A DNA stretch of 64,000 bases, taken from the NCBI RefSeq assembly GCF_027922005.1, contig NZ_BSEV01000002.1:62001-126000 (forward strand), read 5' to 3'. Position 1 is the stretch's first letter; each line of letters opens with the position of its first letter. The translations under genes were made by a program, and so were the position numbers. Under the pieces are notes generated by a model. It saw only the letters and a program-made list of their open reading frames with translations. It was not told where the DNA came from and ran no database searches. The stretch is from Streptosporangium carneum. Lineage in GTDB: Bacteria; Actinomycetota; Actinomycetes; Streptosporangiales; Streptosporangiaceae. Below, piece by piece: positions 1-64,000 of the stretch.

Positions 1-324
1 GGCGCGCGGCTGATCGTGGTGACGCGCGGCCCCGAGGGCGCGCTCGTCTCCCTGGACGGCGAGCGCGCCACGGTGCCGGCCCCCGTCGTGAAGGTGGTGG
101 ACACCGTCGGGGCGGGCGACTCCTTCACCGCCGGGCTGCTGCACCACCTGCACGCGGGCGACCTGCTCGGCGGACGGCTCGACGCCCTCGACCTCGACCG
201 GGCCGCGAAGGCGGCCGCCTTCGCGGCCCGCGTCGCCGCGCTGACCTGCTCGGTACCGGGAGCCGACCCGCCGTGGGCCCGGGACCTCGCCGACGGCGGC
301 TCACCGGGGGTGCGCCTGCCGTAG
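1..324 (+). CDS. PfkB-family carbohydrate kinase (C-terminal fragment)
   Basis: The gene enters from the left window edge, so only its last 107 residues are visible. They carry the PfkB signature DTVGAGDSFTAGLL, in which the Asp of GAGD (residue 40 of the fragment) is the catalytic base that activates the sugar hydroxyl for phosphorylation by ATP. The helix after it and the Ala-rich tail (KAAAFAARVAALTCSVPGA) match the C-terminal end of ribokinase/fructokinase-type enzymes. Substrate cannot be assigned because the N-terminal sugar-binding half is missing; the short tail resembles fructokinases. The stop codon is TAG at 322-324. It converges with the antiporter gene. Confidence 0.85.
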   Translation, partial: GARLIVVTRGPEGALVSLDGERATVPAPVVKVVDTVGAGDSFTAGLLHHLHAGDLLGGRLDALDLDRAAKAAAFAARVAALTCSVPGADPPWARDLADGGSPGVRLP

Positions 325-363
325 GGCACGGCGGACGGTCACGGGCCGCGAAGGCGCGCGGAA

Positions 364-1578
364 CTATCCCGACTGGGAGACGGCCCGCTCCCGGGTCCGG
401 GTCCTGGCCCGCTCCAGCCTGCCCGTGAGCACGCGGGCGATCCATTCGGAACGGCTGGCGATCAGCGGCCCGAACAGGGCGAGCACGAGCACGTATCCGG
501 CGATGAACGGCGCGAGCCTGCCGTCCAGTCCGGCGGCGAGCGCCATGGTCGCCAGGACCAGGGCGAACTCGCCCCGCGAGAGCACGGTCAGCGAGACGTT
601 GACCGCCTCCGTCATGCCGAAGGAGTTCATCCTGGCGGCCAGCCCGCCGGCCACGACGTTGAGCACCAGGGTGATCGCCACCGCGGCCGCGATGGGCCAG
701 GCGACGGAGAGCATGTCGCCCGGCTCGATGGACAGGCCGAACGTGAAGAAGAACAGGGCCGCGAAGGCGTCCCTGAGCGGATGGACGAGCTTGCGGATGC
801 GCGGCGCCGCCCTGGTCGAGCTCAGGATGAGCCCGATCATGAAGGCGCCGATGGCGTCGGAGACACCGAGCTCCTCCGCGACGCCCGCGGTGAGGATCGC
901 CAGGCCGGTGAACATCACCACGAGCAGTTCGTCGTCCTTGGTGGTCACGAGCTTGTCGACCAGCCGGGTGCCCCACCTGGCCAGCGCGGTCAGCGCGATC
1001 AGGAAGGCGAACGCCCTGCCGAAGGAGAGCGCGGCGGCGGCGAAGGTGTCGGCGCCGCTGAGAACCGGTTGCAGCACGGCCAGGTAGAGGGCGAGGAAGA
1101 CGTCCTCGACCACGATGATGCCCAGGATGAGGCGGCTCTCCGGGTTGCCGAGCCGCCCGAGGTCGACGAGCAGCTTGGTCACGATGGCCGAGGAGGAGAT
1201 CCCGACCACCCCGGCCAGGACCAGCGCCTCCCTGGTGCCCCAGCCGAGGGCGAACCCGAAGGCCAGGCCGCCGCCGACGTTGAGCACGATGTAGGTCACC
1301 CCGGCGAACACCAGCCGCTTGCCCCCCGCGGCGAGGTCGTCGAGGGAGAACTCGATGCCGAGGTAGAAGAGCAGGAAGATCAGGCCGAGCGCGGCGATGA
1401 CCTTCAGGTCGGCCGGGTTCTCCACCAGGGCGAGCCCGGGAGTGTGCGGGCCGAAGATGATGCCCGCGAGCATGAACAGGGGGATCGTCGGCAGCCCGAT
1501 CCGGGCCCCGAGCCTGGCGATGACCCCGGCGGCGAGGAAGGAGCCGCCGAGCGCGACGAGAGCGTCACCCAGTGCCAC
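364..1578 (-). CDS. cation/proton antiporter (CPA2, KefB-like membrane domain)
   Basis: A 404-residue polytopic membrane protein with about 11-12 hydrophobic segments and the CPA2 exchanger hallmark near residues 64-80 (GLIFLLFYLGIEFSLDDL). It is expected to exchange Na+ or K+ for protons across the cytoplasmic membrane. Unlike KefB/KefC it ends soon after the last membrane segment, in a basic tail, and lacks a TrkA-N/RCK nucleotide-binding domain. The GTG start at 1578 is preceded by AAGGGGG at good spacing. Ion specificity cannot be read from the sequence. Family assignment is firm. Confidence 0.9.
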   Translation of the reverse strand: MALGDALVALGGSFLAAGVIARLGARIGLPTIPLFMLAGIIFGPHTPGLALVENPADLKVIAALGLIFLLFYLGIEFSLDDLAAGGKRLVFAGVTYIVLNVGGGLAFGFALGWGTREALVLAGVVGISSSAIVTKLLVDLGRLGNPESRLILGIIVVEDVFLALYLAVLQPVLSGADTFAAAALSFGRAFAFLIALTALARWGTRLVDKLVTTKDDELLVVMFTGLAILTAGVAEELGVSDAIGAFMIGLILSSTRAAPRIRKLVHPLRDAFAALFFFTFGLSIEPGDMLSVAWPIAAAVAITLVLNVVAGGLAARMNSFGMTEAVNVSLTVLSRGEFALVLATMALAAGLDGRLAPFIAGYVLVLALFGPLIASRSEWIARVLTGRLERARTRTRERAVSQSG

Positions 1579-1645
1579 GGTGTCCCCCTTCCGGGCGGAT
1601 TCCGGGCATGGTGAAGGCGCATTCGTAGAACATGGAAAACCTCCG

Positions 1646-1978
1646 TCAGATGATCTCGGTGTCGGTTCGTCGGAGATCGCCGGACGGAGGCGCGCGGGGT
1701 TCGGAGTCGCCGGGTACGGGCTGCGCCACGGAAGGCGCGCAGGGACGGGGAAGGCCGGCCCGGGTCGCCCGTGTCGGCGGTCCCTGCCCGATGGCGGGCG
1801 GGAGCAGGCCGTGGCTCTCCGGATGCGGGAGGGCGGGGGGAAGCACCCCGCCGCCCGCCAGCGTGACGGCGAGCCCGGGTTCGTGGTGGAGGTCGCGGGG
1901 CGCCTGAAGCGGCGCGTGCACGACGGCGAGCAGGACGAGCAGAAGGGCGGCGACGGTACCGACGACCTTCCGCGACAA
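1646..1978 (-). CDS. small secreted or membrane-anchored hypothetical protein
   Basis: A 110-codon ORF with a TTG start and only a weak upstream purine stretch. It opens with a signal-peptide-like segment (basic SRK, then about 15 hydrophobic residues), followed by a His/Pro-rich region with several HxxxH-like spacings and a low-complexity Pro/Arg tail. It lies between two minus-strand membrane-protein genes and could be co-transcribed with them. I do not recognise a family. The tail looks like translated GC-rich spacer, so the real gene may be shorter or absent. Confidence 0.35.
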   Translation of the reverse strand: MSRKVVGTVAALLLVLLAVVHAPLQAPRDLHHEPGLAVTLAGGGVLPPALPHPESHGLLPPAIGQGPPTRATRAGLPRPCAPSVAQPVPGDSEPRAPPSGDLRRTDTEII

Positions 1979-2002
1979 ACCGGGCCCTAACTCTAGGGAG
2001 AA

Positions 2003-3205
2003 TCAACTCTGGAGAGAATTGTCCGCTATTTTATCATCCGTCACCGGATCAACCTGATGCCCGGCCCGCCCTGCGGGCCGGCGGCGCTGGGGCGCGGTGT
2101 AGGCCCACTGCCACAGGAGCTCCAGTGGCCCCCTCTCGAAGCGGCGCAGCCACAGCGTGGAAAACGTCATGAGCATGACGCAGATCCCCGCCCACGCGCC
2201 CACGACCCACCACGGCCGCAGCCCGTCGAACCGCGACGCCAGGCCGAGCCCCCAGCCGTAGCAGAGCGCCGCACCGACCAGGTTCTGGAAGACGTAGCAG
2301 CTCAGCGCCATGCGGCCGACGGCCGTCAACCCCTCGTGCACCACTCCCCGGCAACCACGCATCCGATGCGCGACGGTCGTCACCAGACCGAGCAGCCCCA
2401 GCGCGACCAGGGACGGCAGCAGGTAGCGGTCGACCAGGAACCAGGCGTCCCCGGCGAAGGAGGTCAGCAGGTTCAGCGGCGCGCCCACGACGCCGACGAC
2501 CATGAGCCTGCGGCGCAGGGTCGAGCCCCGCTCCGAGTCCTCGAAGACCCCGGCGCGCACCAGCCGTGAGCCGAGCAGGAACAGCACGACGCCCAGCGGG
2601 ACGATGAACACGGCCTCGATCCGGTAGAGGCCGAACAGGTGGATCCTGGCGGCGACCTGGTCGAGGTAGCTCCCGTCGGAGAACAGCGTCGAGGGCGCGC
2701 TCGCGGGCGAGGAGGTCGTGGAGGCCGCGCCGGACAGGAGGGCGAGGGTGATGAGACCGACCACGGCGGCGAACACCGAGCCCGTCGCGATCATCCAGGC
2801 CCTGACCACCCGGTCGCTCCTGCCGATGAGGAACGCCACCAGGACCGAGACCACGGCGTACCCCATGAGCACGTCGAACTCGAAGATCAGCACATAGTGG
2901 AGCAGTCCCTCGGCGAACAGCAGCGCCGCCCGCCACAGGTACCAGCCCGGCCAGGTGTGGCCCCGCCGCAGGGCCGAGCGGTACTGCAGTTCCATCCCCA
3001 CCCCGAACAACAGCGTGAGCAGGGCGAGGAACTTGCCGTTCGTCAGGAAGCGCAGGAAGGTCTCCACGCCCCCCGTCCCGCCGAGCGCATCCATGATCCC
3101 GGCGGGGCCCTGAGGGCTGGTGAAGATCCAGATGTTGGTCCCCAGGGTGCCCATGATGGCGACGCCCCTGAGCACGTCGAGAACGTCGATACGTCGCGTC
3201 GTCAC
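2003..3205 (-). CDS. DUF418 / YeiB-family membrane protein
   Basis: About 400 residues. It opens with TTRRIDVLDVLRGVAIMG, the typical N-terminus of the YeiB/DUF418 family, then has roughly ten membrane segments and a C-terminal DUF418 region (Leu-rich, with YVFQNLVGAALCYGWGLGL and ending near the LWQWAYT motif). Family members are integral membrane proteins of unknown function, distantly similar to acyltransferase-3 proteins. I chose the GTG at 3205 because the family normally begins at this point. An in-frame ATG at 3256 with a GGGGTGA-like site is the alternative and would add 17 residues. Confidence 0.85.
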   Translation of the reverse strand: MTTRRIDVLDVLRGVAIMGTLGTNIWIFTSPQGPAGIMDALGGTGGVETFLRFLTNGKFLALLTLLFGVGMELQYRSALRRGHTWPGWYLWRAALLFAEGLLHYVLIFEFDVLMGYAVVSVLVAFLIGRSDRVVRAWMIATGSVFAAVVGLITLALLSGAASTTSSPASAPSTLFSDGSYLDQVAARIHLFGLYRIEAVFIVPLGVVLFLLGSRLVRAGVFEDSERGSTLRRRLMVVGVVGAPLNLLTSFAGDAWFLVDRYLLPSLVALGLLGLVTTVAHRMRGCRGVVHEGLTAVGRMALSCYVFQNLVGAALCYGWGLGLASRFDGLRPWWVVGAWAGICVMLMTFSTLWLRRFERGPLELLWQWAYTAPQRRRPAGRAGHQVDPVTDDKIADNSLQS

Positions 3206-3285
3206 GTTCCCACGATGTCCGCCCCGCCCCGCCCGGACATCGTCATCCAGACCCATTCACCCCGTACACCGATCGATGTATACCC

Positions 3286-3368
3286 CTCCACCTCTGTTCA
3301 GGCCCCTCCACCTCTGTTCAGGCCTCTCGGCCTCTGTTCAGGCCTCTCGGCCTCTGTTCAGGGCCTCT
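3286..3368. repeat. 20-bp tandem repeat, about 4 copies
   Basis: The ten-mer CCTCTGTTCA recurs at 3291, 3311, 3331 and 3351, an exact 20-bp spacing. The other half of the unit drifts from GGCCCCTCCA to GGCCTCTCGG. A degenerate fifth unit continues to about 3400. The period is not a multiple of three and equals roughly two helical turns. Confidence 0.9.
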
Positions 3369-3445
3369 CGGCCTCGGGAACAGGGCCTCTCGGGCCTCGC
3401 CCCTCGACGCGCTCCGCGCGCCCCCGGCTCGGACAGCGCCCCCCA

Positions 3446-3460
3446 GGGGGCTTCGCCCCC
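3446..3460. terminator. GC hairpin, possible terminator
   Basis: GGGGGC and GCCCCC arms of six base pairs enclose a TTC loop. There is no T-tract on either strand, so termination is only a guess. It lies in the DUF418-NUDIX spacer, downstream of the NUDIX gene on the minus strand. Confidence 0.4.
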
Positions 3461-3491
3461 TTCGACCCCCGGCGAGGGGCCTGCCTGCCCC

Positions 3492-3570
3492 TCACACTCC
3501 CCGGCCACTGACCGGTTCCCAACAACCCGACGACGGTACGGCCCACCAAAGATCACGCTTCACCGACTCG
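3492..3570 (+). repeat. 80-bp dispersed repeat, copy A
   Basis: This stretch beginning TCACACTCCCCGGCC and ending CCGACTCG matches the reverse complement of 6101-6180 with 11 mismatches and one single-base gap by hand alignment, about 85% identity. The two copies face inward and bracket the NUDIX-XRE-ATPase genes. Confidence 0.85.
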
Positions 3571-3632
3571 GCCATGACCGCACCCTGCCGCCACTCCGGC
3601 CCAGCCGGACAGAACCTGCTCCTCAGGAAGGC

Positions 3633-4136
3633 TCACCCGGTGAGCGGCCTGCCTTCGCAGAGATACAGGGCCCGGCCTGACGCCAGAGCGGCGAGCGCCG
3701 CCTGAAGGCGCGGCCGCATGCGGTCGCCGACGAGCACCAGGGCCTCGTCGACGGCGAAGAACCCGACGGCCGCTATCTCCGGGTCGGCGGGGGCGAAGCG
3801 CTGACCACGGCTGATCCCGCCGTCGAAGACGAAGGAGAGCTGATCGTCCCAGGGACCGTGCGGGGACACCCAGTCAGCGCAGAGCATCTCCCCCAGCACG
3901 GGAGTGATTCCGAGCTCTTCCCGAAGCTCTCGTATTGCCGCGAGATGGGGAGCCTCGTTCGCCTCCACCATGCCTCCCGGCAGGTCCCACCCCGCCTTGT
4001 AGGTCGGCTCGACGAGCAGGACCCGGCCGACCTCGTCACGGATCAGGACGTCGGCGGCGACGCGCTTGCGCGCCTGTGTGACGTTGCCCTCCGCCAACAG
4101 CGCCCACTCGGGACTGCCGGGTGTCGGTGTGGTCAC
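3633..4136 (-). CDS. NUDIX hydrolase
   Basis: A 167-residue protein with a complete Nudix box at residues 55-77: G, five residues, E61, seven residues, then RELREELGI (REUXEEXGU form). This motif binds Mg2+ and cleaves nucleoside diphosphate derivatives. The sequence around it (VLIRDEVGRVLLVEPTYKAGWDLPGG) is that of a single-domain Nudix enzyme. It starts with GTG at 4136, inside the stop region of the upstream XRE regulator (GTGA, 4-bp overlap), so the two are translationally coupled. Substrate is unknown; a nucleotide-pool or signalling-nucleotide role is possible. Confidence 0.9.
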   Translation of the reverse strand: MTTPTPGSPEWALLAEGNVTQARKRVAADVLIRDEVGRVLLVEPTYKAGWDLPGGMVEANEAPHLAAIRELREELGITPVLGEMLCADWVSPHGPWDDQLSFVFDGGISRGQRFAPADPEIAAVGFFAVDEALVLVGDRMRPRLQAALAALASGRALYLCEGRPLTG

Positions 4137-5407
4137 GGCACCGCCTCTCCGGTCTTGACGATCATCCCGCCCAAGAGCATCTTGCGAGTGCGGGTGGTCT
4201 CAGCGAGCTTGTCGAGGAAGGCCCTCACCGAATGGAGACGATTGTGGGCCTGAAGCATCTCGCCCAACTCGTCCAGCTGGCGAAGCACGCGGACAGAGCC
4301 AAGAGTCTGACTTCCGTCCAGCAATCCGCACCCTACGGCGACTGCACGATCCAGTTCTCTGCTACGGGTGTGGATTCTCGCCAGAGCGAGCTGTCCCAGG
4401 GCAAGGCTCCGTGCCCTCCCCTCACGGCGTAGTTCGACAGCCTCCTCGGCATACCGTCGAGCTGAAGACAGATCGCCCAGCCCGTCGAGACACAGCGCCG
4501 CTTCTCCGCTGTAGAAAGCTCGATCGTACGGACTGATCCAAGGGTGAACGTCATGCGGCTTGATGCACTCCTCAGCATGGACGAGTGCCTTTCGGGCTCG
4601 GCTGTCACACAGACCGGCCAGTCCTCGCGCCTCCATCAGGTAGAGCCGCCCATACAGAGCGGGGTACCACTCTCCCCGACGAGCGATCTCGATGCCGGTT
4701 CGCGCGAGCTGCACTGCCTCGTTGTGTCTGCCCTGCTCCCGGGAGAGATGTGCCATCGACGCGTAGACGTGGGCCTCGACGCTGGGGTCCGCCGCCGCAC
4801 GAGCGAAGGGCAGGGCCCGGTGGAAGTGAACGGCGGCCAGGTCGTCTCTGCCCGAATCATGGGCCATCCAGCCCGCCATCTCGGTGAGCGACGCTGCTGT
4901 GACGTAGAGGCCGGAGGGTGCGGGACGGGCATCGACGCCGAACAGGCGGGGAGCCACCTCGTCCGAGAGGTACCGGATCACCGCTGCGTAGAGGTGGCTT
5001 CCTCCAAACTGCCTGTCGGCGGACCGGAAGGACCTGATAGCCGACAGATAGTCGCAGGACTCCTCGCTTGTTCTTGAGAGCAGCAAGTCAGGCGGCGAAA
5101 CAGGACCCCAAACGGGCACGGTCTCCCAGGGGCGTGGCGCCAGACCGAACATTTCACCAGGAATGCGCAGGCCATCGGCTATGCGCTCAACGACAGCAGT
5201 CGACTGCGCTTGCACCTTGCCGTCGATGTACTCCTTGACCCGAGATGGAGTGATTTGCACACGTCTACCAAGGGCGGAATGTCCTAAACCGGCTCGTCGA
5301 CGAACCAGCAGGAAAAGCGTGCCGATGTCTCGAGCAGTACAGGCAGCGATCAGTGCAGGATCTTTCAGCAAGTCTTTGGGTAACGGCGGCAGGTCTTGTT
5401 CGATCAT
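4133..5407 (-). CDS. XRE-family HTH regulator with TPR-like C-terminus
   Basis: A 424-residue protein. Residues about 28-85 form a Cro/C1-type helix-turn-helix (LVRRRAGLGHSALGRRV, then ITPSRVKEYIDGK). The rest is helical with TPR-like repeats rich in Ala, Leu, Tyr and Glu. This architecture is abundant in actinomycetes, often beside RsbW-like ATPase genes, and is thought to control developmental or antibiotic genes in response to peptides or partner proteins. It is divergent from the ATPase gene at 5475 and overlaps the NUDIX gene by 4 bp. The ATG at 5407 is the only good start. Confidence 0.85.
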   Translation of the reverse strand: MIEQDLPPLPKDLLKDPALIAACTARDIGTLFLLVRRRAGLGHSALGRRVQITPSRVKEYIDGKVQAQSTAVVERIADGLRIPGEMFGLAPRPWETVPVWGPVSPPDLLLSRTSEESCDYLSAIRSFRSADRQFGGSHLYAAVIRYLSDEVAPRLFGVDARPAPSGLYVTAASLTEMAGWMAHDSGRDDLAAVHFHRALPFARAAADPSVEAHVYASMAHLSREQGRHNEAVQLARTGIEIARRGEWYPALYGRLYLMEARGLAGLCDSRARKALVHAEECIKPHDVHPWISPYDRAFYSGEAALCLDGLGDLSSARRYAEEAVELRREGRARSLALGQLALARIHTRSRELDRAVAVGCGLLDGSQTLGSVRVLRQLDELGEMLQAHNRLHSVRAFLDKLAETTRTRKMLLGGMIVKTGEAVP

Positions 5408-5474
5408 GGCGGGGGTCCAAGGATCGACGGCCGGAAAGGGAAGCGCTGGCTACCGCAGAGTTTGCTCACGATGA

Positions 5475-5990
5475 GTGCTCAAGCTGGCCTTTTCACTCTC
5501 TGTTGCCGTGCGCAACTCTGCGAACATGCGAACACAGACCCCATGGCAGCCACCGATCTCCCCCGCCACGGTAAGTGAGGACGTGTGCAGGCAGAAGCGT
5601 TGGATCGCGGACGACCACCGCATCGTGTCCTTCGCCCGCGACTGGGCGACCACGACTCTCGCCGACTGGGGACTTCAGGCAGTTACGAAGGACGCTCAGA
5701 TCTGTATCTCGGAACTGGTCACCAATGCGCTCGTGCACGCTCTCGGCGATCCCAAGGTGATCGACGTATGCCTCTGCCGTTGGCCCACCGAGCAGGTGAC
5801 GCTCGTCGTCTGCGACGAGGACAGTCACTTCCCCATCGTCAACTTGTCCTTGACGGACCCTTCCGCAGAGTCGGGGCGTGGACTGTTTTTGATCACCGCC
5901 CTTGCGGACGCCCTGTGGTGGCACACCACAGGCACCGGCAAGGCCATAGGCTGCCGCTTCGACCTGCGCCGATATGGACTGGCCCCTTGA
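5475..5990 (+). CDS. RsbW-like GHKL ATP-binding protein
   Basis: A 171-residue single-domain ATPase of the HATPase_c/anti-sigma kinase type. The N-box is ISELVTNAL (Glu80, Asn84), the G1 region has CDEDSHF in place of the usual DxGxG, and the G2 box is GRGL (residues 134-137). Such proteins phosphorylate anti-sigma antagonists or act as bare ATP-binding partners. It is divergent from the XRE/TPR gene with 67 bp between, a pairing typical of actinomycetes. Two starts are possible, GTG 5475 and ATG 5526, and neither has a convincing ribosome site. The weak G1 box leaves true kinase activity open. Confidence 0.8.
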   Translation: MLKLAFSLSVAVRNSANMRTQTPWQPPISPATVSEDVCRQKRWIADDHRIVSFARDWATTTLADWGLQAVTKDAQICISELVTNALVHALGDPKVIDVCLCRWPTEQVTLVVCDEDSHFPIVNLSLTDPSAESGRGLFLITALADALWWHTTGTGKAIGCRFDLRRYGLAP

Positions 5991-6100
5991 CGACACTCTC
6001 ATCTCCCCATTGCACGAAAGACAGGCCCTGAGCAACCGACCGGAGGGCGCATGGAATGGCCACCGAATTCGTCCACAACTCCATGAAGCTCGCTCGTGAT

Positions 6101-6180
6101 CGAGTCGGCGGATCGTGGTCTTTGGCGGGCCGTACCATCGTCGGCTCGTCGGGGAACCGGTCGGCGGCCGGGGAGTGTGA
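6101..6180 (-). repeat. 80-bp dispersed repeat, copy B (inverted)
   Basis: This is the inverted partner of 3492-3570. It begins 4 bp after the stop codon of the small secreted protein gene (read on the minus strand) and runs toward the ATPase gene. About 85% of positions match copy A, and the match ends close to CGAGTCGG at 6101. Confidence 0.85.
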
Positions 6181-6184
6181 GGGA

Positions 6185-6439
6185 CTACCAGGCGGGCGCC
6201 CAGAGGGCGGGGACGGTGGCCGGGTCGAAGCCGACTCCGCAGAAGCTCTGCAGGGCCCGGTAGGGGCGGCCGTCGAAGTAGACGATCTCACCCTGCCGGT
6301 AGCAGGCCCAGCCGTCCGGGACATCGGCGGTGGAGCGTGTCCGGGCGGAGACGGCGCTCTGCGCGTCGGCCGCGCCCACGGGGAGCAGGGCCGAGGTCGC
6401 AGTGAGGGCTGCGGCAACGACGAACATCGCTTTACGCAT
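6185..6439 (-). CDS. secreted small protein with CBM5/12-like module
   Basis: An 84-residue protein with a Sec signal peptide (MRKAMFVVAAALTATSALLP, cleavage near residue 26) and a mature part of under 60 residues. The end reads GWACYRQGEIVYFDGRPYRA, then a VPALW motif, which is the pattern of chitin-binding CBM5/12 modules (conserved Trp, GD/GE-V-Y-G-x-x-Y, VP-LW). Cys46 and Cys67 could form a disulfide. It has no attached enzyme, so it may be a stand-alone polysaccharide-binding protein or a protein fold reuse. AAGGAG before the ATG supports the start. Confidence 0.75.
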   Translation of the reverse strand: MRKAMFVVAAALTATSALLPVGAADAQSAVSARTRSTADVPDGWACYRQGEIVYFDGRPYRALQSFCGVGFDPATVPALWAPAW

Positions 6440-6577
6440 CTCAACTCCTTGGGCGGGGCGTCCCTGGAGAACTTTTCCCTCAGATTAACTAAATCATGAC
6501 AATCCCGGAATGTCCTGGAGGGTCAGCCTCATACAGCGGCTGGAACCGAACGCTCAGCCACATCTCGTGTTCGCGCA

Positions 6578-7462
6578 TCAGAGGTGTTCGGCGAGGAAGG
6601 CCGTGGTGGCCTCGACGGCGCGGGTGACGTGGGGTTCGGCGTCGTAGAGGTCGATGTGGAGCCGGGTGTCCAGCCAGACGATCCTCTTGGGCTCGTCCAT
6701 ACGCCGGTAGGCCTCCTCCGCGCCCTCCGGGGAGCAGAAGCGGTCGACCAGGCCGTGCACGATCAGGCCGGGCTTGGGCGACAGGAAGTCGGCGCCGGTC
6801 ATGTTGTCCACGGTGATCAGCTCGCGGAGGGAGGCCCTGGTGACCTCGTTGCGCCAGTGCGGGGAGGCTCCGCGCTCGGTCCCGTAGTAGGCGAACGGCT
6901 CGTCGCCGGGCATGGCCGCCTCACCGTCCTCGGCCACGGCGGGGATGTACTCCACCGGCCCGCCCCGGTCCTGGCGCTCCAGCACGTCGGTGAAGGAGGC
7001 CAGCGCGTCCCGGTAGCCGCCCGCCATGGCGGCGCGCATGCCGTAGGGGTTGTTGTAGGCCCCGGCGATGCCCGCGAAGGCCCGGACGCGGGGGTCGAAG
7101 GCGGCGAACCTCAGCGCGTAGCCCGCGCCGAGGCAGATCCCGACCGCGCCGATCCTGTCGCCGTCCACCTCGGGGCGCGAGCGCAGCAGCGAGACCGCGG
7201 CCCGTAGGTCGTGCAGCTTGCCCTGCGGATCCTCGTGCCCGCGCGGCGTGCCGCCCGACTCGCCCCAGTTGCGGTGGTCGAAGGCCAGCGTCACGTATCC
7301 CGCCTCGGTCAGCCTGGCCGCGTACAGCCCGGTGACCTGGTCCCGCGTCCCGGTGAACGGCCCGGTCAGGACCAGCCCGGGACGCGGGCCCGCCTGGCTC
7401 GGAACCCGCAGGTCGCCGACGAGTGTGATGCCGTCGACGTCGAACTCGACCCTCTCGCTCAT
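6578..7462 (-). CDS. alpha/beta hydrolase, dienelactone-hydrolase type
   Basis: A 294-residue cytosolic hydrolase. The nucleophile elbow is GICLGAG with cysteine (Cys110) where most alpha/beta hydrolases have serine, as in dienelactone hydrolases. GLVDRFCSPEGAE supplies the acid Asp and a C-terminal DTRLHIDLYD supplies the His. N-terminal FDVDGITLVGDLRVP and DHRNWGESGG are typical of the X-Pro/DLH-like group. I use ATG 7462, which begins the conserved region; an upstream in-frame start would add 20 poorly conserved residues. Substrate unknown. Confidence 0.85.
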   Translation of the reverse strand: MSERVEFDVDGITLVGDLRVPSQAGPRPGLVLTGPFTGTRDQVTGLYAARLTEAGYVTLAFDHRNWGESGGTPRGHEDPQGKLHDLRAAVSLLRSRPEVDGDRIGAVGICLGAGYALRFAAFDPRVRAFAGIAGAYNNPYGMRAAMAGGYRDALASFTDVLERQDRGGPVEYIPAVAEDGEAAMPGDEPFAYYGTERGASPHWRNEVTRASLRELITVDNMTGADFLSPKPGLIVHGLVDRFCSPEGAEEAYRRMDEPKRIVWLDTRLHIDLYDAEPHVTRAVEATTAFLAEHL

Positions 7463-7746
7463 GCCCCCAGACTGTACGGCCCCGCGCACCGGACACCGAA
7501 CGGAAGCCGGGGGGCACGGCACGGAGCACGAGGGACCACGAGGCGCGGGGAACGGACCGGCGCGTACGGCCCCGCGCCCCGGGGGCGGGGCCGCGAAGCC
7601 GTACGACGGGCACGGGCCCGATGACGACCGGACCGCCTACGCCCCGAGCCTCGCACGGACCGGCCGGGTCCGACCGGAACCGGCCGGCCGGGAACACCGA
7701 CCGGGGCCGGCGAGAACCGGCCGGACCGGCGAGGACCCGGGACGCC

Positions 7747-9141
7747 CTAGGAGTCGAACCCGAGGCCCATCCGGTCGAGGGTGCGCAGCCAGAGGTTGCG
7801 GCGGCCCTGGTGGAGGTCGGCCTGGGCGATCGACCAGCGGGTCATCTGGATCCCGACCGAGCGGACCGGCTCGGGCGGGAACGGAAGCGGCTTCTCCTTG
7901 ACCATCCGGAGCTCGGTCCGCTCGGTCCGCTCACCGGCGAGCAGGTCGAGCATGACGTTCGCCCCGAAGCGGGTCGCGCCGACTCCCATGCCGGTGTAGC
8001 CGACGGCGTAGGCGAGACGCCCGCCGTGCGACTGACCGTAGAAGGCGCTGAACCTGCTGCAGGTGTCGATGATGCCGCCCCACCTGTGGGTGAAGCGCAG
8101 ACCGGACAGCTGGGGGAACGTCTCGAAGAAGTGTTCCGCCAGCTTGACGAAGGTCTCGTCGCGCTGTTCGTACTCCGGCTTGATCTTCCCGCCGTTGTAG
8201 TAGACCGCGTCGTAGCCGCCCCAGAGGATCCGGTTGTCCTCGGTCAGGCGGTAGTAGTGGAACTGGTTGGCCGAGTCGCCGACGCCCTGCCGGTTGTGCC
8301 AGCCGACGGAGGCGAGCTGCTCGGCCGAGAGCGGCTCGGTCATCAACGCGTAGTCGTAGACCGGCACCAGGAAGTGCTTCAGCCGCCGCAGCAGCGGCTG
8401 GAACACGCCGGTGCCGAGTGCGACCCTGCCCGCCCTGACGGTGCCGTGCGGGGTGAGCAGTTCCATGCTCGTCCCGGTGTCCCTCATGTGTCTGACCGGC
8501 GTGCGCTCGTAGACGCGCACGCCCAGGGAGAGACAGGCCTGTCTGAGCCCCCAGGCCAGCCGCGCGGGGTCGAGCATGGCGCAGCCGTCGCGCTCCCAGT
8601 GGCCTCCGATGTAGGTGGGCGAGTTCACCTCCGCCCTGACCTGGTCCCTGTCGAGGACGTCGAAGCGGACACCCAGGTCCCTGGCGACCTCGACGCTCTC
8701 GTTCATCTCCTCGAGCTGCCACGGCTCGGTGGCCACGTGCAGCTCGCCGGTGCGCTCGTAGCCGCAGTCGATGCCGTACCTGGCGACGGTCTGGCCGAGC
8801 TCGTCGAGGTTGGTCAGCCCCATGTGCTCCAGGGTGGCGATCTCCTCGGGCCAGCGCTCCAGGCCGTTGGCGATGCCGTGGGTGAGCGTCGCCATCGCGA
8901 AGCCGCCGTTGCGTCCCGAGGCCGCCCAGCCGATCTTGCGTCCCTCGATCAGGACCACGTCGAGCGACGGGTCTCGCTCCTTGGCCATCAGGGCGGTCCA
9001 CAGCCCCGAGAAGCCTCCGCCGACCACCGCGAGGTCGGCGGTCGTGTTTCCGAAGAGCCGCGGCAGCGGCTCGGGTTTCGCCGGACTGTCGAGCCAGTAC
9101 GGCTTGCGCTCCGCGTCAGCAAGAGCCTTCAGCGGATCCAC
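7747..9141 (-). CDS. FAD-dependent amine oxidoreductase (gamma-glutamylputrescine oxidase-like)
   Basis: A 464-residue DAO-superfamily flavoprotein. The Rossmann dinucleotide motif is VVGGGFSGLWTA at residues 39-50, and a C-terminal GYTGMGVGATRFG segment contacts the flavin. The length and the motif GRKIGWAASGRNGG match the PuuB-like oxidases that deaminate putrescine or its glutamylated form to an aldehyde. Neighbours, a polyamine importer and an aminobutyraldehyde-type dehydrogenase, support this role. I chose GTG 9141, with AGGGAAG 9 bp upstream, over a 48-residue longer form that reads through spacer DNA. A hairpin separates it from potC. Confidence 0.85.
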   Translation of the reverse strand: MDPLKALADAERKPYWLDSPAKPEPLPRLFGNTTADLAVVGGGFSGLWTALMAKERDPSLDVVLIEGRKIGWAASGRNGGFAMATLTHGIANGLERWPEEIATLEHMGLTNLDELGQTVARYGIDCGYERTGELHVATEPWQLEEMNESVEVARDLGVRFDVLDRDQVRAEVNSPTYIGGHWERDGCAMLDPARLAWGLRQACLSLGVRVYERTPVRHMRDTGTSMELLTPHGTVRAGRVALGTGVFQPLLRRLKHFLVPVYDYALMTEPLSAEQLASVGWHNRQGVGDSANQFHYYRLTEDNRILWGGYDAVYYNGGKIKPEYEQRDETFVKLAEHFFETFPQLSGLRFTHRWGGIIDTCSRFSAFYGQSHGGRLAYAVGYTGMGVGATRFGANVMLDLLAGERTERTELRMVKEKPLPFPPEPVRSVGIQMTRWSIAQADLHQGRRNLWLRTLDRMGLGFDS

Positions 9142-9271
9142 AAATCTCACTTCCCTACGTGAGTCAAGGTGTTGTTGTGTGTATCGCGGGATCGTGAAGA
9201 TCACGCGCGGGTTCCCCCCGCCTGAATCCGATCTCGCCTCCCTGTTCTCTGCCGAGGATCCTGGTACACCG

Positions 9272-9305
9272 AAGCCCCGCGTCACCCACCGGTGGCACGG
9301 GGCTT
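9272..9305 (-). terminator. hairpin between potC and the oxidase gene
   Basis: Eight-base arms AAGCCCCG and CGGGGCTT enclose an inner palindrome CCACCGGTGG. No clear T-tract follows on the minus strand, so it may attenuate or process rather than fully terminate transcription from the pot genes into the oxidase. Confidence 0.6.
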
Positions 9306-9313
9306 GACGGCAG

Positions 9314-10150
9314 CTAGGTGCGGCGGCGCGCGGTCACCGAGTTGGCCACGGCGATCGCGACGCCTACCGCGAATATAAGCGTTCCCATGATGTTGACCTG
9401 GGGCGGGATCCCGTTTCTCGTGGCGCCCCAGATCCACAGCGGGAACGTCTGGACGGTGCCGCTGGTGAACTGGGTGATCACGAAGTCGTCGATGGACAGC
9501 GCGAACGCCAGCAGCGCGCCCGAGACGACGCCGGGCAGGATCATCGGGAACGTCACCCGCCAGAACGTGGTCCAGGTGGACGCGCCCAGGTCCCTCGCGG
9601 CCTCCTCGACCGACCTGTCGAGCCCGATCACCCTGGCCCGCACGGTGATGGCCACGAAGGACAGCGAGAACAGCACGTGCGCGACGACCACGGTCACGAA
9701 GCCGGTGTCCACGCCGGTGCTGATGAACAGCGACAGCAGGGAGGCGCCCATGACCAGCTCGGGCGAGGCGATGGCGGCGAACAGCACCAGGTTGGTCGCG
9801 CCCTGCCCCCTGAACCGGTGGCGGCCGAGGGCCAGGCCCATGAGCGTGCCGAGCACCGTCGTGATCACCGTGGCGAGCAGGGCGATCCGCAGCGAGTTGA
9901 ACACGGCCTCGGTCAGCTCGGGGTAGTCGCCGAGGCGGGTCCACCACCTGAGGGTGAACCCCTGCCAGGTGACGTTCGACTTGCTCCTGGTGTCGTTGAA
10001 GCCGAACACGACCATGACCGCGATCGGCAGGAACAGCCAGGCGATGACCAGCCAGACGTAGGCCTTGAGCAGCCGGTCGCCGAGCCTGGTCCTGGGACGC
10101 GCGGGCCCGCCCGCCGCCCGCTCCGCGACCGCGCTTTCCCGTACGCTCAT
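9314..10150 (-). CDS. potC: polyamine ABC transporter permease PotC-like
   Basis: A 278-residue inner-membrane permease with six predicted membrane segments. The ABC coupling helix (EAA loop) is EEAARDLGASTWTTFWRVTF. Strings such as FNDTRSKSNVTWQGFTLRWW and FALSIDDFVITQFTSG are diagnostic of PotC/YdcV-type spermidine-putrescine permeases. It starts with ATG 10150, overlapping potB by four bases (ATGA), so the two permeases are coupled. It acts with PotA, PotB and PotD to import polyamines. Confidence 0.92.
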   Translation of the reverse strand: MSVRESAVAERAAGGPARPRTRLGDRLLKAYVWLVIAWLFLPIAVMVVFGFNDTRSKSNVTWQGFTLRWWTRLGDYPELTEAVFNSLRIALLATVITTVLGTLMGLALGRHRFRGQGATNLVLFAAIASPELVMGASLLSLFISTGVDTGFVTVVVAHVLFSLSFVAITVRARVIGLDRSVEEAARDLGASTWTTFWRVTFPMILPGVVSGALLAFALSIDDFVITQFTSGTVQTFPLWIWGATRNGIPPQVNIMGTLIFAVGVAIAVANSVTARRRT

Positions 10151-10998
10151 CGGGCCGCCGCCTCCAGCACGTTCTCGGTGCCCAGCGCCCTGGCGTAGGC
10201 GAAGATGCCGATCAGCATCGCCGCCATCAGCGTGAACGACAGGGCCGACGCGACCGGGTAGTCCTGGTTGGTCAGGTACTCGATCTGGATGATGTTGCCG
10301 ATCATCGTGTTCGCCGGGCCGCCGAGGATCCCGGCGTTGACGTAGTCCGCCGTCATCGGGACGAAGGTCATCAGCACCCCGGCGAACACGCCGGGCAGCG
10401 ACAGCGGCAGCACGATCTTGGCGAACGCCTCCCGCTTGGAGGCGTAGAGGTCCTGGGCGGCCTCGATCACTCGGGGGTCGACCCGTTCGAGCGCCACGTA
10501 GATCGGCAGGATCATGAACGGCAGGTAGTTGTAGACCAGCCCGCCGATCACCGCGGTCGTGGTCTGCAGGATGTGGAAGTCGTCGGGCAGCAGGCCCGTC
10601 GACTTCAGCGGCGACAGCAGCAGGCCGTCGTCGGCCAGCAGGAACTTCCACGAGATCGTGCGCAGCACGAACGAGACGAAGAACGGCAGCAGCACCAGCA
10701 GCAGGTAGGTGGACTTGCGCGCGCCGCCCCTGAAGGCGATCCAGTAGGCCATCGGGTAGGCCATCGCCACGGAGACGACCGTGGCCACCAGGCCGTAGCC
10801 CACCGAGCGCAGGAACTGCGTCCGGTACTGCGCCAGGGCCTCGCCGTACACCGAGACGTTGAACGTCTGGACGAAGCCGTTGACGATGTCGCCCTCCTGG
10901 GTGGAGACCGAGGCCATGAAGACCATCGGCACCACCAGGAAGATCAACAACCACATGCCGCCGGGCAGGATGAGCAGGTAGGGGGTGAGGCGCTTCAC
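10147..10998 (-). CDS. potB: polyamine ABC transporter permease PotB-like
   Basis: A 283-residue permease with six membrane segments, starting at GTG 10998. Its EAA loop is EAAQDLYASKREAFAKIVLP. The periplasmic region with ISWKFLLADDGLL and the PFMILPIYVALERVD segment match PotB/YdcU. The gene follows the binding-protein gene by 13 bp and overlaps potC by 4 bp, fitting an ordered potA-potD-potB-potC operon. Confidence 0.92.
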   Translation of the reverse strand: MKRLTPYLLILPGGMWLLIFLVVPMVFMASVSTQEGDIVNGFVQTFNVSVYGEALAQYRTQFLRSVGYGLVATVVSVAMAYPMAYWIAFRGGARKSTYLLLVLLPFFVSFVLRTISWKFLLADDGLLLSPLKSTGLLPDDFHILQTTTAVIGGLVYNYLPFMILPIYVALERVDPRVIEAAQDLYASKREAFAKIVLPLSLPGVFAGVLMTFVPMTADYVNAGILGGPANTMIGNIIQIEYLTNQDYPVASALSFTLMAAMLIGIFAYARALGTENVLEAAAR

Positions 10999-11011
10999 CG
11001 GTGGCTCGCCG

Positions 11012-12253
11012 CTAACCCTGGGTGATCGGTTGGAAGATGGACTCGAGGACCTTCTCCTCGGCCGGGGTCAGCGGCTTGTAGGAGCGCAGCCTGGCCATGT
11101 CGGCCTCCGCGGGGTAGATCATCGGGCTGTTGGCCAGCTGCTCCAGGGAGGTCTTCTCGTCCCCGGACTTCGTGGCCGCGTCGGCCAGGACCAGGTCCTT
11201 GGTCGCGGGCACCGGGGTGATGTAGTTGATGGCCTCGACCAGCATGGTGGCGATCTTCGGCTGGTAGACGTAGTCCATCAGCGTCAGCGCGTCCACCGGG
11301 TTCTGCGCGGTCTTGGGGATGCACATGTTGTCCGTCCAGATCGTGCCGCCCTCCTGGGGGATCACGAACTTCAGGTCCTTGCCCTCGGCGACCTGCTGGA
11401 AGATGTCGCCCGACCAGGCCATGGTGATCCACAGGTCGCCCCTGGCGAGTGCGTCGACGTAGTCGTTCTCGTAGTACTTGCGCACGAGCCCGGCGTCGCG
11501 CTGCGCCTTGAGCTTCTCCCCCGCCTTCCGCCAGTCGGCCTCGGTCGCCTTGTCGGGGTCGACGCCCAGCGCGAACAGCCCGAAGTTGGCGATCTCCTGG
11601 CTGTCGGACATCATGCCGACCTTGCCCTTGTACTTGGGGTTGAAGAGGTCCTCGATGCTCTTGACCTCGTCGACGTACTTGGGGTTGTAGGCGATGCCGG
11701 TCAGGCCGACCGTCCACGGGATCGTGTGGGTGTTGTTCGGGTCCCAGATCGGGTTCTTGACCTTCTGGGCGGCGTTCGCGGCGAAGTTGGGCAGCTTGGA
11801 GTGGTCCAGCGGAACCAGGTAGCCCAGCTGGATCGCCCTGCCGAGGTGGATGCCGTTGGTCAGCACCATCAGGTCGTAGCCGATGTCGTTGCCCGCAGCG
11901 AGCAGCGGCTGGGCCTTGCCGAAGAACGACGGGTTGTCCTGGATGGCCTCCTGGTAGGTGACCTGGATGCCGGTGTCGGCGGTGAACATCTCCAGCGACG
12001 GGTACTTCTTGCCGTCCTTGTCGATGTACAGCGGCCAGTTGGCGAAGCGCAGGGTGCCGTTCTTCTTCTTCGAGGTCCAGTAGTCGGCGGCGGCGTCCTT
12101 CGAGGGGGCGGCGGCCTTCTTGCCCTGGATGCCGCAGCCCGCCAGGGCCAGGCCCGCGGCCGAGAGCCCGGCCAGTCGGAGGGCGTCGCGGCGGGTGACC
12201 GAGCGGCTCTGCGTCAGCCCGCGCAGAAAGGCCGGGTTCGTGCGAGGATCCAT
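11012..12253 (-). CDS. potD: polyamine-binding lipoprotein PotD-like
   Basis: A 413-residue solute-binding protein. The N-terminus has twin arginines at 21-22 (SVTRRDALRLAGL) followed by a lipobox ending in Cys40 (LALAGC), which suggests Tat export and lipidation. The mature domain has FANWPLYIDKDGK, a polyamine-binding PotD feature, and WSGDIFQQ. I chose ATG 12253 with GGAAG upstream; a TTG at 12265 overlaps the potA stop but would have its ribosome site too close. It delivers putrescine or spermidine to PotBC. Confidence 0.9.
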   Translation of the reverse strand: MDPRTNPAFLRGLTQSRSVTRRDALRLAGLSAAGLALAGCGIQGKKAAAPSKDAAADYWTSKKKNGTLRFANWPLYIDKDGKKYPSLEMFTADTGIQVTYQEAIQDNPSFFGKAQPLLAAGNDIGYDLMVLTNGIHLGRAIQLGYLVPLDHSKLPNFAANAAQKVKNPIWDPNNTHTIPWTVGLTGIAYNPKYVDEVKSIEDLFNPKYKGKVGMMSDSQEIANFGLFALGVDPDKATEADWRKAGEKLKAQRDAGLVRKYYENDYVDALARGDLWITMAWSGDIFQQVAEGKDLKFVIPQEGGTIWTDNMCIPKTAQNPVDALTLMDYVYQPKIATMLVEAINYITPVPATKDLVLADAATKSGDEKTSLEQLANSPMIYPAEADMARLRSYKPLTPAEEKVLESIFQPITQG

Positions 12254-12261
12254 GACTTTAC

Positions 12262-13425
12262 TCAACTTCCGATCGCGTACGAGTGGCGCGGCTGCCAGGA
12301 CAGCCAGACGGCCTCGCCGCGCTCGGCCGTGCTCGTGCTGTCAAGCGCGTTCTGCTGAAAGACGGTGATCTCCGCGCCGTCGGCGAGGCGCACCGCGTAG
12401 CTGTTGTAGAGGCCCAGGTAGACGACCTCGGAGACGGTGCCGCGCACCGCGCTGACCTCGCCCCCCGGCTCCTCGGCGGAAATCGTGATCTTCTCGGGGC
12501 GCACGGTCACCGTGACGTCGTCTCCGGCCCTGTGCGCGTCTCCCGCCACCAGGATCCGGCCCTCGTCGCCCGCCCGAAGCACGGCGCAGCCGGAGGCGAC
12601 CCGGTCGACGGTCCCGCCGAGCAGGTTGGAGGTGCCGATGAACCCGGCCACGAACGCGGTCGCGGGGCGTTCGTAGATCTCGCGGGGCGCGGCGAGCTGT
12701 TCGACCAGGCCGTCGTTCATGACGGCGATGCGGTCGCTCATGGTGAGCGCCTCGCTCTGGTCGTGGGTGACGTAGACGAAGGTGATGCCGACCTCGCGCT
12801 GGATCCGCTTGAGCTCGATCTGCATGGCCTGGCGGAGCTTGAGGTCGAGGGCGCCGAGCGGCTCGTCCAGCAGGAGCGCGCGGGGGTTGTTGACCAGGGC
12901 GCGGGCCAGGGCGACCCGCTGCTGCTGGCCGCCGGACATCTCCCTGGGGCGGCGCTTCTCGCGGCCTGTGAGGTCCACGATCTCCAGCATCTCGCCGACG
13001 CGGCGCTTGATCTCGGCCGCGGCCACCTTCTTGCGTCTGAGGCCGAAGGCGACGTTCTCCCAGACGTTCATGTGCGGGAACAGCGCGTAGGACTGGAAGA
13101 CCATGTTCACGTCGCGCTTGTTGGGGGGGACGTCGGTGACGTCCTGGCCGTGCAGCCGCACCGTGCCCCGCGACGGGTCCTCGAAACCGGCGATCATGCG
13201 CATGGTGGTCGTCTTGCCGCAGCCGGAGGGCCCGAGGAGCGAGAAGAACTCGCCCTCGGAGATGGTCATCGTGATCCCCTTGACCGCCTGGACGACCTCG
13301 CCGTGGGCGAGATACTCCTTGACGACTCCGGCGAGTTCGATGGCGGGCACCGGGGGTGAGTCGGGGGCGGGGGCAGTGGCCGCCGCCCCCGCCGCTCCTT
13401 CTGTGCCCGCCTGGATTTCGGTCAT
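12262..13425 (-). CDS. potA: polyamine ABC transporter ATPase PotA-like
   Basis: A 387-residue ATPase. Walker A is GPSGCGKT (residues 65-72), the signature is [15 protein letters not shown], Walker B is ALLLDEPLGALD, and the H-loop is VTHDQSEAL. After about residue 260 comes a TOBE domain of normal length, in contrast to the second PotA-like protein at the right edge. The first 28 residues are an Ala/Pro-rich extension. It lies 25 bp after the aldehyde dehydrogenase gene and heads the pot genes. Confidence 0.93.
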   Translation of the reverse strand: MTEIQAGTEGAAGAAATAPAPDSPPVPAIELAGVVKEYLAHGEVVQAVKGITMTISEGEFFSLLGPSGCGKTTTMRMIAGFEDPSRGTVRLHGQDVTDVPPNKRDVNMVFQSYALFPHMNVWENVAFGLRRKKVAAAEIKRRVGEMLEIVDLTGREKRRPREMSGGQQQRVALARALVNNPRALLLDEPLGALDLKLRQAMQIELKRIQREVGITFVYVTHDQSEALTMSDRIAVMNDGLVEQLAAPREIYERPATAFVAGFIGTSNLLGGTVDRVASGCAVLRAGDEGRILVAGDAHRAGDDVTVTVRPEKITISAEEPGGEVSAVRGTVSEVVYLGLYNSYAVRLADGAEITVFQQNALDSTSTAERGEAVWLSWQPRHSYAIGS

Positions 13426-13450
13426 TCCAGGCTTATCCCTCTGTTCGCGG

Positions 13451-14908
13451 CTATTCGCCGATGTAGTGCATAACGTGCTTAACGCGAAGGTAGTCGTGAA
13501 GGCCGAAAACCGACAGGTCCTTACCGTACCCGGAGTGCTTGAAACCTCCGTGCGGCATCTCGGAGACGAACGGGATGTGGGTGTTCACCCACACGACGCC
13601 GAAGTCGAGACGCTTCGAGACCCGCATCGCCCTGCCGTGGTCGGAGGTCCAGACCGAGCTGGACAGGCCGTACCTGACGCCGTTGGCCTTGGCGACCGCG
13701 TCGGCCTCGTCGGAGAAGGTCTGGACGGTGATGACCGGCCCGAAGACCTCGTTCTGCACCATCTCGTCGTCCTGCTGGAGGCCGTCCACGACGGTCGGGG
13801 CGAAGAAGTAACCCTTGTCGCCGACCTGGTGGCCGCCGGTCAGCACCTTGGCGTGGCCCGGGACCCGCTCGAAGAAGCCCGCGACCCTGGCCAGCTGGGC
13901 GGCGTTGTTGAGCGGGCCGTACAGGGCGTCCTCGTCGGCCAGGTCGCCGGTCACGGTGTTCGCCGCCGCCTCGGTGAGCGCGGTGACGAACTCGTCGTGG
14001 ACGTCCTCGTGGACCAGCACCCGGCAGGCCGCGGTGCAGTCCTGGCCCGCGTTGTACAGCCCCGCGGTCGCGATGGCCTCGGCGGCCGCCTTGAGGTCCC
14101 TGACGTCGTCGAAGACCACGACGGGGGCCTTGCCACCCAGCTCCAGGTGGACCCGCTTGAGGTCCTCGGCCGCCGACCTGGCCACGGCCATGCCCGCGCC
14201 GACCGAACCGGTGATCGCGACCATCTGGGCGGTCGGGTGGCCCACGACGAGGGCGCCGGTCTCCCGGTCGCCGACGACGACGTTGAAGACGCCCTTCGGC
14301 AGGATCTCACCGATGATCTCGGCCAGCTTGACCGTGGAGACCGGGGTGGTGTCCGAGGGCTTGAGCACGACGGTGTTGCCGGCGGCGAGCGCGGGGGCGA
14401 TCTTCCAGACCGCCATCATCATCGGGTAGTTCCAGGGCGTGACCTGGCCGATGACGCCGATCGGCTCGTGCCTGATGACGGAGGTGTGGTCGGCGAGGAA
14501 CTCGCCGGACGTCGGCCCCTCGAGCGTGCGCGCCGCGCCCGCGAAGAACCGGAAGTGGTCGGCGGCGACCGGGGTCTCGTCCTCGGCCATGCGGGCGCGC
14601 GGCTTACCGGTGTTGAGGCACTCGGCCTCGTTCAGCTCCTCGGCCCTGGCGTCGATGGCGTCGGCGACCTTGAGCAGCAGGTTGGCGCGTTCTCCCGGTG
14701 TGGTCTGGCTCCACGCCTCGAAGGCGGCGGCCGCCGCGGCGTAGGCCGCGTCGACGTCCTCGGGACCGGACACGGGCGCCTGGAGATAGGCCTGCCCGGT
14801 GCAGGGATCGACGACGTCGGAGAATCGTCCGCTCCTGGCGTCCACGAGCTCACCGTTGACGTAGTTTCGCAGGCGGGCGAGTTCACGGTTCTCAACCGGG
14901 GTGGTCAC
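13451..14908 (-). CDS. aldehyde dehydrogenase, gamma-aminobutyraldehyde type
   Basis: A 485-residue NAD(P)-dependent aldehyde dehydrogenase. Catalytic residues are visible as Glu256 (LELGGK) and Cys291 (GQDC, the 'NAGQDCTA' form found in aminobutyraldehyde and betaine-aldehyde dehydrogenases). NAD-binding TPWNYP and ITGSVGAG are intact. It would oxidise the aldehyde made from putrescine to GABA or its derivative. GTG 14908 has a perfect AGGAGG 6 bp upstream; the longer reading is spacer. First gene of the polyamine operon, divergent from the Lrp/AsnC regulator. Confidence 0.92.
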   Translation of the reverse strand: MTTPVENRELARLRNYVNGELVDARSGRFSDVVDPCTGQAYLQAPVSGPEDVDAAYAAAAAAFEAWSQTTPGERANLLLKVADAIDARAEELNEAECLNTGKPRARMAEDETPVAADHFRFFAGAARTLEGPTSGEFLADHTSVIRHEPIGVIGQVTPWNYPMMMAVWKIAPALAAGNTVVLKPSDTTPVSTVKLAEIIGEILPKGVFNVVVGDRETGALVVGHPTAQMVAITGSVGAGMAVARSAAEDLKRVHLELGGKAPVVVFDDVRDLKAAAEAIATAGLYNAGQDCTAACRVLVHEDVHDEFVTALTEAAANTVTGDLADEDALYGPLNNAAQLARVAGFFERVPGHAKVLTGGHQVGDKGYFFAPTVVDGLQQDDEMVQNEVFGPVITVQTFSDEADAVAKANGVRYGLSSSVWTSDHGRAMRVSKRLDFGVVWVNTHIPFVSEMPHGGFKHSGYGKDLSVFGLHDYLRVKHVMHYIGE

Positions 14909-14976
14909 CGTTGACCTCCTAGTGCTTTGGGGCTGAGTTGTCGCGACTCTTACAGAGTAGAGATCGCAGGACAAGG

Positions 14977-15012
14977 GATTTCGTTGTTAAGATACCAAAT
15001 TGCTACGAAATC
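14977..15012. promoter_or_regulatory. inverted repeat, candidate Lrp/AsnC operator
   Basis: Exact 8-bp arms GATTTCGT (14977-14984) and ACGAAATC (15005-15012) are separated by 20 AT-rich bases, in the 194-bp gap between the divergent dehydrogenase and regulator genes. A TTGACA-like hexamer overlaps its right edge at 15015-15020. Lrp-family octamers commonly bind such spaced palindromes. Confidence 0.6.
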
Positions 15013-15102
15013 GCTTGACAGAGACCCGAGAACTGACAGCATGTCGCCTCGGGGCCGCGAGATCGCGGCGACATCCACGCACCATGACGCCAGGGAGCGC
15101 GC

Positions 15103-15597
15103 ATGACGACGCCACCCAAGGTACGCCGCGACAACGACGGCAGACCCGGTCCGGTCGTCCTCGACGAGATCTCCAAAAAGATCATCGAGCAGTTGCAGTC
15201 GGACGGGCGCAAGCCGTACGCCGCGATCGGAAAGGCCGTCGGCCTGTCCGAGGCCGCCGTGCGCCAGCGGGTCCAGCGGCTGATCGACGGCGGCGTCATG
15301 CAGATCGTCGCGGTCACCGACCCGCTGACCCTCGGCTTCCCCCGCCAGGCGTTGATCGGCATCAAGTGCGAGGGCGACCTGGAGGCGGTCGCCGACGAGC
15401 TGTCGGCCATCGCGGAGATCGACTACGTCGTCCTGACCGCCGGATCGCTGGACATCATGGTCGAGACGGTCTGCGAGAGCGACCAGCACCTGCTGGAGAT
15501 CCTGGGAAAGATCCGCGCCATCCCCGCGGTCCGCGGCACCGAGACGTTCGTCTACCTCAAGCTCCACAAACAGACCTACTCCTGGGGCACCCGCTGA
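15103..15597 (+). CDS. Lrp/AsnC-family transcriptional regulator
   Basis: A 164-residue regulator. Residues about 19-75 form the AsnC helix-turn-helix (LDEISKKIIEQLQSDGRK, then IGKAVGLSEAAVRQRVQRL), followed by the RAM/AsnC ligand-binding domain with GSLDIMVE and the conserved LTAG-like segment. It is divergent from the polyamine operon, with a candidate operator between, and most likely controls that operon in response to an amine or amino acid. A GGGAG site precedes the ATG. Direction of control, activation or repression, is not visible. Confidence 0.92.
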   Translation: MTTPPKVRRDNDGRPGPVVLDEISKKIIEQLQSDGRKPYAAIGKAVGLSEAAVRQRVQRLIDGGVMQIVAVTDPLTLGFPRQALIGIKCEGDLEAVADELSAIAEIDYVVLTAGSLDIMVETVCESDQHLLEILGKIRAIPAVRGTETFVYLKLHKQTYSWGTR

Positions 15598-15762
15598 CCC
15601 TCCGCCTCCGGCCCGCCGCCCCCGGCCCGCCGCGCCTCGGGGGGCGGACGCCGTACGGCCCGCGTGAGCCGTCCGGCTCCGTGTCCGGCGGCCACGAGAA
15701 CGCCCGAGGGCGGAGAGAGAACTCCCACCGCACCTTCTGTTAACTTTATTTCCTGATCGCTA

Positions 15763-15795
15763 CCGTTTCCCCTGGCGACAATGGGATGGAAACGG
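15763..15795. promoter_or_regulatory. inverted repeat upstream of ABC exporter
   Basis: Exact 8-bp arms CCGTTTCC (15763-15770) and GGAAACGG (15788-15795) lie 25 bp before the ATPase start, flanked by CTACCGT and ACGGTAG. The position suits an operator or a leader hairpin for the exporter operon. Confidence 0.5.
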
Positions 15796-15819
15796 GTGAT
15801 CACGGTAGTGTTACCAGCC

Positions 15820-16530
15820 ATGCGGCTCTCGAAGGTGTCCTTCCGATACTCCCGCCGCGGTCCCTGGGTTCTGCGGGACGTCGAGCTCGCGATCCGCCCC
15901 GGTTCCGTCGTCGAGGTCACCGGCCGCAACGGCGCGGGCAAGTCCACCCTGCTGCGCCTGCTGGCGGGGATCGTCCCGCCCTCCAAGGGGTCGATCTCCG
16001 AACGGCCCCGCGTCGTCGGCTACGCCCCCGACGTCTTCCCCGTCGACCAGCCGTTCACCGTCACCGCCTACCTGACCCACATGGCCAGGATCCGCGGCGT
16101 CTCCCCCGGCGCCATGGAGCGGCTGGCCGAGAGGCTGGACGCCGCCCACCTGCTGGAGCAGCCGCTCGGCGACCTGTCGAAGGGCAGCGCGCAGAAGATC
16201 GGCCTGATCCAGTCGCTGCTGGCCCCGCCGGGTCTGCTGATCCTGGACGAGCCCTTCGCCGGACTGGACGCCCACACCCGCACGGAACTCCCGGTGATCA
16301 TCGGTGAGGTCGCGGCGGCGGGCGGGATCGTCGTGGTGAGCGACCACCAGAACCAGCTGGAGAACTTCCCCGGAGCCGACCACTGGCTGGTCGCGGGCGG
16401 CACCGTGGCCGTCGAAGCCGGGGAACGCCTCCGGCAGGCGGTCATCGAGGTGCTCGTCGACGCCGAACATGCCGACGAGGTCGAACAGAAACTCCGCGCC
16501 GACGGCTACACGACCAGGCGGACCGCATGA
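15820..16530 (+). CDS. ABC transporter ATP-binding protein
   Basis: A 236-residue ATPase. Walker A is GRNGAGKS (residues 35-42). The signature motif is LSKGSAQKIGL, a departure from LSGGQ at the second Gly and Gln. Walker B is LLILDEPFAGLD, and the H-loop His lies in VVSDHQNQ. It forms an operon with the membrane gene starting 40 bp downstream and is likely an exporter of the CcmA/drug-export subclass. I chose ATG 15820; an in-frame GTG at 15796 would add 8 residues. Confidence 0.88.
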   Translation: MRLSKVSFRYSRRGPWVLRDVELAIRPGSVVEVTGRNGAGKSTLLRLLAGIVPPSKGSISERPRVVGYAPDVFPVDQPFTVTAYLTHMARIRGVSPGAMERLAERLDAAHLLEQPLGDLSKGSAQKIGLIQSLLAPPGLLILDEPFAGLDAHTRTELPVIIGEVAAAGGIVVVSDHQNQLENFPGADHWLVAGGTVAVEAGERLRQAVIEVLVDAEHADEVEQKLRADGYTTRRTA

Positions 16531-16570
16531 CCGCCCGACGCCTGCCACGGCACACGACCCGGAGAGGCGA

Positions 16571-17242
16571 ATGATCCCCCTCGTCCGCTTCAAACTGGCC
16601 GCGTACGCACGGTCACACCGCCTGCTCCAGCCCATGATCGGGCTGGTCGCAATGCTGATCATCTTCTACTCGTCGACGGTCCCCCCGGGCAAGGAGCTGC
16701 CCTCGTACGGCGACTCGGCCGGACTGCTGATCATCGTCTTCGCCTGGGCCGCCCGCGGGCTGCTCGACACCGAGCCCCCGACGCAGAGACTGATCTCCAT
16801 GACCGCCGCGGGCCGCCCGAGCCGGGAGATCGTGGGAGGTCTGCTCGCCGCGCTCGTCGTCAACGTCGGCATGGCGGCGTTCGCGGTCGCGCTGCCCCTG
16901 GTCATCGGCTTCAGCGCCTTTCCCGGCCCCGGCGACCTGGCGCTCGGCATCGCGCTGCACCTGCTCGGGCTGAGCGTCGGAACCGCACTCGGCGCGCTCT
17001 CCAGCATGCCGATCGTGCTCTCCCCCGGCACCTCGATGATCGCCCTGTTCGGCGGCTACCTGGCCATGCTGCTGCTCAGCCTCACCCCGTTCGGCGGTTT
17101 CCTGGTGCCGATCATGCCGTGGATGCGGGCGGCGAACACCGGCACACTCGGCGCGGTCCTGCCCCAGATCGCCGCGGCGACGCTCCTGTGGACCGCGGTG
17201 GGCATGGCCGCCTACCTACGGCTGCGCCGCAACCGCCCCTGA
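16571..17242 (+). CDS. ABC transporter membrane protein
   Basis: A 223-residue protein with about six hydrophobic segments and a basic end (RLRRNRP), preceded by GGAGAGG. No domain is recognisable beyond its membrane topology. Its place directly after the ATPase gene identifies it as the partner permease of a two-component exporter. Substrate unknown. Confidence 0.75.
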   Translation: MIPLVRFKLAAYARSHRLLQPMIGLVAMLIIFYSSTVPPGKELPSYGDSAGLLIIVFAWAARGLLDTEPPTQRLISMTAAGRPSREIVGGLLAALVVNVGMAAFAVALPLVIGFSAFPGPGDLALGIALHLLGLSVGTALGALSSMPIVLSPGTSMIALFGGYLAMLLLSLTPFGGFLVPIMPWMRAANTGTLGAVLPQIAAATLLWTAVGMAAYLRLRRNRP

Positions 17243-17272
17243 GAGCCACGAGCCGCCTCACAGGCACGGCAG

Positions 17273-17376
17273 GGCGTGACGGCGCTCGGCGCGGGCCCGG
17301 GAGCGCTCGTCGCGGGGCGGCAAGGCGTGGCGGCGCTCGCGGCGCGGGCCCGGGGAGCGCTCGTCGCGGGGGCGGC
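17273..17376. repeat. GC-rich tandem duplication, about 50 bp
   Basis: Two adjacent copies, 17273-17321 and 17324-17376, share GGCGTG[a/g]CGGCGCTC, GGCGCGGGCCCGGG and AGCGCTCGTCGCGGGG, differing by one substitution and a few single G/C insertions. It lies between the convergent ABC membrane gene and rlmN. Confidence 0.85.
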
Positions 17377-17435
17377 CGGGAGGACGGCGGGAGGCGGCCG
17401 CCGGGGGCGCAGCCGTACGGTCCCGCCGCGAAGGG

Positions 17436-18560
17436 CTACTCGGCGGCGGCGAGCTGGCCGCAGGCTCCGTCGATCTCCCTGCCCCGGGTGTCGCGGACGG
17501 TCACCGGGACGCCGTGGAACTCCAGGCGGCGGACGAAGGCCCGTTCGTCCTCGGGGCGGGAGGCGGTCCACTTGGAGCCCGGGGTCGGGTTGAGCGGGAT
17601 CAGGTTGACGTGCACGAGCTTGTTCTTGATCAGCTTGCCGAGCAGGTCGGCCCGCCACTCCTGGTCGTTGATGTCCTTGATCAGGGCGTACTCGATGGAG
17701 ACGCGGCGCTTGGTCCTGGCCGCGTAGTCCCAGGCGGCGTCGAGGACCTCGGCGACCTTCCAGCGGGTGTTGATCGGCACCAGCGTGTCGCGGAGCTCGT
17801 CGTCCGGCGCGTGCAGGGAGAGCGCCAGCGTCACCGGCAGCCCCTCGTCGGCGAGCTTGCCGATCGCCGGCACCAGGCCGACCGTTGAGACGGTGATGCC
17901 GCGGGCGGAGATGCCCAGCCCCTCAGGAGCGGGCTCGACCATCCTGCGCACCGCGCCGACCACGGCCTTGTAGTTGGCCAGCGGCTCGCCCATGCCCATG
18001 AAGACGACGTTGCTGACCCGCCCGGGACCGCCGGGGACCTGGTTCGCGGCCAGGGCACGCGCTCCGGCGACGACCTGCTCGACGATCTCGGCGGTGGTCA
18101 TGTTGCGGGTCAGGCCCGCCTGGCCCGTGGCGCAGAACGGGCAGTTCATGCCGCAGCCCGCCTGGGAGGAGACACACATGGTCGTCCGGTCGGTGTAGCG
18201 CATCAGGACGGACTCGACCAGCGCGCCGTCGAACAGCCGCCACAACGTCTTACGGGTGGTGCCCGCGTCGGTCGTCATCTCCCTGACCGAGGTGAGCAAC
18301 GTGGGGAACAGCGCGGTGGCGAACTTCTCCCTGGCCGCGGCGGGCAGGTCCGTCATGAGCCGCGGATCGCCGTTGAGCTTCTCGAAGTAGTGCCGGGAGA
18401 GCTGGTCGGCACGGAACGGCTTCTCGCCCAGCTCGGCGACCGCGGCCCTGCGCTCGGCCATGGTCAGGTCGGCCAGGTGGCGCGCGGGCTTGGCCCGGCG
18501 GGGCGCCACGAAGGTGAGCTGGCCGGGGGCGGGAGCCCCGCTCTGGCTGGCAGTCGACAC
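17436..18560 (-). CDS. rlmN: 23S rRNA (adenine-2503-C2)-methyltransferase RlmN
   Basis: A 374-residue radical SAM enzyme. The [4Fe-4S]-binding CxxxCxxC is Cys136, Cys140, Cys143 ([10 protein letters not shown]). The SAM-binding GMGEP motif is present ([13 protein letters not shown]), and a C-terminal cysteine lies in DGACGQL, the residue that forms the methyl-transfer intermediate. It methylates A2503 of 23S rRNA and A37 of some tRNAs. I prefer GTG 18560 (AGAAGG 8 bp upstream) to a TTG two codons earlier. In actinobacteria it normally follows frr-cdsA; here it is separated by the SUFU gene. Confidence 0.95.
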
Positions 18561-18640
18561 GTCCAAAGCCTTCTCTCAACGGTTACGCGAATACTCGAAT
18601 AGGCGGAGCGGCGCTCGCCACTGATCTAGAGTCCGGAGGT

Positions 18641-19735
18641 ATGGCGACAATCCGCTCCACAGGCGAGCGGGGAGACGGCGTCGAGATCGTGTTCACCGAC
18701 GTCAATCCCTACGGGAGCCGCACACTGGTGGTCGAACGCGACGAGGCCTCCTCGGTAGCTTACCTGTGCGGACCCCAGGGCACGGTGCACGGAGCCGTAT
18801 GGCTGGCCAACCACGGCCCCGCTCCGGAGACGATCGATCTGGGCCGCCTCGACTCCGAGCTCCCCCCTGTGGCTCCCAGGGCCAACACCCGGCACCCCGA
18901 AGGCAGGCCGCCGCTGGGCGACCTGCGCCCACTGTGGTTCGAGGAGGGCGACGGCGTCGCCCTGTACGAGAACGACGAGCTGCTCGCGGTCATTCCTGGC
19001 TGGGCCGACATGAGCCGCGGCATGCCGGGCTACTGCCTGGAGGCCGTGGGCGAGTCCCCGTTCGCCTGGTCGCTCGAGGAGGCCCTCGAAGGCCTGGCCC
19101 CCCGACTGGAAAGGGCACGCGCCTACTGGGACTGGCGCGGCGGCGACGGATCCTGGGCGACGTTCCAGCAGTTCGTGATGGGCCACCTGGACCGGACCGC
19201 CGGGATGGCGGGCAGGTTCTGGGACGCGGGCGGCGAGCGGCTGCCCACGGTCGGCATCACCGAACGGCCGCCCGAGGGGGACCGGGAGTACACCATCCTG
19301 TCCACGGTGGGGATGAGCTGCCAGCCGATGCCCACCGTCGAGCAGTACATCGAACGCCCTGAGGCCCACGCCCGGGTCGAGCTGGCCGTCGCCACCCCCG
19401 GCGACGCGCGCGACGCGGCACGGCTCTTCCTGTGGCTGGCCCAGTACCCCTGGCATTCGGTCACCTGGCTGGGGCACGGACACACCGCGAAGTGGTACCA
19501 CCGCCCTGAGACGTTCCCGCTCGGCTCCGCCTACAGCGGCGTCATCATGCTGACCGGCCTGCCCGGACTGCCCGACCTGTCGGGCTTCGTCTTCGGCGGG
19601 GACGCCGTGCAGTGGCTGTGGCTGATCCCCGTCACCGCGGAGGAGCTGCACCTGGTCGCGGAGTCGGGCTATCGCGCGCTGCTCCCCCGCCTTTCGGCCG
19701 CCCGGCTCACCGGGACGCCCCCCGGGACAGGATGA
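18641..19735 (+). CDS. SUFU-domain (suppressor of fused-like) protein
   Basis: A 364-residue soluble protein. The C-terminal half (about 190-355) fits the bacterial SUFU fold: TILSTVGMSCQPMP, RVELAVATP, an FLWLAQYPWHS segment, then LLPVTA-type residues and HLVAESG. The N-terminal half is a separate small domain with LCGPQGTVHGAVW. Bacterial SUFU proteins are often immunity proteins or uncharacterised. No toxin gene is adjacent. GGAGGT is almost abutting the ATG. It interrupts the usual cdsA-rlmN adjacency on the opposite strand. Confidence 0.75.
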   Translation: MATIRSTGERGDGVEIVFTDVNPYGSRTLVVERDEASSVAYLCGPQGTVHGAVWLANHGPAPETIDLGRLDSELPPVAPRANTRHPEGRPPLGDLRPLWFEEGDGVALYENDELLAVIPGWADMSRGMPGYCLEAVGESPFAWSLEEALEGLAPRLERARAYWDWRGGDGSWATFQQFVMGHLDRTAGMAGRFWDAGGERLPTVGITERPPEGDREYTILSTVGMSCQPMPTVEQYIERPEAHARVELAVATPGDARDAARLFLWLAQYPWHSVTWLGHGHTAKWYHRPETFPLGSAYSGVIMLTGLPGLPDLSGFVFGGDAVQWLWLIPVTAEELHLVAESGYRALLPRLSAARLTGTPPGTG

Positions 19736-19829
19736 ACCGGCCTCGACTCACCGGACCCACATGGGCCGGGGCCCGCACCGGCCCCGAGGCGCGGCTCGCA
19801 CCGGCCTCACACCGCTTCACACCGGTGCC

Positions 19830-20663
19830 TCACACCAGCAGGGTGAGCAGGGCCCAGACCGGAATCAGCGCCGCGACGAGAGAGTCGAGGCGGTCCATGA
19901 GGCCGCCGTGCCCCGGCAGCACGCTGCCCATGTCCTTGACGCCGAGATCCCGCTTGATCACCGACTCGACGAGGTCCCCGAGCGTGGCGAAGACCACCGC
20001 GACCGCGCCGATCAGCACGCCCTTCCAGACGGCGTCCTCCAGCAGCCACGCCACCAGCCAGCCGCCGACGGCCATGCACGCCAGGGCGGAGCCCGCGAAG
20101 CCCTCCCAGGTCTTCTTCGGGCTGATCAGCGGCGACATCTTGTGCCTGCCGAAGGAGATGCCCGCGAAGTATCCGCCGATGTCGCTCGCGGCCGTGGTGG
20201 CGATGAACACGACCACCCGGTCCGGCCCCTGGTCGGGGTTGGCGAGCAGGAGCGCCACGAATCCGGCGAGCAGCGAGGGATAGACGGTGACCAGGACGGT
20301 CGCGGAGATGTCGCGGACGTAGCCTTCCGTCCCCTGGAACATCCGCCAGATCATCAGCACGAGCACGGTCATCGCGAAGACGCCGACCAGCCACGCGGGA
20401 CCGTCCTGCCCGCCCCAGTAGGCGCCGCAGATCATGGCCGTCATCCCGACCAGGACCGGGATCGTCGGAACGGTGATGTCCCTGGCCTCGAACGACTTGA
20501 CGAGCTCCGTCACGCCAATGCCGACCGCCGCGACCAGCACGGCCAGGAAGAGCCACTCGACGAGGTAGAGGGAGGCGATGATGACCACCCCCAGGCCTGC
20601 GCCCACCGCGATCGCGGCAGGAAGATTCCGGCCGGTACGGCTACCGCCCGCCGCAGATTCCAA
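19830..20663 (-). CDS. cdsA: phosphatidate cytidylyltransferase
   Basis: A 277-residue membrane enzyme that makes CDP-diacylglycerol from CTP and phosphatidate. About eight membrane segments are followed by the CDP-DAG synthase signature: SVIKRDLGVKDMGSVLPGHG, then GLMDRLDSL. ISPKKTWEGF is also typical. The start is TTG at 20663, just after TAGGA. It is the last gene of the rpsB-tsf-pyrH-frr-cdsA run, 70 bp after frr with a strong hairpin in between. Confidence 0.93.
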   Translation of the reverse strand: MESAAGGSRTGRNLPAAIAVGAGLGVVIIASLYLVEWLFLAVLVAAVGIGVTELVKSFEARDITVPTIPVLVGMTAMICGAYWGGQDGPAWLVGVFAMTVLVLMIWRMFQGTEGYVRDISATVLVTVYPSLLAGFVALLLANPDQGPDRVVVFIATTAASDIGGYFAGISFGRHKMSPLISPKKTWEGFAGSALACMAVGGWLVAWLLEDAVWKGVLIGAVAVVFATLGDLVESVIKRDLGVKDMGSVLPGHGGLMDRLDSLVAALIPVWALLTLLV

Positions 20664-20686
20664 GAGGTCCTACTCTCATACGCAAA

Positions 20687-20726
20687 ATCCTTGCCCCGCG
20701 CGGGAAGGCCCGGGCGGGACAAGGAT
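20687..20726 (-). terminator. hairpin between frr and cdsA
   Basis: Arms ATCCTTGCCCCGC and its near complement GCGGGACAAGGAT pair at all but one position around a GC loop. On the minus strand it is followed by ATTTTG. It sits between the frr stop and the cdsA start, so it could attenuate cdsA transcription. Confidence 0.65.
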
Positions 20727-20733
20727 CACGGGC

Positions 20734-21291
20734 TCAGACTTCGAGCAGCTCGGCTTCCTTGTGCTTGAGCAGCTCGTCGATCTTGGCTACGTGCCTCTGA
20801 GTGAGGTCGTCGAGCTCCTTCTCCGCGCGACGCACCTCGTCCTCACCGGCCTCGCCGTCCTTGACCATCTTGTCGAGGGTCTCCTTGGCGTGGCGGCGGA
20901 TGTTGCGGATGGAGACCCTGGACTGCTCCGCCTTGCCCCGGGCGACCTTGATGTACTCCTTGCGGCGCTCCTCCGACAGCTCGGGGAAGGCCACGCGGAT
21001 GACCTGGCCGTCGTTGCCCGGGTTGACACCCAGGTCGGAGTTGCGGATCGCCTTCTCGATCGCGGCCATCGAACCCTTGTCAAAGGGCTGGATGACGACC
21101 ATGCGAGCCTCGGGGACGTGGAACGAGGCCAGCTGCTGAATGGGCGTGAGAGCCCCGTAGTACTCAGCGCTGATCTTGTTGAACATCGACGGGGTGACTC
21201 GGCCCGTGCGAATGCCGGCGAAGTCGTCCTTCGCCACGGACACGGCCTTCTCCATCTTTTCTTCGGCTTCGAAGAGAGTTTCGTCAATCAC
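20734..21291 (-). CDS. frr: ribosome recycling factor
   Basis: A 185-residue protein, the standard RRF length, colinear throughout: [51 protein letters not shown] and the C-terminal [13 protein letters not shown]. It splits post-termination ribosomes with EF-G. GTG start at 21291 has GGGAG upstream. It follows pyrH by 211 bp of repeat-like spacer. Confidence 0.97.
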
Positions 21292-21382
21292 AGCGGCTCC
21301 CTGCCTTCTCGGTCACTCACCATTCCACACTCGCATCGCGGAACGCCGTCCCGCCGGAGGAGCACCTCCAGCCGTGCCGCCC

Positions 21383-21502
21383 CCGCTCCGCTCGCCGTGG
21401 TCAGGCTCGTTCCCCGTCTCTTGGGTCACTCACCCTCCCCGCTCACTCCACGGGAGACTCCTGCGTCGCCTACCGCTTCGCTCGCTGCGTCAGGTTCGCT
21501 CC

Positions 21503-21503
<1 letters not shown>
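21383..21503. repeat. imperfect direct repeat between pyrH and frr
   Basis: About 32 bases beginning CCGCTCCGCTCGCC at 21383 recur as CCGCTTCGCTCGCT from 21472, including GTCAGG[c/t]TCG[t/c]TCCC. The second copy touches the pyrH stop codon. The rest of the 211-bp gap shows no gene. Confidence 0.6.
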
Positions 21504-22291
<788 letters not shown>

Positions 22292-22323
22292 TTAGCGCGC
22301 TGATGAGAGAAGCTGGGTCAAGC

Positions 22324-23157
22324 CTAAGCCTGGCCGACCTTGAAGCGGACGAAGGCCTGGACCTGAACGCCGTTCTCGCCGGCGAACTTCGCCACGGTCT
22401 TCTTGTTGTCCTTGACGAAGGCCTGCTCAAGCAGGGTGAAGTCCTTGTACCAGCCGTTGATGCGACCATCGACGATCTTGGCGATGGCGGCCTCGGGCTT
22501 GCCCTCCTCGCGGGTCATCTCCTCGAAGAGCGCACGCTCCTTCTCGATGACGTCGGCGGGAACCTCGGCGGGGTTGAGGTACTTCGGAGCCATCGCGGCG
22601 GCGTGCTGCGCGATGTCCTTGGCGACCTCGGCGTTGGCGCTGTCGAGCTGGACCAGCACGCCGACGGCCGGCGGAAGCTGCGGGTCGGTCTTGTGCATGT
22701 AGGCGCCGATGAAGCCACCCTCGAGCACCGCGAACCGGCGGATCTCGATCTTCTCGCCGAGCGCGGCGTTGGCCTCGTCCAGCTGCTCCTTGACGGACTT
22801 GCCGTCGAGGACGGACTCCAGCAGGGAGGGCACGTCGGCGGGCTTGGTGGCCAGGATGTGCGTGACGACCTGGGCCGCGAGCTCCTGGAAACGCTCACCC
22901 TTGGCGACGAAGTCGGTCTCGCAGTTGAGCTCGAGCAGCGCGGCGGCGGAGTCGCCGTCCTGCTTGAGGGCGACCAGGCCGTTGGAGGCGGTGCGAGCCT
23001 CGCGCTTGCCGACGTCCTTGGCGCCCTTGAGACGCAGGAGCTCGACGGCGCGGTCGAAGTCGCCCTCGGACTCCTCAAGAGCCTTCTTGCAGTCCATCAT
23101 GCCGGCGGCGGTCAGCTCACGAAGCCGCTTGACGTCGGCCATGTTCACGGAAGCCAT
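22324..23157 (-). CDS. tsf: translation elongation factor Ts
   Basis: A 277-residue guanine-nucleotide exchange factor for EF-Tu. The N-terminal UBA-like module (MADVKRLRELTAAGMMDCKK) and the core motif ELNCETDFVAK are intact. ATG 23157 is preceded by GAGGAAAAG; ATG five codons later is a second possible start. It follows rpsB by 147 bp, a gap filled by two strong hairpins. Confidence 0.97.
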   Translation of the reverse strand: MASVNMADVKRLRELTAAGMMDCKKALEESEGDFDRAVELLRLKGAKDVGKREARTASNGLVALKQDGDSAAALLELNCETDFVAKGERFQELAAQVVTHILATKPADVPSLLESVLDGKSVKEQLDEANAALGEKIEIRRFAVLEGGFIGAYMHKTDPQLPPAVGVLVQLDSANAEVAKDIAQHAAAMAPKYLNPAEVPADVIEKERALFEEMTREEGKPEAAIAKIVDGRINGWYKDFTLLEQAFVKDNKKTVAKFAGENGVQVQAFVRFKVGQA

Positions 23158-23224
23158 TGTCTTTTCCTCGTGGGGATCATCACTGATCTCAGAAGTCGGC
23201 ATGAGATCAGGTGGCTGGGTGGAT

Positions 23225-23259
23225 CGGGTGGGCGCCCCTGTGACGAGCGCGCCCACCCG
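23225..23259 (-). terminator. hairpin 2 in the rpsB-tsf gap
   Basis: Eleven-base perfect arms CGGGTGGGCGC (23225-23235) and GCGCCCACCCG (23249-23259). It has no T-tract on the minus strand. It lies 68 bases before the tsf start. Confidence 0.6.
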
Positions 23260-23276
23260 GAAAAGAGCCTTGCGGG

Positions 23277-23297
23277 TCGTACGGCTGCGCCGTACGA
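23277..23297 (-). terminator. hairpin 1 in the rpsB-tsf gap
   Basis: Nine-base perfect arms TCGTACGGC and GCCGTACGA around a TGC loop, 8 bases after the rpsB stop codon. Together with the hairpin at 23225-23259 it probably sets an rpsB:tsf expression ratio. Confidence 0.6.
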
Positions 23298-23304
23298 GAG
23301 AGGC

Positions 23305-24249
23305 CTAGGCCTGCTTGTCGTCGGCCTCGGCGGCCGGAGCGGCGGCCTCGGCGTCGGCGTCGTTCTCGGCGACCGGGGCGGCGGCCTCAGCCTCAGCCTC
23401 AGCCTCGGCGACCGGAGCGGCGGCCTCAGCGGCCGGGGCAGCGGCCTCGGCGGCCGGGGCGTTCTCGGCGCCCGCGAGCAGCTCCTGCTCCCACTCGGCC
23501 AGCGGCTCGGCGCCACCGGCGACGGCCGGCTTGTCGTCGCCGCGGCTGACACCGGCGCGGGCCATGAGGCCGGCGGCGACGGCGTCGGCGACGACGCGGG
23601 TCAGCAGGCCGACGGCGCGGATGGCGTCGTCGTTACCCGGGATCGGGTAGTCGACCTCGTCCGGGTCACAGTTGGTGTCGAGGATCGCGACGACCGGGAT
23701 GTTGAGCTTACGGGCCTCGCTGATCCCGATGTGCTCCTTCTTGGTGTCGACGACCCACACCGCGCTGGGCACGCGGGACATGTCGCGGATGCCGCCGAGG
23801 GTGCGCTCCAGCTTCTCCTTCTCGCGGCGGCGCATGAGGAGCTCCTTCTTGGTGAGCCCCGAGCCGGCCACGTTGTCGAAGTCGAGCTCCTCGAGCTCCT
23901 TCAGACGCTGGAGCCTCTTGTGCACGGTGGAGAAGTTGGTGAGCATGCCACCCAGCCAGCGCTGGTTGACGTACGGCATGCCGACGCGCGCGGCCTGCTC
24001 GGCGATGGCCTCCTGGGCCTGCTTCTTCGTGCCGATGAACATGATCGTGCCGCCGTGCGCGACGGTCTCCTTGACGAAGTCGTAGGCCCTGTCGATGTAG
24101 GACAGCGACTTCTGGAGGTCGATGATGTAGATGCCGTTGCGCTCGGTGAAGATGAAGCGCTTCATCTTCGGGTTCCAGCGACGGGTCTGGTGGCCGAAGT
24201 GGACGCCGCTCTCGAGCAGCTGTCGCATGGTGACGACGGGGGTGGACAT
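23305..24249 (-). CDS. rpsB: 30S ribosomal protein S2
   Basis: A 314-residue S2. The conserved core ([42 protein letters not shown]-like [13 protein letters not shown]) ends near residue 255. After it comes a low-complexity tail of Ala, Glu and Pro, including [11 protein letters not shown], seen in many actinomycete S2 proteins and probably disordered. ATG 24249 has GGAGG upstream; the longer in-frame reading crosses the structured leader. Confidence 0.97.
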
Positions 24250-24263
24250 GTGATTGTCCTCCA

Positions 24264-24340
24264 GGTCGGAGCGCCCATCGCTGGGCGCTGTTCTCGGTTT
24301 GGCGCGGCGGTCCTCGACCGCCGCCCTGATGCTCCGAACC
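24264..24340 (-). promoter_or_regulatory. structured rpsB leader, three-way-junction-like
   Basis: Two perfect hairpins, AGCGCCCA/TGGGCGCT (24270-24289) and CGGCGGT/ACCGCCG (24305-24323), are enclosed by a closing stem GGTCGG (24264-24269) with CCGAACC (24334-24340, one bulge). The closing stem lies next to the Shine-Dalgarno GGAGG. The geometry suits an S2-binding autoregulatory mRNA element, which is inferred rather than known here. Confidence 0.55.
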
Positions 24341-24629
24341 GACTCCAGCCGGGCTCTCACCCGGACCGAGGGGACGGTTCTTGACGGGGCATGCGAAGTC
24401 GGCCCGCACGTGGCAGGCCATCGAAAAGTGTACCCTCAGCCAGGCCTCACGCTGACCTCAGCGCGTCAACCGGCCCCTGCCTGTCGCGAGGAAACCCCAC
24501 ACGGTCCCCGAACGACACACCGCCCCCACCCCCCGCACCCCTCACCCGCCGCGACGCCTCCCCCCGCCCTTCCCGTCCCGGCACCATGGGCCCCACGACC
24601 CTCACAGCCGCGCCCCGCGCCCCCACACC

Positions 24630-24849
24630 CCCAAGACGTCGCAACACCACAACGTCACCTTCGACACCACGAGGTCTCACGGCACCACGCCCGACTCTCA
24701 CAACACCACGTCGCCCCTGGCACCGACTCTCACAGCACCGCACCCGTGCCACCCCGGGACCACATCCCACAGCACCGCACCACGCGACGCCCAAGACGTC
24801 GTAGCACCACAGCGTCACCTTCGACACCACCAGGTCTCACAGCACCACG
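24630..24849. repeat. 60-bp direct repeat, two copies 160 bp apart
   Basis: 24630-24689 and 24790-24849 match at 55 of 60 positions without gaps; both contain CGTCACCTTCGACACCAC and AGGTCTCAC. The 100 bp between them is similar low-complexity DNA. No inverted ends or target-site duplication are visible. Confidence 0.9.
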
Positions 24850-24947
24850 GTTACAACCTCGCGGCGACCACAGCCTCGACTCACCCAAGCGTCCGTCGAC
24901 TCTCAACGCCACGCGTAACTCTCACAACACCGCCCTCGCACCCGCAC

Positions 24948-24995
24948 CACCCCGCGATCACAACCCCACAGCACCCCGCGATCACAACCCCACAG
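24948..24995. repeat. 24-bp exact tandem duplication
   Basis: The unit CACCCCGCGATCACAACC plus CCACAG occurs twice in direct succession, 24948-24971 and 24972-24995, with no mismatch. Confidence 0.92.
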
Positions 24996-25112
24996 ACCCC
25001 ATCCGTGTCTTCCCGCACCGTTCCGCATCCTCGGCGCCGGTACGGCGAGCCGCGACGCGGAGCAGGTCGGCGCCGGTCGACGGTGAGCACCCGGGGAACG
25101 CCTCCGGCCGCC

Positions 25113-25736
25113 TCACCGACCGTCGTCGGGGAGCCCGCTGTCGCGGGGAAGCCCGTGCGGACGCCGCTCGGCGCGGGGGAAGAGGTTGACCTGGGCCTCG
25201 GAGACCCTCGCCCCCACCGGAGCCTCGGACCTGTCCCTCCGGGTGACCCGGTAGGGGGCCAGCAGGTCGTCAATGCGGTTGTTCAGTTCCTTCAGCTCCT
25301 CGGCGTCCACCAGCAGGACGGTGCGGGTGAACACCGAGGCCTCGCGCCACTCCCGCGACTCCCGGTCGAAGTTGTCCAGGGCGCGGGCCACCTCGTCGGC
25401 CGCCTGGTCGCGCACGGCCTTGATCAGCAGGTCCTTGGCCGCCCGCACCTCGGGCCGGTCGTCCGGGTCGGGGGAGACGGCCACGCCACGGGGGCCGGAA
25501 CGCCACAGCCTCTCCCTGCCGTCGCCGCGAGCGGGCGCGTCCTCGGCGAAGCCGTACTTGGCGAGCATGCGCAGGTGGTAGCTGGCCGCGCTCGGCGTGA
25601 CGCCGACGACCTCTGCGACCTCTGTCGCGGTCGCGGGCCCCTCGACCTGGAGCCGGTTCAGAATCGCCAGTCGCGCGGGATGGGCGAGCGCGCGCATCGC
25701 CACGGGATCGGTGAGCGGCTCGCGTGCCTGGGTCAT
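25113..25736 (-). CDS. ArsR-family HTH regulator
   Basis: A 207-residue regulator with an N-terminal winged helix (AHPARLAILNRLQVEGP, then TEVAEVVGVTPSAASYHLRML, residues about 14-65) and a longer C-terminal domain with no metal-binding cysteines. It belongs to the ArsR/SmtB-like group often found beside MFS exporters in actinomycetes. It is divergent from the MFS gene, with three 22-bp iterons between. I use ATG 25736; a TTG two codons upstream is possible. It probably represses the exporter and itself. Confidence 0.88.
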   Translation of the reverse strand: MTQAREPLTDPVAMRALAHPARLAILNRLQVEGPATATEVAEVVGVTPSAASYHLRMLAKYGFAEDAPARGDGRERLWRSGPRGVAVSPDPDDRPEVRAAKDLLIKAVRDQAADEVARALDNFDRESREWREASVFTRTVLLVDAEELKELNNRIDDLLAPYRVTRRDRSEAPVGARVSEAQVNLFPRAERRPHGLPRDSGLPDDGR

Positions 25737-25762
25737 GTGCAAACCGTACCCACTTCATGTCT

Positions 25763-25828
25763 GAAGGATTGCCTTCACAACTATGAAGGACTACCTTCAC
25801 AGTTGTGAAGCACTCCCTTCACAAATGC
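25763..25828. promoter_or_regulatory. three 22-bp iterons, candidate ArsR operator
   Basis: GAAG followed by CCTTCACA recurs with starts at 25763, 25785 and 25807, an exact 22-bp period (two helical turns). The GAAG/CTTC pairing makes each junction a dyad; the best is TTCACA-GT-TGTGAA at 25796-25809. The array fills the gap between the divergent ArsR and MFS starts. Confidence 0.75.
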
Positions 25829-25845
25829 CCGTCCAGGAAAGCGGC

Positions 25846-27108
25846 GTGATCCTCGTGCTCCAAACAACCCCGCCACCGGTGGTCCCCCTGCGCAGACAGC
25901 GCGACTACCGGCTCCTGTTGTCCGCCCGTGCCGCCTCGGAAACCGGCACCGAGGTCTCCCGGCTGGCCGTGCCGCTGACGGCCGCCGTGCTGCTCGGCGC
26001 GTCGCCCACCCAGATGGGCGTGCTCACCGCCGTCTCCTCGCTGCCATTCCTGCTGTTCGGGCTCCAGGCGGGCGCGATCGCCGACCGGCTCAGACGTCAC
26101 CGGCCGGTCATGGTCGCCTGCGAGGCCGCCTCGGCGCTGGCCATGGCCACGGTTCCCCTCGCCTGGGCCGCCGGGCTGCTGACCGTTCCGTGGCTGGTCG
26201 CGGTGGCGTTCGTCGTCGGCGTCGGCACCGCGGTCTTCCGGGCGGCGAGCTTCCCACACCTGGCCGTGGTGGTTCGCGAGGAGCAGCGGACCGAGGCCCT
26301 GGCGGGCATGCACTCGGTCTTCTCCATCGCCTCCGTATGCGGCCCCGGACTCGCGGGACTGCTCGTGCAGCTGGTCACAGCGCCGTTCGCGATCCTGGTC
26401 GACGCCGTGTCGTTCCTGCTCTCGGCGTTCCTGATCCGGTCGATCAAGGCGGAGGAGAACCACGTCCCGGCTCCCTCACGCGGCATGTGGACCGAGATCC
26501 GCGAGGGCCTGCGCGCGGTCACGGGCCACCCCGTGCTCCGGGTGCTCTGTGGCTGCGGAATCGTGATCAACTTCTTCGGCGCCGCCTACGGCGCGGTCTT
26601 CGTGCTCTACGCGATCACCGAGCTCCATCTGCCCGCCGGGCTGATCGGGGCGCTCACCGCCTTCTTCGGCGTCGGAGGCCTGATCGGCGCGGCCGTCACC
26701 CCGCGCGCGGCCAGGCGGTTCGGCGAGAGCCGGGTTCTGGCCTGCGCGGTGCTGTTCTTCCCGCTCAACTACGTGACCGCGGCGCTCGCCTCAGGGCCGC
26801 TGTGGGCCAAGTCCCTCCTGATGGCCGCCAGCGGGCTGGTCAGCGGAACAGCCGTGCTGGCCTTCGCCGTCTGCTTCAGCGCCGTCATCCTCCGCGAGAC
26901 CCCCGTCGAACTGCGGGGCCGGGTCAACGCCACGAACACCTTCACCGTTCAGGGCGTCCTGTCCGTCGGCGGCCTCGTCGGCGGCCTGCTCGGCGATCTG
27001 CTGGGCCTGCGTCCGGTGCTGTGGCTCGGCGCGCTGGGGGTCGCTCTCACGATCCCGTGGATCTGGCTCTCCTTCCTGGGCCGCCCCTCCGCACCGCGAG
27101 AACGATGA
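25846..27108 (+). CDS. MFS transporter (MFS_3 exporter type)
   Basis: A 420-residue membrane protein with about 12 membrane segments. The motif between segments 2 and 3 is GAIADRLRRHRPVMVACE, the MFS motif A form of drug and siderophore exporters (EntS/MefA-like). The C-terminal loop ETPVELRGRVNATNTF is typical of this group. I chose GTG 25846 with AGGAAAG upstream; an ATG at 25783 lies inside the iterons. It is divergent from the ArsR gene, and its 3' end overlaps the convergent APC permease by 62 bp. Confidence 0.88.
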   Translation: MILVLQTTPPPVVPLRRQRDYRLLLSARAASETGTEVSRLAVPLTAAVLLGASPTQMGVLTAVSSLPFLLFGLQAGAIADRLRRHRPVMVACEAASALAMATVPLAWAAGLLTVPWLVAVAFVVGVGTAVFRAASFPHLAVVVREEQRTEALAGMHSVFSIASVCGPGLAGLLVQLVTAPFAILVDAVSFLLSAFLIRSIKAEENHVPAPSRGMWTEIREGLRAVTGHPVLRVLCGCGIVINFFGAAYGAVFVLYAITELHLPAGLIGALTAFFGVGGLIGAAVTPRAARRFGESRVLACAVLFFPLNYVTAALASGPLWAKSLLMAASGLVSGTAVLAFAVCFSAVILRETPVELRGRVNATNTFTVQGVLSVGGLVGGLLGDLLGLRPVLWLGALGVALTIPWIWLSFLGRPSAPRER

Positions 27109-28393
27109 TCCCTGCCGCCAGCCAGGCCAGACCGACGAGCTTGGCGAGGGGAGCCGCCAGCACGATGATCCAGATCGCGACGAGCCCGCCCGCGACAGGC
27201 ACGGCCAGATGCCGCCACAGGTCACGACTGCCCTGGCGAATCCTGAAATATCCGATCACGGACGCGTGCAACATCGTGAACGCCGCCAGCGCCCCGATGT
27301 CCACGATCGAGACCAGCACGTCGAGGCCGTCCGGCCTGCTCGCCGCCCACACGGAGACGACCAGCGTGACCGTTCCCGTGCTGAGAAGCGCCACCCGGGG
27401 CGTCCCCGAGCCCGGGTCGACCGACGACAGCGCGCGGGGCAGCCCGCCGTCCCTGGCCATGCCGTACAGCAGCCGCCCCGCGGCCGCCACGGCGGTCATC
27501 GCGGCGAACGCGGGCCCGACCGCCTTGGCGACCTTCATCAGGTCGGCCAGCCACGGCGCGACCGACAGGGCCGTCACGTCATAGAAGGCGGTGCCCTGCG
27601 CGGACGGGTTCGCGGCCAGCTCAGCCGGGCTCATCGGGGCCAGCAGGCCGGCCAGGCAGGTCTGGAGCACGAACAGCGCCCCCGCGACCCCCAGACAGAT
27701 CAGCACCGCCCTGCCGACCTGACGGGAGTCGCCGGTCGTCTCCTCGGCGAACGAGGCGATGGCGTCGAATCCCAGGAACGACAGCACCGCGACCGAGACG
27801 GCCCCGATCACCGCGGTGACCGTGGTCCCTCCGACTCCGACGAACGGCGACGACCACGGCCTGGCCGGCCCCTCGGTGACCAGCACCGCGACCGCCAACA
27901 CCACGAACACGGCCAGCACCACGATCTCGGCGAGCAGCACGACCAGACCGACCCGGGCGGCCAGCCGCACTCCCGAGACGTTCAGCGCGGTGGTCGCCAC
28001 GAAGGCCAGCGCGGTGAAGGCCCAGGCCGGGACGGAAGGGAAGAGGGCGTGCAGCGCGATCCCGGAGAACAGGTAGGCCACGCTCGGGATGAGCATGTAG
28101 TCGAGCATGACCAGCCACCCCGCCAGGAACCCGGCCGACGGTCCCAGCCCCGCCGAGGCGTAGGCGAACACCGACCCCGCCTTCGGCACCACCCTCGACA
28201 TCTCGGCGTACGAGACGGCGGTGAAGGCCATGGCGATCGTGGCGATGACGTAGACGAGCCCGACCGCCCCCGAGCTCTTGGCGTCGAGCACCCCGAACAC
28301 GCCGACCGGAGCCAGCGGCCCGATGAACAGCAACCCGTAGACGATCAGATCCCGAGCCGAGAGCGTGCGGCGCAGCCTCACCTGTCTTTCCAC
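27047..28393 (-). CDS. APC-family amino acid permease
   Basis: A 448-residue transporter with about 12 membrane segments. The first segment carries GPLAPVGVFGVLDAKSSG and a later one SFLGFDAIASFAEETTGD, the unwound substrate-binding and FDA/E-T motifs of the APC superfamily. It likely imports an amino acid or polyamine with protons. GTG 28393 is preceded by GGGGTGGC. Its last 62 bp overlap the MFS gene tail to tail, an unusually long convergent overlap. Confidence 0.88.
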   Translation of the reverse strand: MERQVRLRRTLSARDLIVYGLLFIGPLAPVGVFGVLDAKSSGAVGLVYVIATIAMAFTAVSYAEMSRVVPKAGSVFAYASAGLGPSAGFLAGWLVMLDYMLIPSVAYLFSGIALHALFPSVPAWAFTALAFVATTALNVSGVRLAARVGLVVLLAEIVVLAVFVVLAVAVLVTEGPARPWSSPFVGVGGTTVTAVIGAVSVAVLSFLGFDAIASFAEETTGDSRQVGRAVLICLGVAGALFVLQTCLAGLLAPMSPAELAANPSAQGTAFYDVTALSVAPWLADLMKVAKAVGPAFAAMTAVAAAGRLLYGMARDGGLPRALSSVDPGSGTPRVALLSTGTVTLVVSVWAASRPDGLDVLVSIVDIGALAAFTMLHASVIGYFRIRQGSRDLWRHLAVPVAGGLVAIWIIVLAAPLAKLVGLAWLAAGIIVLAVRRGGPGRRARSTGS

Positions 28394-28792
28394 GCCACCC
28401 CTCTCCGGACGAGAACGCCTCGCCCCTCACCCGAGAACACGGGGACTCCCCCTCCCCGGAAACACCGCGTCCTTTCCCGGAAACACCGGGTCCATGACTG
28501 CCCAGGACACCTCGGGACACCCCGGGACACCCAGAGGAAAGTCATCTGGCACCGGAAGGCACCGCGTCCATGACTGCCCACGGACTGCCCACGGACTGCC
28601 CACGGACTGCCCACGGACTGCCCACGGACTGCCCACGGACTGCCAGGCCCGCCCAGGACCGGAACCGTCCCGCTCCCGAGCGGCCTCACCTCGATGACTA
28701 CCCGCGACGAGCCGGGATCGCCCACCGCGGAGACTCATCTGTTTCCCGAACCTCACGAAGGTCACCCCTGTTCGAAGCCATGAGGGGCGGCC
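28394..28792. other. repeat-rich intergenic region
   Basis: This gap between the APC start and the CoA-transferase stop contains an 11-bp tandem array and two longer similar units, GGAAACACCGGGTCCATGAC (28482ff) and GGAAGGCACCGCGTCCATGA (28554ff), each followed by CTGCCCA. I see no gene. Confidence 0.7.
28572..28647. repeat. 11-bp tandem repeat, 6 full copies
   Basis: GACTGCCCACG repeats exactly six times from 28572 to 28637, then a partial seventh copy. The unit is not a multiple of three and is close to one helical turn. There are no spacers, so it is not a CRISPR array. Confidence 0.95.
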
Positions 28793-30154
28793 TCACCACC
28801 AGGCGGGCGGGTGCTCCCCCCGCTCCGGCGGCGGGCCCGCCCAGTACGGCGAGGCGCCGTCGACGGTGCCTGGCGGCCTGACATAGGTGAGCCTCCCGAA
28901 CCGGCTGTCCATCTCACCGAGCAGGTCGGCGACCTCCGGTTCCGGTGTGTCCCCGCCGTCGACACGGCCGAGGGAGTCCAGCCACAGGGCGGTCCTGGCC
29001 AGCGACAGCTCCACCCTCCAGGAGCCGCCCTCCGCCGACCGGCGCAGCAGGGCGGCCATCGCGCCGAAGGCTGCCAGGTAGCCGGTGGCGTGGTCGAGAA
29101 CCTGGGCGGGGAGGGGACGCGGTCTCAGCCCGTTCCCGCCCTCGTGAGCCATGCCGCACACCATCTGGACCAGGCTGTCGAAGCCTCGTCTGCCCGCCCA
29201 CGGACCGTGCGAGCCGTACGCGGAGATGTCGACGCACACGATCCCCGGCCTGATCCCGGCCAGTTCCCGAGGGCCGAAACCCAGCGCCTCCAGCGCTCCG
29301 GGCCGATACGACTGCACGAGCACGTCCGCCCCCGCGACCAGGTCACGCAGCGCGGCGGCCCCCTCCCGGGTTCTCAGATCAAGATGACAGGACCGCTTCC
29401 CGAACGCCGTGCCGATCATCAGGCCCGGAATCTCGGGCAGGTGATCGGCTCCCACCCCCAGAACCTTCGCCCCGTGGGCGGCGAGCGTACGCGTGGCCAC
29501 CGGTCCGGCGATCACCCGTGTCAGGTCCAGCACCCGCACCCCGTCCAACGGCCGCCCGCGCCCCGCCCCTCCACCGTCCCGTTCTGCCCTTCCACCGTCC
29601 ATCTGTGTCACGCCGATGAGCGGCAGTGTGGCGACCGCCCGTCCCTGCGGGTGCGCCCGCCACTCGGCGCGGCTCCGCATCGCGGCCGCGCACCCTCCCG
29701 CCGCCGTGACCGCCTCTTCGAGCTCGACGGCGCTACGGCCCGCACACGCCCTGGTCACGGCGTCGACGCCCGAGCCGGCGGGCAGTCCCAGTGCCGCGAG
29801 AGCCGCGTCGCGGTGATGGTCGAAGTTGCAGTGCAGCCGAACCCAGCCGTCGACGGTCCGGTAGTCGCCGGAAACCGCGGCCCATGGATTCAGCCCCGCG
29901 CCGTCGACCCTGAAGTGGCGCTCGTCCCGGAAGGCGACGGCGGCCTCCCGCACGTCCACCCCCGCCTCCCCCGCGCCACCCCGGAGCTTCGCGGCCGCAG
30001 CCGTGACGGCTCCCACCGCGACAGCCGCAGCCGTACCGACCATGAAGACGGACGGCAACACGGGGTCGGCTCCGGTGACCCGAACCGATGGCAGCTCGAC
30101 TCTCACTTCATCGGCCAGTTCCCGTACACATCCCTCGACCGTGACGCCCTCCAC
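28793..30154 (-). CDS. CaiB/BaiF family III CoA-transferase
   Basis: A 453-residue enzyme. The large domain from about residue 200 has LDGVRVLDLTRVIAGPVATR, DVLVQSYRPGALEALGFGPR and QVLDHATGYLAAFGAM, whose Asp is the catalytic acyl-accepting residue of the family. The first 190 residues resemble the other half of the domain, as in long fused CaiB-type proteins. Start GTG 30154 has GGGAG 5 bp upstream; the longer reading adds 60 Gly/Glu-rich spacer residues. Substrate unknown. Confidence 0.85.
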   Translation of the reverse strand: MEGVTVEGCVRELADEVRVELPSVRVTGADPVLPSVFMVGTAAAVAVGAVTAAAAKLRGGAGEAGVDVREAAVAFRDERHFRVDGAGLNPWAAVSGDYRTVDGWVRLHCNFDHHRDAALAALGLPAGSGVDAVTRACAGRSAVELEEAVTAAGGCAAAMRSRAEWRAHPQGRAVATLPLIGVTQMDGGRAERDGGGAGRGRPLDGVRVLDLTRVIAGPVATRTLAAHGAKVLGVGADHLPEIPGLMIGTAFGKRSCHLDLRTREGAAALRDLVAGADVLVQSYRPGALEALGFGPRELAGIRPGIVCVDISAYGSHGPWAGRRGFDSLVQMVCGMAHEGGNGLRPRPLPAQVLDHATGYLAAFGAMAALLRRSAEGGSWRVELSLARTALWLDSLGRVDGGDTPEPEVADLLGEMDSRFGRLTYVRPPGTVDGASPYWAGPPPERGEHPPAWW

Positions 30155-30273
30155 CCGGCTCCCTTCTCCCACGCCGTCCCCGTTTCCCCTCACATCACCC
30201 CTGGGCAAGCCCTGCCCCTCGCCCTCCCCGCTCACGCCACTCCCCTCACCCCTGAACACGCCCTCTCCACCCC

Positions 30274-30328
30274 GGCTCTCCCCTCGAACGTGGAGATCTG
30301 GCTCTCCCCCTCGTAGCGTGGAGATCTG
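30274..30328. repeat. 27/28-bp tandem repeat
   Basis: GGCTCTCCCCTCGAACGTGG plus AGATCTG is followed at once by a second copy with one extra C and GTAGC in place of GAAC. The shared core is CGTGGAGATCTG. Confidence 0.85.
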
Positions 30329-30477
30329 CCCCAAGGGGGAGGTCGGGCACGGCAGAGACCAGACGCGGTTTCGATCCGGAGTTTCGGGCCGGTGCGGTGC
30401 GCATCGTTCTCCCCCACACCACTCCTCTTCCGCCCCGCCTGAGCGCCTCCTCCACGCTCACCACGTCTTCCCTCTCA

Positions 30478-30523
30478 TCACCCCCGGTCATCTCGCCATC
30501 TCACCCCCGGTCATCTCGCCATC
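30478..30523. repeat. 23-bp exact tandem duplication
   Basis: TCACCCCCGGTCATCTCGCC plus ATC occurs twice in succession (30478-30500 and 30501-30523) without mismatch. Confidence 0.92.
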
Positions 30524-30973
30524 CGCGTCGGCTCCGCCCGCCCCGTCTCCGGCTCACACAGTCCCGTACTCACGCTGTCCCCCTCCACCCCACCTTCTTC
30601 CATGCTCATCGCCCTCCCCTTCGTCCTCACCGTCACCCTGATCTCGCCCCCGATCTCGATCCCGTCCCTGGTAGGACCTGGACATCCTGGACATGTGGAG
30701 ACCGGTCCGGTGAGTCGCCCGGTGACCGGCCTCCGAGTGGGGCGGCGACGGGACTTCGCTCATCCCGTCTGGCGCTTGGCTTCTCCTCCGTCTCTGCTTC
30801 AAGAGGCCGACACGCCGCCGGATCCGAAACCGCCCAGCCCCTCCTAGAGCTCGTCCCACTTGCGCCCTCCTGCTCACCGTGCTCCGTCCACAGGCTCGCA
30901 ACGTTGTGTCGTCTGTCCACAGAACGCCGCTCGGCCTGCTCGAGCTCGGCACAGGTCTCTCATCTTTGGACGT

Positions 30974-31531
30974 GTGAATTTCCTCCGCGCATCCGGAGTC
31001 CGAACCCTGTTGTCAGCGCTGCTGATCACCTCTGCGGGAGCAGGAAGCGGGCACGACGTGATCACCTCGGCGACCCTTTCGAAACCCAGCGAACCCACCG
31101 GCCCCACACCCCTGTGGGAGTGGCCGCTCGCGGGACGCCCCCATGTGCTCAGGGGCTTCGCGCCTCCGGCTCAACCCTGGCTGGCAGGTCACCGTGGAGT
31201 CGACCTCGCCTCCTCACCCGGCACGCAGGTCCGGGCTGCGGGCGCCGGGACGATCGGTTACGCCGGACCGCTCGCCGAGCGTGAAGTGGTGACCGTTCTC
31301 CACCCCGGCGGGCTGCGGACGACATACCTTCCCGTGCACCCGTCGGTACGGCCCGGCCAGGCAGTGCGCCAGGGCGAGGTCATCGGCGTCGTCCAGGACC
31401 TTCCCGGTCACTGCCAGACGGCCTGCCTGCACTGGGGCCTGCTCCGCGACCACTTCTATCTCGATCCGCTTCTCCTGCTGGGACACGGCCAGGTCAGGCT
31501 GCTCCCCATCTGGCCGTCGACCCCCGGATGA
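30974..31531 (+). CDS. M23-family (LytM) peptidase-like secreted protein
   Basis: A 185-residue protein from GTG 30974, with a signal-like N-terminus (LRASGVRTLLSALLITSAGAG) and an M23 domain. The first zinc motif HRGVD (His73, Asp77) and the metal His153 in CLHWGL are present. The preceding catalytic-His position of the HxH motif is Cys151. GHC (His146-Cys147) nearby could form a disulfide with Cys151. It would act on the cell wall, if active. The ribosome site is weak, so the start is uncertain. In actinomycetes this gene usually stands divergent next to rpsB; here about 6.7 kb separate them. Confidence 0.82.
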   Translation: MNFLRASGVRTLLSALLITSAGAGSGHDVITSATLSKPSEPTGPTPLWEWPLAGRPHVLRGFAPPAQPWLAGHRGVDLASSPGTQVRAAGAGTIGYAGPLAEREVVTVLHPGGLRTTYLPVHPSVRPGQAVRQGEVIGVVQDLPGHCQTACLHWGLLRDHFYLDPLLLLGHGQVRLLPIWPSTPG

Positions 31532-31768
31532 ACCGCGACCACGCCCCTGCTCCTTGAAAGACCGCCCGTCATCACCCTTCGGAAACAATGTCGATCACCC
31601 CGCAGATGGATCTCGCACAACACCGGTACGGCGGACAACGCCCCGCCCCGAAGTCACCGGCGACGAGCGACGACCCGGCCCCTGTGACAAACGCGGAGCT
31701 CGAAGGGTTCTCGCGGCGGGAGGGCAACGCGGCGGGGCTCCGTCCGGCGAACCCGATCAGCGGAAAGA

Positions 31769-33262
31769 TCAGGAAAACGCCTGGTCTCCAGGGGACCTGC
31801 CGGGGCGCAGGCGCCAGCCTCTGGGGACGCGCTCGACGTATCCGGCGGCGGCCAGGCCGCCCAGGCAGGACAGCACCGTCTCCAGATCGACACCTGCGGC
31901 CACCGCTATCGTGGCCGGGCCCACCCCTGTGCGAACGGGAACGGCTTCCAGAACCTGACGGGTCTCCGGGCTCAGACGATCACGCGGGAACACCGGGCCT
32001 CGAGGCTCGGGGGCCAGGTCGTCGCCCATCATTCCGACGAGTTCGACCATCTCCGCCGGAGTGGTGACGCAGGTCGCCGTGCCCTGACGGATCAGCCGGT
32101 GGCACCCCGCCGAGGTTTCGGAGGTGACGGGACCTGGAACAGCGGCCAAGACGCGGTTCAACGAGGTGGCGTGCCCTGCGGTGTTCAACGCCCCGCTGCG
32201 AACGGCTGCCTCGATCACCAGACTTCCCCTGGACAGGGCGGCGATCAGCCGGTTACGGACCAGGAAACGCGGCCGGGTCGGACGCGCGCCCATCGGATAT
32301 TCACTCACCAGAAGCCCCTGCGAGCGCACGGCGGCGAACAGATCATGGTGCGCGGTGGGGTAGACGACGTCGGCGCCGCAGGCGAGCACCACGACGGTCG
32401 ACGCCCCACCCACGAGGGCTCCGCGATGGGCCGCGCCGTCGATCCCGTAGGCGCCGCCGGACACGACGGTCCAGCCGCGCTCGCCCAGTCCGGTCCCGAA
32501 CTCCGCCGCGACATGCGTGCCGTACGGCGTGGCGGCTCGGGAGCCGACGACCGCGACGGATCGGAGACAGGAGAACCGTAGGTCCGCCTCTCCGTGGAGC
32601 CAGAGGGCGTACGGCCGGCAGTCGCCAAGGTCGTCCAGCTGGGTGGGCCACTCGGAGTCTCCCGGGACCACCAGCCGGGCCCCGTGCCACTCTCCTTCGG
32701 CCAGGTCCTGCTCAGGATCCGCAGTCTCGAGGCGAGCCGCCCATGAGGCGAACATCCGGTCGAGCCTGGTCACGTCCCGACCGGCCCGCCCGGCCCGACC
32801 GGCCCGCGACCGGGACGGAGCACCGTGGGCGTCCTCTGCCCCGGAGGGACCGCCGTGGTCGTCTCGCTCCTCGGAGCGGGCACACTGATCCCCTCGTGTC
32901 TCGGGTCGGAGGGCATCGAGAGCATCCCGAGCCTCAGGGAAGGAACCGGGGGTGTCCCAGGTGTCGGAAGGGGCGGCGCGATCGCTCTGCGCCTCAGGGC
33001 GAGCGTCGGGAACGCACAGGCTCTCGGACCGGGCAGTATGGGCGCTCTCCGCCCCGGGCTGAGCCCCGTGAGCGCCTCGTGAACCAGGGGAACCGGTGTC
33101 GTGAGAGCCTGCGAACCAGCGGACGGTCTCGGAATCCGGACATGCCCGGCGAACCTGCCGGAGGGCGGCCTCCGGCCCGCGGACGGCGACAAGCCGGCCC
33201 ATCACGGGGTCACCCGGCTCGGCCACCCGCATCAGCGTGACCCTTGCGAGACGGTCGTTCAT
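31769..33262 (-). CDS. dprA: DNA-processing protein DprA
   Basis: A 497-residue protein. The Rossmann-like DprA core runs from about residue 200: SVAVVGSRAATPYG, VVSGGAYGIDGAAHRGAL, YPMGARPTRPRFLVRNRLIA and SLVIEAAVRSGALNTA. A C-terminal winged helix follows. DprA binds ssDNA and loads RecA in transformation. Between a short N-terminal domain and the core lies a Ser/Ala/Glu/Arg-rich insertion of about 110 residues not seen in typical DprA (about 360-390 residues). ATG 33262 overlaps the yifB stop by 4 bp, with GGAGGAAC upstream. Confidence 0.93.
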   Translation of the reverse strand: MNDRLARVTLMRVAEPGDPVMGRLVAVRGPEAALRQVRRACPDSETVRWFAGSHDTGSPGSRGAHGAQPGAESAHTARSESLCVPDARPEAQSDRAAPSDTWDTPGSFPEARDALDALRPETRGDQCARSEERDDHGGPSGAEDAHGAPSRSRAGRAGRAGRDVTRLDRMFASWAARLETADPEQDLAEGEWHGARLVVPGDSEWPTQLDDLGDCRPYALWLHGEADLRFSCLRSVAVVGSRAATPYGTHVAAEFGTGLGERGWTVVSGGAYGIDGAAHRGALVGGASTVVVLACGADVVYPTAHHDLFAAVRSQGLLVSEYPMGARPTRPRFLVRNRLIAALSRGSLVIEAAVRSGALNTAGHATSLNRVLAAVPGPVTSETSAGCHRLIRQGTATCVTTPAEMVELVGMMGDDLAPEPRGPVFPRDRLSPETRQVLEAVPVRTGVGPATIAVAAGVDLETVLSCLGGLAAAGYVERVPRGWRLRPGRSPGDQAFS

Positions 33263-34830
33263 CGTTCCTCCCCCAGCCACAGACCGAGTGCGGCGTTGGT
33301 CTCGGTGACCTCGGGCGCGTCCTTGCCCGTGAGATCGGCGAGTGTCCAGGCGACCCTGAGAGTGCGGTCCAGGCCTCTGGCGCTCAGCTCTCCGCTGTCG
33401 AGGCAGCTCAGCAGGGGAAGCATCGCCTTGGGCGCCGGGAGGTAGTCGGTGTGCAGTGCTTGGGCGGGCACCTCCGCGTTACACCGCCACGGAGTGCTCG
33501 CGAACCTCTTGGCGGCGCGTTCGCGGGCTGCGAGCACCCGCTCGGCCACCACACGGCTCGATTCGATGAAGCGACGGTCGGCGAGAAGCTCGCGCCGGGT
33601 CGAGCGGTAGAGCGTGACCTTGACGTCGACGCGGTCGAGCAGCGGCCCCGAAAGTCTGGCGAGGTAGCGCCTACGGGTCGTCGGAGTGCACCTGCAGGGA
33701 TCTTCGGGGCTGGACGGGCGCGCGCACGGACACTGGTTCGCGGCGAGAACGAGCATGAACCTGGCGGGGAACGTCACGGCGCCCATCGCCCTGGAGACCG
33801 TCACCGTGCCTGACTCGAGCGGCTGCCTCAGGGAGTCGAGAACGGTCGCGGGGTATTCGGGGGCCTCGTCGAGGAACAGGACTCCCCGATGCGCGAGCGA
33901 GACCGCGCCCGGCCGGATCGCTCCGCTGCCTCCGCCGATGACGGCCGCGACCGTCGCGGTGTGGTGGGGCGCCACGAATGGCGGACAGGTCAGCAGCGGG
34001 CGGTCCTCGGGCAGTGTCCCGGCGACGGAGTGGATCGCGGTGACCTCCAGTGCCTGCTCCCGTGCCAGCGGCGGCAGGAGGGTGGGCAGACGCTCGGCGA
34101 GCATCGTCTTGCCGGTGCCCGGCGGGCCCAGCATCCAGAGGTTGTGTCCCCCTGCGGCGCAGACCTCCAGCGCACGACGGGCGAAGGGCTGACCGGCCAC
34201 GTCGCCCAGGTCCGGGACGACCTCGCCGCTCCCCGTCGAGGAAGGCGACCACGTGCCCGCGGGCTCGGCGACCCGATCCTGCCCGAGATCTTCGATCACG
34301 GGCACATTGACCTGGTCGTCGCTGCGCAGCCAACCCACCAGCTCCCCCAGGGTGGAGGCGGGGATCACGGTCACGTCGGGCACGAGAGCGGCCTCGGCGG
34401 CGTTACGGGCGGGAACGACGACCGTGCGGGCGCCGGCGGCGACGGCCGCCAGCACAGCGGGAAGCACGCCCCGCAGGGGTCTCAGCGAGCCGTCCAGACC
34501 GAGCTCCCCCAGGAAGAACGGCTTGGCGACCTTGGCGACGGGCACGAACCCGGCCGCCGCGAGCAGCGCGACGGCGATCGCCAGATCGAACATGCTTCCG
34601 CGTTTGGGCAGGCTGGCGGGGAACAGGCTGATGGTGATGCGGGCGTCGGGCCATGCGTGGCGGCTGTTGACCACGGCCGAGCGGACTCGGTCGCGCGCCT
34701 CGCTGAGCGCGGTGTCCAGCATGCCGATGAGATGCGTGCCCGCCATGCCGCTGCCCACATCGGCCTCGACGTCGACAGGATGGCCGGTCACCCCGAGCAG
34801 GGCGACGCAGCGCGTGCGCGCGACGGTCAC
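33259..34830 (-). CDS. YifB/ComM-family Mg-chelatase-like AAA+ ATPase
   Basis: A 523-residue protein. An N-terminal ChlI-like domain (VDVEADVGSGMAGTHLIG, SLPKRGSMFDLAIA) precedes the AAA+ module with Walker A GPPGTGKT and Walker B LFLDEAPEYP. A C-terminal Mg_chelatase_C domain (CPCARPSSPEDPCRCTP, FDVKVTLYR-like) follows. Related ComM is a branch-migration helicase in natural transformation. It is coupled to dprA by a 4-bp overlap and follows yraN. Start GTG 34830. Confidence 0.93.
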   Translation of the reverse strand: MTVARTRCVALLGVTGHPVDVEADVGSGMAGTHLIGMLDTALSEARDRVRSAVVNSRHAWPDARITISLFPASLPKRGSMFDLAIAVALLAAAGFVPVAKVAKPFFLGELGLDGSLRPLRGVLPAVLAAVAAGARTVVVPARNAAEAALVPDVTVIPASTLGELVGWLRSDDQVNVPVIEDLGQDRVAEPAGTWSPSSTGSGEVVPDLGDVAGQPFARRALEVCAAGGHNLWMLGPPGTGKTMLAERLPTLLPPLAREQALEVTAIHSVAGTLPEDRPLLTCPPFVAPHHTATVAAVIGGGSGAIRPGAVSLAHRGVLFLDEAPEYPATVLDSLRQPLESGTVTVSRAMGAVTFPARFMLVLAANQCPCARPSSPEDPCRCTPTTRRRYLARLSGPLLDRVDVKVTLYRSTRRELLADRRFIESSRVVAERVLAARERAAKRFASTPWRCNAEVPAQALHTDYLPAPKAMLPLLSCLDSGELSARGLDRTLRVAWTLADLTGKDAPEVTETNAALGLWLGEER

Positions 34831-34904
34831 TCACACCACCTCCGTGGGTGACCGATGGTCCAAGGCAGTGGATGGCGAACGGTCCACGACAGTCCGGAGG
34901 GCAT

Positions 34905-35267
34905 TCAGCTCATCCCCCGCTCGTGACGAATGGTGAAGGCCCCGGCGAACCGTTCCAGGGCGATGACGTCGATGCGGATCACGTCGAAGCGTTCGCACCT
35001 GCCGCACTGCTCGCCCCTCCATTTGGCGGCGAGTCTGCGCAGACGGGCGAGCTTCGCCTCGGTCACCGCCTCGAAAGCGGTCCCGTGGGTGCGTCCGGAA
35101 CGGGTCTTCACCTCCACCACGACGAGCGTGCGCCCCTCGCGGGCGACCACGTCGATCTCTCCGTCGGGGCATCGCCAGTTGCGATCCAGGATCTGCATGT
35201 CGTGCGCCAGCAGGTATTCGACGGCGATCTGCTCACCGTGTTTGCCGAGCTCATCCTTCGCGGCCAT
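34905..35267 (-). CDS. YraN/UPF0102-family nuclease-like protein
   Basis: A 120-residue protein with a PD-(D/E)XK-like core: GEQIAVEYLLAHDMQILDRN, DGEIDVVAREGRTLVVVEVK. It is a conserved neighbour of rnhB, yifB and dprA in bacteria. Biochemical role is unproven; the fold suggests a Holliday-junction-resolvase-like nuclease. GGAGGTGGTTCC precedes the ATG. Confidence 0.92.
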   Translation of the reverse strand: MAAKDELGKHGEQIAVEYLLAHDMQILDRNWRCPDGEIDVVAREGRTLVVVEVKTRSGRTHGTAFEAVTEAKLARLRRLAAKWRGEQCGRCERFDVIRIDVIALERFAGAFTIRHERGMS

Positions 35268-35835
35268 GGAACCACCTCCGGTTCCAGACCTTCGCGCAGC
35301 TCACCCCGCCCCCGAGGAACCGAAGCGGATTCTGTGGATATCGAACCGGCTCCGGGACACGCCTGTGGAGAACACGTGCTCCGGGCGGTCCCGCCGGAGG
35401 AATGCGCTGCCGTACCTGCCGCTTGGGCCCGGTCACGGGGACGGGGCGACGCCCGCGTCCGGGCGCGCCGCGGGGCCCGCCCGCGACGGTGACGCGAGGC
35501 TGACCACGACAGCGGCGCGCGAATCCCAGCGTGGCGTCCGCGTCAGGAGGCGTTCGCCCGTGCCGCCGGACGATCGGCGTCGGACTCCCTGTCTCCGTCC
35601 GCCGCGTCGACGCCTCGGACGACCCTGTCACGACGCGGAATCCCGGACGGCGCGAATCCCGGCGCGACGTCGACACCCGGGACGTCAGCGAAGGCCCTGA
35701 ACACGACACAGGCCGCCAGGTATCACGAAAAGCCCTCAACGCGCCGCAGGCCTGCCGGACCTCACCGGACACAGATCCTCAGACGCCGCAGAGGACCACG
35801 GCACGACGAAGAACGCCCTGGATCAGGGCGGGTGC
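35268..35835. other. intergenic spacer, no gene seen
   Basis: 568 bp between yraN and the DUF2469 gene. It has GC content like its neighbours and a short motif CGCGAATCCC[a/g]GCG near 35516 and 35651. ORFs crossing it are Arg/Pro-rich with no initiation site or family resemblance. Confidence 0.5.
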
Positions 35836-36159
35836 TCAGTTCGAGAAGCCCTCCTTGGGCATCTCGAGGTCAGGCTTGGCCAGCTCCTCGACGTTCACGT
35901 CCTTGAAGGTGACCACGCGGACGTTCTTGACGAACCTCGCAGGACGGTACATGTCCCACACCCAGGCGTCCTGCATCTTCACGTCGAAGAACACGTCGCC
36001 GTTCTCGGCCGTGCGGACGTCCAGGTCGACGGAGTTCGTGAGATAGAAGCGCCGCTCTGTCTCGACGACATAGGTGAACAGCCCGACGACGTCGCGGTAC
36101 TCACGGTAAAGCTGCAGCTCCATCTCGGTTTCGTATTTCTCGAGATCTTCTGCGCTCAT
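35836..36159 (-). CDS. DUF2469 family protein
   Basis: A 107-residue acidic protein matching the actinobacterial DUF2469 family from end to end: MSAEDLEKYETEMELQLYRE, VVGLFTYVVETERRFYL, DAWVWDMYRPARFVKNVRV. The family is almost confined to actinobacteria and is always near rnhB and yraN. Function is unknown. AGGAGGACCGGT gives a strong ribosome site. Confidence 0.93.
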   Translation of the reverse strand: MSAEDLEKYETEMELQLYREYRDVVGLFTYVVETERRFYLTNSVDLDVRTAENGDVFFDVKMQDAWVWDMYRPARFVKNVRVVTFKDVNVEELAKPDLEMPKEGFSN

Positions 36160-36198
36160 ACCGGTCCTCCTGTTACACGCCCTTCCCGGGCCGCCCGA

Positions 36199-36885
36199 TC
36201 AGGCGACACCGGCCCCCACTTCATTCTCACCCATCACCTCACCCGGCCCGGACCGCGCCACCGTCGCGAACGAGAAACGGTGGTCGGGACACGGGCCGTA
36301 CGTCTCGAGTGCCCTGCGATGACCCACGGTGCCATACCCCTTGTGCACGGCGAAGCCGTACACGGGATGGCGCTCATGGAGTGCGGTCATCATCCTGTCT
36401 CGTGTCACCTTCGCCACAATCGAGGCCGCCGCGACACAGGCGGCGACCTGGTCTCCCTTCCACACACCGAGTGACGGCACAGGCAGGCCCGGGACGGGAA
36501 AACCGTCGGTGAGCACATAACCAAGATCACAGGATAGCCGCGCCACCGCTCGGCGCATTCCCTCGATGTTGGACCTGTGCAGGCCGCGCGTGTCGATCTC
36601 CCGCGGCGGGATCACCACCACGCTGAACGCCCTGGCGGTCGCCGTGATCTGCTCGTACAGCGACTCGCGCCTGGAGGCCGCCAACGCCTTGGAGTCGTTC
36701 AGTCCCTCGATCCGGCGCGCGAGCACCACCGCCGCGACCACCAGGGGGCCCGCACAGGCTCCCCGGCCCGCCTCGTCGACTCCGGCCACGGGTCCCAGGC
36801 CACGGCGGGCGAGAGCCCGTTCATAGCCGTACAGCCCGGAGTCTCGCCGGACCACGCTGGGCGTAGGGCGGAACGCAACTGTCAT
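36199..36885 (-). CDS. rnhB: ribonuclease HII
   Basis: A 228-residue RNase HII. The catalytic Asp37-Glu38 pair lies in [14 protein letters not shown], and [14 protein letters not shown], the [11 protein letters not shown] segment and [14 protein letters not shown] are intact. It removes RNA from RNA-DNA hybrids and single ribonucleotides from DNA. It sits 39 bp upstream of DUF2469 and 64 bp downstream of the lepB pair. Confidence 0.96.
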
Positions 36886-36949
36886 GGCACCACGGCAGAC
36901 ATAGCGACCATGACCAGAGAGTACGCCCCATCCGGGCCATTCGGTACCG

Positions 36950-37720
36950 CTATCTCACCTTGCTGAAAGTCTCGGGCGTCGAGAACAGGCGCACCCTGGA
37001 GAACGGCCAGTAGATCGCGAAGGCCCGGCCGATGACCGCCTTCTCCGAGATCGTGCCCTCTCCCTCCATCTCCTCGTGCGTGCGCGAGTCGGCCGAGGCC
37101 GAGCGATGGTCGCCCATGACCCACAACCGCCCTTCGGGCACGACCTTCTCGAACTTGTCACCCGAGGGGAAGTCGTCGGGATGAAGGTAGGCCTTCTCGT
37201 CGAGCGGCACCCCGTTGACCGTGATCCGCCTCTTGGCGTCGCAGCACTTCACGGTGTCGCCGCCGACCGCGATGACCCGCTTGATGGTGTCGTCGCCCTG
37301 CCAGCCCTTGAAGACGACCACGTCGCCGCGCTCGGTCTCGCCGTGCAGCTTGTTGACGACCACCCGGTCGCCCTCGATCAGGGTGTTCTCCATGGACTCC
37401 GACGGGATGCGGTACGACCCGATGACGAAGGCCTGCAGCAACAACGCCACCACCACGCCCGCCAGAAGGAGGAACGCCGACTCGGCCAGCCCGCTCTTGC
37501 GGGAGCCCTTCTTCCCGGACTTCCCCGCCTTCCCGGCTTCCTCCGCCTTCTCCGAGCCGGACTCGGCTCCGCTCCCGCTCCCGGCTTCGCTCCCGTTCTC
37601 GGGTCCGGGCCCGGTCTCGGCTTCGCTCCCGTTCTCGGGCCGGGAACCGGGCTCGGCGTCGAGCGGGGGGTCTGGCTCGTCGTCGGGGGCGACGGACCTG
37701 TTCTCGCGTTCCACGGTCAT
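36950..37720 (-). CDS. lepB: signal peptidase I (first of two)
   Basis: A 256-residue type I signal peptidase. A long acidic, repetitive N-terminal cytoplasmic tail (residues 1-75, with repeated ENGSEA) leads into one membrane segment (about 80-101). The catalytic dyad is Ser109 (PSESMENTL) and Lys147 ([13 protein letters not shown]). Box E is [11 protein letters not shown]. It lacks the C-terminal hydrophobic tail of its neighbour. Nine bp after lepB2, same operon. Confidence 0.94.
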
Positions 37721-37729
37721 GGGGTACGG

Positions 37730-38602
37730 CTACCGCCTCGCGAGCCGGCGACGACGCCGCCACAGCACGATGGGCACCGCCCCCGCGACCCCGGCGGCGA
37801 AGGGGGCCGCCTCTCCCGCGGCGACGGCGGCCTTGAGCGCCGGCTGGTTGAAGGTGTCGGGGATGGGGATGATCGCGGCCCTGGAGAACGGCCACACGAT
37901 CACGAACGCCCGGCCGATCACCTTGTCGATCGGGATGGCGCCGCCACCGGGGTCGCCCATGTGCATGCGGGAGTCGAGGGAGACCGAACGATGGTCGCCC
38001 ATCACCCACAGGCGTCCCTGCGGGACCTTCACCTCGAAGGACCTCTGAGAGGGCACGTCGCCGGGGTAGAGGTAGTCCTTCTCCTCCAGGGGCACCCCGT
38101 TGACGGTGACCCGCCCCTTCACGTCGCAGCACTTCACCGTGTCACCGGGCACGCCGATGACGCGCTTGATGTAGTCCTTCTCCCCGGGGACGACGCCGAA
38201 CGCGGTGCCGACCCAGCGGAAGAACCCGGTGACCGGATTGGACGGCTCCTCGAGCTGAACCTCGCTGTCCCAGGAGTCCACTCCGGAGAAGACCACCACG
38301 TCGCCGCGCTCGATGTCACGGACGCGGTAGACGAGTTTGTTCACCAGGACGCGGTCGTTGACCAGCAGGGTGTTCTCCATCGACTCGGACGGGATGTAGA
38401 ACGCCTGAACCACGAAGGTCTTGATTATGAACGCGAGAACCAGCGCGACAACGATCAGGACAGGCAGCTCCTTCCAGAAGGAGCCCTTCTTCTTGTCCTT
38501 GCCGTCCTTGGCGGTCTTCTGGGTTTCTTCGGCGACCACGTCCACCTCGTCCTCGACAGGTCGACGCGAGGTTGCGCCGGACTCCCGGTCTTCGCTAGTC
38601 AT
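37730..38602 (-). CDS. lepB: signal peptidase I (second of two)
   Basis: A 290-residue paralogue of the adjacent peptidase. One N-terminal membrane segment (about 45-68) is followed by catalytic Ser74 (PSESMENTL) and Lys146 (KDYIKRVIGVPGD), with GDHRSVSLDSR later. A second hydrophobic segment near the end (PFAAGVAGAVPIVLW) and a poly-Arg tail give it two membrane anchors. Tandem signal peptidases after rplS are usual in streptomycetes and relatives, and probably differ in substrate range. Confidence 0.94.
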   Translation of the reverse strand: MTSEDRESGATSRRPVEDEVDVVAEETQKTAKDGKDKKKGSFWKELPVLIVVALVLAFIIKTFVVQAFYIPSESMENTLLVNDRVLVNKLVYRVRDIERGDVVVFSGVDSWDSEVQLEEPSNPVTGFFRWVGTAFGVVPGEKDYIKRVIGVPGDTVKCCDVKGRVTVNGVPLEEKDYLYPGDVPSQRSFEVKVPQGRLWVMGDHRSVSLDSRMHMGDPGGGAIPIDKVIGRAFVIVWPFSRAAIIPIPDTFNQPALKAAVAAGEAAPFAAGVAGAVPIVLWRRRRRLARR

Positions 38603-38702
38603 CGTTGACGAGCCTAGATGATGAGGAGCGCTGGCTGAGCGCCCACCTGGTTACCTGACAGCTATGGGTCCGCCATAAGAGGTCAAACCCTCCTGCATGC
38701 GA

Positions 38703-38735
38703 CTGGCCCGCACCACCAGTGGTGGAACGGGCCAG
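38703..38735 (-). terminator. hairpin downstream of rplS
   Basis: CTGGCCCG and CGGGCCAG enclose CCACCAGTGGTGG, itself a palindrome, 21 bases after the rplS stop on the minus strand. There is no T-tract. It probably ends or attenuates rplS transcription before the lepB genes. Confidence 0.65.
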
Positions 38736-38755
38736 AAGGGCATGCTGCGGACGCC

Positions 38756-39109
38756 TTAGCGGGCTTCGCGCTTCTCCCGGATGCGGGCGGCCTTGCCGCG
38801 CAGGTCACGCATGTAGTAGAGCTTGGCGCGGCGGACGTCACCACGGGTCACCAGGACGATCTTCTCGATGACCGGGCTGTGCACCGGGAAGGTGCGCTCG
38901 ACGCCAACGCTGTAGCTGACCTTGCGGACGGTGAAGGTCTCACGGGCGCCACTGCCCTGGCGGCGCAGGACGAAGCCCTTGAACACCTGGACACGGGACC
39001 GGCTGCCCTCGATCACTCGGACGTGAACCTCGAGCGTGTCACCGGGACGGAAAGCCGGGATGTCGGTGCGGAGCGAGGACTTCTCGAGCTCGCTGATCAG
39101 CGTGTGCAT
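38756..39109 (-). CDS. rplS: 50S ribosomal protein L19
   Basis: A 117-residue L19, standard length. [33 protein letters not shown] and VEKIELVRRG-like [20 protein letters not shown] are all present. It contributes to the 30S-50S bridge. It is separated from trmD by 332 bp that include a strong leader hairpin. Confidence 0.97.
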
Positions 39110-39441
39110 GACAGTGGTACCTCATTTAGGCGAGCGCGTGGAGGTCCATCCGGCCGCGATGAGGCGGCATCGCGATGGACACACGTGCTGGAGTGGATGT
39201 GTCTTGGGAGCCGGGCCTATCTGCCCGACGGCGCGCGCCAACCCGTGGACAGTAAGCGGCAACGCTTCAGTCTGCCATATTTTCACGACTGACCGGAAAT
39301 CAACGCGTCAGACCGCACCGGCCGGCCTCTGACAGCGCCCGCCAGGCTCCCGCCTGAGCGCCGAACGAACCGCTCAGCCCCACGAAGCCGACAGGGCCGA
39401 CAGGGCCGGCGAGGCCGTTCGAGGCGGCCCCGCGACGCCGG
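39110..39441. other. trmD-rplS spacer with rplS promoter region
   Basis: 332 bp with no gene. It contains a small hairpin after trmD (CAGGC-TCCC-GCCTG at 39343-39356) and the rplS leader hairpin. Its size suggests rplS has its own promoter here. Confidence 0.6.
39144..39180 (-). promoter_or_regulatory. rplS leader hairpin
   Basis: On the minus strand GTCCATCGCGATG pairs with CATCGCG and then GATGGAC, a 13-bp stem with one small bulge (CCGG) and a 6-base loop. It lies 35 bases upstream of the rplS start. Possibly an L19 autoregulatory or promoter-proximal element. Confidence 0.55.
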
Positions 39442-40230
39442 TCAGCCGTCCCCCGACGCCGAATCGGCCGGAAGGTCGAGTTCGGCCAGGAGCTTCCGGT
39501 CGTGCTTGTCCAGGCTCTCCGGATCGAGCGCGGCCAGCAGCTCGCCCCGGTTCTTCGCGGTACGGCGCAGCGCCTCGTCCCGCCGCCACCTGGCGATCCT
39601 GCCGTGGTGCCCGGAGAGCAGGACCTCGGGGACCTCGTGCCCCCGCCACTCGGGGGGCTTGGTGTAGACGGGGCCCTCCAGCAGATTCTCCATCGCCCCG
39701 GGGGCGAACGAGTCGTCCACGGCCGAGCGGGCGTTGCCGAGCACGCCGGGCAGCAGCCGCCCGACGGCCTCGACCATCACCAGCACCGCAACCTCGCCGC
39801 CCGCCAGCACGTAGTCGCCGACGCTGACCTCGTCGACGCGCGTCCGCGAGCCGTACTCGGCCATGACCCTGGAGTCGATGCCCTCGTAGCGGGCGGGGGT
39901 GAACAGCAGCCACGGCTCCGCGGCGTACTCCATCGCGAGCCGCTGGGTGAAGGGCACCCCGCTCGGGGTCGGCACGATGATCCTGGGCCGTGTGGTCGGG
40001 TCGGCGTCGAGGACGGCGTCGATGGCCTCTCCCCACGGGTCCGGTTTCATGACCATGCCCGGGCCGCCGCCGTAGGGGGTGTCGTCCACGGTGCGGTGGA
40101 CGTCGTGGGCCCAGTCGCGGAGCTGGTGGAGGTGGACGTCCAGGATGCCGCGTTCACGGGCCTTGCCGATGAGCGAGACGTCGAGCGGGGCGAAGTACTC
40201 GGGGAAGATCGAGATGACGTCGACGCGCAT
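39442..40230 (-). CDS. trmD: tRNA (guanine-37-N1)-methyltransferase
   Basis: A 262-residue SPOUT methyltransferase. MRVDVISIFPEYF, DDTPYGGGPGMVMKPDP, CGRYEGIDSR-like PARYEGIDSRVMAEY and VGDYVLAGGE form the knotted SAM site. Asp in SVDDSFAPG-like AVDDSFAPGAMENLLEGP is the catalytic region. It starts one base after the rimM stop, so translation is coupled. Confidence 0.96.
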   Translation of the reverse strand: MRVDVISIFPEYFAPLDVSLIGKARERGILDVHLHQLRDWAHDVHRTVDDTPYGGGPGMVMKPDPWGEAIDAVLDADPTTRPRIIVPTPSGVPFTQRLAMEYAAEPWLLFTPARYEGIDSRVMAEYGSRTRVDEVSVGDYVLAGGEVAVLVMVEAVGRLLPGVLGNARSAVDDSFAPGAMENLLEGPVYTKPPEWRGHEVPEVLLSGHHGRIARWRRDEALRRTAKNRGELLAALDPESLDKHDRKLLAELDLPADSASGDG

Positions 40231-40231
40231 G

Positions 40232-40747
40232 TCAGACTGCCGCGTCCGGGTCGAGCAGGCCCTCGGGCCCGTCCACGACGAGGATGCCCCGCTCCAGGTC
40301 GATCACGGGGACCAGCGCCTTGACGAACGGCACGTAGACCTCTTTCCGGCCGCGCCGCACGACGAGCAGGTCCTGACCGTGGTGGAGCACGTCGGACACC
40401 TCGCCCACCCGTTCGCCGTCGGGGGTGACCACGGCCAGGCCGATGAGCTGGTGGTCGTAGAACTCGTCGGGGTCCTCCGACGGAGGGATGTCCGCCGAGT
40501 CGATGACGAGCATGGTGCCTCTGAGAGCCTCCGCACGGTCACGGTCGCCCACGCCCTCGAACCTGACCAGCAGGATCCCCGAATGCCAGCGCCTGGACTC
40601 GACGACGAGAGGGCCGGTGGACGCGGGGTCGGTGGCGATCGCCGATCCGGGGGCGAAACGCCGGTCGGGGTCGTCGGTGCGAACCTCGACGGACACCTCA
40701 CCGCGAAGTCCGTGGGGACGGCCGATCCGGCCTACGACAAGCTGCAC
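40232..40747 (-). CDS. rimM: ribosome maturation factor RimM
   Basis: A 171-residue protein with the N-terminal RimM barrel (VQLVVGRIGRPHGLRGEV) and C-terminal PRC barrel (FYDHQLIGLAVVTPDGERVG). It assists 30S head assembly. GTG 40747 has GGGAGG upstream and matches the family start; a longer reading would add 24 residues from the khpA-rimM spacer. Confidence 0.93.
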   Translation of the reverse strand: MQLVVGRIGRPHGLRGEVSVEVRTDDPDRRFAPGSAIATDPASTGPLVVESRRWHSGILLVRFEGVGDRDRAEALRGTMLVIDSADIPPSEDPDEFYDHQLIGLAVVTPDGERVGEVSDVLHHGQDLLVVRRGRKEVYVPFVKALVPVIDLERGILVVDGPEGLLDPDAAV

Positions 40748-40892
40748 GCCCGCCTCCCAAGATAGTCGTGTGTCGGGAAAGCGAACGGGCCACCCACGCT
40801 GCGTGGATGACCCGTTCACTCGATAACTCTCGTGTCGGCCAAGGGCTCGTCCCCGGATCTCCCGCCTACGGCGAAGACCTGTGGAACAGGCT

Positions 40893-41135
40893 CTAGCGGG
40901 CCTCGTTCAGGTCGAGCAGGTCGACCCGGACGTACTTGCCGTCGCCCAGAGCGTTCACGACGGTGCGGAGCGCCTTGGCCGTACGGCCGCCACGGCCGAT
41001 GACCTTGCCGAGGTCCTCGGGGTGGACCCGGACCTCAAGCACACGTCCGCTGCGAATGCGGCGAGCGTGAACCTGGACCTCGTCGGGGTGTTCGACGATG
41101 CCCTTCACCAGGTGCTCGAGGGCCTCCTCGAGCAC
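40893..41135 (-). CDS. khpA: KH-domain RNA-binding protein KhpA (YlqC)
   Basis: An 80-residue single KH domain; VHPEDLGKVIGRGGRTAKA contains the GxxG nucleic-acid loop (GRGG). It forms a KhpA-KhpB RNA chaperone pair in other bacteria. It starts one base after the rpsP stop and is followed by rimM 145 bp on. Confidence 0.93.
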   Translation of the reverse strand: MLEEALEHLVKGIVEHPDEVQVHARRIRSGRVLEVRVHPEDLGKVIGRGGRTAKALRTVVNALGDGKYVRVDLLDLNEAR

Positions 41136-41136
41136 C

Positions 41137-41595
41137 TCAGGCCTCGCCTTCCGGCTTCTCCTCCGCGACCGGCTCGGCCTGGGCCTCGGCGGCGGGCTCG
41201 TCGGCCTTCACTGCCTTCTTGGCCGACTTCTTCGGCGTGGTGGCGTTGTCCAGGGACAGCGTCTCCTTGGCCGCGGCCTCGTAGGCGGCGTGACGGTCGG
41301 CCTTGGGCTCGGCCACCTTGAGCGGGGCCGGAGCGGCCTCGCCCTTGAACTTCTGCCAGTCGCCGGTGAGCTTGAGGAGCTTCAGGACGGGCTCGGTCGG
41401 CTGCGCGCCGACACCCAGCCAGTAGGCCGCCCGCTCGGAGTCGACCTCGATGCGCGAGGGGTTCTCCTTCGGGTGGTACAGGCCGATCTCCTCGATCGCC
41501 CGGCCGTCACGCTTGGTGCGGCTGTCGGCGATGACGATGCGGTACTGCGGGTTGCGGATCATGCCGAGCCGCTTGAGCTTGATCTTGACTGCCAC
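41137..41595 (-). CDS. rpsP: 30S ribosomal protein S16
   Basis: A 152-residue S16. The conserved part ([53 protein letters not shown]) ends near residue 83. A Lys/Ala/Glu-rich tail of about 70 residues follows, longer than in most bacteria but common in actinomycetes. It opens the rpsP-khpA-rimM-trmD run. Confidence 0.96.
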
Positions 41596-41864
41596 TGGTG
41601 TGGTCTCTCCTGCATTAGAGCGTGGGTGAGCGGCGTCTCATCGAGTGGGGTTACGAGGAGAGGACCGTTCAAGGGACAGGCGCGGCACGCGGGGGTGAGA
41701 GGGCACCCACGTGGTCACGGTGTTCCAACATGTCATTGTGCCAGACGCACGGGGGTGCCCGGCCAATCACGCCCCATTCCGTACGGCAGGCGCAGGGCAA
41801 ATCTCGGCAATGGGCGTGTGTCCGGCACGCGGAACGACTCGCTCCGCTGGGCTAATTGGCCGCC

Positions 41865-42176
41865 GTGGCAACCACCCTGAGATCTCTGCTGCCGGTCGCG
41901 ATCGGATCCGTCGCCGTGCTCGGCGCCGCGCTCGCCCTGAGGGCGACGGCCGCGACCGGCGGCTTCACCCCGACGGAAGGGATCGGGCCCGAGGCGGGAA
42001 GGGTCTCCGCCCCCACCGGCGACGTCCTCCTGCCTGCCCCCGGCCTGCCCGCCCCCGGCGGCGATCTCCTTCCCGTCCCCGGCGACGCCGGCCCCGGCGG
42101 GGTGTCCCCGGTGCTGGCGTCGCTGCTGCGGATGCTGTCCGTGCCGGTCGGCGGCCCACCGCCGCCCACGGGCTGA
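41865..42176 (+). CDS. small hypothetical membrane/secreted protein
   Basis: A 103-residue ORF from GTG 41865. It begins with a hydrophobic segment (LRSLLPVAIGSVAVLGAALA) and continues as a Gly/Pro-rich sequence with repeated LPAPG/LPVPG. The ribosome site is poor and no family is recognised. It is followed by a short direct repeat (GGGCTGAGCCCCTCGCGG twice, 42171-42206). It could be a secreted linker-like protein or chance. Confidence 0.35.
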   Translation: MATTLRSLLPVAIGSVAVLGAALALRATAATGGFTPTEGIGPEAGRVSAPTGDVLLPAPGLPAPGGDLLPVPGDAGPGGVSPVLASLLRMLSVPVGGPPPPTG

Positions 42177-42244
42177 GCCCCTCGCGGGCTGAGCCCCTCG
42201 CGGGGCAGGCGTCGGGGCGGCGAGAAGAAAGACGAGAAGAAAAA

Positions 42245-42268
42245 GGGGTGGCGGATCCCCGCCACCCC
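42245..42268 (-). terminator. intrinsic terminator of the ffh operon
   Basis: A perfect 10-bp stem (GGGGTGGCGG / CCGCCACCCC) with a 4-base loop. On the minus strand it is followed by TTTTTCTTCTC. It lies 39 bases after the stop of the micro-ORF coupled to ffh. Confidence 0.88.
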
Positions 42269-42306
42269 TCACTTCGTTCTCCGGCCGCCGGAGCCTGGCC
42301 CACGGG

Positions 42307-42423
42307 TTACTTGGGCCGCACGCCCAGCAGCTCCAGGGTCGTCATGATGATGAAGCCCACCATGATGATCAGCCAGATCCACCGGGCTCGCCGGTTGAAT
42401 CTGCCGTTCCCGTCATCGCTCAC
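42307..42423 (-). CDS. 38-residue single-span membrane micro-ORF coupled to ffh
   Basis: GTG at 42423 overlaps the ffh stop codon as GTGA, and a TAA stop follows at 42309-42307. The product has a charged hydrophilic start (SDDGNGRFNRRARW), one hydrophobic helix (about residues 15-28, IWLIIMVGFIIMTT) and a short LELLGVRPK tail. The basic residues before the helix predict cytoplasmic N-terminus. It lies before an intrinsic terminator, so it is the last gene of the ffh transcript. I do not recognise a family. Its place after the signal-recognition-particle GTPase suggests, but does not prove, a link with membrane-protein insertion. Confidence 0.65.
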   Translation of the reverse strand: MSDDGNGRFNRRARWIWLIIMVGFIIMTTLELLGVRPK

Positions 42424-43982
42424 TTCTGGCCTGGCAGCTTGAACTTCGAGGGGTCGAAGCCCGGCGGCAGCTCAAGGCCGGGCGGAAGCTGACCCGCTCC
42501 CAGCCTGCCGAGGGCGCCTCCCGCGTGGGGAGCGGCGCCGTCGGGGGCGTCGGCCGCGCTGGACGCGCCCTTGCCGAGTGCCGCCTTGCGCGGGTCTCCG
42601 CTGACCCTGCGGCCCTTCGCCGCCTTCTTCTGGGCCGCCTTCCCGCCCTTGCGTCCGCCGGGCATGCCCGGGATGCCCAGGCCGCCCGCCATGCGCTTCA
42701 TCATCTTCTGGGCGTCGAAGAAGCGGACGACGAGGTTGTTGACCTCGGTCACCGTCACGCCGGAGCCCTTGGCGATGCGGGCGCGGCGAGAACCGTCGAT
42801 CATCTTCGGGTTCTGGCGCTCGCCCGGGGTCATCGAACGGATGATGGCGGCGACACGGTCCAGGTCACGGTCGTCGACCTGGTTGAGCTGGTCACGCATC
42901 TGCCCCATTCCGGGCATCATGCCGAGCAGGTTCTTGATCGGCCCCATCTTGCGGACCATCATCATCTGCTCGAGGAAGTCTTCGAGCGTGAAGCCCTCGC
43001 CCGAGGTGAGCTTGCCCGCCATCTTGGCGGCTTCCTGCTCGTCGAAGGTCTTCTGCGCCTGCTCGATCAGGGTGAGGATGTCACCCATGTCGAGGATGCG
43101 GGAGGCCATCCGGTCAGGGTGGAAGGCGTCGAAGTCCTCGAGCTTCTCACCCGTGGACGCGAACATGATCGGCTTGCCGGTGATGTGGCGGACCGACAGG
43201 GCCGCGCCGCCTCGGGCGTCGCCGTCGAGCTTGGTGAGCACGACGCCGTCGAAGCCGACGCCCTCCATGAAGGCCTGGGCCGTGGAGACGGCGTCCTGAC
43301 CGATCATCGCGTCGACGACGAACAGGACCTCGTCGGGCGAGACCGCGTCGCGGATGTCGGCGGCCTGCTTCATCAGCTCCTGGTCGATGCCCAGGCGGCC
43401 CGCGGTGTCGATGATGACGATGTCGTGCTGCTGACGCTTGGCGTGGTCGACCGACTGGCGGGCGACGGCGATCGGGTCGCCGACGCCGTTGCCCGGCTCG
43501 GGGGCGTAGACCGCGACGCCCGCCCGCTCGGCCACGACCGACAGCTGCTGGACGGCGTTGGGGCGCTGGAGGTCGGCGGCGACCAGCAGCGGGGTGTGGT
43601 TCTGCTCACGCAGCCAGCGGGCGAGCTTGCCCGCCAGCGTGGTCTTGCCCGCGCCCTGGAGGCCCGCGAGCATGATGACGGTCGGCGGGTTCTTCGCGTA
43701 GCGAAGCCGCCGGGTCTCGCCGCCGAGGATCTCGACCAGCTCGTCATTGACGATCTTGACGACCTGCTGTGCCGGGTTCAGCGCCTGGGAGACCTCGGCC
43801 CCGCGAGCGCGCTCCTTGACCTGGGCCACGAACGTCCTGACCACCGGAAGCGCGACGTCGGCTTCGAGCAGCGCGATGCGGATCTCGCGGCAGGTGGCGT
43901 CGATGTCGGCCTCGGACAGCCGACCCTTGGAACGGAGGGAGGAGAAGACCGATGTCAGCCGGTCGGAAAGCGTCTCGAACAC
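42420..43982 (-). CDS. ffh: signal recognition particle protein Ffh
   Basis: A 520-residue SRP54 GTPase. The N domain starts FETLSDRLTSVFSSLRSKG, the P-loop is GLQGAGKTT (107-115), IIDTAGRLG is G3 and TKLDGDARGG is G4. The M domain is methionine-rich (LEQMMMVRKMGPIKNLLGMMPGM in two parts, SRRARIAKGSG). A C-terminal Lys/Gly/Pro-rich tail ends LPPGFDPSKFKLPGQ. I place the start at GTG 43982 by family similarity; ATG 44024 would add 14 residues. Binds 4.5S RNA and signal sequences. Confidence 0.95.
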   Translation of the reverse strand: MFETLSDRLTSVFSSLRSKGRLSEADIDATCREIRIALLEADVALPVVRTFVAQVKERARGAEVSQALNPAQQVVKIVNDELVEILGGETRRLRYAKNPPTVIMLAGLQGAGKTTLAGKLARWLREQNHTPLLVAADLQRPNAVQQLSVVAERAGVAVYAPEPGNGVGDPIAVARQSVDHAKRQQHDIVIIDTAGRLGIDQELMKQAADIRDAVSPDEVLFVVDAMIGQDAVSTAQAFMEGVGFDGVVLTKLDGDARGGAALSVRHITGKPIMFASTGEKLEDFDAFHPDRMASRILDMGDILTLIEQAQKTFDEQEAAKMAGKLTSGEGFTLEDFLEQMMMVRKMGPIKNLLGMMPGMGQMRDQLNQVDDRDLDRVAAIIRSMTPGERQNPKMIDGSRRARIAKGSGVTVTEVNNLVVRFFDAQKMMKRMAGGLGIPGMPGGRKGGKAAQKKAAKGRRVSGDPRKAALGKGASSAADAPDGAAPHAGGALGRLGAGQLPPGLELPPGFDPSKFKLPGQK

Positions 43983-44189
43983 GTGATTGGCCAGCCTCTG
44001 CGCTACAGGTCTGCGACTCGACATCCCAGCCTATCCGCTGGGAGGGGCGAACAGCGCCCCTGCGGTCCGCCCCGTCGCGGATCTGCCCTCCGCCGCGGGT
44101 CGTCCGGGTGGGGGGACGACGTGAGGAGACGCCGTCCCGGCGACCGCGACGGGCGGGGGAAATCGTGGGGGAATCCTGCGGACGGGGGT

Positions 44190-44783
44190 CTAGCGGCCCC
44201 ACCCGGGAACGGCCATCCGCATGGTGAGCGCGTGCTCGACCAGGGTGATGAGCGTCGCCTTCACCGCGTCGCGAGAGCGCGCGTCCGTGCGTGAGATCGG
44301 GATGTGCGGCGCCAGCGTGAGCGCCTCCCGCACCTCCTCCTCGCCGTGCAGGTAGGTGCCGTCCCAGCCGTTGACCGCGACCACGAAGGGGAGCTTGGCC
44401 TCCTCGAAGTAGTCGATCGCCGGGAAGCTGTCGGCCAGGCGCCGGGTGTCGACCAGCACGATCGCGCCGATGGCGCCGCGGACGAGGTCGTCCCACATGA
44501 ACCAGAAGCGGTGCTGGCCCGGCGTGCCGAACAGGTACAGGATCAGGTCCCGGTCCAGCGAGACCCGCCCGAAGTCCATGGCGACCGTCGTGGTCGTCTT
44601 GTTCGGGGTGAGACCGAGGTCGTCGATGCCGGCGCTGGCGTCGGTCATCACCGCCTCCGTGGTCAGCGGCAGGATCTCGGAGACCGCTCCCACGAACGTG
44701 GTCTTACCCACACCGAATCCACCGGCGACGACGATCTTCGTCGATGTCAGGCCGCCGCCGCGGCTAGAGCCTGCGAAGTCCAC
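44190..44783 (-). CDS. conservon GTPase (CvnD type), copy 1
   Basis: A 197-residue Ras-like GTPase of the actinobacterial conservon family. P-loop GGFGVGKTT (21-29), TTTTVAMDFGR (switch I), and LFGTPGQHRFWFMW (DxxG replaced by GTPGQ, typical of MglA-like GTPases). The NGWD segment stands for NKxD. It starts with GTG 44783, overlapping the DUF742 gene by 20 bp. In Streptomyces such GTPases act with the CvnA kinase, roadblock and DUF742 proteins in membrane signalling complexes. Confidence 0.93.
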   Translation of the reverse strand: MDFAGSSRGGGLTSTKIVVAGGFGVGKTTFVGAVSEILPLTTEAVMTDASAGIDDLGLTPNKTTTTVAMDFGRVSLDRDLILYLFGTPGQHRFWFMWDDLVRGAIGAIVLVDTRRLADSFPAIDYFEEAKLPFVVAVNGWDGTYLHGEEEVREALTLAPHIPISRTDARSRDAVKATLITLVEHALTMRMAVPGWGR

Positions 44784-45222
44784 TGAGCACCCTTTCCAGC
44801 AGGTTGAGATCCGGCTTGCCCGCGTCCAGCTGCGGCTGATGCAGTTGGACCAGACCCTCGGCCGCCATGTCCGCGACCAGGATCCGGGTAACGCCGAGCG
44901 GGATGCGGAGCATCGCGGAGATCTCAGCGACCGAACGCACTTGCCGGCACAGGACGCTGATGGCCTGATACTCCGGCGTGCGGGTGGATAGATCGTGATG
45001 TACGGACGTCGCCGAGGAGACCAGTGCCTCCATGGCGAGCTGGGTCCGGGGGGCGGTGCGCCCCCCGGTCATGGCATACGGCCGGACCAGGGAGCTCTGC
45101 TCCGCGGGTTCCGGTTGCATGAAATGTGAAGGACCGCCCTGTTGCCGGTGGGGGTCGTCCATCGACTGGTAAGGGGACCCGCCCAGCGGGTCCCCTTCAC
45201 CCGTCCAGCCGCGGCCTGCCAC
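44764..45222 (-). CDS. conservon DUF742 protein (CvnC type), copy 1
   Basis: A 152-residue protein with an unstructured first 60 residues and the DUF742 winged-helix-like domain: LVRPYAMTGGRTAPRTQLAM, LCRQVRSVAEISAMLRIPLG, VTRILVADMAAEGLV. AGGAGG precedes GTG 45222. It lies between roadblock and GTPase genes in the usual cvnB-C-D order. Confidence 0.93.
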   Translation of the reverse strand: MAGRGWTGEGDPLGGSPYQSMDDPHRQQGGPSHFMQPEPAEQSSLVRPYAMTGGRTAPRTQLAMEALVSSATSVHHDLSTRTPEYQAISVLCRQVRSVAEISAMLRIPLGVTRILVADMAAEGLVQLHQPQLDAGKPDLNLLERVLSGLRRL

Positions 45223-45246
45223 GGCATCCTCCTATGCTCATCGCCA

Positions 45247-45669
45247 TCACCGGGGGTGGGAGGCCTGGAGTTCGGCGCGGACAGCCGGTGTCAACACCTG
45301 GCCCGCTCGTTCGACAAGCAGGGTCATCTGGTAGGCCACCAGGCCCATGTCACAGTCGGCCGCGGCCAGTACGGCCAGGCAGGAGCCGTCACTGATCGAC
45401 ATGATGAGGAGCAGCCCGCGCTGCATCTCCACCACCGTCTGGGTGACCGCTCCGCCCTCGAAGACCCTGGAGGCGCCCTGGGTCAGGCTGATCAGCCCGG
45501 CGGCGACCGCCGCCAGCTGGTCGGCTCTGTCCCGGGGAAATCCGTCGGAATACGCCAACGGCAGACCGTCAGCCGACACAACGACTGTGTGAGCCACGCC
45601 TGGGACGTTGTTCACAAAGTCGGTGATCAGCCAGTTGACCCCCCGAGCGGCCTGGCTCATTTCGCGCAC
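45247..45669 (-). CDS. conservon roadblock/LC7 protein (CvnB type), copy 1
   Basis: A 140-residue roadblock/LC7 protein (FVNNVPGVAHTVVVSADGLP, MSISDGSCLAVLAAADCDMG). Such proteins dimerise and regulate MglA-like GTPases. AAGGAGG lies 10 bp before GTG 45669; ATG three codons later is the alternative. It follows the kinase gene by 37 bp. Confidence 0.93.
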   Translation of the reverse strand: MREMSQAARGVNWLITDFVNNVPGVAHTVVVSADGLPLAYSDGFPRDRADQLAAVAAGLISLTQGASRVFEGGAVTQTVVEMQRGLLLIMSISDGSCLAVLAAADCDMGLVAYQMTLLVERAGQVLTPAVRAELQASHPR

Positions 45670-45706
45670 GTGTTGTCATCCTCCTTGGCGACCGTGATGA
45701 GATCGC

Positions 45707-48700
45707 TCATCGGTCCTCTTTTCCTTCAACGTCCCGGCCGAAGTCGGGATACGGCTGCCCGTCGCCGACTTCGCCTCGCACCACCGCGCGGCCCTGCCGT
45801 ACTCCCTGCTGGAAGCTCGACAGACGGCTGCGCACCGCTTCCGGGGAGATCGCGGGTCTGAACATGGAGGGCTGGGAGGCCGTCGGGTCGGGCGCGGCCG
45901 TGCCGGGCACGAGGTTCGCCTTCGGCACGCGCTTCGGCAGCCCGGAGCCGGTCATCCCGCCGAGTGTGGGTTCGCTCGCCGCCCGTGCCGCCTGCCAGCC
46001 GACGTCCGCGGGCGAGGACCAGATGTCGGGGGCCGGGGTCGCCGGGGGCGTGTCGTCGACGCCGGGCTCGCCCTGTCCCTCCTGGGCCGGGGCGGCGGGG
46101 TCGACCTTCCTGAACCAGTCGGACTCGACGGCGGCGAAGATCGGCAGGAACTCCTCCTTCGCCTCCTCCATGAGCGAGGACTCGGGGACGACAGGCAGCG
46201 GGCCCGTGCTGTCCGCGGCGTCGAACGCGCGGCTGTCGAAGGGGCCGTTCCCGAGCGGGGGCGGCCACACTCCCGAGTCGCCGGCGGGCGCGCTCGGCCA
46301 GATCCCCGAGTCGCCGTCGCGGGCGGGCATGCTCGTCCAGACCCCGGAGTCGCCGCCGCGCACGGGGGCGTCGGGCCACACGCCGGTGTTCATCTGGTTC
46401 GTCTGGGAGGAGTTCGGCCAGTCGGCCGAGTCTCCGCCGCGGACGGGAAGACCGGGCCACACGCCGGTGTCCGCCTGGGAGGAGGTGGTCGACCAGCTGG
46501 GGCTGCCGCCCTGCGGCGGCACGTGGGCGGCGGGCCAGGAGCCGTCGACCGGCGGCCGGCCGTCACCGGGGGCGTGCCGCGTCTCGAAGGAGGCGAACTG
46601 CTGCCTCAGGTCGAAGGCGTTGAAGGCCTGCTGGGCGGCCTCGAAGGAGGCGAACGCGGCCTGCGCGGGGTCGAGCGAGGTGGGGCTGGCCAGCACGGGC
46701 GGCCGGTCCGTCGCGGCCCGGTCCTCCGGGCCCATGGTCGCCGCCCAGTCGCCGCCGCCCTGGGTGACGGGCGCCTGGCGGGAGTCCGCCGCGGAGAGCA
46801 GGTTCTCCGGGATCAGGACCATGGCGGTCAGGCCGCCGCTGTCCTGCTGCCTGAGCTGCACACGGATACCGTGCCGCAGGGCGAGGCGGCCGACCACGAA
46901 CAGGCCCATTCTGCGGGACACCGACACGTCGACCACCGGCGGGTTGGCCAGCCGCCAGTTCGCCTGCGTGAGCTCGTCGGCGGTCATGCCGATGCCGACG
47001 TCGGTGACCGAGACCATCACGCCGCCGCCGTCGATGCGGTTGCTGGACACGAGGACCTTCGTCTCCTTCGGAGAGAAGGAGATCGCGTTCTCCACGAGCT
47101 CGGCGATGAGGTGCACGACGTCGTTGACGGAGGTGCCGACCACGGACACGCCCGCGGACAGCTGCAGGGTGACCCGTTCGTAGTTCTCGACCTCGGACAG
47201 CGAGGCGCGGACCACGTCGATGATCGGGATGGGCTGGCTCCACCGGCGCGCGGGCTCCTGCCCGGCGAGGACCAGGAGGTTCTCGCTGTTGCGGCGCATG
47301 CGGGTGGCGAGGTGGTCGAGACGGAACAGGTTGCCGAGCCGGTGCTCGTCCTGCTCGCCCTGCTCCAGGCTCTCGATCAGCGAGAGCTGGCGTTCCACCA
47401 GGGTCTGGCTGCGCCTGGAGAGGTTGACGAACATCGCGTTGACGTTGCTCCGCAGCCGGGCCTCGTCGCCGGCGAGGCGGATGGCCTCGCGGTGGACCTC
47501 GTCGAAGGCGCGCGCGACCTCGCCGATCTCGTCGTCGGAGTTGACGCCGATGGGCAGCACCTCGGCCGTCTCCGCGTCCCCGCTCTCCCGCAGGGCCTGG
47601 ACGGTTTCCGGCAGACGCTGTCCCGCGATGGACAGCGCCTCGGTGCGGAGCCTGCGCAGCGGCCTGACCAGCGAGCGCGCCATGATCGTGGTGATGATCA
47701 GGACCAGGACGAGCAGCAGGGCGCTCGCCACCGCGGCGAACAGCGCTCCACGCTGCTCGCCCTCCTGGAGCGTACGGCTCTGCGTGATGACCTCGTCGGA
47801 GATCGTTTTCTCCACCGTGCGCATCTTGTCGATGATGACGGTCGAGGCGTCGAACCACTGGGTCTGGTCGCCCGCGCCGGTGTTGGCGGCGTTGACGCCG
47901 ACCAGGGGGGCGTGGGCCGTGGCCAGGACGAGCGCCCTGAGGCGGATGAACTCCGCGCGGTCGATCTTCTGGCCGCTGACGGTGTCGTCGTAGAACTGGC
48001 GCTGCTCCAGCGAGGCCTCTCCTCTGAAGGCGGCGAGCTCGCTGTCGCGCTGCGCGCGGGCGACGATGAAGTCGTCCAGGCCCTGGGTGGTGAACTGCCT
48101 GTTGGCCAGTGCGACGGCGAGTTCCGCCCGCTCCCTGGAGGCCTGTTCCTTGGCCCTGGCCAGAGCCGCGAACGCGGCCGCGCCGGAGCTGAGGCTCTGG
48201 TCCGCGTCGACCTGGACGATCTTTCCGTGGAGCGCCAGAAGGTCGCTGATCGCCTGTGAGTACGTCTGGATGACGGGCTGCGCGGGCAGCGAGCTGCTGA
48301 CGACGGCCTTGCGCACGGTGGCGAGCTCGTCGAGGCGGGTGCTCATCTGCGCGATGCTCTCCCGCTCGCGGGTGGCGAAGGCGCCCTCCACGGCGTCGCG
48401 GAGCCGGCCGCGCACGTCCACGGCGATCCTGTCGACGACGCCGTACTGCTCGTCCAGCTTGGTGCGGGCGCCTCTGGGGCGTCCCTGGGCGACGAACCTG
48501 GCGGCGAGGTCACGCTCCAACTGCAGGCCGTGCACCAGCCCGCTCAGACTGGAGGAGAGCTCCGCGGTCACGCGGACCTGTTCGTACTGCGCGGCGCTGG
48601 TGACGGAGGTGGCCACGCGGAACCCGCCGAGGACGACGGCAGCGGTGGTGGGAATGACGATGAGCGCGATCAGCCGTGACCGCACCCGCCAGTTCCTGAA

Positions 48701-48841
48701 GGCGAACCTGCTGCCGTTTCTCCCGGTTTTCTCCTGATCGGCGGTCTGGGGCGGACCGCCTTCCCGCGTCTCGGAATCGCCGAAGACCTGGGCAGCCACC
48801 AGCCCGGATTCACGTTCGCTGGGGATTGACGCTGTCCTCAC
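45707..48841 (-). CDS. conservon sensor histidine kinase (CvnA type), copy 1
   Basis: A 1044-residue membrane kinase. TM1 is at about 57-79, an extracytoplasmic NIT-like sensor helix bundle at 80-365, TM2 at 366-388, HAMP from 389, a DHp-like helix with His510 (FRLDHLATRMRRNSENLL), and the HATPase (N-box ELVENAISFSP, G1 TDVGIGM, G2 RRMGLFVVGRL) to about 680. A 300-residue disordered region with repeated GVWP and PVRGGDS motifs follows. The last 70 residues contain LPKRVPKANLVPG and RSRLSSFQQGVRQGR, shared with copy 2. GTG start follows GGAGG. Confidence 0.93.
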   Translation of the reverse strand: MRTASIPSERESGLVAAQVFGDSETREGGPPQTADQEKTGRNGSRFAFRNWRVRSRLIALIVIPTTAAVVLGGFRVATSVTSAAQYEQVRVTAELSSSLSGLVHGLQLERDLAARFVAQGRPRGARTKLDEQYGVVDRIAVDVRGRLRDAVEGAFATRERESIAQMSTRLDELATVRKAVVSSSLPAQPVIQTYSQAISDLLALHGKIVQVDADQSLSSGAAAFAALARAKEQASRERAELAVALANRQFTTQGLDDFIVARAQRDSELAAFRGEASLEQRQFYDDTVSGQKIDRAEFIRLRALVLATAHAPLVGVNAANTGAGDQTQWFDASTVIIDKMRTVEKTISDEVITQSRTLQEGEQRGALFAAVASALLLVLVLIITTIMARSLVRPLRRLRTEALSIAGQRLPETVQALRESGDAETAEVLPIGVNSDDEIGEVARAFDEVHREAIRLAGDEARLRSNVNAMFVNLSRRSQTLVERQLSLIESLEQGEQDEHRLGNLFRLDHLATRMRRNSENLLVLAGQEPARRWSQPIPIIDVVRASLSEVENYERVTLQLSAGVSVVGTSVNDVVHLIAELVENAISFSPKETKVLVSSNRIDGGGVMVSVTDVGIGMTADELTQANWRLANPPVVDVSVSRRMGLFVVGRLALRHGIRVQLRQQDSGGLTAMVLIPENLLSAADSRQAPVTQGGGDWAATMGPEDRAATDRPPVLASPTSLDPAQAAFASFEAAQQAFNAFDLRQQFASFETRHAPGDGRPPVDGSWPAAHVPPQGGSPSWSTTSSQADTGVWPGLPVRGGDSADWPNSSQTNQMNTGVWPDAPVRGGDSGVWTSMPARDGDSGIWPSAPAGDSGVWPPPLGNGPFDSRAFDAADSTGPLPVVPESSLMEEAKEEFLPIFAAVESDWFRKVDPAAPAQEGQGEPGVDDTPPATPAPDIWSSPADVGWQAARAASEPTLGGMTGSGLPKRVPKANLVPGTAAPDPTASQPSMFRPAISPEAVRSRLSSFQQGVRQGRAVVRGEVGDGQPYPDFGRDVEGKEDR

Positions 48842-48970
48842 TGGCCTCCGCTACCTCTCCTCGGTTTGTCTGATTGGAGGGGATCCTGTCATGCATCTGA
48901 TCTTCACGTGACGCGGATGCATCCTTGGGGCGAGGGTTATTGGAGCATAGCCAGAAGAGTTCGGCCAATA

Positions 48971-48994
48971 GCCCATAAGTCGCAACTTATGGGC
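48971..48994. promoter_or_regulatory. 10-bp perfect palindrome, candidate operator
   Basis: GCCCATAAGT (48971-48980) and ACTTATGGGC (48985-48994) flank CGCA. It lies 130 bp upstream of the kinase gene. It resembles a regulator site more than a terminator, as no gene ends nearby. Confidence 0.6.
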
Positions 48995-49190
48995 AATCAG
49001 GACTAGGCGCTCGCAACCGGGCAGCCCCTTCGGCACCCGCCGAGCAGATTTATACGGCCTTATCCCGTGCGGTGATGCGACTTTCCCGACATGTCGCCGC
49101 GCCTCCACCAGACAAGCCTGGAACGATCCCATTGGCAAGACCCCGACCGAAAATCAATGAACAAAAGTACTTATTTGTCCGATTTACCCC

Positions 49191-49202
49191 TATTGGCCAA
49201 TA
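49191..49202. promoter_or_regulatory. 12-bp palindrome TATTGGCCAATA
   Basis: A perfect palindrome in AT-rich DNA about 150 bp before the leader ORF. The sequence CGGCCAATAG near 48963 repeats one half. Candidate operator for the importer operon. Confidence 0.45.
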
Positions 49203-49352
49203 CTTATGATTAAGCTGGCCCCCTCCGCTACGCTGCTTCACGGCCGGGAGCCCCCATCCTGCGCTTTCGGGGACCGTCTCCACGTCGTCCCCATGTCGCC
49301 GACGACTTCCGAGGAGATCCGGCCGGACGTCAAACGCCCCTAAGGAGACCCC

Positions 49353-49403
49353 ATGAGGTTCGGTCCCACGAGCCGGACGGCCCCCCGGGGGCCAGTCGGA
49401 TGA
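49353..49403 (+). CDS. 16-codon leader ORF coupled to the permease gene
   Basis: ATG 49353 has an excellent TAAGGAG site 5-6 bp upstream. Sixteen codons (MRFGPTSRTAPRGPVG) end in TGA overlapping the permease ATG as ATGA. The permease has no strong site of its own. The start ATGAGGTTC and its preceding GGAG are like the start of the lipoprotein gene at 52443 (ATGAGGTTCCGTCC), so the leader could be a remnant of a second copy of that gene's 5' end. Confidence 0.5.
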   Translation: MRFGPTSRTAPRGPVG

Positions 49404-50191
49404 CCAGGCAGGCCGTGCTCGGCAACAGAGTGCTCTGCGGCGCCCTCGGCGTCGCGGGACTGCTGCTCGTCATGGAGGCGGCCGGCAGGGCGGAGCTCGT
49501 CGACCCGACCGTCCTCCCCCTGACCTCGACGATCCTGACCCGGGTCGCCGAACTCGCCGTCGACGAGGAGTTCCTCGTCAACGTGGGAGCCACCATGACC
49601 GCCTGGGGGCTCGGCCTCCTGCTCACGGTGGCCGTCACGGTCCCCCTCGGACTGCTGCTCGGCAGCCTGCCCAGGCTGGAGACGGCGGTGCGGCCGCTGA
49701 TCGAGTTCCTGCGCCCGATCCCCTCCGTCGCCCTCATCCCGCTGGCGATCCTGATCTTCCCCGACCGGCTCGACCTCAAGATCGCCGTTATCTTCTACGC
49801 CTCCTGCTGGCCCGTTCTGATCAACACCATGTACGGCCTGCAGGACGTCGACCCGGTGGCCAAGGAGACGCTGCGCAGCTTCGGCTTCGGGCCGCTGGCC
49901 GTACTGTGGCGGGTCTCACTGCCCAGCACCGCGCCCTTCATCGCCACCGGAGTACGGCTCGCGGGCGGCATCGCCCTCATCCTGGCCATCAGCGCCGAGC
50001 TGCTCGCGGGCGGCTCGGACGGCATCGGCGCCTACGTCATCAAGGCGGGAAGCAGCCCGGACGGCCTGGAGTTCATCATCGCCGCGACCATGTGGGCCGG
50101 AATCCTGGGCGTCGTCACCAACAGCCTGTTCATCGGGGCCGAACGGCGGCTGTTCCGCTGGCACACCGCCCGCGCGGGGGTGACCGGGTGA
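49400..50191 (+). CDS. ABC transporter permease, nitrate/sulfonate/taurine type (1)
   Basis: A 263-residue permease with six membrane segments and an EAA loop (DVDPVAKETLRSFGFGPLAV, then WRVSLPSTAP). PLIEFLRPIPSVALIPLAIL is the BPD signature of the SsuC/TauC/NrtB family. It begins the importer operon after a coupled leader and overlaps the second permease by 4 bp (GTGA). Two different permeases imply a heterodimeric channel. Confidence 0.9.
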   Translation: MTRQAVLGNRVLCGALGVAGLLLVMEAAGRAELVDPTVLPLTSTILTRVAELAVDEEFLVNVGATMTAWGLGLLLTVAVTVPLGLLLGSLPRLETAVRPLIEFLRPIPSVALIPLAILIFPDRLDLKIAVIFYASCWPVLINTMYGLQDVDPVAKETLRSFGFGPLAVLWRVSLPSTAPFIATGVRLAGGIALILAISAELLAGGSDGIGAYVIKAGSSPDGLEFIIAATMWAGILGVVTNSLFIGAERRLFRWHTARAGVTG

Positions 50192-51045
50192 AACACTCCG
50201 CCCCCGCTTCCCCCAAGAGCTCCGGGACGTCCCCGGGAGGCTCCCCCTCAGGTCTGCGCGGCGTCGCGCGCGCCGTCTCCCGCCTGTGGCTGGTCCCCGT
50301 CGCGCTGGTGCTGTGGGAGATCGGGACCCGCGCCGCGGACACCCCTTATTTCCCCTCGCCGACGACGATCGCGGTCAAGATGCGGGAGATGTGGCTCAAC
50401 GGCCCCGCGAGCCGCCTGTGGCTGAGCGATCTCGCACTCGAGAACTTCCCGCCCAGCCTGGCCCGGCTGTTCGCGGGATGGGCCCTCGCCGGGGTCGCCG
50501 GGATCGTGCTCGGCGTCATGCTCGGCCGCTCGGTGCTCCTGGCGCGCTTCGTCGACCCGCTCGTCCATTTCGGCAGGGCGATTCCGCCGCCGATGCTTCT
50601 GCCGCTCCTCATCCCGCTGATGAGCATCGGCACGCAGATGCAGCTGACCACGATCGTGTTCGGCGTCATCTGGCCCGTGCTGCTCAACACCGTCGACGGC
50701 GCCCGTTACGTCGACCGCCAGCACATGGAGACCGCGCGGGTCTTCGGGCTGTCGTGGGGACAGCGACTGTGGCGGGTCATCCTCCCCTCCTCGACGCCGA
50801 AGATCTTCGCGGGCCTGCGGCTCAGCCTGTCCCTGGCCCTGATCCTCATGGTCATCTCCGAGCTGGTCGGCAGCACGAACGGGATCGGCTTCCAGCTCCG
50901 CGCCGCGGAGCGCGCTTTCGACCCGCCGGCCCTGTGGGGGGCCATCGTGGTGCTCGGCCTCCTCGGATACGTGCTGAACCTGGCCTTCTTCGCGATCGAG
51001 CGGCGGGTCCTGTCCTGGCACCGCGCCGCCAAGCAGACAACCTGA
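50188..51045 (+). CDS. ABC transporter permease, nitrate/sulfonate/taurine type (2)
   Basis: A 285-residue permease from GTG 50188. After a Ser/Pro-rich cytoplasmic start come six membrane segments, with GRAIPPPMLLPLLIPLMSIG and the EAA loop HMETARVFGLSWGQRLWRVI. It pairs with the preceding permease. The ATPase gene follows 9 bp downstream. Confidence 0.9.
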   Translation: MKHSAPASPKSSGTSPGGSPSGLRGVARAVSRLWLVPVALVLWEIGTRAADTPYFPSPTTIAVKMREMWLNGPASRLWLSDLALENFPPSLARLFAGWALAGVAGIVLGVMLGRSVLLARFVDPLVHFGRAIPPPMLLPLLIPLMSIGTQMQLTTIVFGVIWPVLLNTVDGARYVDRQHMETARVFGLSWGQRLWRVILPSSTPKIFAGLRLSLSLALILMVISELVGSTNGIGFQLRAAERAFDPPALWGAIVVLGLLGYVLNLAFFAIERRVLSWHRAAKQTT

Positions 51046-51054
51046 GGACCTGCT

Positions 51055-51837
51055 GTGCTTGAGATCTCCAACCTGACCCATACCTACGGCAGCGGACCGT
51101 CCGCCCACAACGCGCTGGGCGGCATCGACCTGAACGTCTCCGAGGGCGAGCTGGTGTGCATCGTCGGCCCTTCCGGGTGCGGCAAGTCCACGCTGCTGCG
51201 CTCCATCGCGGGGCTGCTGCGCCCGACCGGCGGCCAGGTCGTGCTCAACGGCGCCCCCGTGGCGCAGACGCCCGACGACCTGGCCGTCGTCTTCCAGGAC
51301 TACAGCCGCTCGCTGTTTCCCTGGATGTCGGTCGCCGACAACATCTCCCTGCCGCTGCGACGCAAGGGCGAGGGGAGAAAGCAGCGGGCACGCTCCGCCA
51401 TGGAGGCGCTGGAGCAGGTCGGCCTGGCGGGCGCGGCGGACAAGTATCCCTGGGAGCTGTCCGGCGGCATGCAGCAGCGGGTCTCCATCGCGCGCGCCCT
51501 GGCCTACCGTCCCGCCCTGATGCTCATGGACGAGCCGTTCGGCTCCGTCGACGCCCAGACCCGCGAGGACCTGGAGGATCTGACGCTGCGGGTCCGCGGC
51601 CACCACAACATGACCATCCTGCTCATCACCCACGACATCGACGAAAGCGTGTACGTCGGCGACCGCGTCGTCGTGCTGTCGAAGGCCCCGGCGAGGATCG
51701 TCGGCGACCTGCGGGTCGACCTTCCCGGCCCCCGCGACCAGATCAACACGCGGGAGCACCCCGACTTCGTGCGCCTGCGCGCGGAGGTCGGCCGTCTGGT
51801 GCGCGGCATGCGGACCTCTCCGGCCTCCGCCTCCTGA
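51055..51837 (+). CDS. ABC transporter ATPase (SsuB/TauB type)
   Basis: A 260-residue ATPase. Walker A GPSGCGKS (38-45), Q-loop VFQDYSRSLFPW, signature LSGGMQQRVSIARAL, Walker B LMLMDEPFGSVD and H-loop ITHDIDES. The QDYSRSLFPW form is typical of the aliphatic sulfonate/taurine subfamily. It is followed by a strong intrinsic terminator, so the binding-protein and nitrilase genes need their own promoter. Confidence 0.93.
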   Translation: MLEISNLTHTYGSGPSAHNALGGIDLNVSEGELVCIVGPSGCGKSTLLRSIAGLLRPTGGQVVLNGAPVAQTPDDLAVVFQDYSRSLFPWMSVADNISLPLRRKGEGRKQRARSAMEALEQVGLAGAADKYPWELSGGMQQRVSIARALAYRPALMLMDEPFGSVDAQTREDLEDLTLRVRGHHNMTILLITHDIDESVYVGDRVVVLSKAPARIVGDLRVDLPGPRDQINTREHPDFVRLRAEVGRLVRGMRTSPASAS

Positions 51838-52442
51838 GGCCGCCGTCCCGAACCAGGACGCCGGGCGCGAGCTCCTCGCCCCCGGCGTCCTTTTTTGAAC
51901 CCCGCTTCAAAGCGGCACGGGACCGGCACGGCGGCTCTCCCGGCCGCTGACATGGGGTCACGGGCTCGTGAGGTCCGGCGCCCGGCCGTTCCCCTGAAGC
52001 GTTTCCTAAAATGGTTACAAACCTTCCAATAAACGGTCGCGCCGCTCACCGTTCAGCAGGGCGTTCCATGTCAGCCTGTATGGGCCCAAATGAAAAGCGT
52101 CTCGCCGTCACGGAAGCCTCGCATCTCATTTCGGTGACCCGAAACCATCCGAATACCCGATCACACCACCTTCTCAGGGCGAATCCGGAGTGCCCGAAAT
52201 CGGCACTCACTCCCCACACACCCCTCAATTCCGTCAATGCAACACATTGACAAACCGATAAAGCTAGTGCAACGCCATCAAAACATGCCATACAAGGACA
52301 TTAATTATGGACTGTCGCTAAACCCGACATTAAGGGTTGCTGCCGGATTTGAGAGCATCTACGATCGCTCCTTGATCTCTTCTCCCCGATTCCGGGACGT
52401 GCAAGCCATGTCGAAATCCCCCACCTCTCCGAGGAGCCACAT
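51838..52442. other. 605-bp AT-richer spacer before lipoprotein gene
   Basis: It starts with a terminator, then from about 52000 to 52400 has clearly lower GC than the rest of the window and holds the promoter of the binding-protein gene. CCATGTCG and CCGAGGAG near its right end recur upstream of the leader ORF at 49353. I see no gene. Confidence 0.6.
51856..51896 (+). terminator. intrinsic terminator after ABC ATPase
   Basis: GGACGCCGGG pairs with CCCGGCGTCC across a 15-base loop, followed directly by six T residues. It is a textbook rho-independent terminator for the permease-ATPase transcript. Confidence 0.92.
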
Positions 52443-53426
52443 ATGAGGTTCCGTCCATTAGCGCGCGTCTGCCTCGTCGTCGCCGCGCTCTCGGTTCTCG
52501 CCACCGCCTGCAACAGTGGAAAGGCCGCGACCAGTGCCGCGGCGAACGGTCTTGAGAAGACCGACCTCACCATCGGCATGCTGCCGCTGCCCGAAGTGGC
52601 GCCGGTGCAGATCGCCATCAAGCGGGGCTTCTTCAAGGCGGAGGGCCTGAACGTCAAGTTCACCATCATCGACGGAGGCGGCAGCGCGCTCCCCTCGCTG
52701 CTGAGCGGCGGCTTCGACGTGCTGCACAGCAACTACGTCTCCGCCTTCACCGCGGCCTCCCAGAAGGTCGCCGACCTGAAGGTCGTCGCCGAGGCCACCG
52801 TGGCGACCCCCGGCAGCTTCGTCCTGGTGACGGCGCCCAACTCGAACGTCACCAAGGTCGAGGACCTGAAGGGCAAGACGATCGGCGTCAACACCAAGCG
52901 CAACGTCGCGATGCTGACCACCAGCGTGACCCTGAAGGTACACGGTCTGGACCTCGACCGCGACAAGATTGAATTCGCCGAGATCCCGTTCCCCAACATG
53001 TGGCAGGCCCTCAAGACGGGACAGGTCGCCGCGGCCTTCCTGCCCGAGCCGTTCGTCAGCGCCGCCGCCGCCGACGGCGGGGTGAAGGTCACCGACCTCA
53101 TGGCCGGGCCGACCGACAGCTTCCCGATCGCGGGCTACTTCGTCACCGCCGACTTCGCGAGCAAGAACCCGAAGACGGTCGCCGCCTTCCAGCGGGCCCT
53201 GCTGAAGGCGCAGTCGGTCGCCGCGAGCGACCGCAAGGCGGTGGCCGAGGTCCTCCCCCTGTACACCAAGATCAACGCCCAGACAGCGGAGATCATGCAG
53301 CTCCCCGGCTATCCGATCACGACGAACGCCGTGCGACTGCAGCGGGTCTCCGACCTCATGTCCGAGTACGGCTATCTGCAGAAGCCGTTCAACGTCAACT
53401 CACTCTTGCTGGCAGGACAGAAGTGA
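52443..53426 (+). CDS. ABC transporter substrate-binding lipoprotein (NMT1/SsuA-like)
   Basis: A 327-residue lipoprotein with a lipobox LATAC (Cys23) after a basic, hydrophobic signal. The mature domain has LTIGMLPLPEVAPVQIAIKR, GFFKAEGLNVKFTIIDGG and DLKGKTIGVNT, typical of the SsuA/TauA/THI5-like group that binds sulfonates, nitrate, thiamine precursors or similar small molecules. GGAG precedes the ATG. Its stop overlaps the nitrilase-like gene start (GTGA). It should feed the two permeases upstream. Confidence 0.9.
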   Translation: MRFRPLARVCLVVAALSVLATACNSGKAATSAAANGLEKTDLTIGMLPLPEVAPVQIAIKRGFFKAEGLNVKFTIIDGGGSALPSLLSGGFDVLHSNYVSAFTAASQKVADLKVVAEATVATPGSFVLVTAPNSNVTKVEDLKGKTIGVNTKRNVAMLTTSVTLKVHGLDLDRDKIEFAEIPFPNMWQALKTGQVAAAFLPEPFVSAAAADGGVKVTDLMAGPTDSFPIAGYFVTADFASKNPKTVAAFQRALLKAQSVAASDRKAVAEVLPLYTKINAQTAEIMQLPGYPITTNAVRLQRVSDLMSEYGYLQKPFNVNSLLLAGQK

Positions 53427-54490
53427 TCGATGCCTACCAGGCGGTCGGCCTGGTTCCCACCATGCGCGGCGTCCGCAACCGGGACGAGATCCAGACGAAC
53501 CTCGAGCACATCGAGCACCTGGTCAAGGCGGCCTCCTGGCTGTCCAGCCTCGACCTTCCCGTGCGCCTGATCGCGATTCCCGAGGGCGCGCTCCAGGGGT
53601 TCAACGACGAGGTGCTCGACATCGACCACGAGGACTTCGCCCGGGAGTGCGCGATCGAGGTCCCCGGTCCGGAGACCGACAGGCTCGGCGCGCTGGCCCG
53701 GCAGTGGGACACCTACATCATCGCCCAGGCCAAGGCCCTCCACCCGGAGTTCCCCGGGCGCTTCTTCAACGTCGGCCTGGTGATCGACCCCGAGGGCGAG
53801 ATCGTTCTCACCCACTACAAGACGGTCCCGCTGCTTCCCGTCGAGCACTCGGTGACCCCGCACGACGTCTGGGACCGCTGGGTCGAGCTGTACGGCAAGA
53901 CCCTCGAGGCCTTCTACCCCGTCGCCGACACCGCGATCGGCAGGATCGGCATCCTCATGGCCAACGAGGCGTCGTATCCCGAGAACGCCCGCGGCCTCGC
54001 GATGAACGGCGCCGAGATCATCTACCGGGGCCCCTACCCGCACCCGCACGTCGGCAACGGGCTGTACGCGATCCAGAACCAGGCCAGGGCGCTGGACAAC
54101 AACTGCTACCTGATCGCGTGCAACGTCGGGACCTACTACCTGTCCGCCGAGTCCGACATCCCGATCGACACCTTCGGCGGCCACTCGATGGTCGTGGACT
54201 ACAAGGGCCAGATCGTCGGACGTCACGACTACGGCGGCGCGTCCTCCTGGGTGTCCGGCACGATCGACATCGAGGCGCTGCGCCGGTTCCGCGCCAACGC
54301 GCAGTGGGACAACTGGATCAAGGACCTCAAGACCGAGCAGTACCAGCTCATCTACGACAAGCCGATCTACCCGAAGAACCTCTACCTCGACCGCAAGCCG
54401 TACAACCACGCGGAGTTCCGCGCCGAGGTCATCGACAAGCAGATCGAGCTGATGCACGAACGCGGCATCTGGGTCCGCCCCGAGAAGTAG
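53423..54490 (+). CDS. nitrilase-superfamily protein lacking the catalytic cysteine
   Basis: A 355-residue carbon-nitrogen hydrolase fold protein. The triad Glu (Glu54, AIPEGAL) and Lys (Lys133, THYKTVPL) are in place. In the cysteine motif the sequence is IGILMANEASYPENARG, so Ala180 occupies the position of the Cys in the family pattern G-hh-C-Y-D/E--FPE. NNCYLIACNVG later is the usual downstream strand. GTG 53423 overlaps the lipoprotein stop by 4 bp. Such a protein would not hydrolyse nitriles or amides by the normal route; it might bind a ligand or use other chemistry. Confidence 0.85.
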   Translation: MIDAYQAVGLVPTMRGVRNRDEIQTNLEHIEHLVKAASWLSSLDLPVRLIAIPEGALQGFNDEVLDIDHEDFARECAIEVPGPETDRLGALARQWDTYIIAQAKALHPEFPGRFFNVGLVIDPEGEIVLTHYKTVPLLPVEHSVTPHDVWDRWVELYGKTLEAFYPVADTAIGRIGILMANEASYPENARGLAMNGAEIIYRGPYPHPHVGNGLYAIQNQARALDNNCYLIACNVGTYYLSAESDIPIDTFGGHSMVVDYKGQIVGRHDYGGASSWVSGTIDIEALRRFRANAQWDNWIKDLKTEQYQLIYDKPIYPKNLYLDRKPYNHAEFRAEVIDKQIELMHERGIWVRPEK

Positions 54491-54501
54491 CACCGGAAGA
54501 A

Positions 54502-54566
54502 CCGGGCCGGCTCGCCGGTGAAGCCGGCCCGGTGTGGGGCCCACCCTCGGGTGGGTCCCACACCGG
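54502..54566. terminator. paired overlapping hairpins, bidirectional terminator
   Basis: Hairpin 1 is CCGGGCCGGC with GCCGGCCCGG (54502-54532). Hairpin 2 is CCGGTGTGGG with CCCACACCGG plus an inner CCCACCC/GGGTGGG (54529-54566). They share bases 54529-54532, so only one can form fully. They separate the convergent nitrilase-like and GTPase genes. Confidence 0.8.
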
Positions 54567-54577
54567 GACACGACGGG

Positions 54578-55144
54578 TCAGACGCGCAGCGTGAGGACGT
54601 GCTCGACCAGGGTGATCAGGGTCGACTTCACGGCGTCACGCGAACGGGCGTCGGTCCGGACGACGGGGATGTGCGGGGAGATCGTCAGAGCTTCCCGCAC
54701 CTCCTCCTCGGCGTGGATGTGCGTGCCGCCGAAGCCGTTGAGCGCCACGACGAACGGCAGTCCGGCCTCCTCGAAGTAGTCGATCGCCGGGAAGCTGTCG
54801 GCCAGCCGCCGGGTGTCGACCAGCACGATCGCACCGATCGCGCCCTTCACGAGGTCGTCCCACATGAACCAGAACCGGTGCTGACCCGGCGTACCGAACA
54901 GGTACAGGATCAGGTCCCGGTCCAGCGAGACACGGCCGAAGTCCATGGCCACCGTGGTGGTCCGCTTGGTCGGGATGTGCGAGAGGTCGTCCACCTCCGC
55001 ACTGGCCTCCGTCATCACCGCTTCCGTGGTCAGCGGCATGATCTCGGAGACCGCGCCGACGAAGGTCGTCTTGCCGACACCGAATCCTCCGGCGACAACG
55101 ATCTTCGTTGACGTCATACCGGCGTCAGAGCCTGCGAAGCCCAC
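54578..55144 (-). CDS. conservon GTPase (CvnD type), copy 2
   Basis: A 188-residue Ras-like GTPase closely similar to the one at 44190-44783: GGFGVGKTTFVGAVSEI, TTTVAMDFGRVSLDRDLILY, LFGTPGQHRFWFMWDDLV. The NGFG segment replaces NKxD. I use GTG 55144, which gives the same 20-bp overlap with DUF742 as copy 1; ATG 55117 would be a shorter alternative. It likely cycles with the roadblock and DUF742 partners encoded just upstream. Confidence 0.92.
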   Translation of the reverse strand: MGFAGSDAGMTSTKIVVAGGFGVGKTTFVGAVSEIMPLTTEAVMTEASAEVDDLSHIPTKRTTTVAMDFGRVSLDRDLILYLFGTPGQHRFWFMWDDLVKGAIGAIVLVDTRRLADSFPAIDYFEEAGLPFVVALNGFGGTHIHAEEEVREALTISPHIPVVRTDARSRDAVKSTLITLVEHVLTLRV

Positions 55145-55535
55145 TGAGCACCCTTTCAAGCAAGTTGAGATCCGGCTTTCCGGTTCCGGCATCCAGCGAC
55201 GGCTGGTGGATCTGCACCAGGCCCTCGGCCGCCATGTCCGCGATCAGCACCCGGGTCACGCCCAACGGCATGCGCAACAGGGCAGAGAGCTCGGCGACCG
55301 AGCGTACCTGCTGGGACAACGAGATGATCGCCTGGTACTCCGTGGAGAGCGTGGAGGTGTCCACGCTCACGAACGTCGCCGAGGAGACCAGCGCCTCGAG
55401 CGCGAGCTGCATCCTGGGAGCTGTTCTTCCCCCGGTCACAGCGTACGGACGAATCAGACGATTACGTCCGCTCTTGGCCTGAGGCGTGCTGCCAGGGGGT
55501 TCCTCCCCCTGACCACGCCAACCTGGTGCGTCCAT
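55125..55535 (-). CDS. conservon DUF742 protein (CvnC type), copy 2
   Basis: A 136-residue DUF742 protein: LIRPYAVTGGRTAPRMQLAL, SLSQQVRSVAELSALLRMPL, TRVLIADMAAEGLVQIHQ. The last 15 residues (PDLNLLERVLSGLRRL) are identical with copy 1. GGGAGGTGAT precedes ATG 55535. Confidence 0.93.
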   Translation of the reverse strand: MDAPGWRGQGEEPPGSTPQAKSGRNRLIRPYAVTGGRTAPRMQLALEALVSSATFVSVDTSTLSTEYQAIISLSQQVRSVAELSALLRMPLGVTRVLIADMAAEGLVQIHQPSLDAGTGKPDLNLLERVLSGLRRL

Positions 55536-55544
55536 ATCACCTCC

Positions 55545-55967
55545 CTATCGCTGGGCCGACTGCAACTCTGCGCGCAGCGCAGGCGTGAGCGCCTGTCCCG
55601 CGCGCTCAGCCAGCATGGTCATCTGGTAGGCCACCAGGCCCATGTCACAGTCCGGTGAGGCCAGTACGGCCAGCGCGGAGCCGTCGCTGATCGACATCGT
55701 CAGCAGGAGACCCCGCTGCATCTCGATCACGGTCTGGGCGACGGGGCCGCCCTCGAAGACCCGGGAGGCTCCCTGGGTGAGACTGATCAGACCGGCCGTG
55801 ATCGCGGCGAGCTGGTCGGCGCGGTCCTTCGGGAAGCCCTGCGAGTAGGCCAACGGAAGGCCGTCCGCGGAGACGATCACCGCGTGGGCCACGCCGGGCA
55901 TCTCCTTGACGAACTCGGTGATCAGCCAATTGAAGCCGCGGGCGGCCTGACTGAGTTGGTGGTTCAC
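55545..55967 (-). CDS. conservon roadblock/LC7 protein (CvnB type), copy 2
   Basis: A 140-residue roadblock/LC7 protein nearly colinear with copy 1 (GVAHAVIVSADGLPLAYS, MSISDGSALAVLASPDCDMG). Its GTG start overlaps the kinase stop by four bases (GTGA), tighter than the 37-bp gap in copy 1. Confidence 0.93.
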   Translation of the reverse strand: MNHQLSQAARGFNWLITEFVKEMPGVAHAVIVSADGLPLAYSQGFPKDRADQLAAITAGLISLTQGASRVFEGGPVAQTVIEMQRGLLLTMSISDGSALAVLASPDCDMGLVAYQMTMLAERAGQALTPALRAELQSAQR

Positions 55968-58900
55968 TGGTTCTCTCCCTCAGCGGCGTTCAACCGCTCG
56001 TTCATCTCAGCGCGGCCCTGCCGAATGCCTTGCTGGAAACTGGACAGACGACTGCGCACCCGCTCCGCCGAGATCGGAGGCAGCGGGGCAGCCGGAGCGG
56101 CCGGCGCCGAGGCGGCGGCTCCGGGGACGAGGTTGGCCTTGGGCACCCGCTTGGGCAGGCCCGCCCCGGTCACGCCGCCCTCGACCGGCTTCTTGGCGAC
56201 CTCGGCGGCGGCCCAGCCCTGGTCGGCCGGGGTGCTCCACGGCTGCCTCTCGACGGCGGGCGGTCCCTGCCGTCCCGGACGCCGGATGGGCAGCACCGGC
56301 GGGTCGTCGTGAAGCGGGTCCTCGAGCAGGCCGGGCCCGCTCGTCGGCTCCTCGACCTCCGGCTCGGGCTCGACCTCGGGTTCGGCCACGAGCTCGGCGG
56401 AGGCGCTGCTGCGGAACCAGTCGGACCCGACCGCCGCGAAGATCGGCAGGAACTCCTCCGGCTCCGGCTCCGTCGGCGAGACCTCGACCGCGGGCAGGGC
56501 CTGGGTGTTGTCCGGGGCCTCGTGCCGCTGCGGCGCCCACGGGTCGACCGGCGGCATCTCCGGCCAGGACGGCGCGGACGACGGCTGCGCGGTCGACCTC
56601 GGCGGCCCGGCCGGGAACGACGGCTCCGCCGGGTAGGACGGCTGCGCCGCGGGGAAGGAAGGCTGCGCCGGGAACGACGGCTCGGCCGGGAACGAGGGCT
56701 GCGCCGCCGGGAACGGCGGCTGGCCCAGGAAGGACGTCTCCGCCGGGAAGGACCTGTCGGACTGGAAGGACCTGTCGGACTGGAACGACCTCTCCGCCGG
56801 GAACGACGGCTGGGCGGTCGGGAACGACGGGTCTCCGACGGGGAACGACGGATGCTCGGCGGGGAACGACGGCGGCGCGGTCGGCGTCAGGGGCGAGGAC
56901 CACAGGTCCTCGACCGCGGAGGCGGAGACCACCGGCGTCGACCACAGGTCCGCCACGGACGGGGTCGAGGGCTGCGGCGGCACCGGTGCGCCCGGCCCCC
57001 CGGGCGACCGGGTGGGAAGCCCGTTGGAGGCGCCGTGCGAGGGGCCGCTCCCGAACGGGTTCGGGCTCGGCGTCGCGCTGAACGGGTCGTGCTCGGGCAG
57101 GACGGAGGGGGCGTTCTGCCCCGCCATGGCCAGCTGGGGCATGAGCGGCGACTGGGCGACCACCTGCACGGGAAGCAGAACGACGGCGCTCAGGCCGCCG
57201 GTGTCGGGACGGCGGAGCTGGACCCTGATGCCGTGGCGCATGGCCAGCCGGCCGACCACGAACAGGCCCATTCGGCGGGAGACCGACAGGTCGACCGCGG
57301 GAGGCTCGGCCAGACGCCGGTTGGCCTCGGCGAGTTCCTCGTCGCTCATGCCGATGCCCGAGTCGGTGACCGCCAGGATGATGGCGCCCGTCTCGTTGGC
57401 GTTGCTGCTCACCATGATCTTGGTGTCCTGCGGCGAGAAGAAGATGGCGTTCTCGACGAGCTCCGCGATCAGGTGGACGATGTCGTTGACGGCCGAGCCG
57501 ACGATCAGGGTGCCCGACTCGACCCGCAGACCCACGCGCTCGTAGTTCTCGACCTCGGACAGCGAGGCGCGGACGACGTCGCTCAGCGGGACCGGCTCAC
57601 TCCACCTGCGGCTCTGCTCCTGACCCGCGAGGACCAGGAGGTTCTCGGAGTTACGGCGCATGCGGGTGGCCAGGTGGTCCAGCTTGAAGAGGCTGGCCAG
57701 CCGGGAGTCGTCCTGCTCGCCCTGCTCCAGGTCGTCGATGAGGTCGATCTGCCGTTCCACGAGCGACTGGGTGCGCCGGGAGAGGTTGACGAACATCGCG
57801 TTGACGTTGTTCCGCAGTTTGGCCTCGTCGCCCGCCAGGCGGATGGCCTCGCGGTGGACCTCGTCGAAGGCCCGGGCGACTTCTCCGATCTCGTCGCGGG
57901 CGGCCACGTCGATGGGGGCCACCTCCACGTTCGGTTCGGCCTCCGTGGACTCCCGCAGCACGCGGACGGTCTCGGGCAGCCGGGTGCTGGCCACCTCGAG
58001 CGCCTCGCTCCGCAGGCTGCGCAGCGGGCGGACCAGCGTTCCCGCCACCCAGGCGGTGACCAGCAGGATGATGATCAACAGAACGAGGATCGTGGCACCG
58101 GTGATGATGGCGCTGCGCTCTTCCGCGGCCTGCAGTTCCTGGCTGCGGGAGACGACCGAGGCGGCCAGGCTTCGCTCGACGGCGTTCATGCCGTCCACGA
58201 GAGCCGAGGCGGCGTCGTACCAGGCGTTCATGCCCATCTCCCTGGGCAGGCCCAGGTTCTCACGCATCCGCGACATGACCAGGGCTCGCAGGGAGTCGGC
58301 CTTGGCGATCTTCGGGTCGGTGAGCACGTCGCTCAGGCGCTTGGCGTCGGCCGGCGCCGCCGTCGCCTGGAAGGTGGCCTGCTCGCTGAGCTGGCTCTTG
58401 TAGGCGCCGAGGAAGTCGGCGGGGTCGTCGAAGTCGAAACGTCCCTCGATCCGGGCGACGAGGAGGATGCCTCGCTGCCTGGCGACCTGTTCCCTGGCCT
58501 GGGTGAGCGCGCCGAGCGCGAGGACGTCACCGATCAGCCGCTCGTCGCGGGCGCTTCGGCCGAGGTCGTCGTGCAGGGTGAGGAAGTCGTCGATCATACG
58601 CGAGTACACGCCGAGGGCCGCTCGCGGAAGCACGTCGCCGCTGGTGAGGGATTTCCGGAGGCTGAACAGGCCGTTCAGCCAGTTGCGGACCTGCGCGACC
58701 TCCGCGACGATGCGGGGGTCCTGGTCGTCGCCCAGCGCGTCGATCGCGGTGAGCACGTTCGTACGGGTCAGGTCGACCCGGCCCTGCAGGTCCTTGACCC
58801 TGGACAGTCGCGCGGGCCTGCGTCTGTCGGCGATGTACCAGGCGGTGAGGTCCCGTTCGTCCGCCAGCTCGTAGGAGATGGTGGTGAGCTGGTCGACGAG

Positions 58901-59095
58901 CGCTGCGACCTCGGCCGTCTGGCGATACTCCGTGGCGTTGTTCAGGGAGCTGTTGAGCTGGAGTCCACTCAGCACCACCGCCGCGGCCGTGGGGAGCAGG
59001 ATCAGCGCGACCAGTCGGGGACGCACGCGCCAGTTCGAGGGCAGGAATCGACTGCCCACCGCTGACACACGGTGGTTGCGGCGGTCTTGTGTCAT
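55964..59095 (-). CDS. conservon sensor histidine kinase (CvnA type), copy 2
   Basis: A 1043-residue kinase with the same plan as copy 1: TM1 near 28-47, NIT-like sensor region, TM2 and HAMP, DHp-like FKLDHLATRMRRNSENLL, HATPase with ELVENAIFFSPQ, TDSGIGM and RRMGLFVVGRLA. A linker of about 300 residues then carries a PSFPAE-type array (over a dozen units, 56600-56880). The C-terminus repeats LPKRVPKANLVPG and RSRLSSFQQGIRQGR. Start is ATG 59095 or GTG 59098. Confidence 0.93.
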   Translation of the reverse strand: MTQDRRNHRVSAVGSRFLPSNWRVRPRLVALILLPTAAAVVLSGLQLNSSLNNATEYRQTAEVAALVDQLTTISYELADERDLTAWYIADRRRPARLSRVKDLQGRVDLTRTNVLTAIDALGDDQDPRIVAEVAQVRNWLNGLFSLRKSLTSGDVLPRAALGVYSRMIDDFLTLHDDLGRSARDERLIGDVLALGALTQAREQVARQRGILLVARIEGRFDFDDPADFLGAYKSQLSEQATFQATAAPADAKRLSDVLTDPKIAKADSLRALVMSRMRENLGLPREMGMNAWYDAASALVDGMNAVERSLAASVVSRSQELQAAEERSAIITGATILVLLIIILLVTAWVAGTLVRPLRSLRSEALEVASTRLPETVRVLRESTEAEPNVEVAPIDVAARDEIGEVARAFDEVHREAIRLAGDEAKLRNNVNAMFVNLSRRTQSLVERQIDLIDDLEQGEQDDSRLASLFKLDHLATRMRRNSENLLVLAGQEQSRRWSEPVPLSDVVRASLSEVENYERVGLRVESGTLIVGSAVNDIVHLIAELVENAIFFSPQDTKIMVSSNANETGAIILAVTDSGIGMSDEELAEANRRLAEPPAVDLSVSRRMGLFVVGRLAMRHGIRVQLRRPDTGGLSAVVLLPVQVVAQSPLMPQLAMAGQNAPSVLPEHDPFSATPSPNPFGSGPSHGASNGLPTRSPGGPGAPVPPQPSTPSVADLWSTPVVSASAVEDLWSSPLTPTAPPSFPAEHPSFPVGDPSFPTAQPSFPAERSFQSDRSFQSDRSFPAETSFLGQPPFPAAQPSFPAEPSFPAQPSFPAAQPSYPAEPSFPAGPPRSTAQPSSAPSWPEMPPVDPWAPQRHEAPDNTQALPAVEVSPTEPEPEEFLPIFAAVGSDWFRSSASAELVAEPEVEPEPEVEEPTSGPGLLEDPLHDDPPVLPIRRPGRQGPPAVERQPWSTPADQGWAAAEVAKKPVEGGVTGAGLPKRVPKANLVPGAAASAPAAPAAPLPPISAERVRSRLSSFQQGIRQGRAEMNERLNAAEGENQ

Positions 59096-59221
59096 CACTG
59101 GCCTACGTAACCCCTCGCCGGTTTTGGATACGGCGGTAGCAATTTGAGCACATCCTTTATGTCACTTCGAATGGAGTGTGTGCCGACAAATCCCCCCAAA
59201 AGGGATATTTGACAACAAAAC

Positions 59222-60628
59222 TCATGATGGCCGGAAAGATTCTTTAGCCTCGGGGACCTGGTGTTTGATCATCAAGTGCCGGGTCACCGAGTACTCCTGG
59301 ACCGCCTCCTGACTCATGTCCTTACCGAAGCCACTGCCCTTGACTCCGCCGTGCGGGGCCTCCGAGGCGATCGGCAGATGGTCGTTCACCCAGGTCACGC
59401 CCACATCGAGCCGGTGGGAGACACGCAGTGCCCGCGCCACGTCCGTGGACCAGATCGAGGAGGCCAGGCCGTACGGGGTGTCGTTGGCCAGCCGTACCGC
59501 CTCGTCCTCGCCGTCGAAGGGCAGGGCCAGAAGAACGGGTCCGAAAAGCTCGCCCTGAACGATCTCGCTGTCCTGACGGGCCCCGACGATCAGCGTCGGC
59601 GGGTAACGGAAGCCAGGGCCCTCGATCGGGGAGCCGCCGCAGAGCACGGAGGCCCCCTCGGCGAGCGAGCGTTCGACGAAGCCGTGCACGCGGGCCCGGT
59701 GGTCCGCGGAGATCAGCGGCCCGATGTCCGTCGCCGGGTCCCAGGGGTCGCCGACCCTGACCCTCTCGAGCGTGGCGCGAAGCGCGTCGACGGCCTCGTC
59801 GTACACGTCGCGGGAGATGTAGACACGGGTCGCCGCGGTGCAGTCCTGGCCGGTGTTGTAGGTCGCGCCCATCGCCACGCCCCTGGCCATCTCCGCCAGG
59901 TCGGCGTCGCCGAAGACCAGGGCGGGGGCCTTGCCGCCGAGCTCCAGGTGGACCCGCTTGAGGGACCCCGCCGCACCGCGCATGACGGCGCGGCCCGTCT
60001 CGGTCGAACCGGTGACGCTCACCATGTCCACGCCCGGGTCCGTGACCAGGGCCTCACCGACCTCGGCGTCGCCGAGGACGACCTGGAGCAGGCCCTGCGG
60101 CGCGCCCGCCCTCGCGAACAGCTCGGCCAGCCTGAGCGTGGTGCCCGGCGTCTGCGGCGCGGGCTTGATGACCACCGCGTTGCCTGCGGCGAGCGCGGGA
60201 CCGAGCTTCCACACGGCCATCACGAGAGGGAAGTTCCAGGGCGCGATGGACCCGACGACACCGACGGGGCGGCGCACCAGCACCGAGGTGTAGCCGGAGC
60301 TGAGCACCCCGGCCCCGGTGCCCTCGAGCGAGCGGGCGGCCCCGGCGAAGAAGCGGAGGTTGTCGGCCGCGAACGGCAGCTCGCCGTCGCGGAACACCGC
60401 GGCGGGCTTACCCGTCTCCGTCACCTCGAGGCGGGTGAGCTCCTCGGCGTCGGCCTCGACGAGATCGGCGAAGCGCAGCATCACCCTGGCCCGCTCGGCC
60501 GGGGTCGCCTGGCTCCACTCCTCGTAGGCGGCCCGCGCCCGCCGTACGGCGGCGCCCACCTCCTCGACCGGGGTGTCAGGCACCTCCCGCAGGAGCTCAC
60601 CGCTCGCCGGGTTGATCAACTTGCCCAT
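59222..60628 (-). CDS. aldehyde dehydrogenase, aminobutyraldehyde-like (second)
   Basis: A 468-residue dehydrogenase. Catalytic residues are Glu229 (HLELGGKAP) and Cys263 (NTGQDCTAATRV); APWNFP and VTGSTETG bind NAD. It resembles the enzyme at 13451-14908 and the PatD/Prr group. Here it follows a glycosyltransferase gene by 34 bp, so both are likely one operon controlled by the TetR gene upstream. Its in-vivo aldehyde is unknown. Confidence 0.92.
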   Translation of the reverse strand: MGKLINPASGELLREVPDTPVEEVGAAVRRARAAYEEWSQATPAERARVMLRFADLVEADAEELTRLEVTETGKPAAVFRDGELPFAADNLRFFAGAARSLEGTGAGVLSSGYTSVLVRRPVGVVGSIAPWNFPLVMAVWKLGPALAAGNAVVIKPAPQTPGTTLRLAELFARAGAPQGLLQVVLGDAEVGEALVTDPGVDMVSVTGSTETGRAVMRGAAGSLKRVHLELGGKAPALVFGDADLAEMARGVAMGATYNTGQDCTAATRVYISRDVYDEAVDALRATLERVRVGDPWDPATDIGPLISADHRARVHGFVERSLAEGASVLCGGSPIEGPGFRYPPTLIVGARQDSEIVQGELFGPVLLALPFDGEDEAVRLANDTPYGLASSIWSTDVARALRVSHRLDVGVTWVNDHLPIASEAPHGGVKGSGFGKDMSQEAVQEYSVTRHLMIKHQVPEAKESFRPS

Positions 60629-60662
60629 GGAACTTCTTTCATCGTGGTGGTGCTGGGAGCCC

Positions 60663-61934
60663 TCAGGCTCCGGCCCGCTCGATCAGGTCGGCGGCCTTGC
60701 GCAGACCGTCACGGCGGCGGATCTCCTCGCCCGCGGCGGCAAGACGTTCACGGAGCTCGGTGTCACCGAGCAACCTCTCGAGCGCTCCGGTCAACTCCTC
60801 GTCGGTGAACGAGTAGGTGGCCAGGCGCACACCGTAGCCGAGCTCGGCGACTCGTTGCGCATTGTCGTACTGATCCCAGAAAAGGGGCAACAGGATCATC
60901 GGCTTGCCGAAGTGCAGCGCCTCCGTGACGGTGTTGTTGCCGCCGTGGGTGATGACCAGGTCGACCAGCGGAAGGACCTTGGTCTGCGGAAGGAACTCCG
61001 CGCCCCACATGTTGTCCGCGAGCTTGATCTCCTCGTGCAGCGGGCCCTTCGAGACGACAAAACGATGCCGAGTTGTGCCCAGAACGTCGATGACTCGCTG
61101 CATCAGCGAGACATCCGCGGAGCCGAGCGAGCCGAGCGAGAAGTAGACCAGCGCGCCGTCCCGCTCGGCGAGCGACGCGGGCAGCTCGAAGCCCTCGTCG
61201 GTCTCCCTGACCGAGGAGTCGAGGCGGTGCCAGCTGTCGTCCAGCGGCCTGGCGTCGGTGTAGTCGGCGATCTCGGGGAAGACGTAGAGGTTCAGGTCGC
61301 CCCGGTGGATGAAGTCCAGGTCCGGCAGCGGCTCCGCGCCCTGCGCGACGACCCACTCGTTGAAGGCGGTCCACAGCTCACGGTGGGTCCGGTCGTACTC
61401 GGCGCGGAAGGCGTCCCACTCGGAGCGGTCGTCGGCGGGCAGGCCCGAGAAGACCGGGGCCACATCCTGACCGCGCACCTCGAGCGGGTTGCAGGAGACG
61501 ATCCGCACGAACGGCCTGCCCGCGGTGAGCAGCGCGGGGAAGGTGATCACGTTGTCCTCGACGATCACGTCGGGCCGCACACGCTCGATAATCGCCTTCA
61601 ACTGCGGCTCGCAGTACTTCGCGCCGTCGACCAGCGCCTCCCAGATCGGCTTCGTCACCGTCTCGAGTTGCTCCGAAGTCGACTTGCGATATTCCGGCGC
61701 GGTGTCCCTGATGAAGTCCTTCCAGAACTGCCCCGGATCCTGCTCCTCTTCGGACGGCGGCGCGAGGTCGACGAGGTCCTCCTCGAATCCGAGGGCCGTC
61801 AATTTCCCCTTCCAGGAGGCCTCAGCTGCGAAAACAACCCGATGACCGCGCTTGCGAAGAATGTCACCGATGCCGATGCAGTTGTTCGTCGGTCCGTAGG
61901 CACTTTCCGGCATGAACAGGATCGTGAGGGACAT
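60663..61934 (-). CDS. GT1/MGT-family glycosyltransferase
   Basis: A 423-residue GT-B enzyme. The N-terminal acceptor domain begins LTILFMPESAYGPTNNCIGI, and the donor domain has VYFSLGSLGSADV and ITHGGNNTVTEALHFGKPMI, then LLPLFWDQYDNAQRVAE. The HGG...N...E and WDQ motifs match macrolide and natural-product glycosyltransferases such as Mgt/OleD. Its job could be drug inactivation or natural-product tailoring. ATG 61934 has GGAGG 4 bp upstream. Confidence 0.9.
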   Translation of the reverse strand: MSLTILFMPESAYGPTNNCIGIGDILRKRGHRVVFAAEASWKGKLTALGFEEDLVDLAPPSEEEQDPGQFWKDFIRDTAPEYRKSTSEQLETVTKPIWEALVDGAKYCEPQLKAIIERVRPDVIVEDNVITFPALLTAGRPFVRIVSCNPLEVRGQDVAPVFSGLPADDRSEWDAFRAEYDRTHRELWTAFNEWVVAQGAEPLPDLDFIHRGDLNLYVFPEIADYTDARPLDDSWHRLDSSVRETDEGFELPASLAERDGALVYFSLGSLGSADVSLMQRVIDVLGTTRHRFVVSKGPLHEEIKLADNMWGAEFLPQTKVLPLVDLVITHGGNNTVTEALHFGKPMILLPLFWDQYDNAQRVAELGYGVRLATYSFTDEELTGALERLLGDTELRERLAAAGEEIRRRDGLRKAADLIERAGA

Positions 61935-61965
61935 CACGCCTCCATGTGACTGGGAGTTAAGCGGC

Positions 61966-62005
61966 TTGAAGAGTGATTCAATTCTTGCTCTAGCTAAAAC
62001 GCTAG
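61966..62005. promoter_or_regulatory. two candidate TetR operators
   Basis: TTGAA-GAGTGA-TTCAA (61966-61981) and CTAGC-TAAAAC-GCTAG (61990-62005) are 16-bp inverted repeats lying 24 bp apart in the gap between the divergent glycosyltransferase and TetR genes. Either or both could bind the regulator. Confidence 0.55.
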
Positions 62006-62060
62006 GAAACGGTCACTATGGACCCCGGTACGGAGCGGGGTCCTGAACGAGTGGGGGATT

Positions 62061-62669
62061 ATGACGCGCAAAAGGCGGGCGGATCGGCGCCTCGATCTCA
62101 TCGCTGCCGCACATCGGGCGATCATCCGACACGGCACCGAGGGAGTGCACCTCAACCACGTCGCCGAGGAGGCCGGTCTGACCTCCGGCGCCGTGCTCTA
62201 CCACTATCCCCAGCTGGGCGAACTGCTGGTCGACGCCCACCACGCGGGGATGGAGCGCTTCTACGAGCAGCGCCTCAAGCGGATCAGCGGCATGCTCGAC
62301 CCTGTCGAGAAACTCGTCGTGACCATCCGCTCCGGGCTGCCCCTCGGACCCGACGACCCGGACGTGCGGCTGCTCAACGAACTCGGCGGGGTCGCCGGGC
62401 GCAACAGGATGTACGCCCTGCTGCTCACCACGCTCTACGACCGCCAGGTCTCGATGTACCAGAGCATCCTGGACACCGGAGCCGCCCTGGGAACCTTCAC
62501 CCTGTCCGGTGACTCCCTCGCCATCGCGCGCAACCTGGTCGCGCTCGAGGATGCGTACGGCTACCGCATAACGGCCCGCCACCCGGTGATCGGCCCTGAT
62601 GAGGCGGCGGAACTGATTCTCGCCTACGCCAGGACCGCTACCGGCAATCCGCTCAAGACGTCTCATTGA
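62061..62669 (+). CDS. TetR/AcrR-family regulator
   Basis: A 202-residue regulator. The N-terminal helix-turn-helix ([39 protein letters not shown]) is typical. The ligand domain is undistinguished. GTGGGGGATT precedes the ATG. It is divergent from the glycosyltransferase-dehydrogenase operon and overlaps the convergent PotA-like gene by 7 bp at its 3' end. Confidence 0.9.
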
Positions 62670-64000
62670 GGAATCAGCACCCCGTCCTCGGCCCTCCAGG
62701 TGAGGGTCACCGAGGACCCCGCCTGGACCTGGGTGGCTCCCTGCGTGGCCACCAGGACCGGAGTGGAACGCCCGGCCACGAGGACCGAGACGTGCGAGAC
62801 TCCGCCGTAGAAGCTGACGTCGACGACCTTCCCGCGCAGCACACCCGGGCCGCCGGTCACGGCCTCGCCGTCCGCCGCCACCGCCGGGTCCGCCGCGACC
62901 TCGTCGTCCGCCGCGGCCTCGGACTCCTCCGGGACCTCCCCACCCGCCGCGGCCTCGGACTCCTCCGGGACCTCCTCTCCCGCCGTGACCTCGGAGTCCT
63001 CCGGGCCCGCTGACTCCTCGGAGCCCTCAGACTCCTCAGCGTTCTGCGAGTCCTTCACCGCTTCGGGGACCGCCGTGGCCTCTTCGCCCCTCGACTCCTC
63101 GCCGTCGTCCACGGCTTCCTCGTCGGCCGGGTCGTCACCGTCCACGGCTTCCTCGTCGGCCGGGTCGTCACCGTCCACGGCTTCCTCGTCGGCCGGGTCG
63201 TCACCGTCGACCGGGCTCTCGCTGTCAGCCGCGGCCTCGTCCCCGGACACCTCCTGCGCCTCGCCGTCGGCGACGGCCTCGTCGCCCGTCACGGCCGCCG
63301 CGTCCTCGGAGTCCGTCACAGCCCCGGAGCCCGTCTCGGCCTTGGACTCCGTCTCGGCCTCGGAGTCCTCAGCGGCCGTCACCGCCTCGGGCTCCGTCAC
63401 GGTCTCCTCGTCCAGCCTGAGCCGCTCCGGCCGTACGGCCAGCAGCGCGGCCGTCCCCTCCGGCAGCTCGGAGACCACGGGAAGCACGCCGAGCCCGTCA
63501 CAGGAGAGCCCGCCCGCACGCGCCTCGCCCTCGAAGAGGTTGTTGGCTCCGACGAAACCCGCGACGAACGGCGTCGCGGGCCGCTCGTACAGCGTCACCG
63601 GCGCGTCCACCTGCTCCACCCGGCCGGCGCTGAAGACCGCGATCCGGTCGGCCAGCGACATGGCCTCCTCCTGGTCGTGGGTGACCACGACGAAGGTGAT
63701 CCCGACCTCGTGCTGGAGCCGCTTGAGCTCGAGCTGCATCTCGGCGCGGACCTTCTTGTCCAGGGCGGACAGCGGTTCGTCCAGCAGCAGCAGGCGGGGC
63801 CGCTTCACGATCGCCCTGGCCAGCGCGACCCGCTGCCGCTGGCCGCCGGAGAGCCGGTGGGGTTTCCTTCCCGCCGTCTCGCTCAGGCCGACCTTCTCCA
63901 GGACCTCGGCGACCCGCTCCCGGACCTCGGCCCTCGGCAGTCTCTCCCGCTCCAGGCCGTAGGCGACGTTCTTGGCCACGGTCATGTGCGGGAACAGCGC
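62663..64000 (-). CDS. PotA-like ABC ATPase with acidic insertion (5' part outside window)
   Basis: The gene runs off the right edge, so Walker A is not visible. Seen are [18 protein letters not shown], signature [16 protein letters not shown], Walker [13 protein letters not shown] and [14 protein letters not shown], then the start of a TOBE domain ([23 protein letters not shown]). At about 63420 the TOBE domain is broken by some 185 residues of Asp/Glu/Ala/Ser-rich sequence, including [11 protein letters not shown] three times. The domain resumes with [20 protein letters not shown]. Likely a spermidine/putrescine or Fe3+-type importer ATPase. Confidence 0.88.
63108..63206. repeat. 33-bp tandem repeat, three exact copies, inside PotA-like gene
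   Basis: The unit beginning TCCACGGCTTCCTCGTCGGC is repeated exactly at 63108, 63141 and 63174. It encodes [11 protein letters not shown] in frame. Copies without any silent change indicate recent expansion or active homogenisation. Confidence 0.95.

Follow-up and report, generated by a model that had tools for sequence, protein, structure and literature searches.

An old and conserved clade of nitrilase-fold proteins with alanine in place of the catalytic cysteine

The nitrilase superfamily works through its Cys, and the chemistry of the family is covalent, with a thioester acyl-enzyme; an enzyme of this fold that functions in its absence is not known to us. The closest described proteins are the aliphatic amidases and formamidases of the AmiE and AmiF type (2plq, 2uxy, 2dyu, 5g3o). 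The same replacement as the one described below, Cys to Ala, is present in engineered nitrilase-fold mutants in the PDB (1uf4, 6ypa, 5ny7, 8hpc, compared here by title), of which 6ypa (C146A with glutaramide), 8hpc (C171A with N-carbamoyl-D-hydroxyphenylglycine) and 5ny7 (C145A with nicotinamide) are ligand-bound according to their titles. A narrow search of the open-access literature returned no description of a nucleophile-free nitrilase clade and no characterised hydrolytic homologue lacking this Cys; the latter had been named in advance as a finding that would overturn an Ala180 reading, but its absence from so narrow a search carries little weight.

Unlike those laboratory-made mutants, the protein analyzed here has a natural and conserved Ala. 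Its gene lies in the window, a stretch of 64,000 nucleotides from Streptosporangium carneum (Table 1). The first-pass annotation had described a full-length gene with Glu54 and Lys133 intact and Ala180 at the position of the catalytic Cys, and all of this was confirmed: the translation had no internal stop, the codon was read as GCC, and the phmmer alignments placed A180 against the Cys and K133 against the Lys of the aliphatic amidases 2uxy and 2plq and the formamidase 5g3o. Glu141, which we take to be the fourth active-site residue with a role as in AmiE and AmiF, was also intact. The protein belongs to the CN_hydrolase fold, as indicated by its match to PF00795 (7.7e-30, Pfam) and an amidase-like alpha-beta-beta-alpha sandwich in the predicted structure, but it lacks the complete Glu-Lys-Cys triad of the working hydrolases of the superfamily. 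All three of these enzymes share Glu-Lys-Glu and the 8-residue Lys-Glu spacing with it (phmmer alignments), but the identity to AmiE and AmiF was 22-24% and the scores against the NCBIfam equivalogs for aliphatic amidase and formamidase were far under the cut-offs (55 against 427 and 52.2 against 406 bits), so neither name can be assigned.

Table 1. Positions of the Ala180 gene, its active-site codons and the neighboring genes in the window
Feature	Position	Strand	Basis or remark
Left-flank histidine kinase of the conservon type, carrying a NIT sensor domain	45707..48841	-	Domain scan; sole left-flank gene scanned
ABC transporter permease 1	49400..50191	+	Pfam/NCBIfam
ABC transporter permease 2	50188..51045	+	Start inferred from L003 homologue; open frame begins 49906
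ABC transporter ATPase, NrtCD/TauB-like	51055..51837	+	Pfam/NCBIfam
SsuA/TauA (NMT1_2) type substrate-binding lipoprotein (SBP) gene	52443..53426	+	Pfam/NCBIfam
Nitrilase-fold protein gene, 355 aa, Glu54-Lys133-Glu141 and Ala180	53423..54490	+	ORF, Pfam, phmmer, AlphaFold
Codons 133-141, Lys-to-Glu loop, exceeding that of nearly all Cys relatives by 1 residue	53819..53845	+	Row spacing counts
Codon 180, GCC (Ala) at the catalytic Cys of the family	53960..53962	+	Codon read
Conservon, right flank: ATP_bind_1, DUF742, Robl_LC7, NIT-domain histidine kinase	54578..59098	-	Domain scan

The predicted structure was in agreement with retention of the amidase fold. In the AlphaFold2 model, built on 38 alignment rows (mean pLDDT 92.6, pTM 0.92), residue 180 starts a helix after strand 173-178, and the weakest block is the Lys-Glu loop at residues 131-140 (pLDDT 75). 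The best Foldseek matches of the model were formamidases and amidases. VIA-align superposed it over most of the chain on AmiE and AmiF with Z of 32.6-33.7, including 2plq (Z 33.7, 289 residues, rmsd 2.4) and 2dyu (Z 33.1, 285 residues, rmsd 2.5).

The Ala gene is located at the end of a TauA/SsuA-type import cluster, downstream of two permease genes, the ATPase gene and the SBP gene, and the SBP stop TGA (53424-53426) overlaps its GTG start (53423) as GTGA; both the location and the coupling had been proposed from the sequence and were found as proposed. The SBP scored 95.7 bits against TIGR01728, under the cut-off of 163.5, and is thus family-like rather than an assigned sulfonate binder. A region of 605 bp without an assigned gene separates the ATPase and SBP genes, and a scan of 51800-54700 for promoters and terminators found nothing. 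The further claim of a position between two conservons held on the right, where the domains listed in Table 1 were matched, and on the left it extends to one NIT-domain kinase, the sole gene scanned there. NIT nitrate/nitrite-sensing kinases bracket the importer and the Ala gene in the window, and the copy at locus L003 has kinases from the same cluster on both sides, that at L005 on one side.

Relatives were collected by a scan of one genome per species, which gave 54 loci, and by genome and plasmid searches that added more; fragments under 200 or 150 residues (depending on the analysis) and copies identical over the core were left out. Among the resulting 123 non-redundant rows, the residues at positions 54, 133, 141 and 180 were EKEA in 58, -KEA in 3 (truncated), EKEC in 45, EKGC in 2, -KGC in 1, ---C in 1, EKEG in 4 and ER-S in 8, and 1 row ended before position 180. 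Ala180 was common to the 60 sequences of one clade, window included; the Acidobacteria-labelled MAG locus L053, which also has Ala, was counted apart. On the 96-row tree, 45 Ala rows formed one branch with support 100/99, and the Gly and Ser groups and L053 were separate from it. For control trees, residues 128-145 and 174-190 were cut from the alignment. In that of 122 rows, the Ala group (60) needed two changes, the long-branched Flammeovirga sequence L092 being pulled to another long branch; after removal of five rows (L092, L174, L053, L054, L079), 58 Ala rows were split from all other rows by a branch whose SH-aLRT of 81 falls short of the 95 threshold.

The members of the branch came from Actinomycetota, Chloroflexota, Pseudomonadota, Dormibacterota, Methylomirabilota and a Bacteroidota-labelled MAG, and others were carried on a Flammeovirga plasmid, haloarchaeal plasmids and a Tsukamurella plasmid. 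The labels of MAGs may be wrong, and horizontal transfer is likely. The clade also matters for annotation, since all four members examined in plasmid records (L087, L088, L092, L094) were named 'nitrilase-related carbon-nitrogen hydrolase'. The clade is patchy, as judged from the genome counts: Ala copies were present in 21 of the 250 genomes searched in Streptosporangiaceae, the window's family, and in 19 of 301 Chloroflexota genomes (one further match stops short of site 180), and any match was present in 3 of 398 Pseudomonadota genomes (one with Ala, which was the chosen centre), 3 of 396 genomes of the phylum Actinomycetota (two Ala, one Cys) and 6 of 394 of the class Actinomycetes, where Ala was found in the window's own genome only.

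When residue 180 was listed across the relatives, as the first-pass annotation had proposed, K133, E141 and A180 were present in 60/60 clade rows and E54 in 57/57 rows reaching that position, with 60 positions invariant over the 60 rows. Since every clade row has Ala, and since S. carneum has four further CN_hydrolase genes that all show Cys at the motif, Ala180 is more than a chance substitution. The Cys comparison used the 47 rows with Glu, Lys and Cys, which were thus chosen for Cys at column 180: of the 40 positions at least 95% fixed in them, 33 were still at least 95% the same in the Ala clade, six (88, 148, 176, 183, 197, 286) kept their commonest residue at 67-93%, and position 180 was the only one replaced. 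A clade that extends over several phyla, has lost only Cys among the fixed positions, keeps the others under strong selection and mostly has no Cys paralogue offers a clean natural experiment on the capabilities of Glu-Lys-Glu by itself. The Cys-bearing sister group, with up to 59% identity over the full length and nearly all conserved positions alike, differs in Cys180, in the loop (Lys-Glu spacing of 7 in 43 of 45 EKEC rows against 8 in 60 of 61 Ala rows, L053 having 7) and in its own neighbors (UbiD, AMP ligase, CMD and a StyA-type monooxygenase). Positions typical of the clade, compared with 32 hand-picked Cys rows, include L129, L137, V140, M179, N188, H207, N227 and G279. The survey of Cys against the same 32 rows found no invariant substitute in the Ala clade (C76 in 33/44, C233 in 23/45, C228 in 5/45); a shifted nucleophile, which would have overturned the reading of Ala180, was therefore rejected.

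Selection on the Ala proteins was strong and purifying, with dN/dS of 0.018-0.150 in ten Ala pairs (Nei-Gojobori script); two Cys pairs gave 0.015 and 0.079 (a third was saturated) and two Gly pairs 0.021 and 0.039. A sequencing error or a fresh mutation was rejected on the basis of these values, the 45-row branch and the fixation of Ala. The Ala180 group is thus an old, conserved and nucleophile-free clade with the remaining site intact. In a distant group with Ser180 (L055, L056, L058, L082-L086; 6 of the 8 from the window's family), all 8 rows had Arg for Lys and no residue aligned with Glu141, from which it follows that the fold alone does not force retention of Lys and Glu141. A second loss was observed in gammaproteobacteria (L040:10001-11056 and 12308-13369, also L041, L042 and L052), with Gly at the nucleophile position and E-K-E kept, a UbiD-type decarboxylase gene just upstream and a convergent Cys copy near. 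L053:5935-6990 combines Ala180 with a long branch, a UbiD-cluster gene nearby and the shorter loop, and is a probable independent Cys-to-Ala replacement.

Gene calls in the relatives came from our own scorers and names from Pfam, NCBIfam or the records, or else from clustering with a named gene. Upstream DNA of 1500 bases or more was available for 48 Ala rows, and in 4 of these (window, L003, L005, L008) the gene immediately upstream encodes a window-type SBP, the flanks of the other 12 of the 60 being shorter and outside this count; in Streptosporangium and two Nonomuraea the start of the Ala gene overlaps a TauA/SsuA-type binding-protein gene at its end. The whole importer was present at L003, and no ATPase was matched in the L005 and L008 clusters. 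In Chloroflexota L159, a co-directional run encodes an ATPase, an SsuA-like SBP (TIGR01728 at 7e-19, below cut-off; about 6 kb upstream of the Ala copy), a permease, an amidohydrolase, a PaaK-like ligase, an enoyl-CoA hydratase, a Cys copy, a DUF1275 fragment and the Ala copy. The proposed link to an importer thus holds for the window, L003, L005 and L008, with a related importer at L159, but not as a conserved partnership across the clade. Cys copies in Variovorax (L046) precede genes for an NMT1-type SBP, an ATPase and a permease.

The other neighboring genes are catabolic and of diverse kinds. In 8 loci a CoxL-type Mo-hydroxylase gene was found no more than 300 bp from the Ala gene, divergent at L079, L099, L108 and L110 (window's family) and convergent at L165, L166, L169 and L170 (Chloroflexota), and farther away at L014 and L020. 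Because the S. carneum genome has about 5 genes with a CoxL-type domain (six matched stretches), the probability of such adjacency by chance is small, although the eight loci are not independent. An aldehyde dehydrogenase gene adjoins L017, L018, L019, L022, L101 and L106, an ApbA reductase gene lies behind L103, L104, L105 and L109, and a Cyclase gene adjoins L087; aminotransferase, enoyl-CoA hydratase and PaaK-like ligase genes were also found. Many Ala loci have no CoxL, aldehyde dehydrogenase, ApbA, OxdA-like or Cyclase neighbor.

Because relatives from soil bacteria to haloarchaea retain this loss in an active site that is otherwise whole, the Ala180 clade probably has a function other than ordinary amide cutting. 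The first-pass annotation had suggested a repurposed, non-hydrolytic or ligand-binding protein, perhaps a sensor or a chaperone; the loss of the nucleophile from an otherwise preserved pocket agrees with the former part, and the sensor or chaperone role found no direct support, CN_hydrolase being the only domain matched and no signalling or DNA-binding domain being found in the protein. The strict retention of Glu-Lys-Glu fits kept chemistry or a kept ligand pose at least as well. We tentatively favor a nucleophile-free, aliphatic-amidase-like offshoot whose Glu-Lys-Glu pocket would accommodate a small compound, either imported or catabolic, with non-covalent catalysis likelier than binding alone. 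The Ala180 protein would not form the thioester acyl-enzyme; instead, a small molecule resembling an amide, acid, imine or nitrile (for the window protein, presumably the one brought in by the importer) would enter the pocket and undergo non-covalent acid-base conversion with Glu54 as base and Lys133 and Glu141 polarising, candidate reactions being hydration or dehydration, tautomerisation and imine hydrolysis, and the product may pass to oxidoreductases and CoA enzymes similar to those whose genes lie close to the relatives. Catalysis is preferred because Glu54 is invariant, a Cys paralogue is absent from nearly all genomes examined and many neighbors are enzymes, and because the Ser180 group shows that the fold tolerates the loss of Lys and Glu141. 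However, the neighborhoods are too varied for one pathway, the ligand-bound Cys-to-Ala mutants favor binding, and support for a single branch drops without the motif columns. The fuller proposal, that the clade consists of active enzymes whose Glu-Lys-Glu acid-base site carries out a new reaction, with catabolites of nitrogen-containing or aldehyde/imine type as substrates, in bacteria and archaea, is possible but more doubtful.

The main rival, close to the first-pass view, is a natural substrate trap: the protein would bind the compound, imported or catabolic, in the amidase pocket without any chemistry and serve in the cytosol as a buffer, a chaperone or part of a sensor. The ligand-bound mutants of the same fold (6ypa, 8hpc, 5ny7; titles) speak for it, as do the four loci in which the Ala gene overlaps one for a binding protein, and E-K-E may be retained to hold a carboxamide; but the absence of a signalling or DNA-binding match, the usual lack of a Cys paralogue, the metabolic genes adjoining many loci, the invariance of the presumed general base Glu54 and the rarity of a directly upstream window-type SBP make it the somewhat less likely reading. 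It is still less probable that the proteins remain hydrolases in which a Glu54-activated water or another residue replaces Cys. Glu54, Lys133 and Glu141 are kept, Ser184 (55/60) and Tyr185 (59/60) are frequent, and amidohydrolase and M20-type hydrolase genes adjoin some Cys relatives, but Ser184 and Tyr185 are not clade-specific (18/47 and 33/47 in Cys rows), there is no new invariant Cys and the chemistry of the family is covalent. A non-catalytic subunit hetero-oligomeric with a Cys-bearing paralogue is very improbable: Ala and Cys copies are close together in L020 and L159, and Gly and Cys copies are convergent in L040-L042 and L052, but three sets of Ala genomes yielded a single genome each with a Cys paralogue of the family, namely G658 among 18 (E<=1e-20), G737 among 19 (1e-60) and G087 among 21 (1e-25), sets that overlap (four genomes in the first two, one species probably in the first and third). 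The window's genome has no second member of the subfamily, and G657 has a second 62% copy whose residue at site 180 lies outside this survey. Fixed partnership with a Cys paralogue is thus unlikely, and an obligate partner was disfavored as a candidate. The loss of the key residue and two disrupted relatives (L022 with an internal stop, L029 with a split match) would suit a recently inactivated, drifting gene, which is hardly credible given the low dN/dS, the 60 invariant positions over 60 rows and the several phyla.

Operons of the aldoxime-nitrile pathway pair an aldoxime dehydratase with a nitrilase (reviewed in PMC8955678). L020 resembles them: L020:9715-13159 contains the Ala copy, a gene for an OxdA-like haem aldoxime dehydratase (PF13816, 1e-65), the Cys copy and then a three-subunit Mo-hydroxylase. 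However, an OxdA-like gene was seen in this locus only, its score of 205.5 is below the NCBIfam cut-off of 600, and none was found among the scanned window genes. Two pathways were considered, indole or aldoxime metabolism (OxdA-like L020, Cyclase L087, TrpB-like L018, StyA-like L032 and L046) and, from the genes near L101, L106 and L103 for aminobutyraldehyde dehydrogenase, aminotransferase and PotC-like permease, polyamine metabolism. Both were rejected since neither accounts for the majority of loci, and naming a substrate from the neighbors was given up with contexts this varied. StyA-type (styrene monooxygenase-like) genes were observed near Cys copies at L032:2032-3612 and L046:16342-19332, two of the three being fused to a flavin reductase domain.
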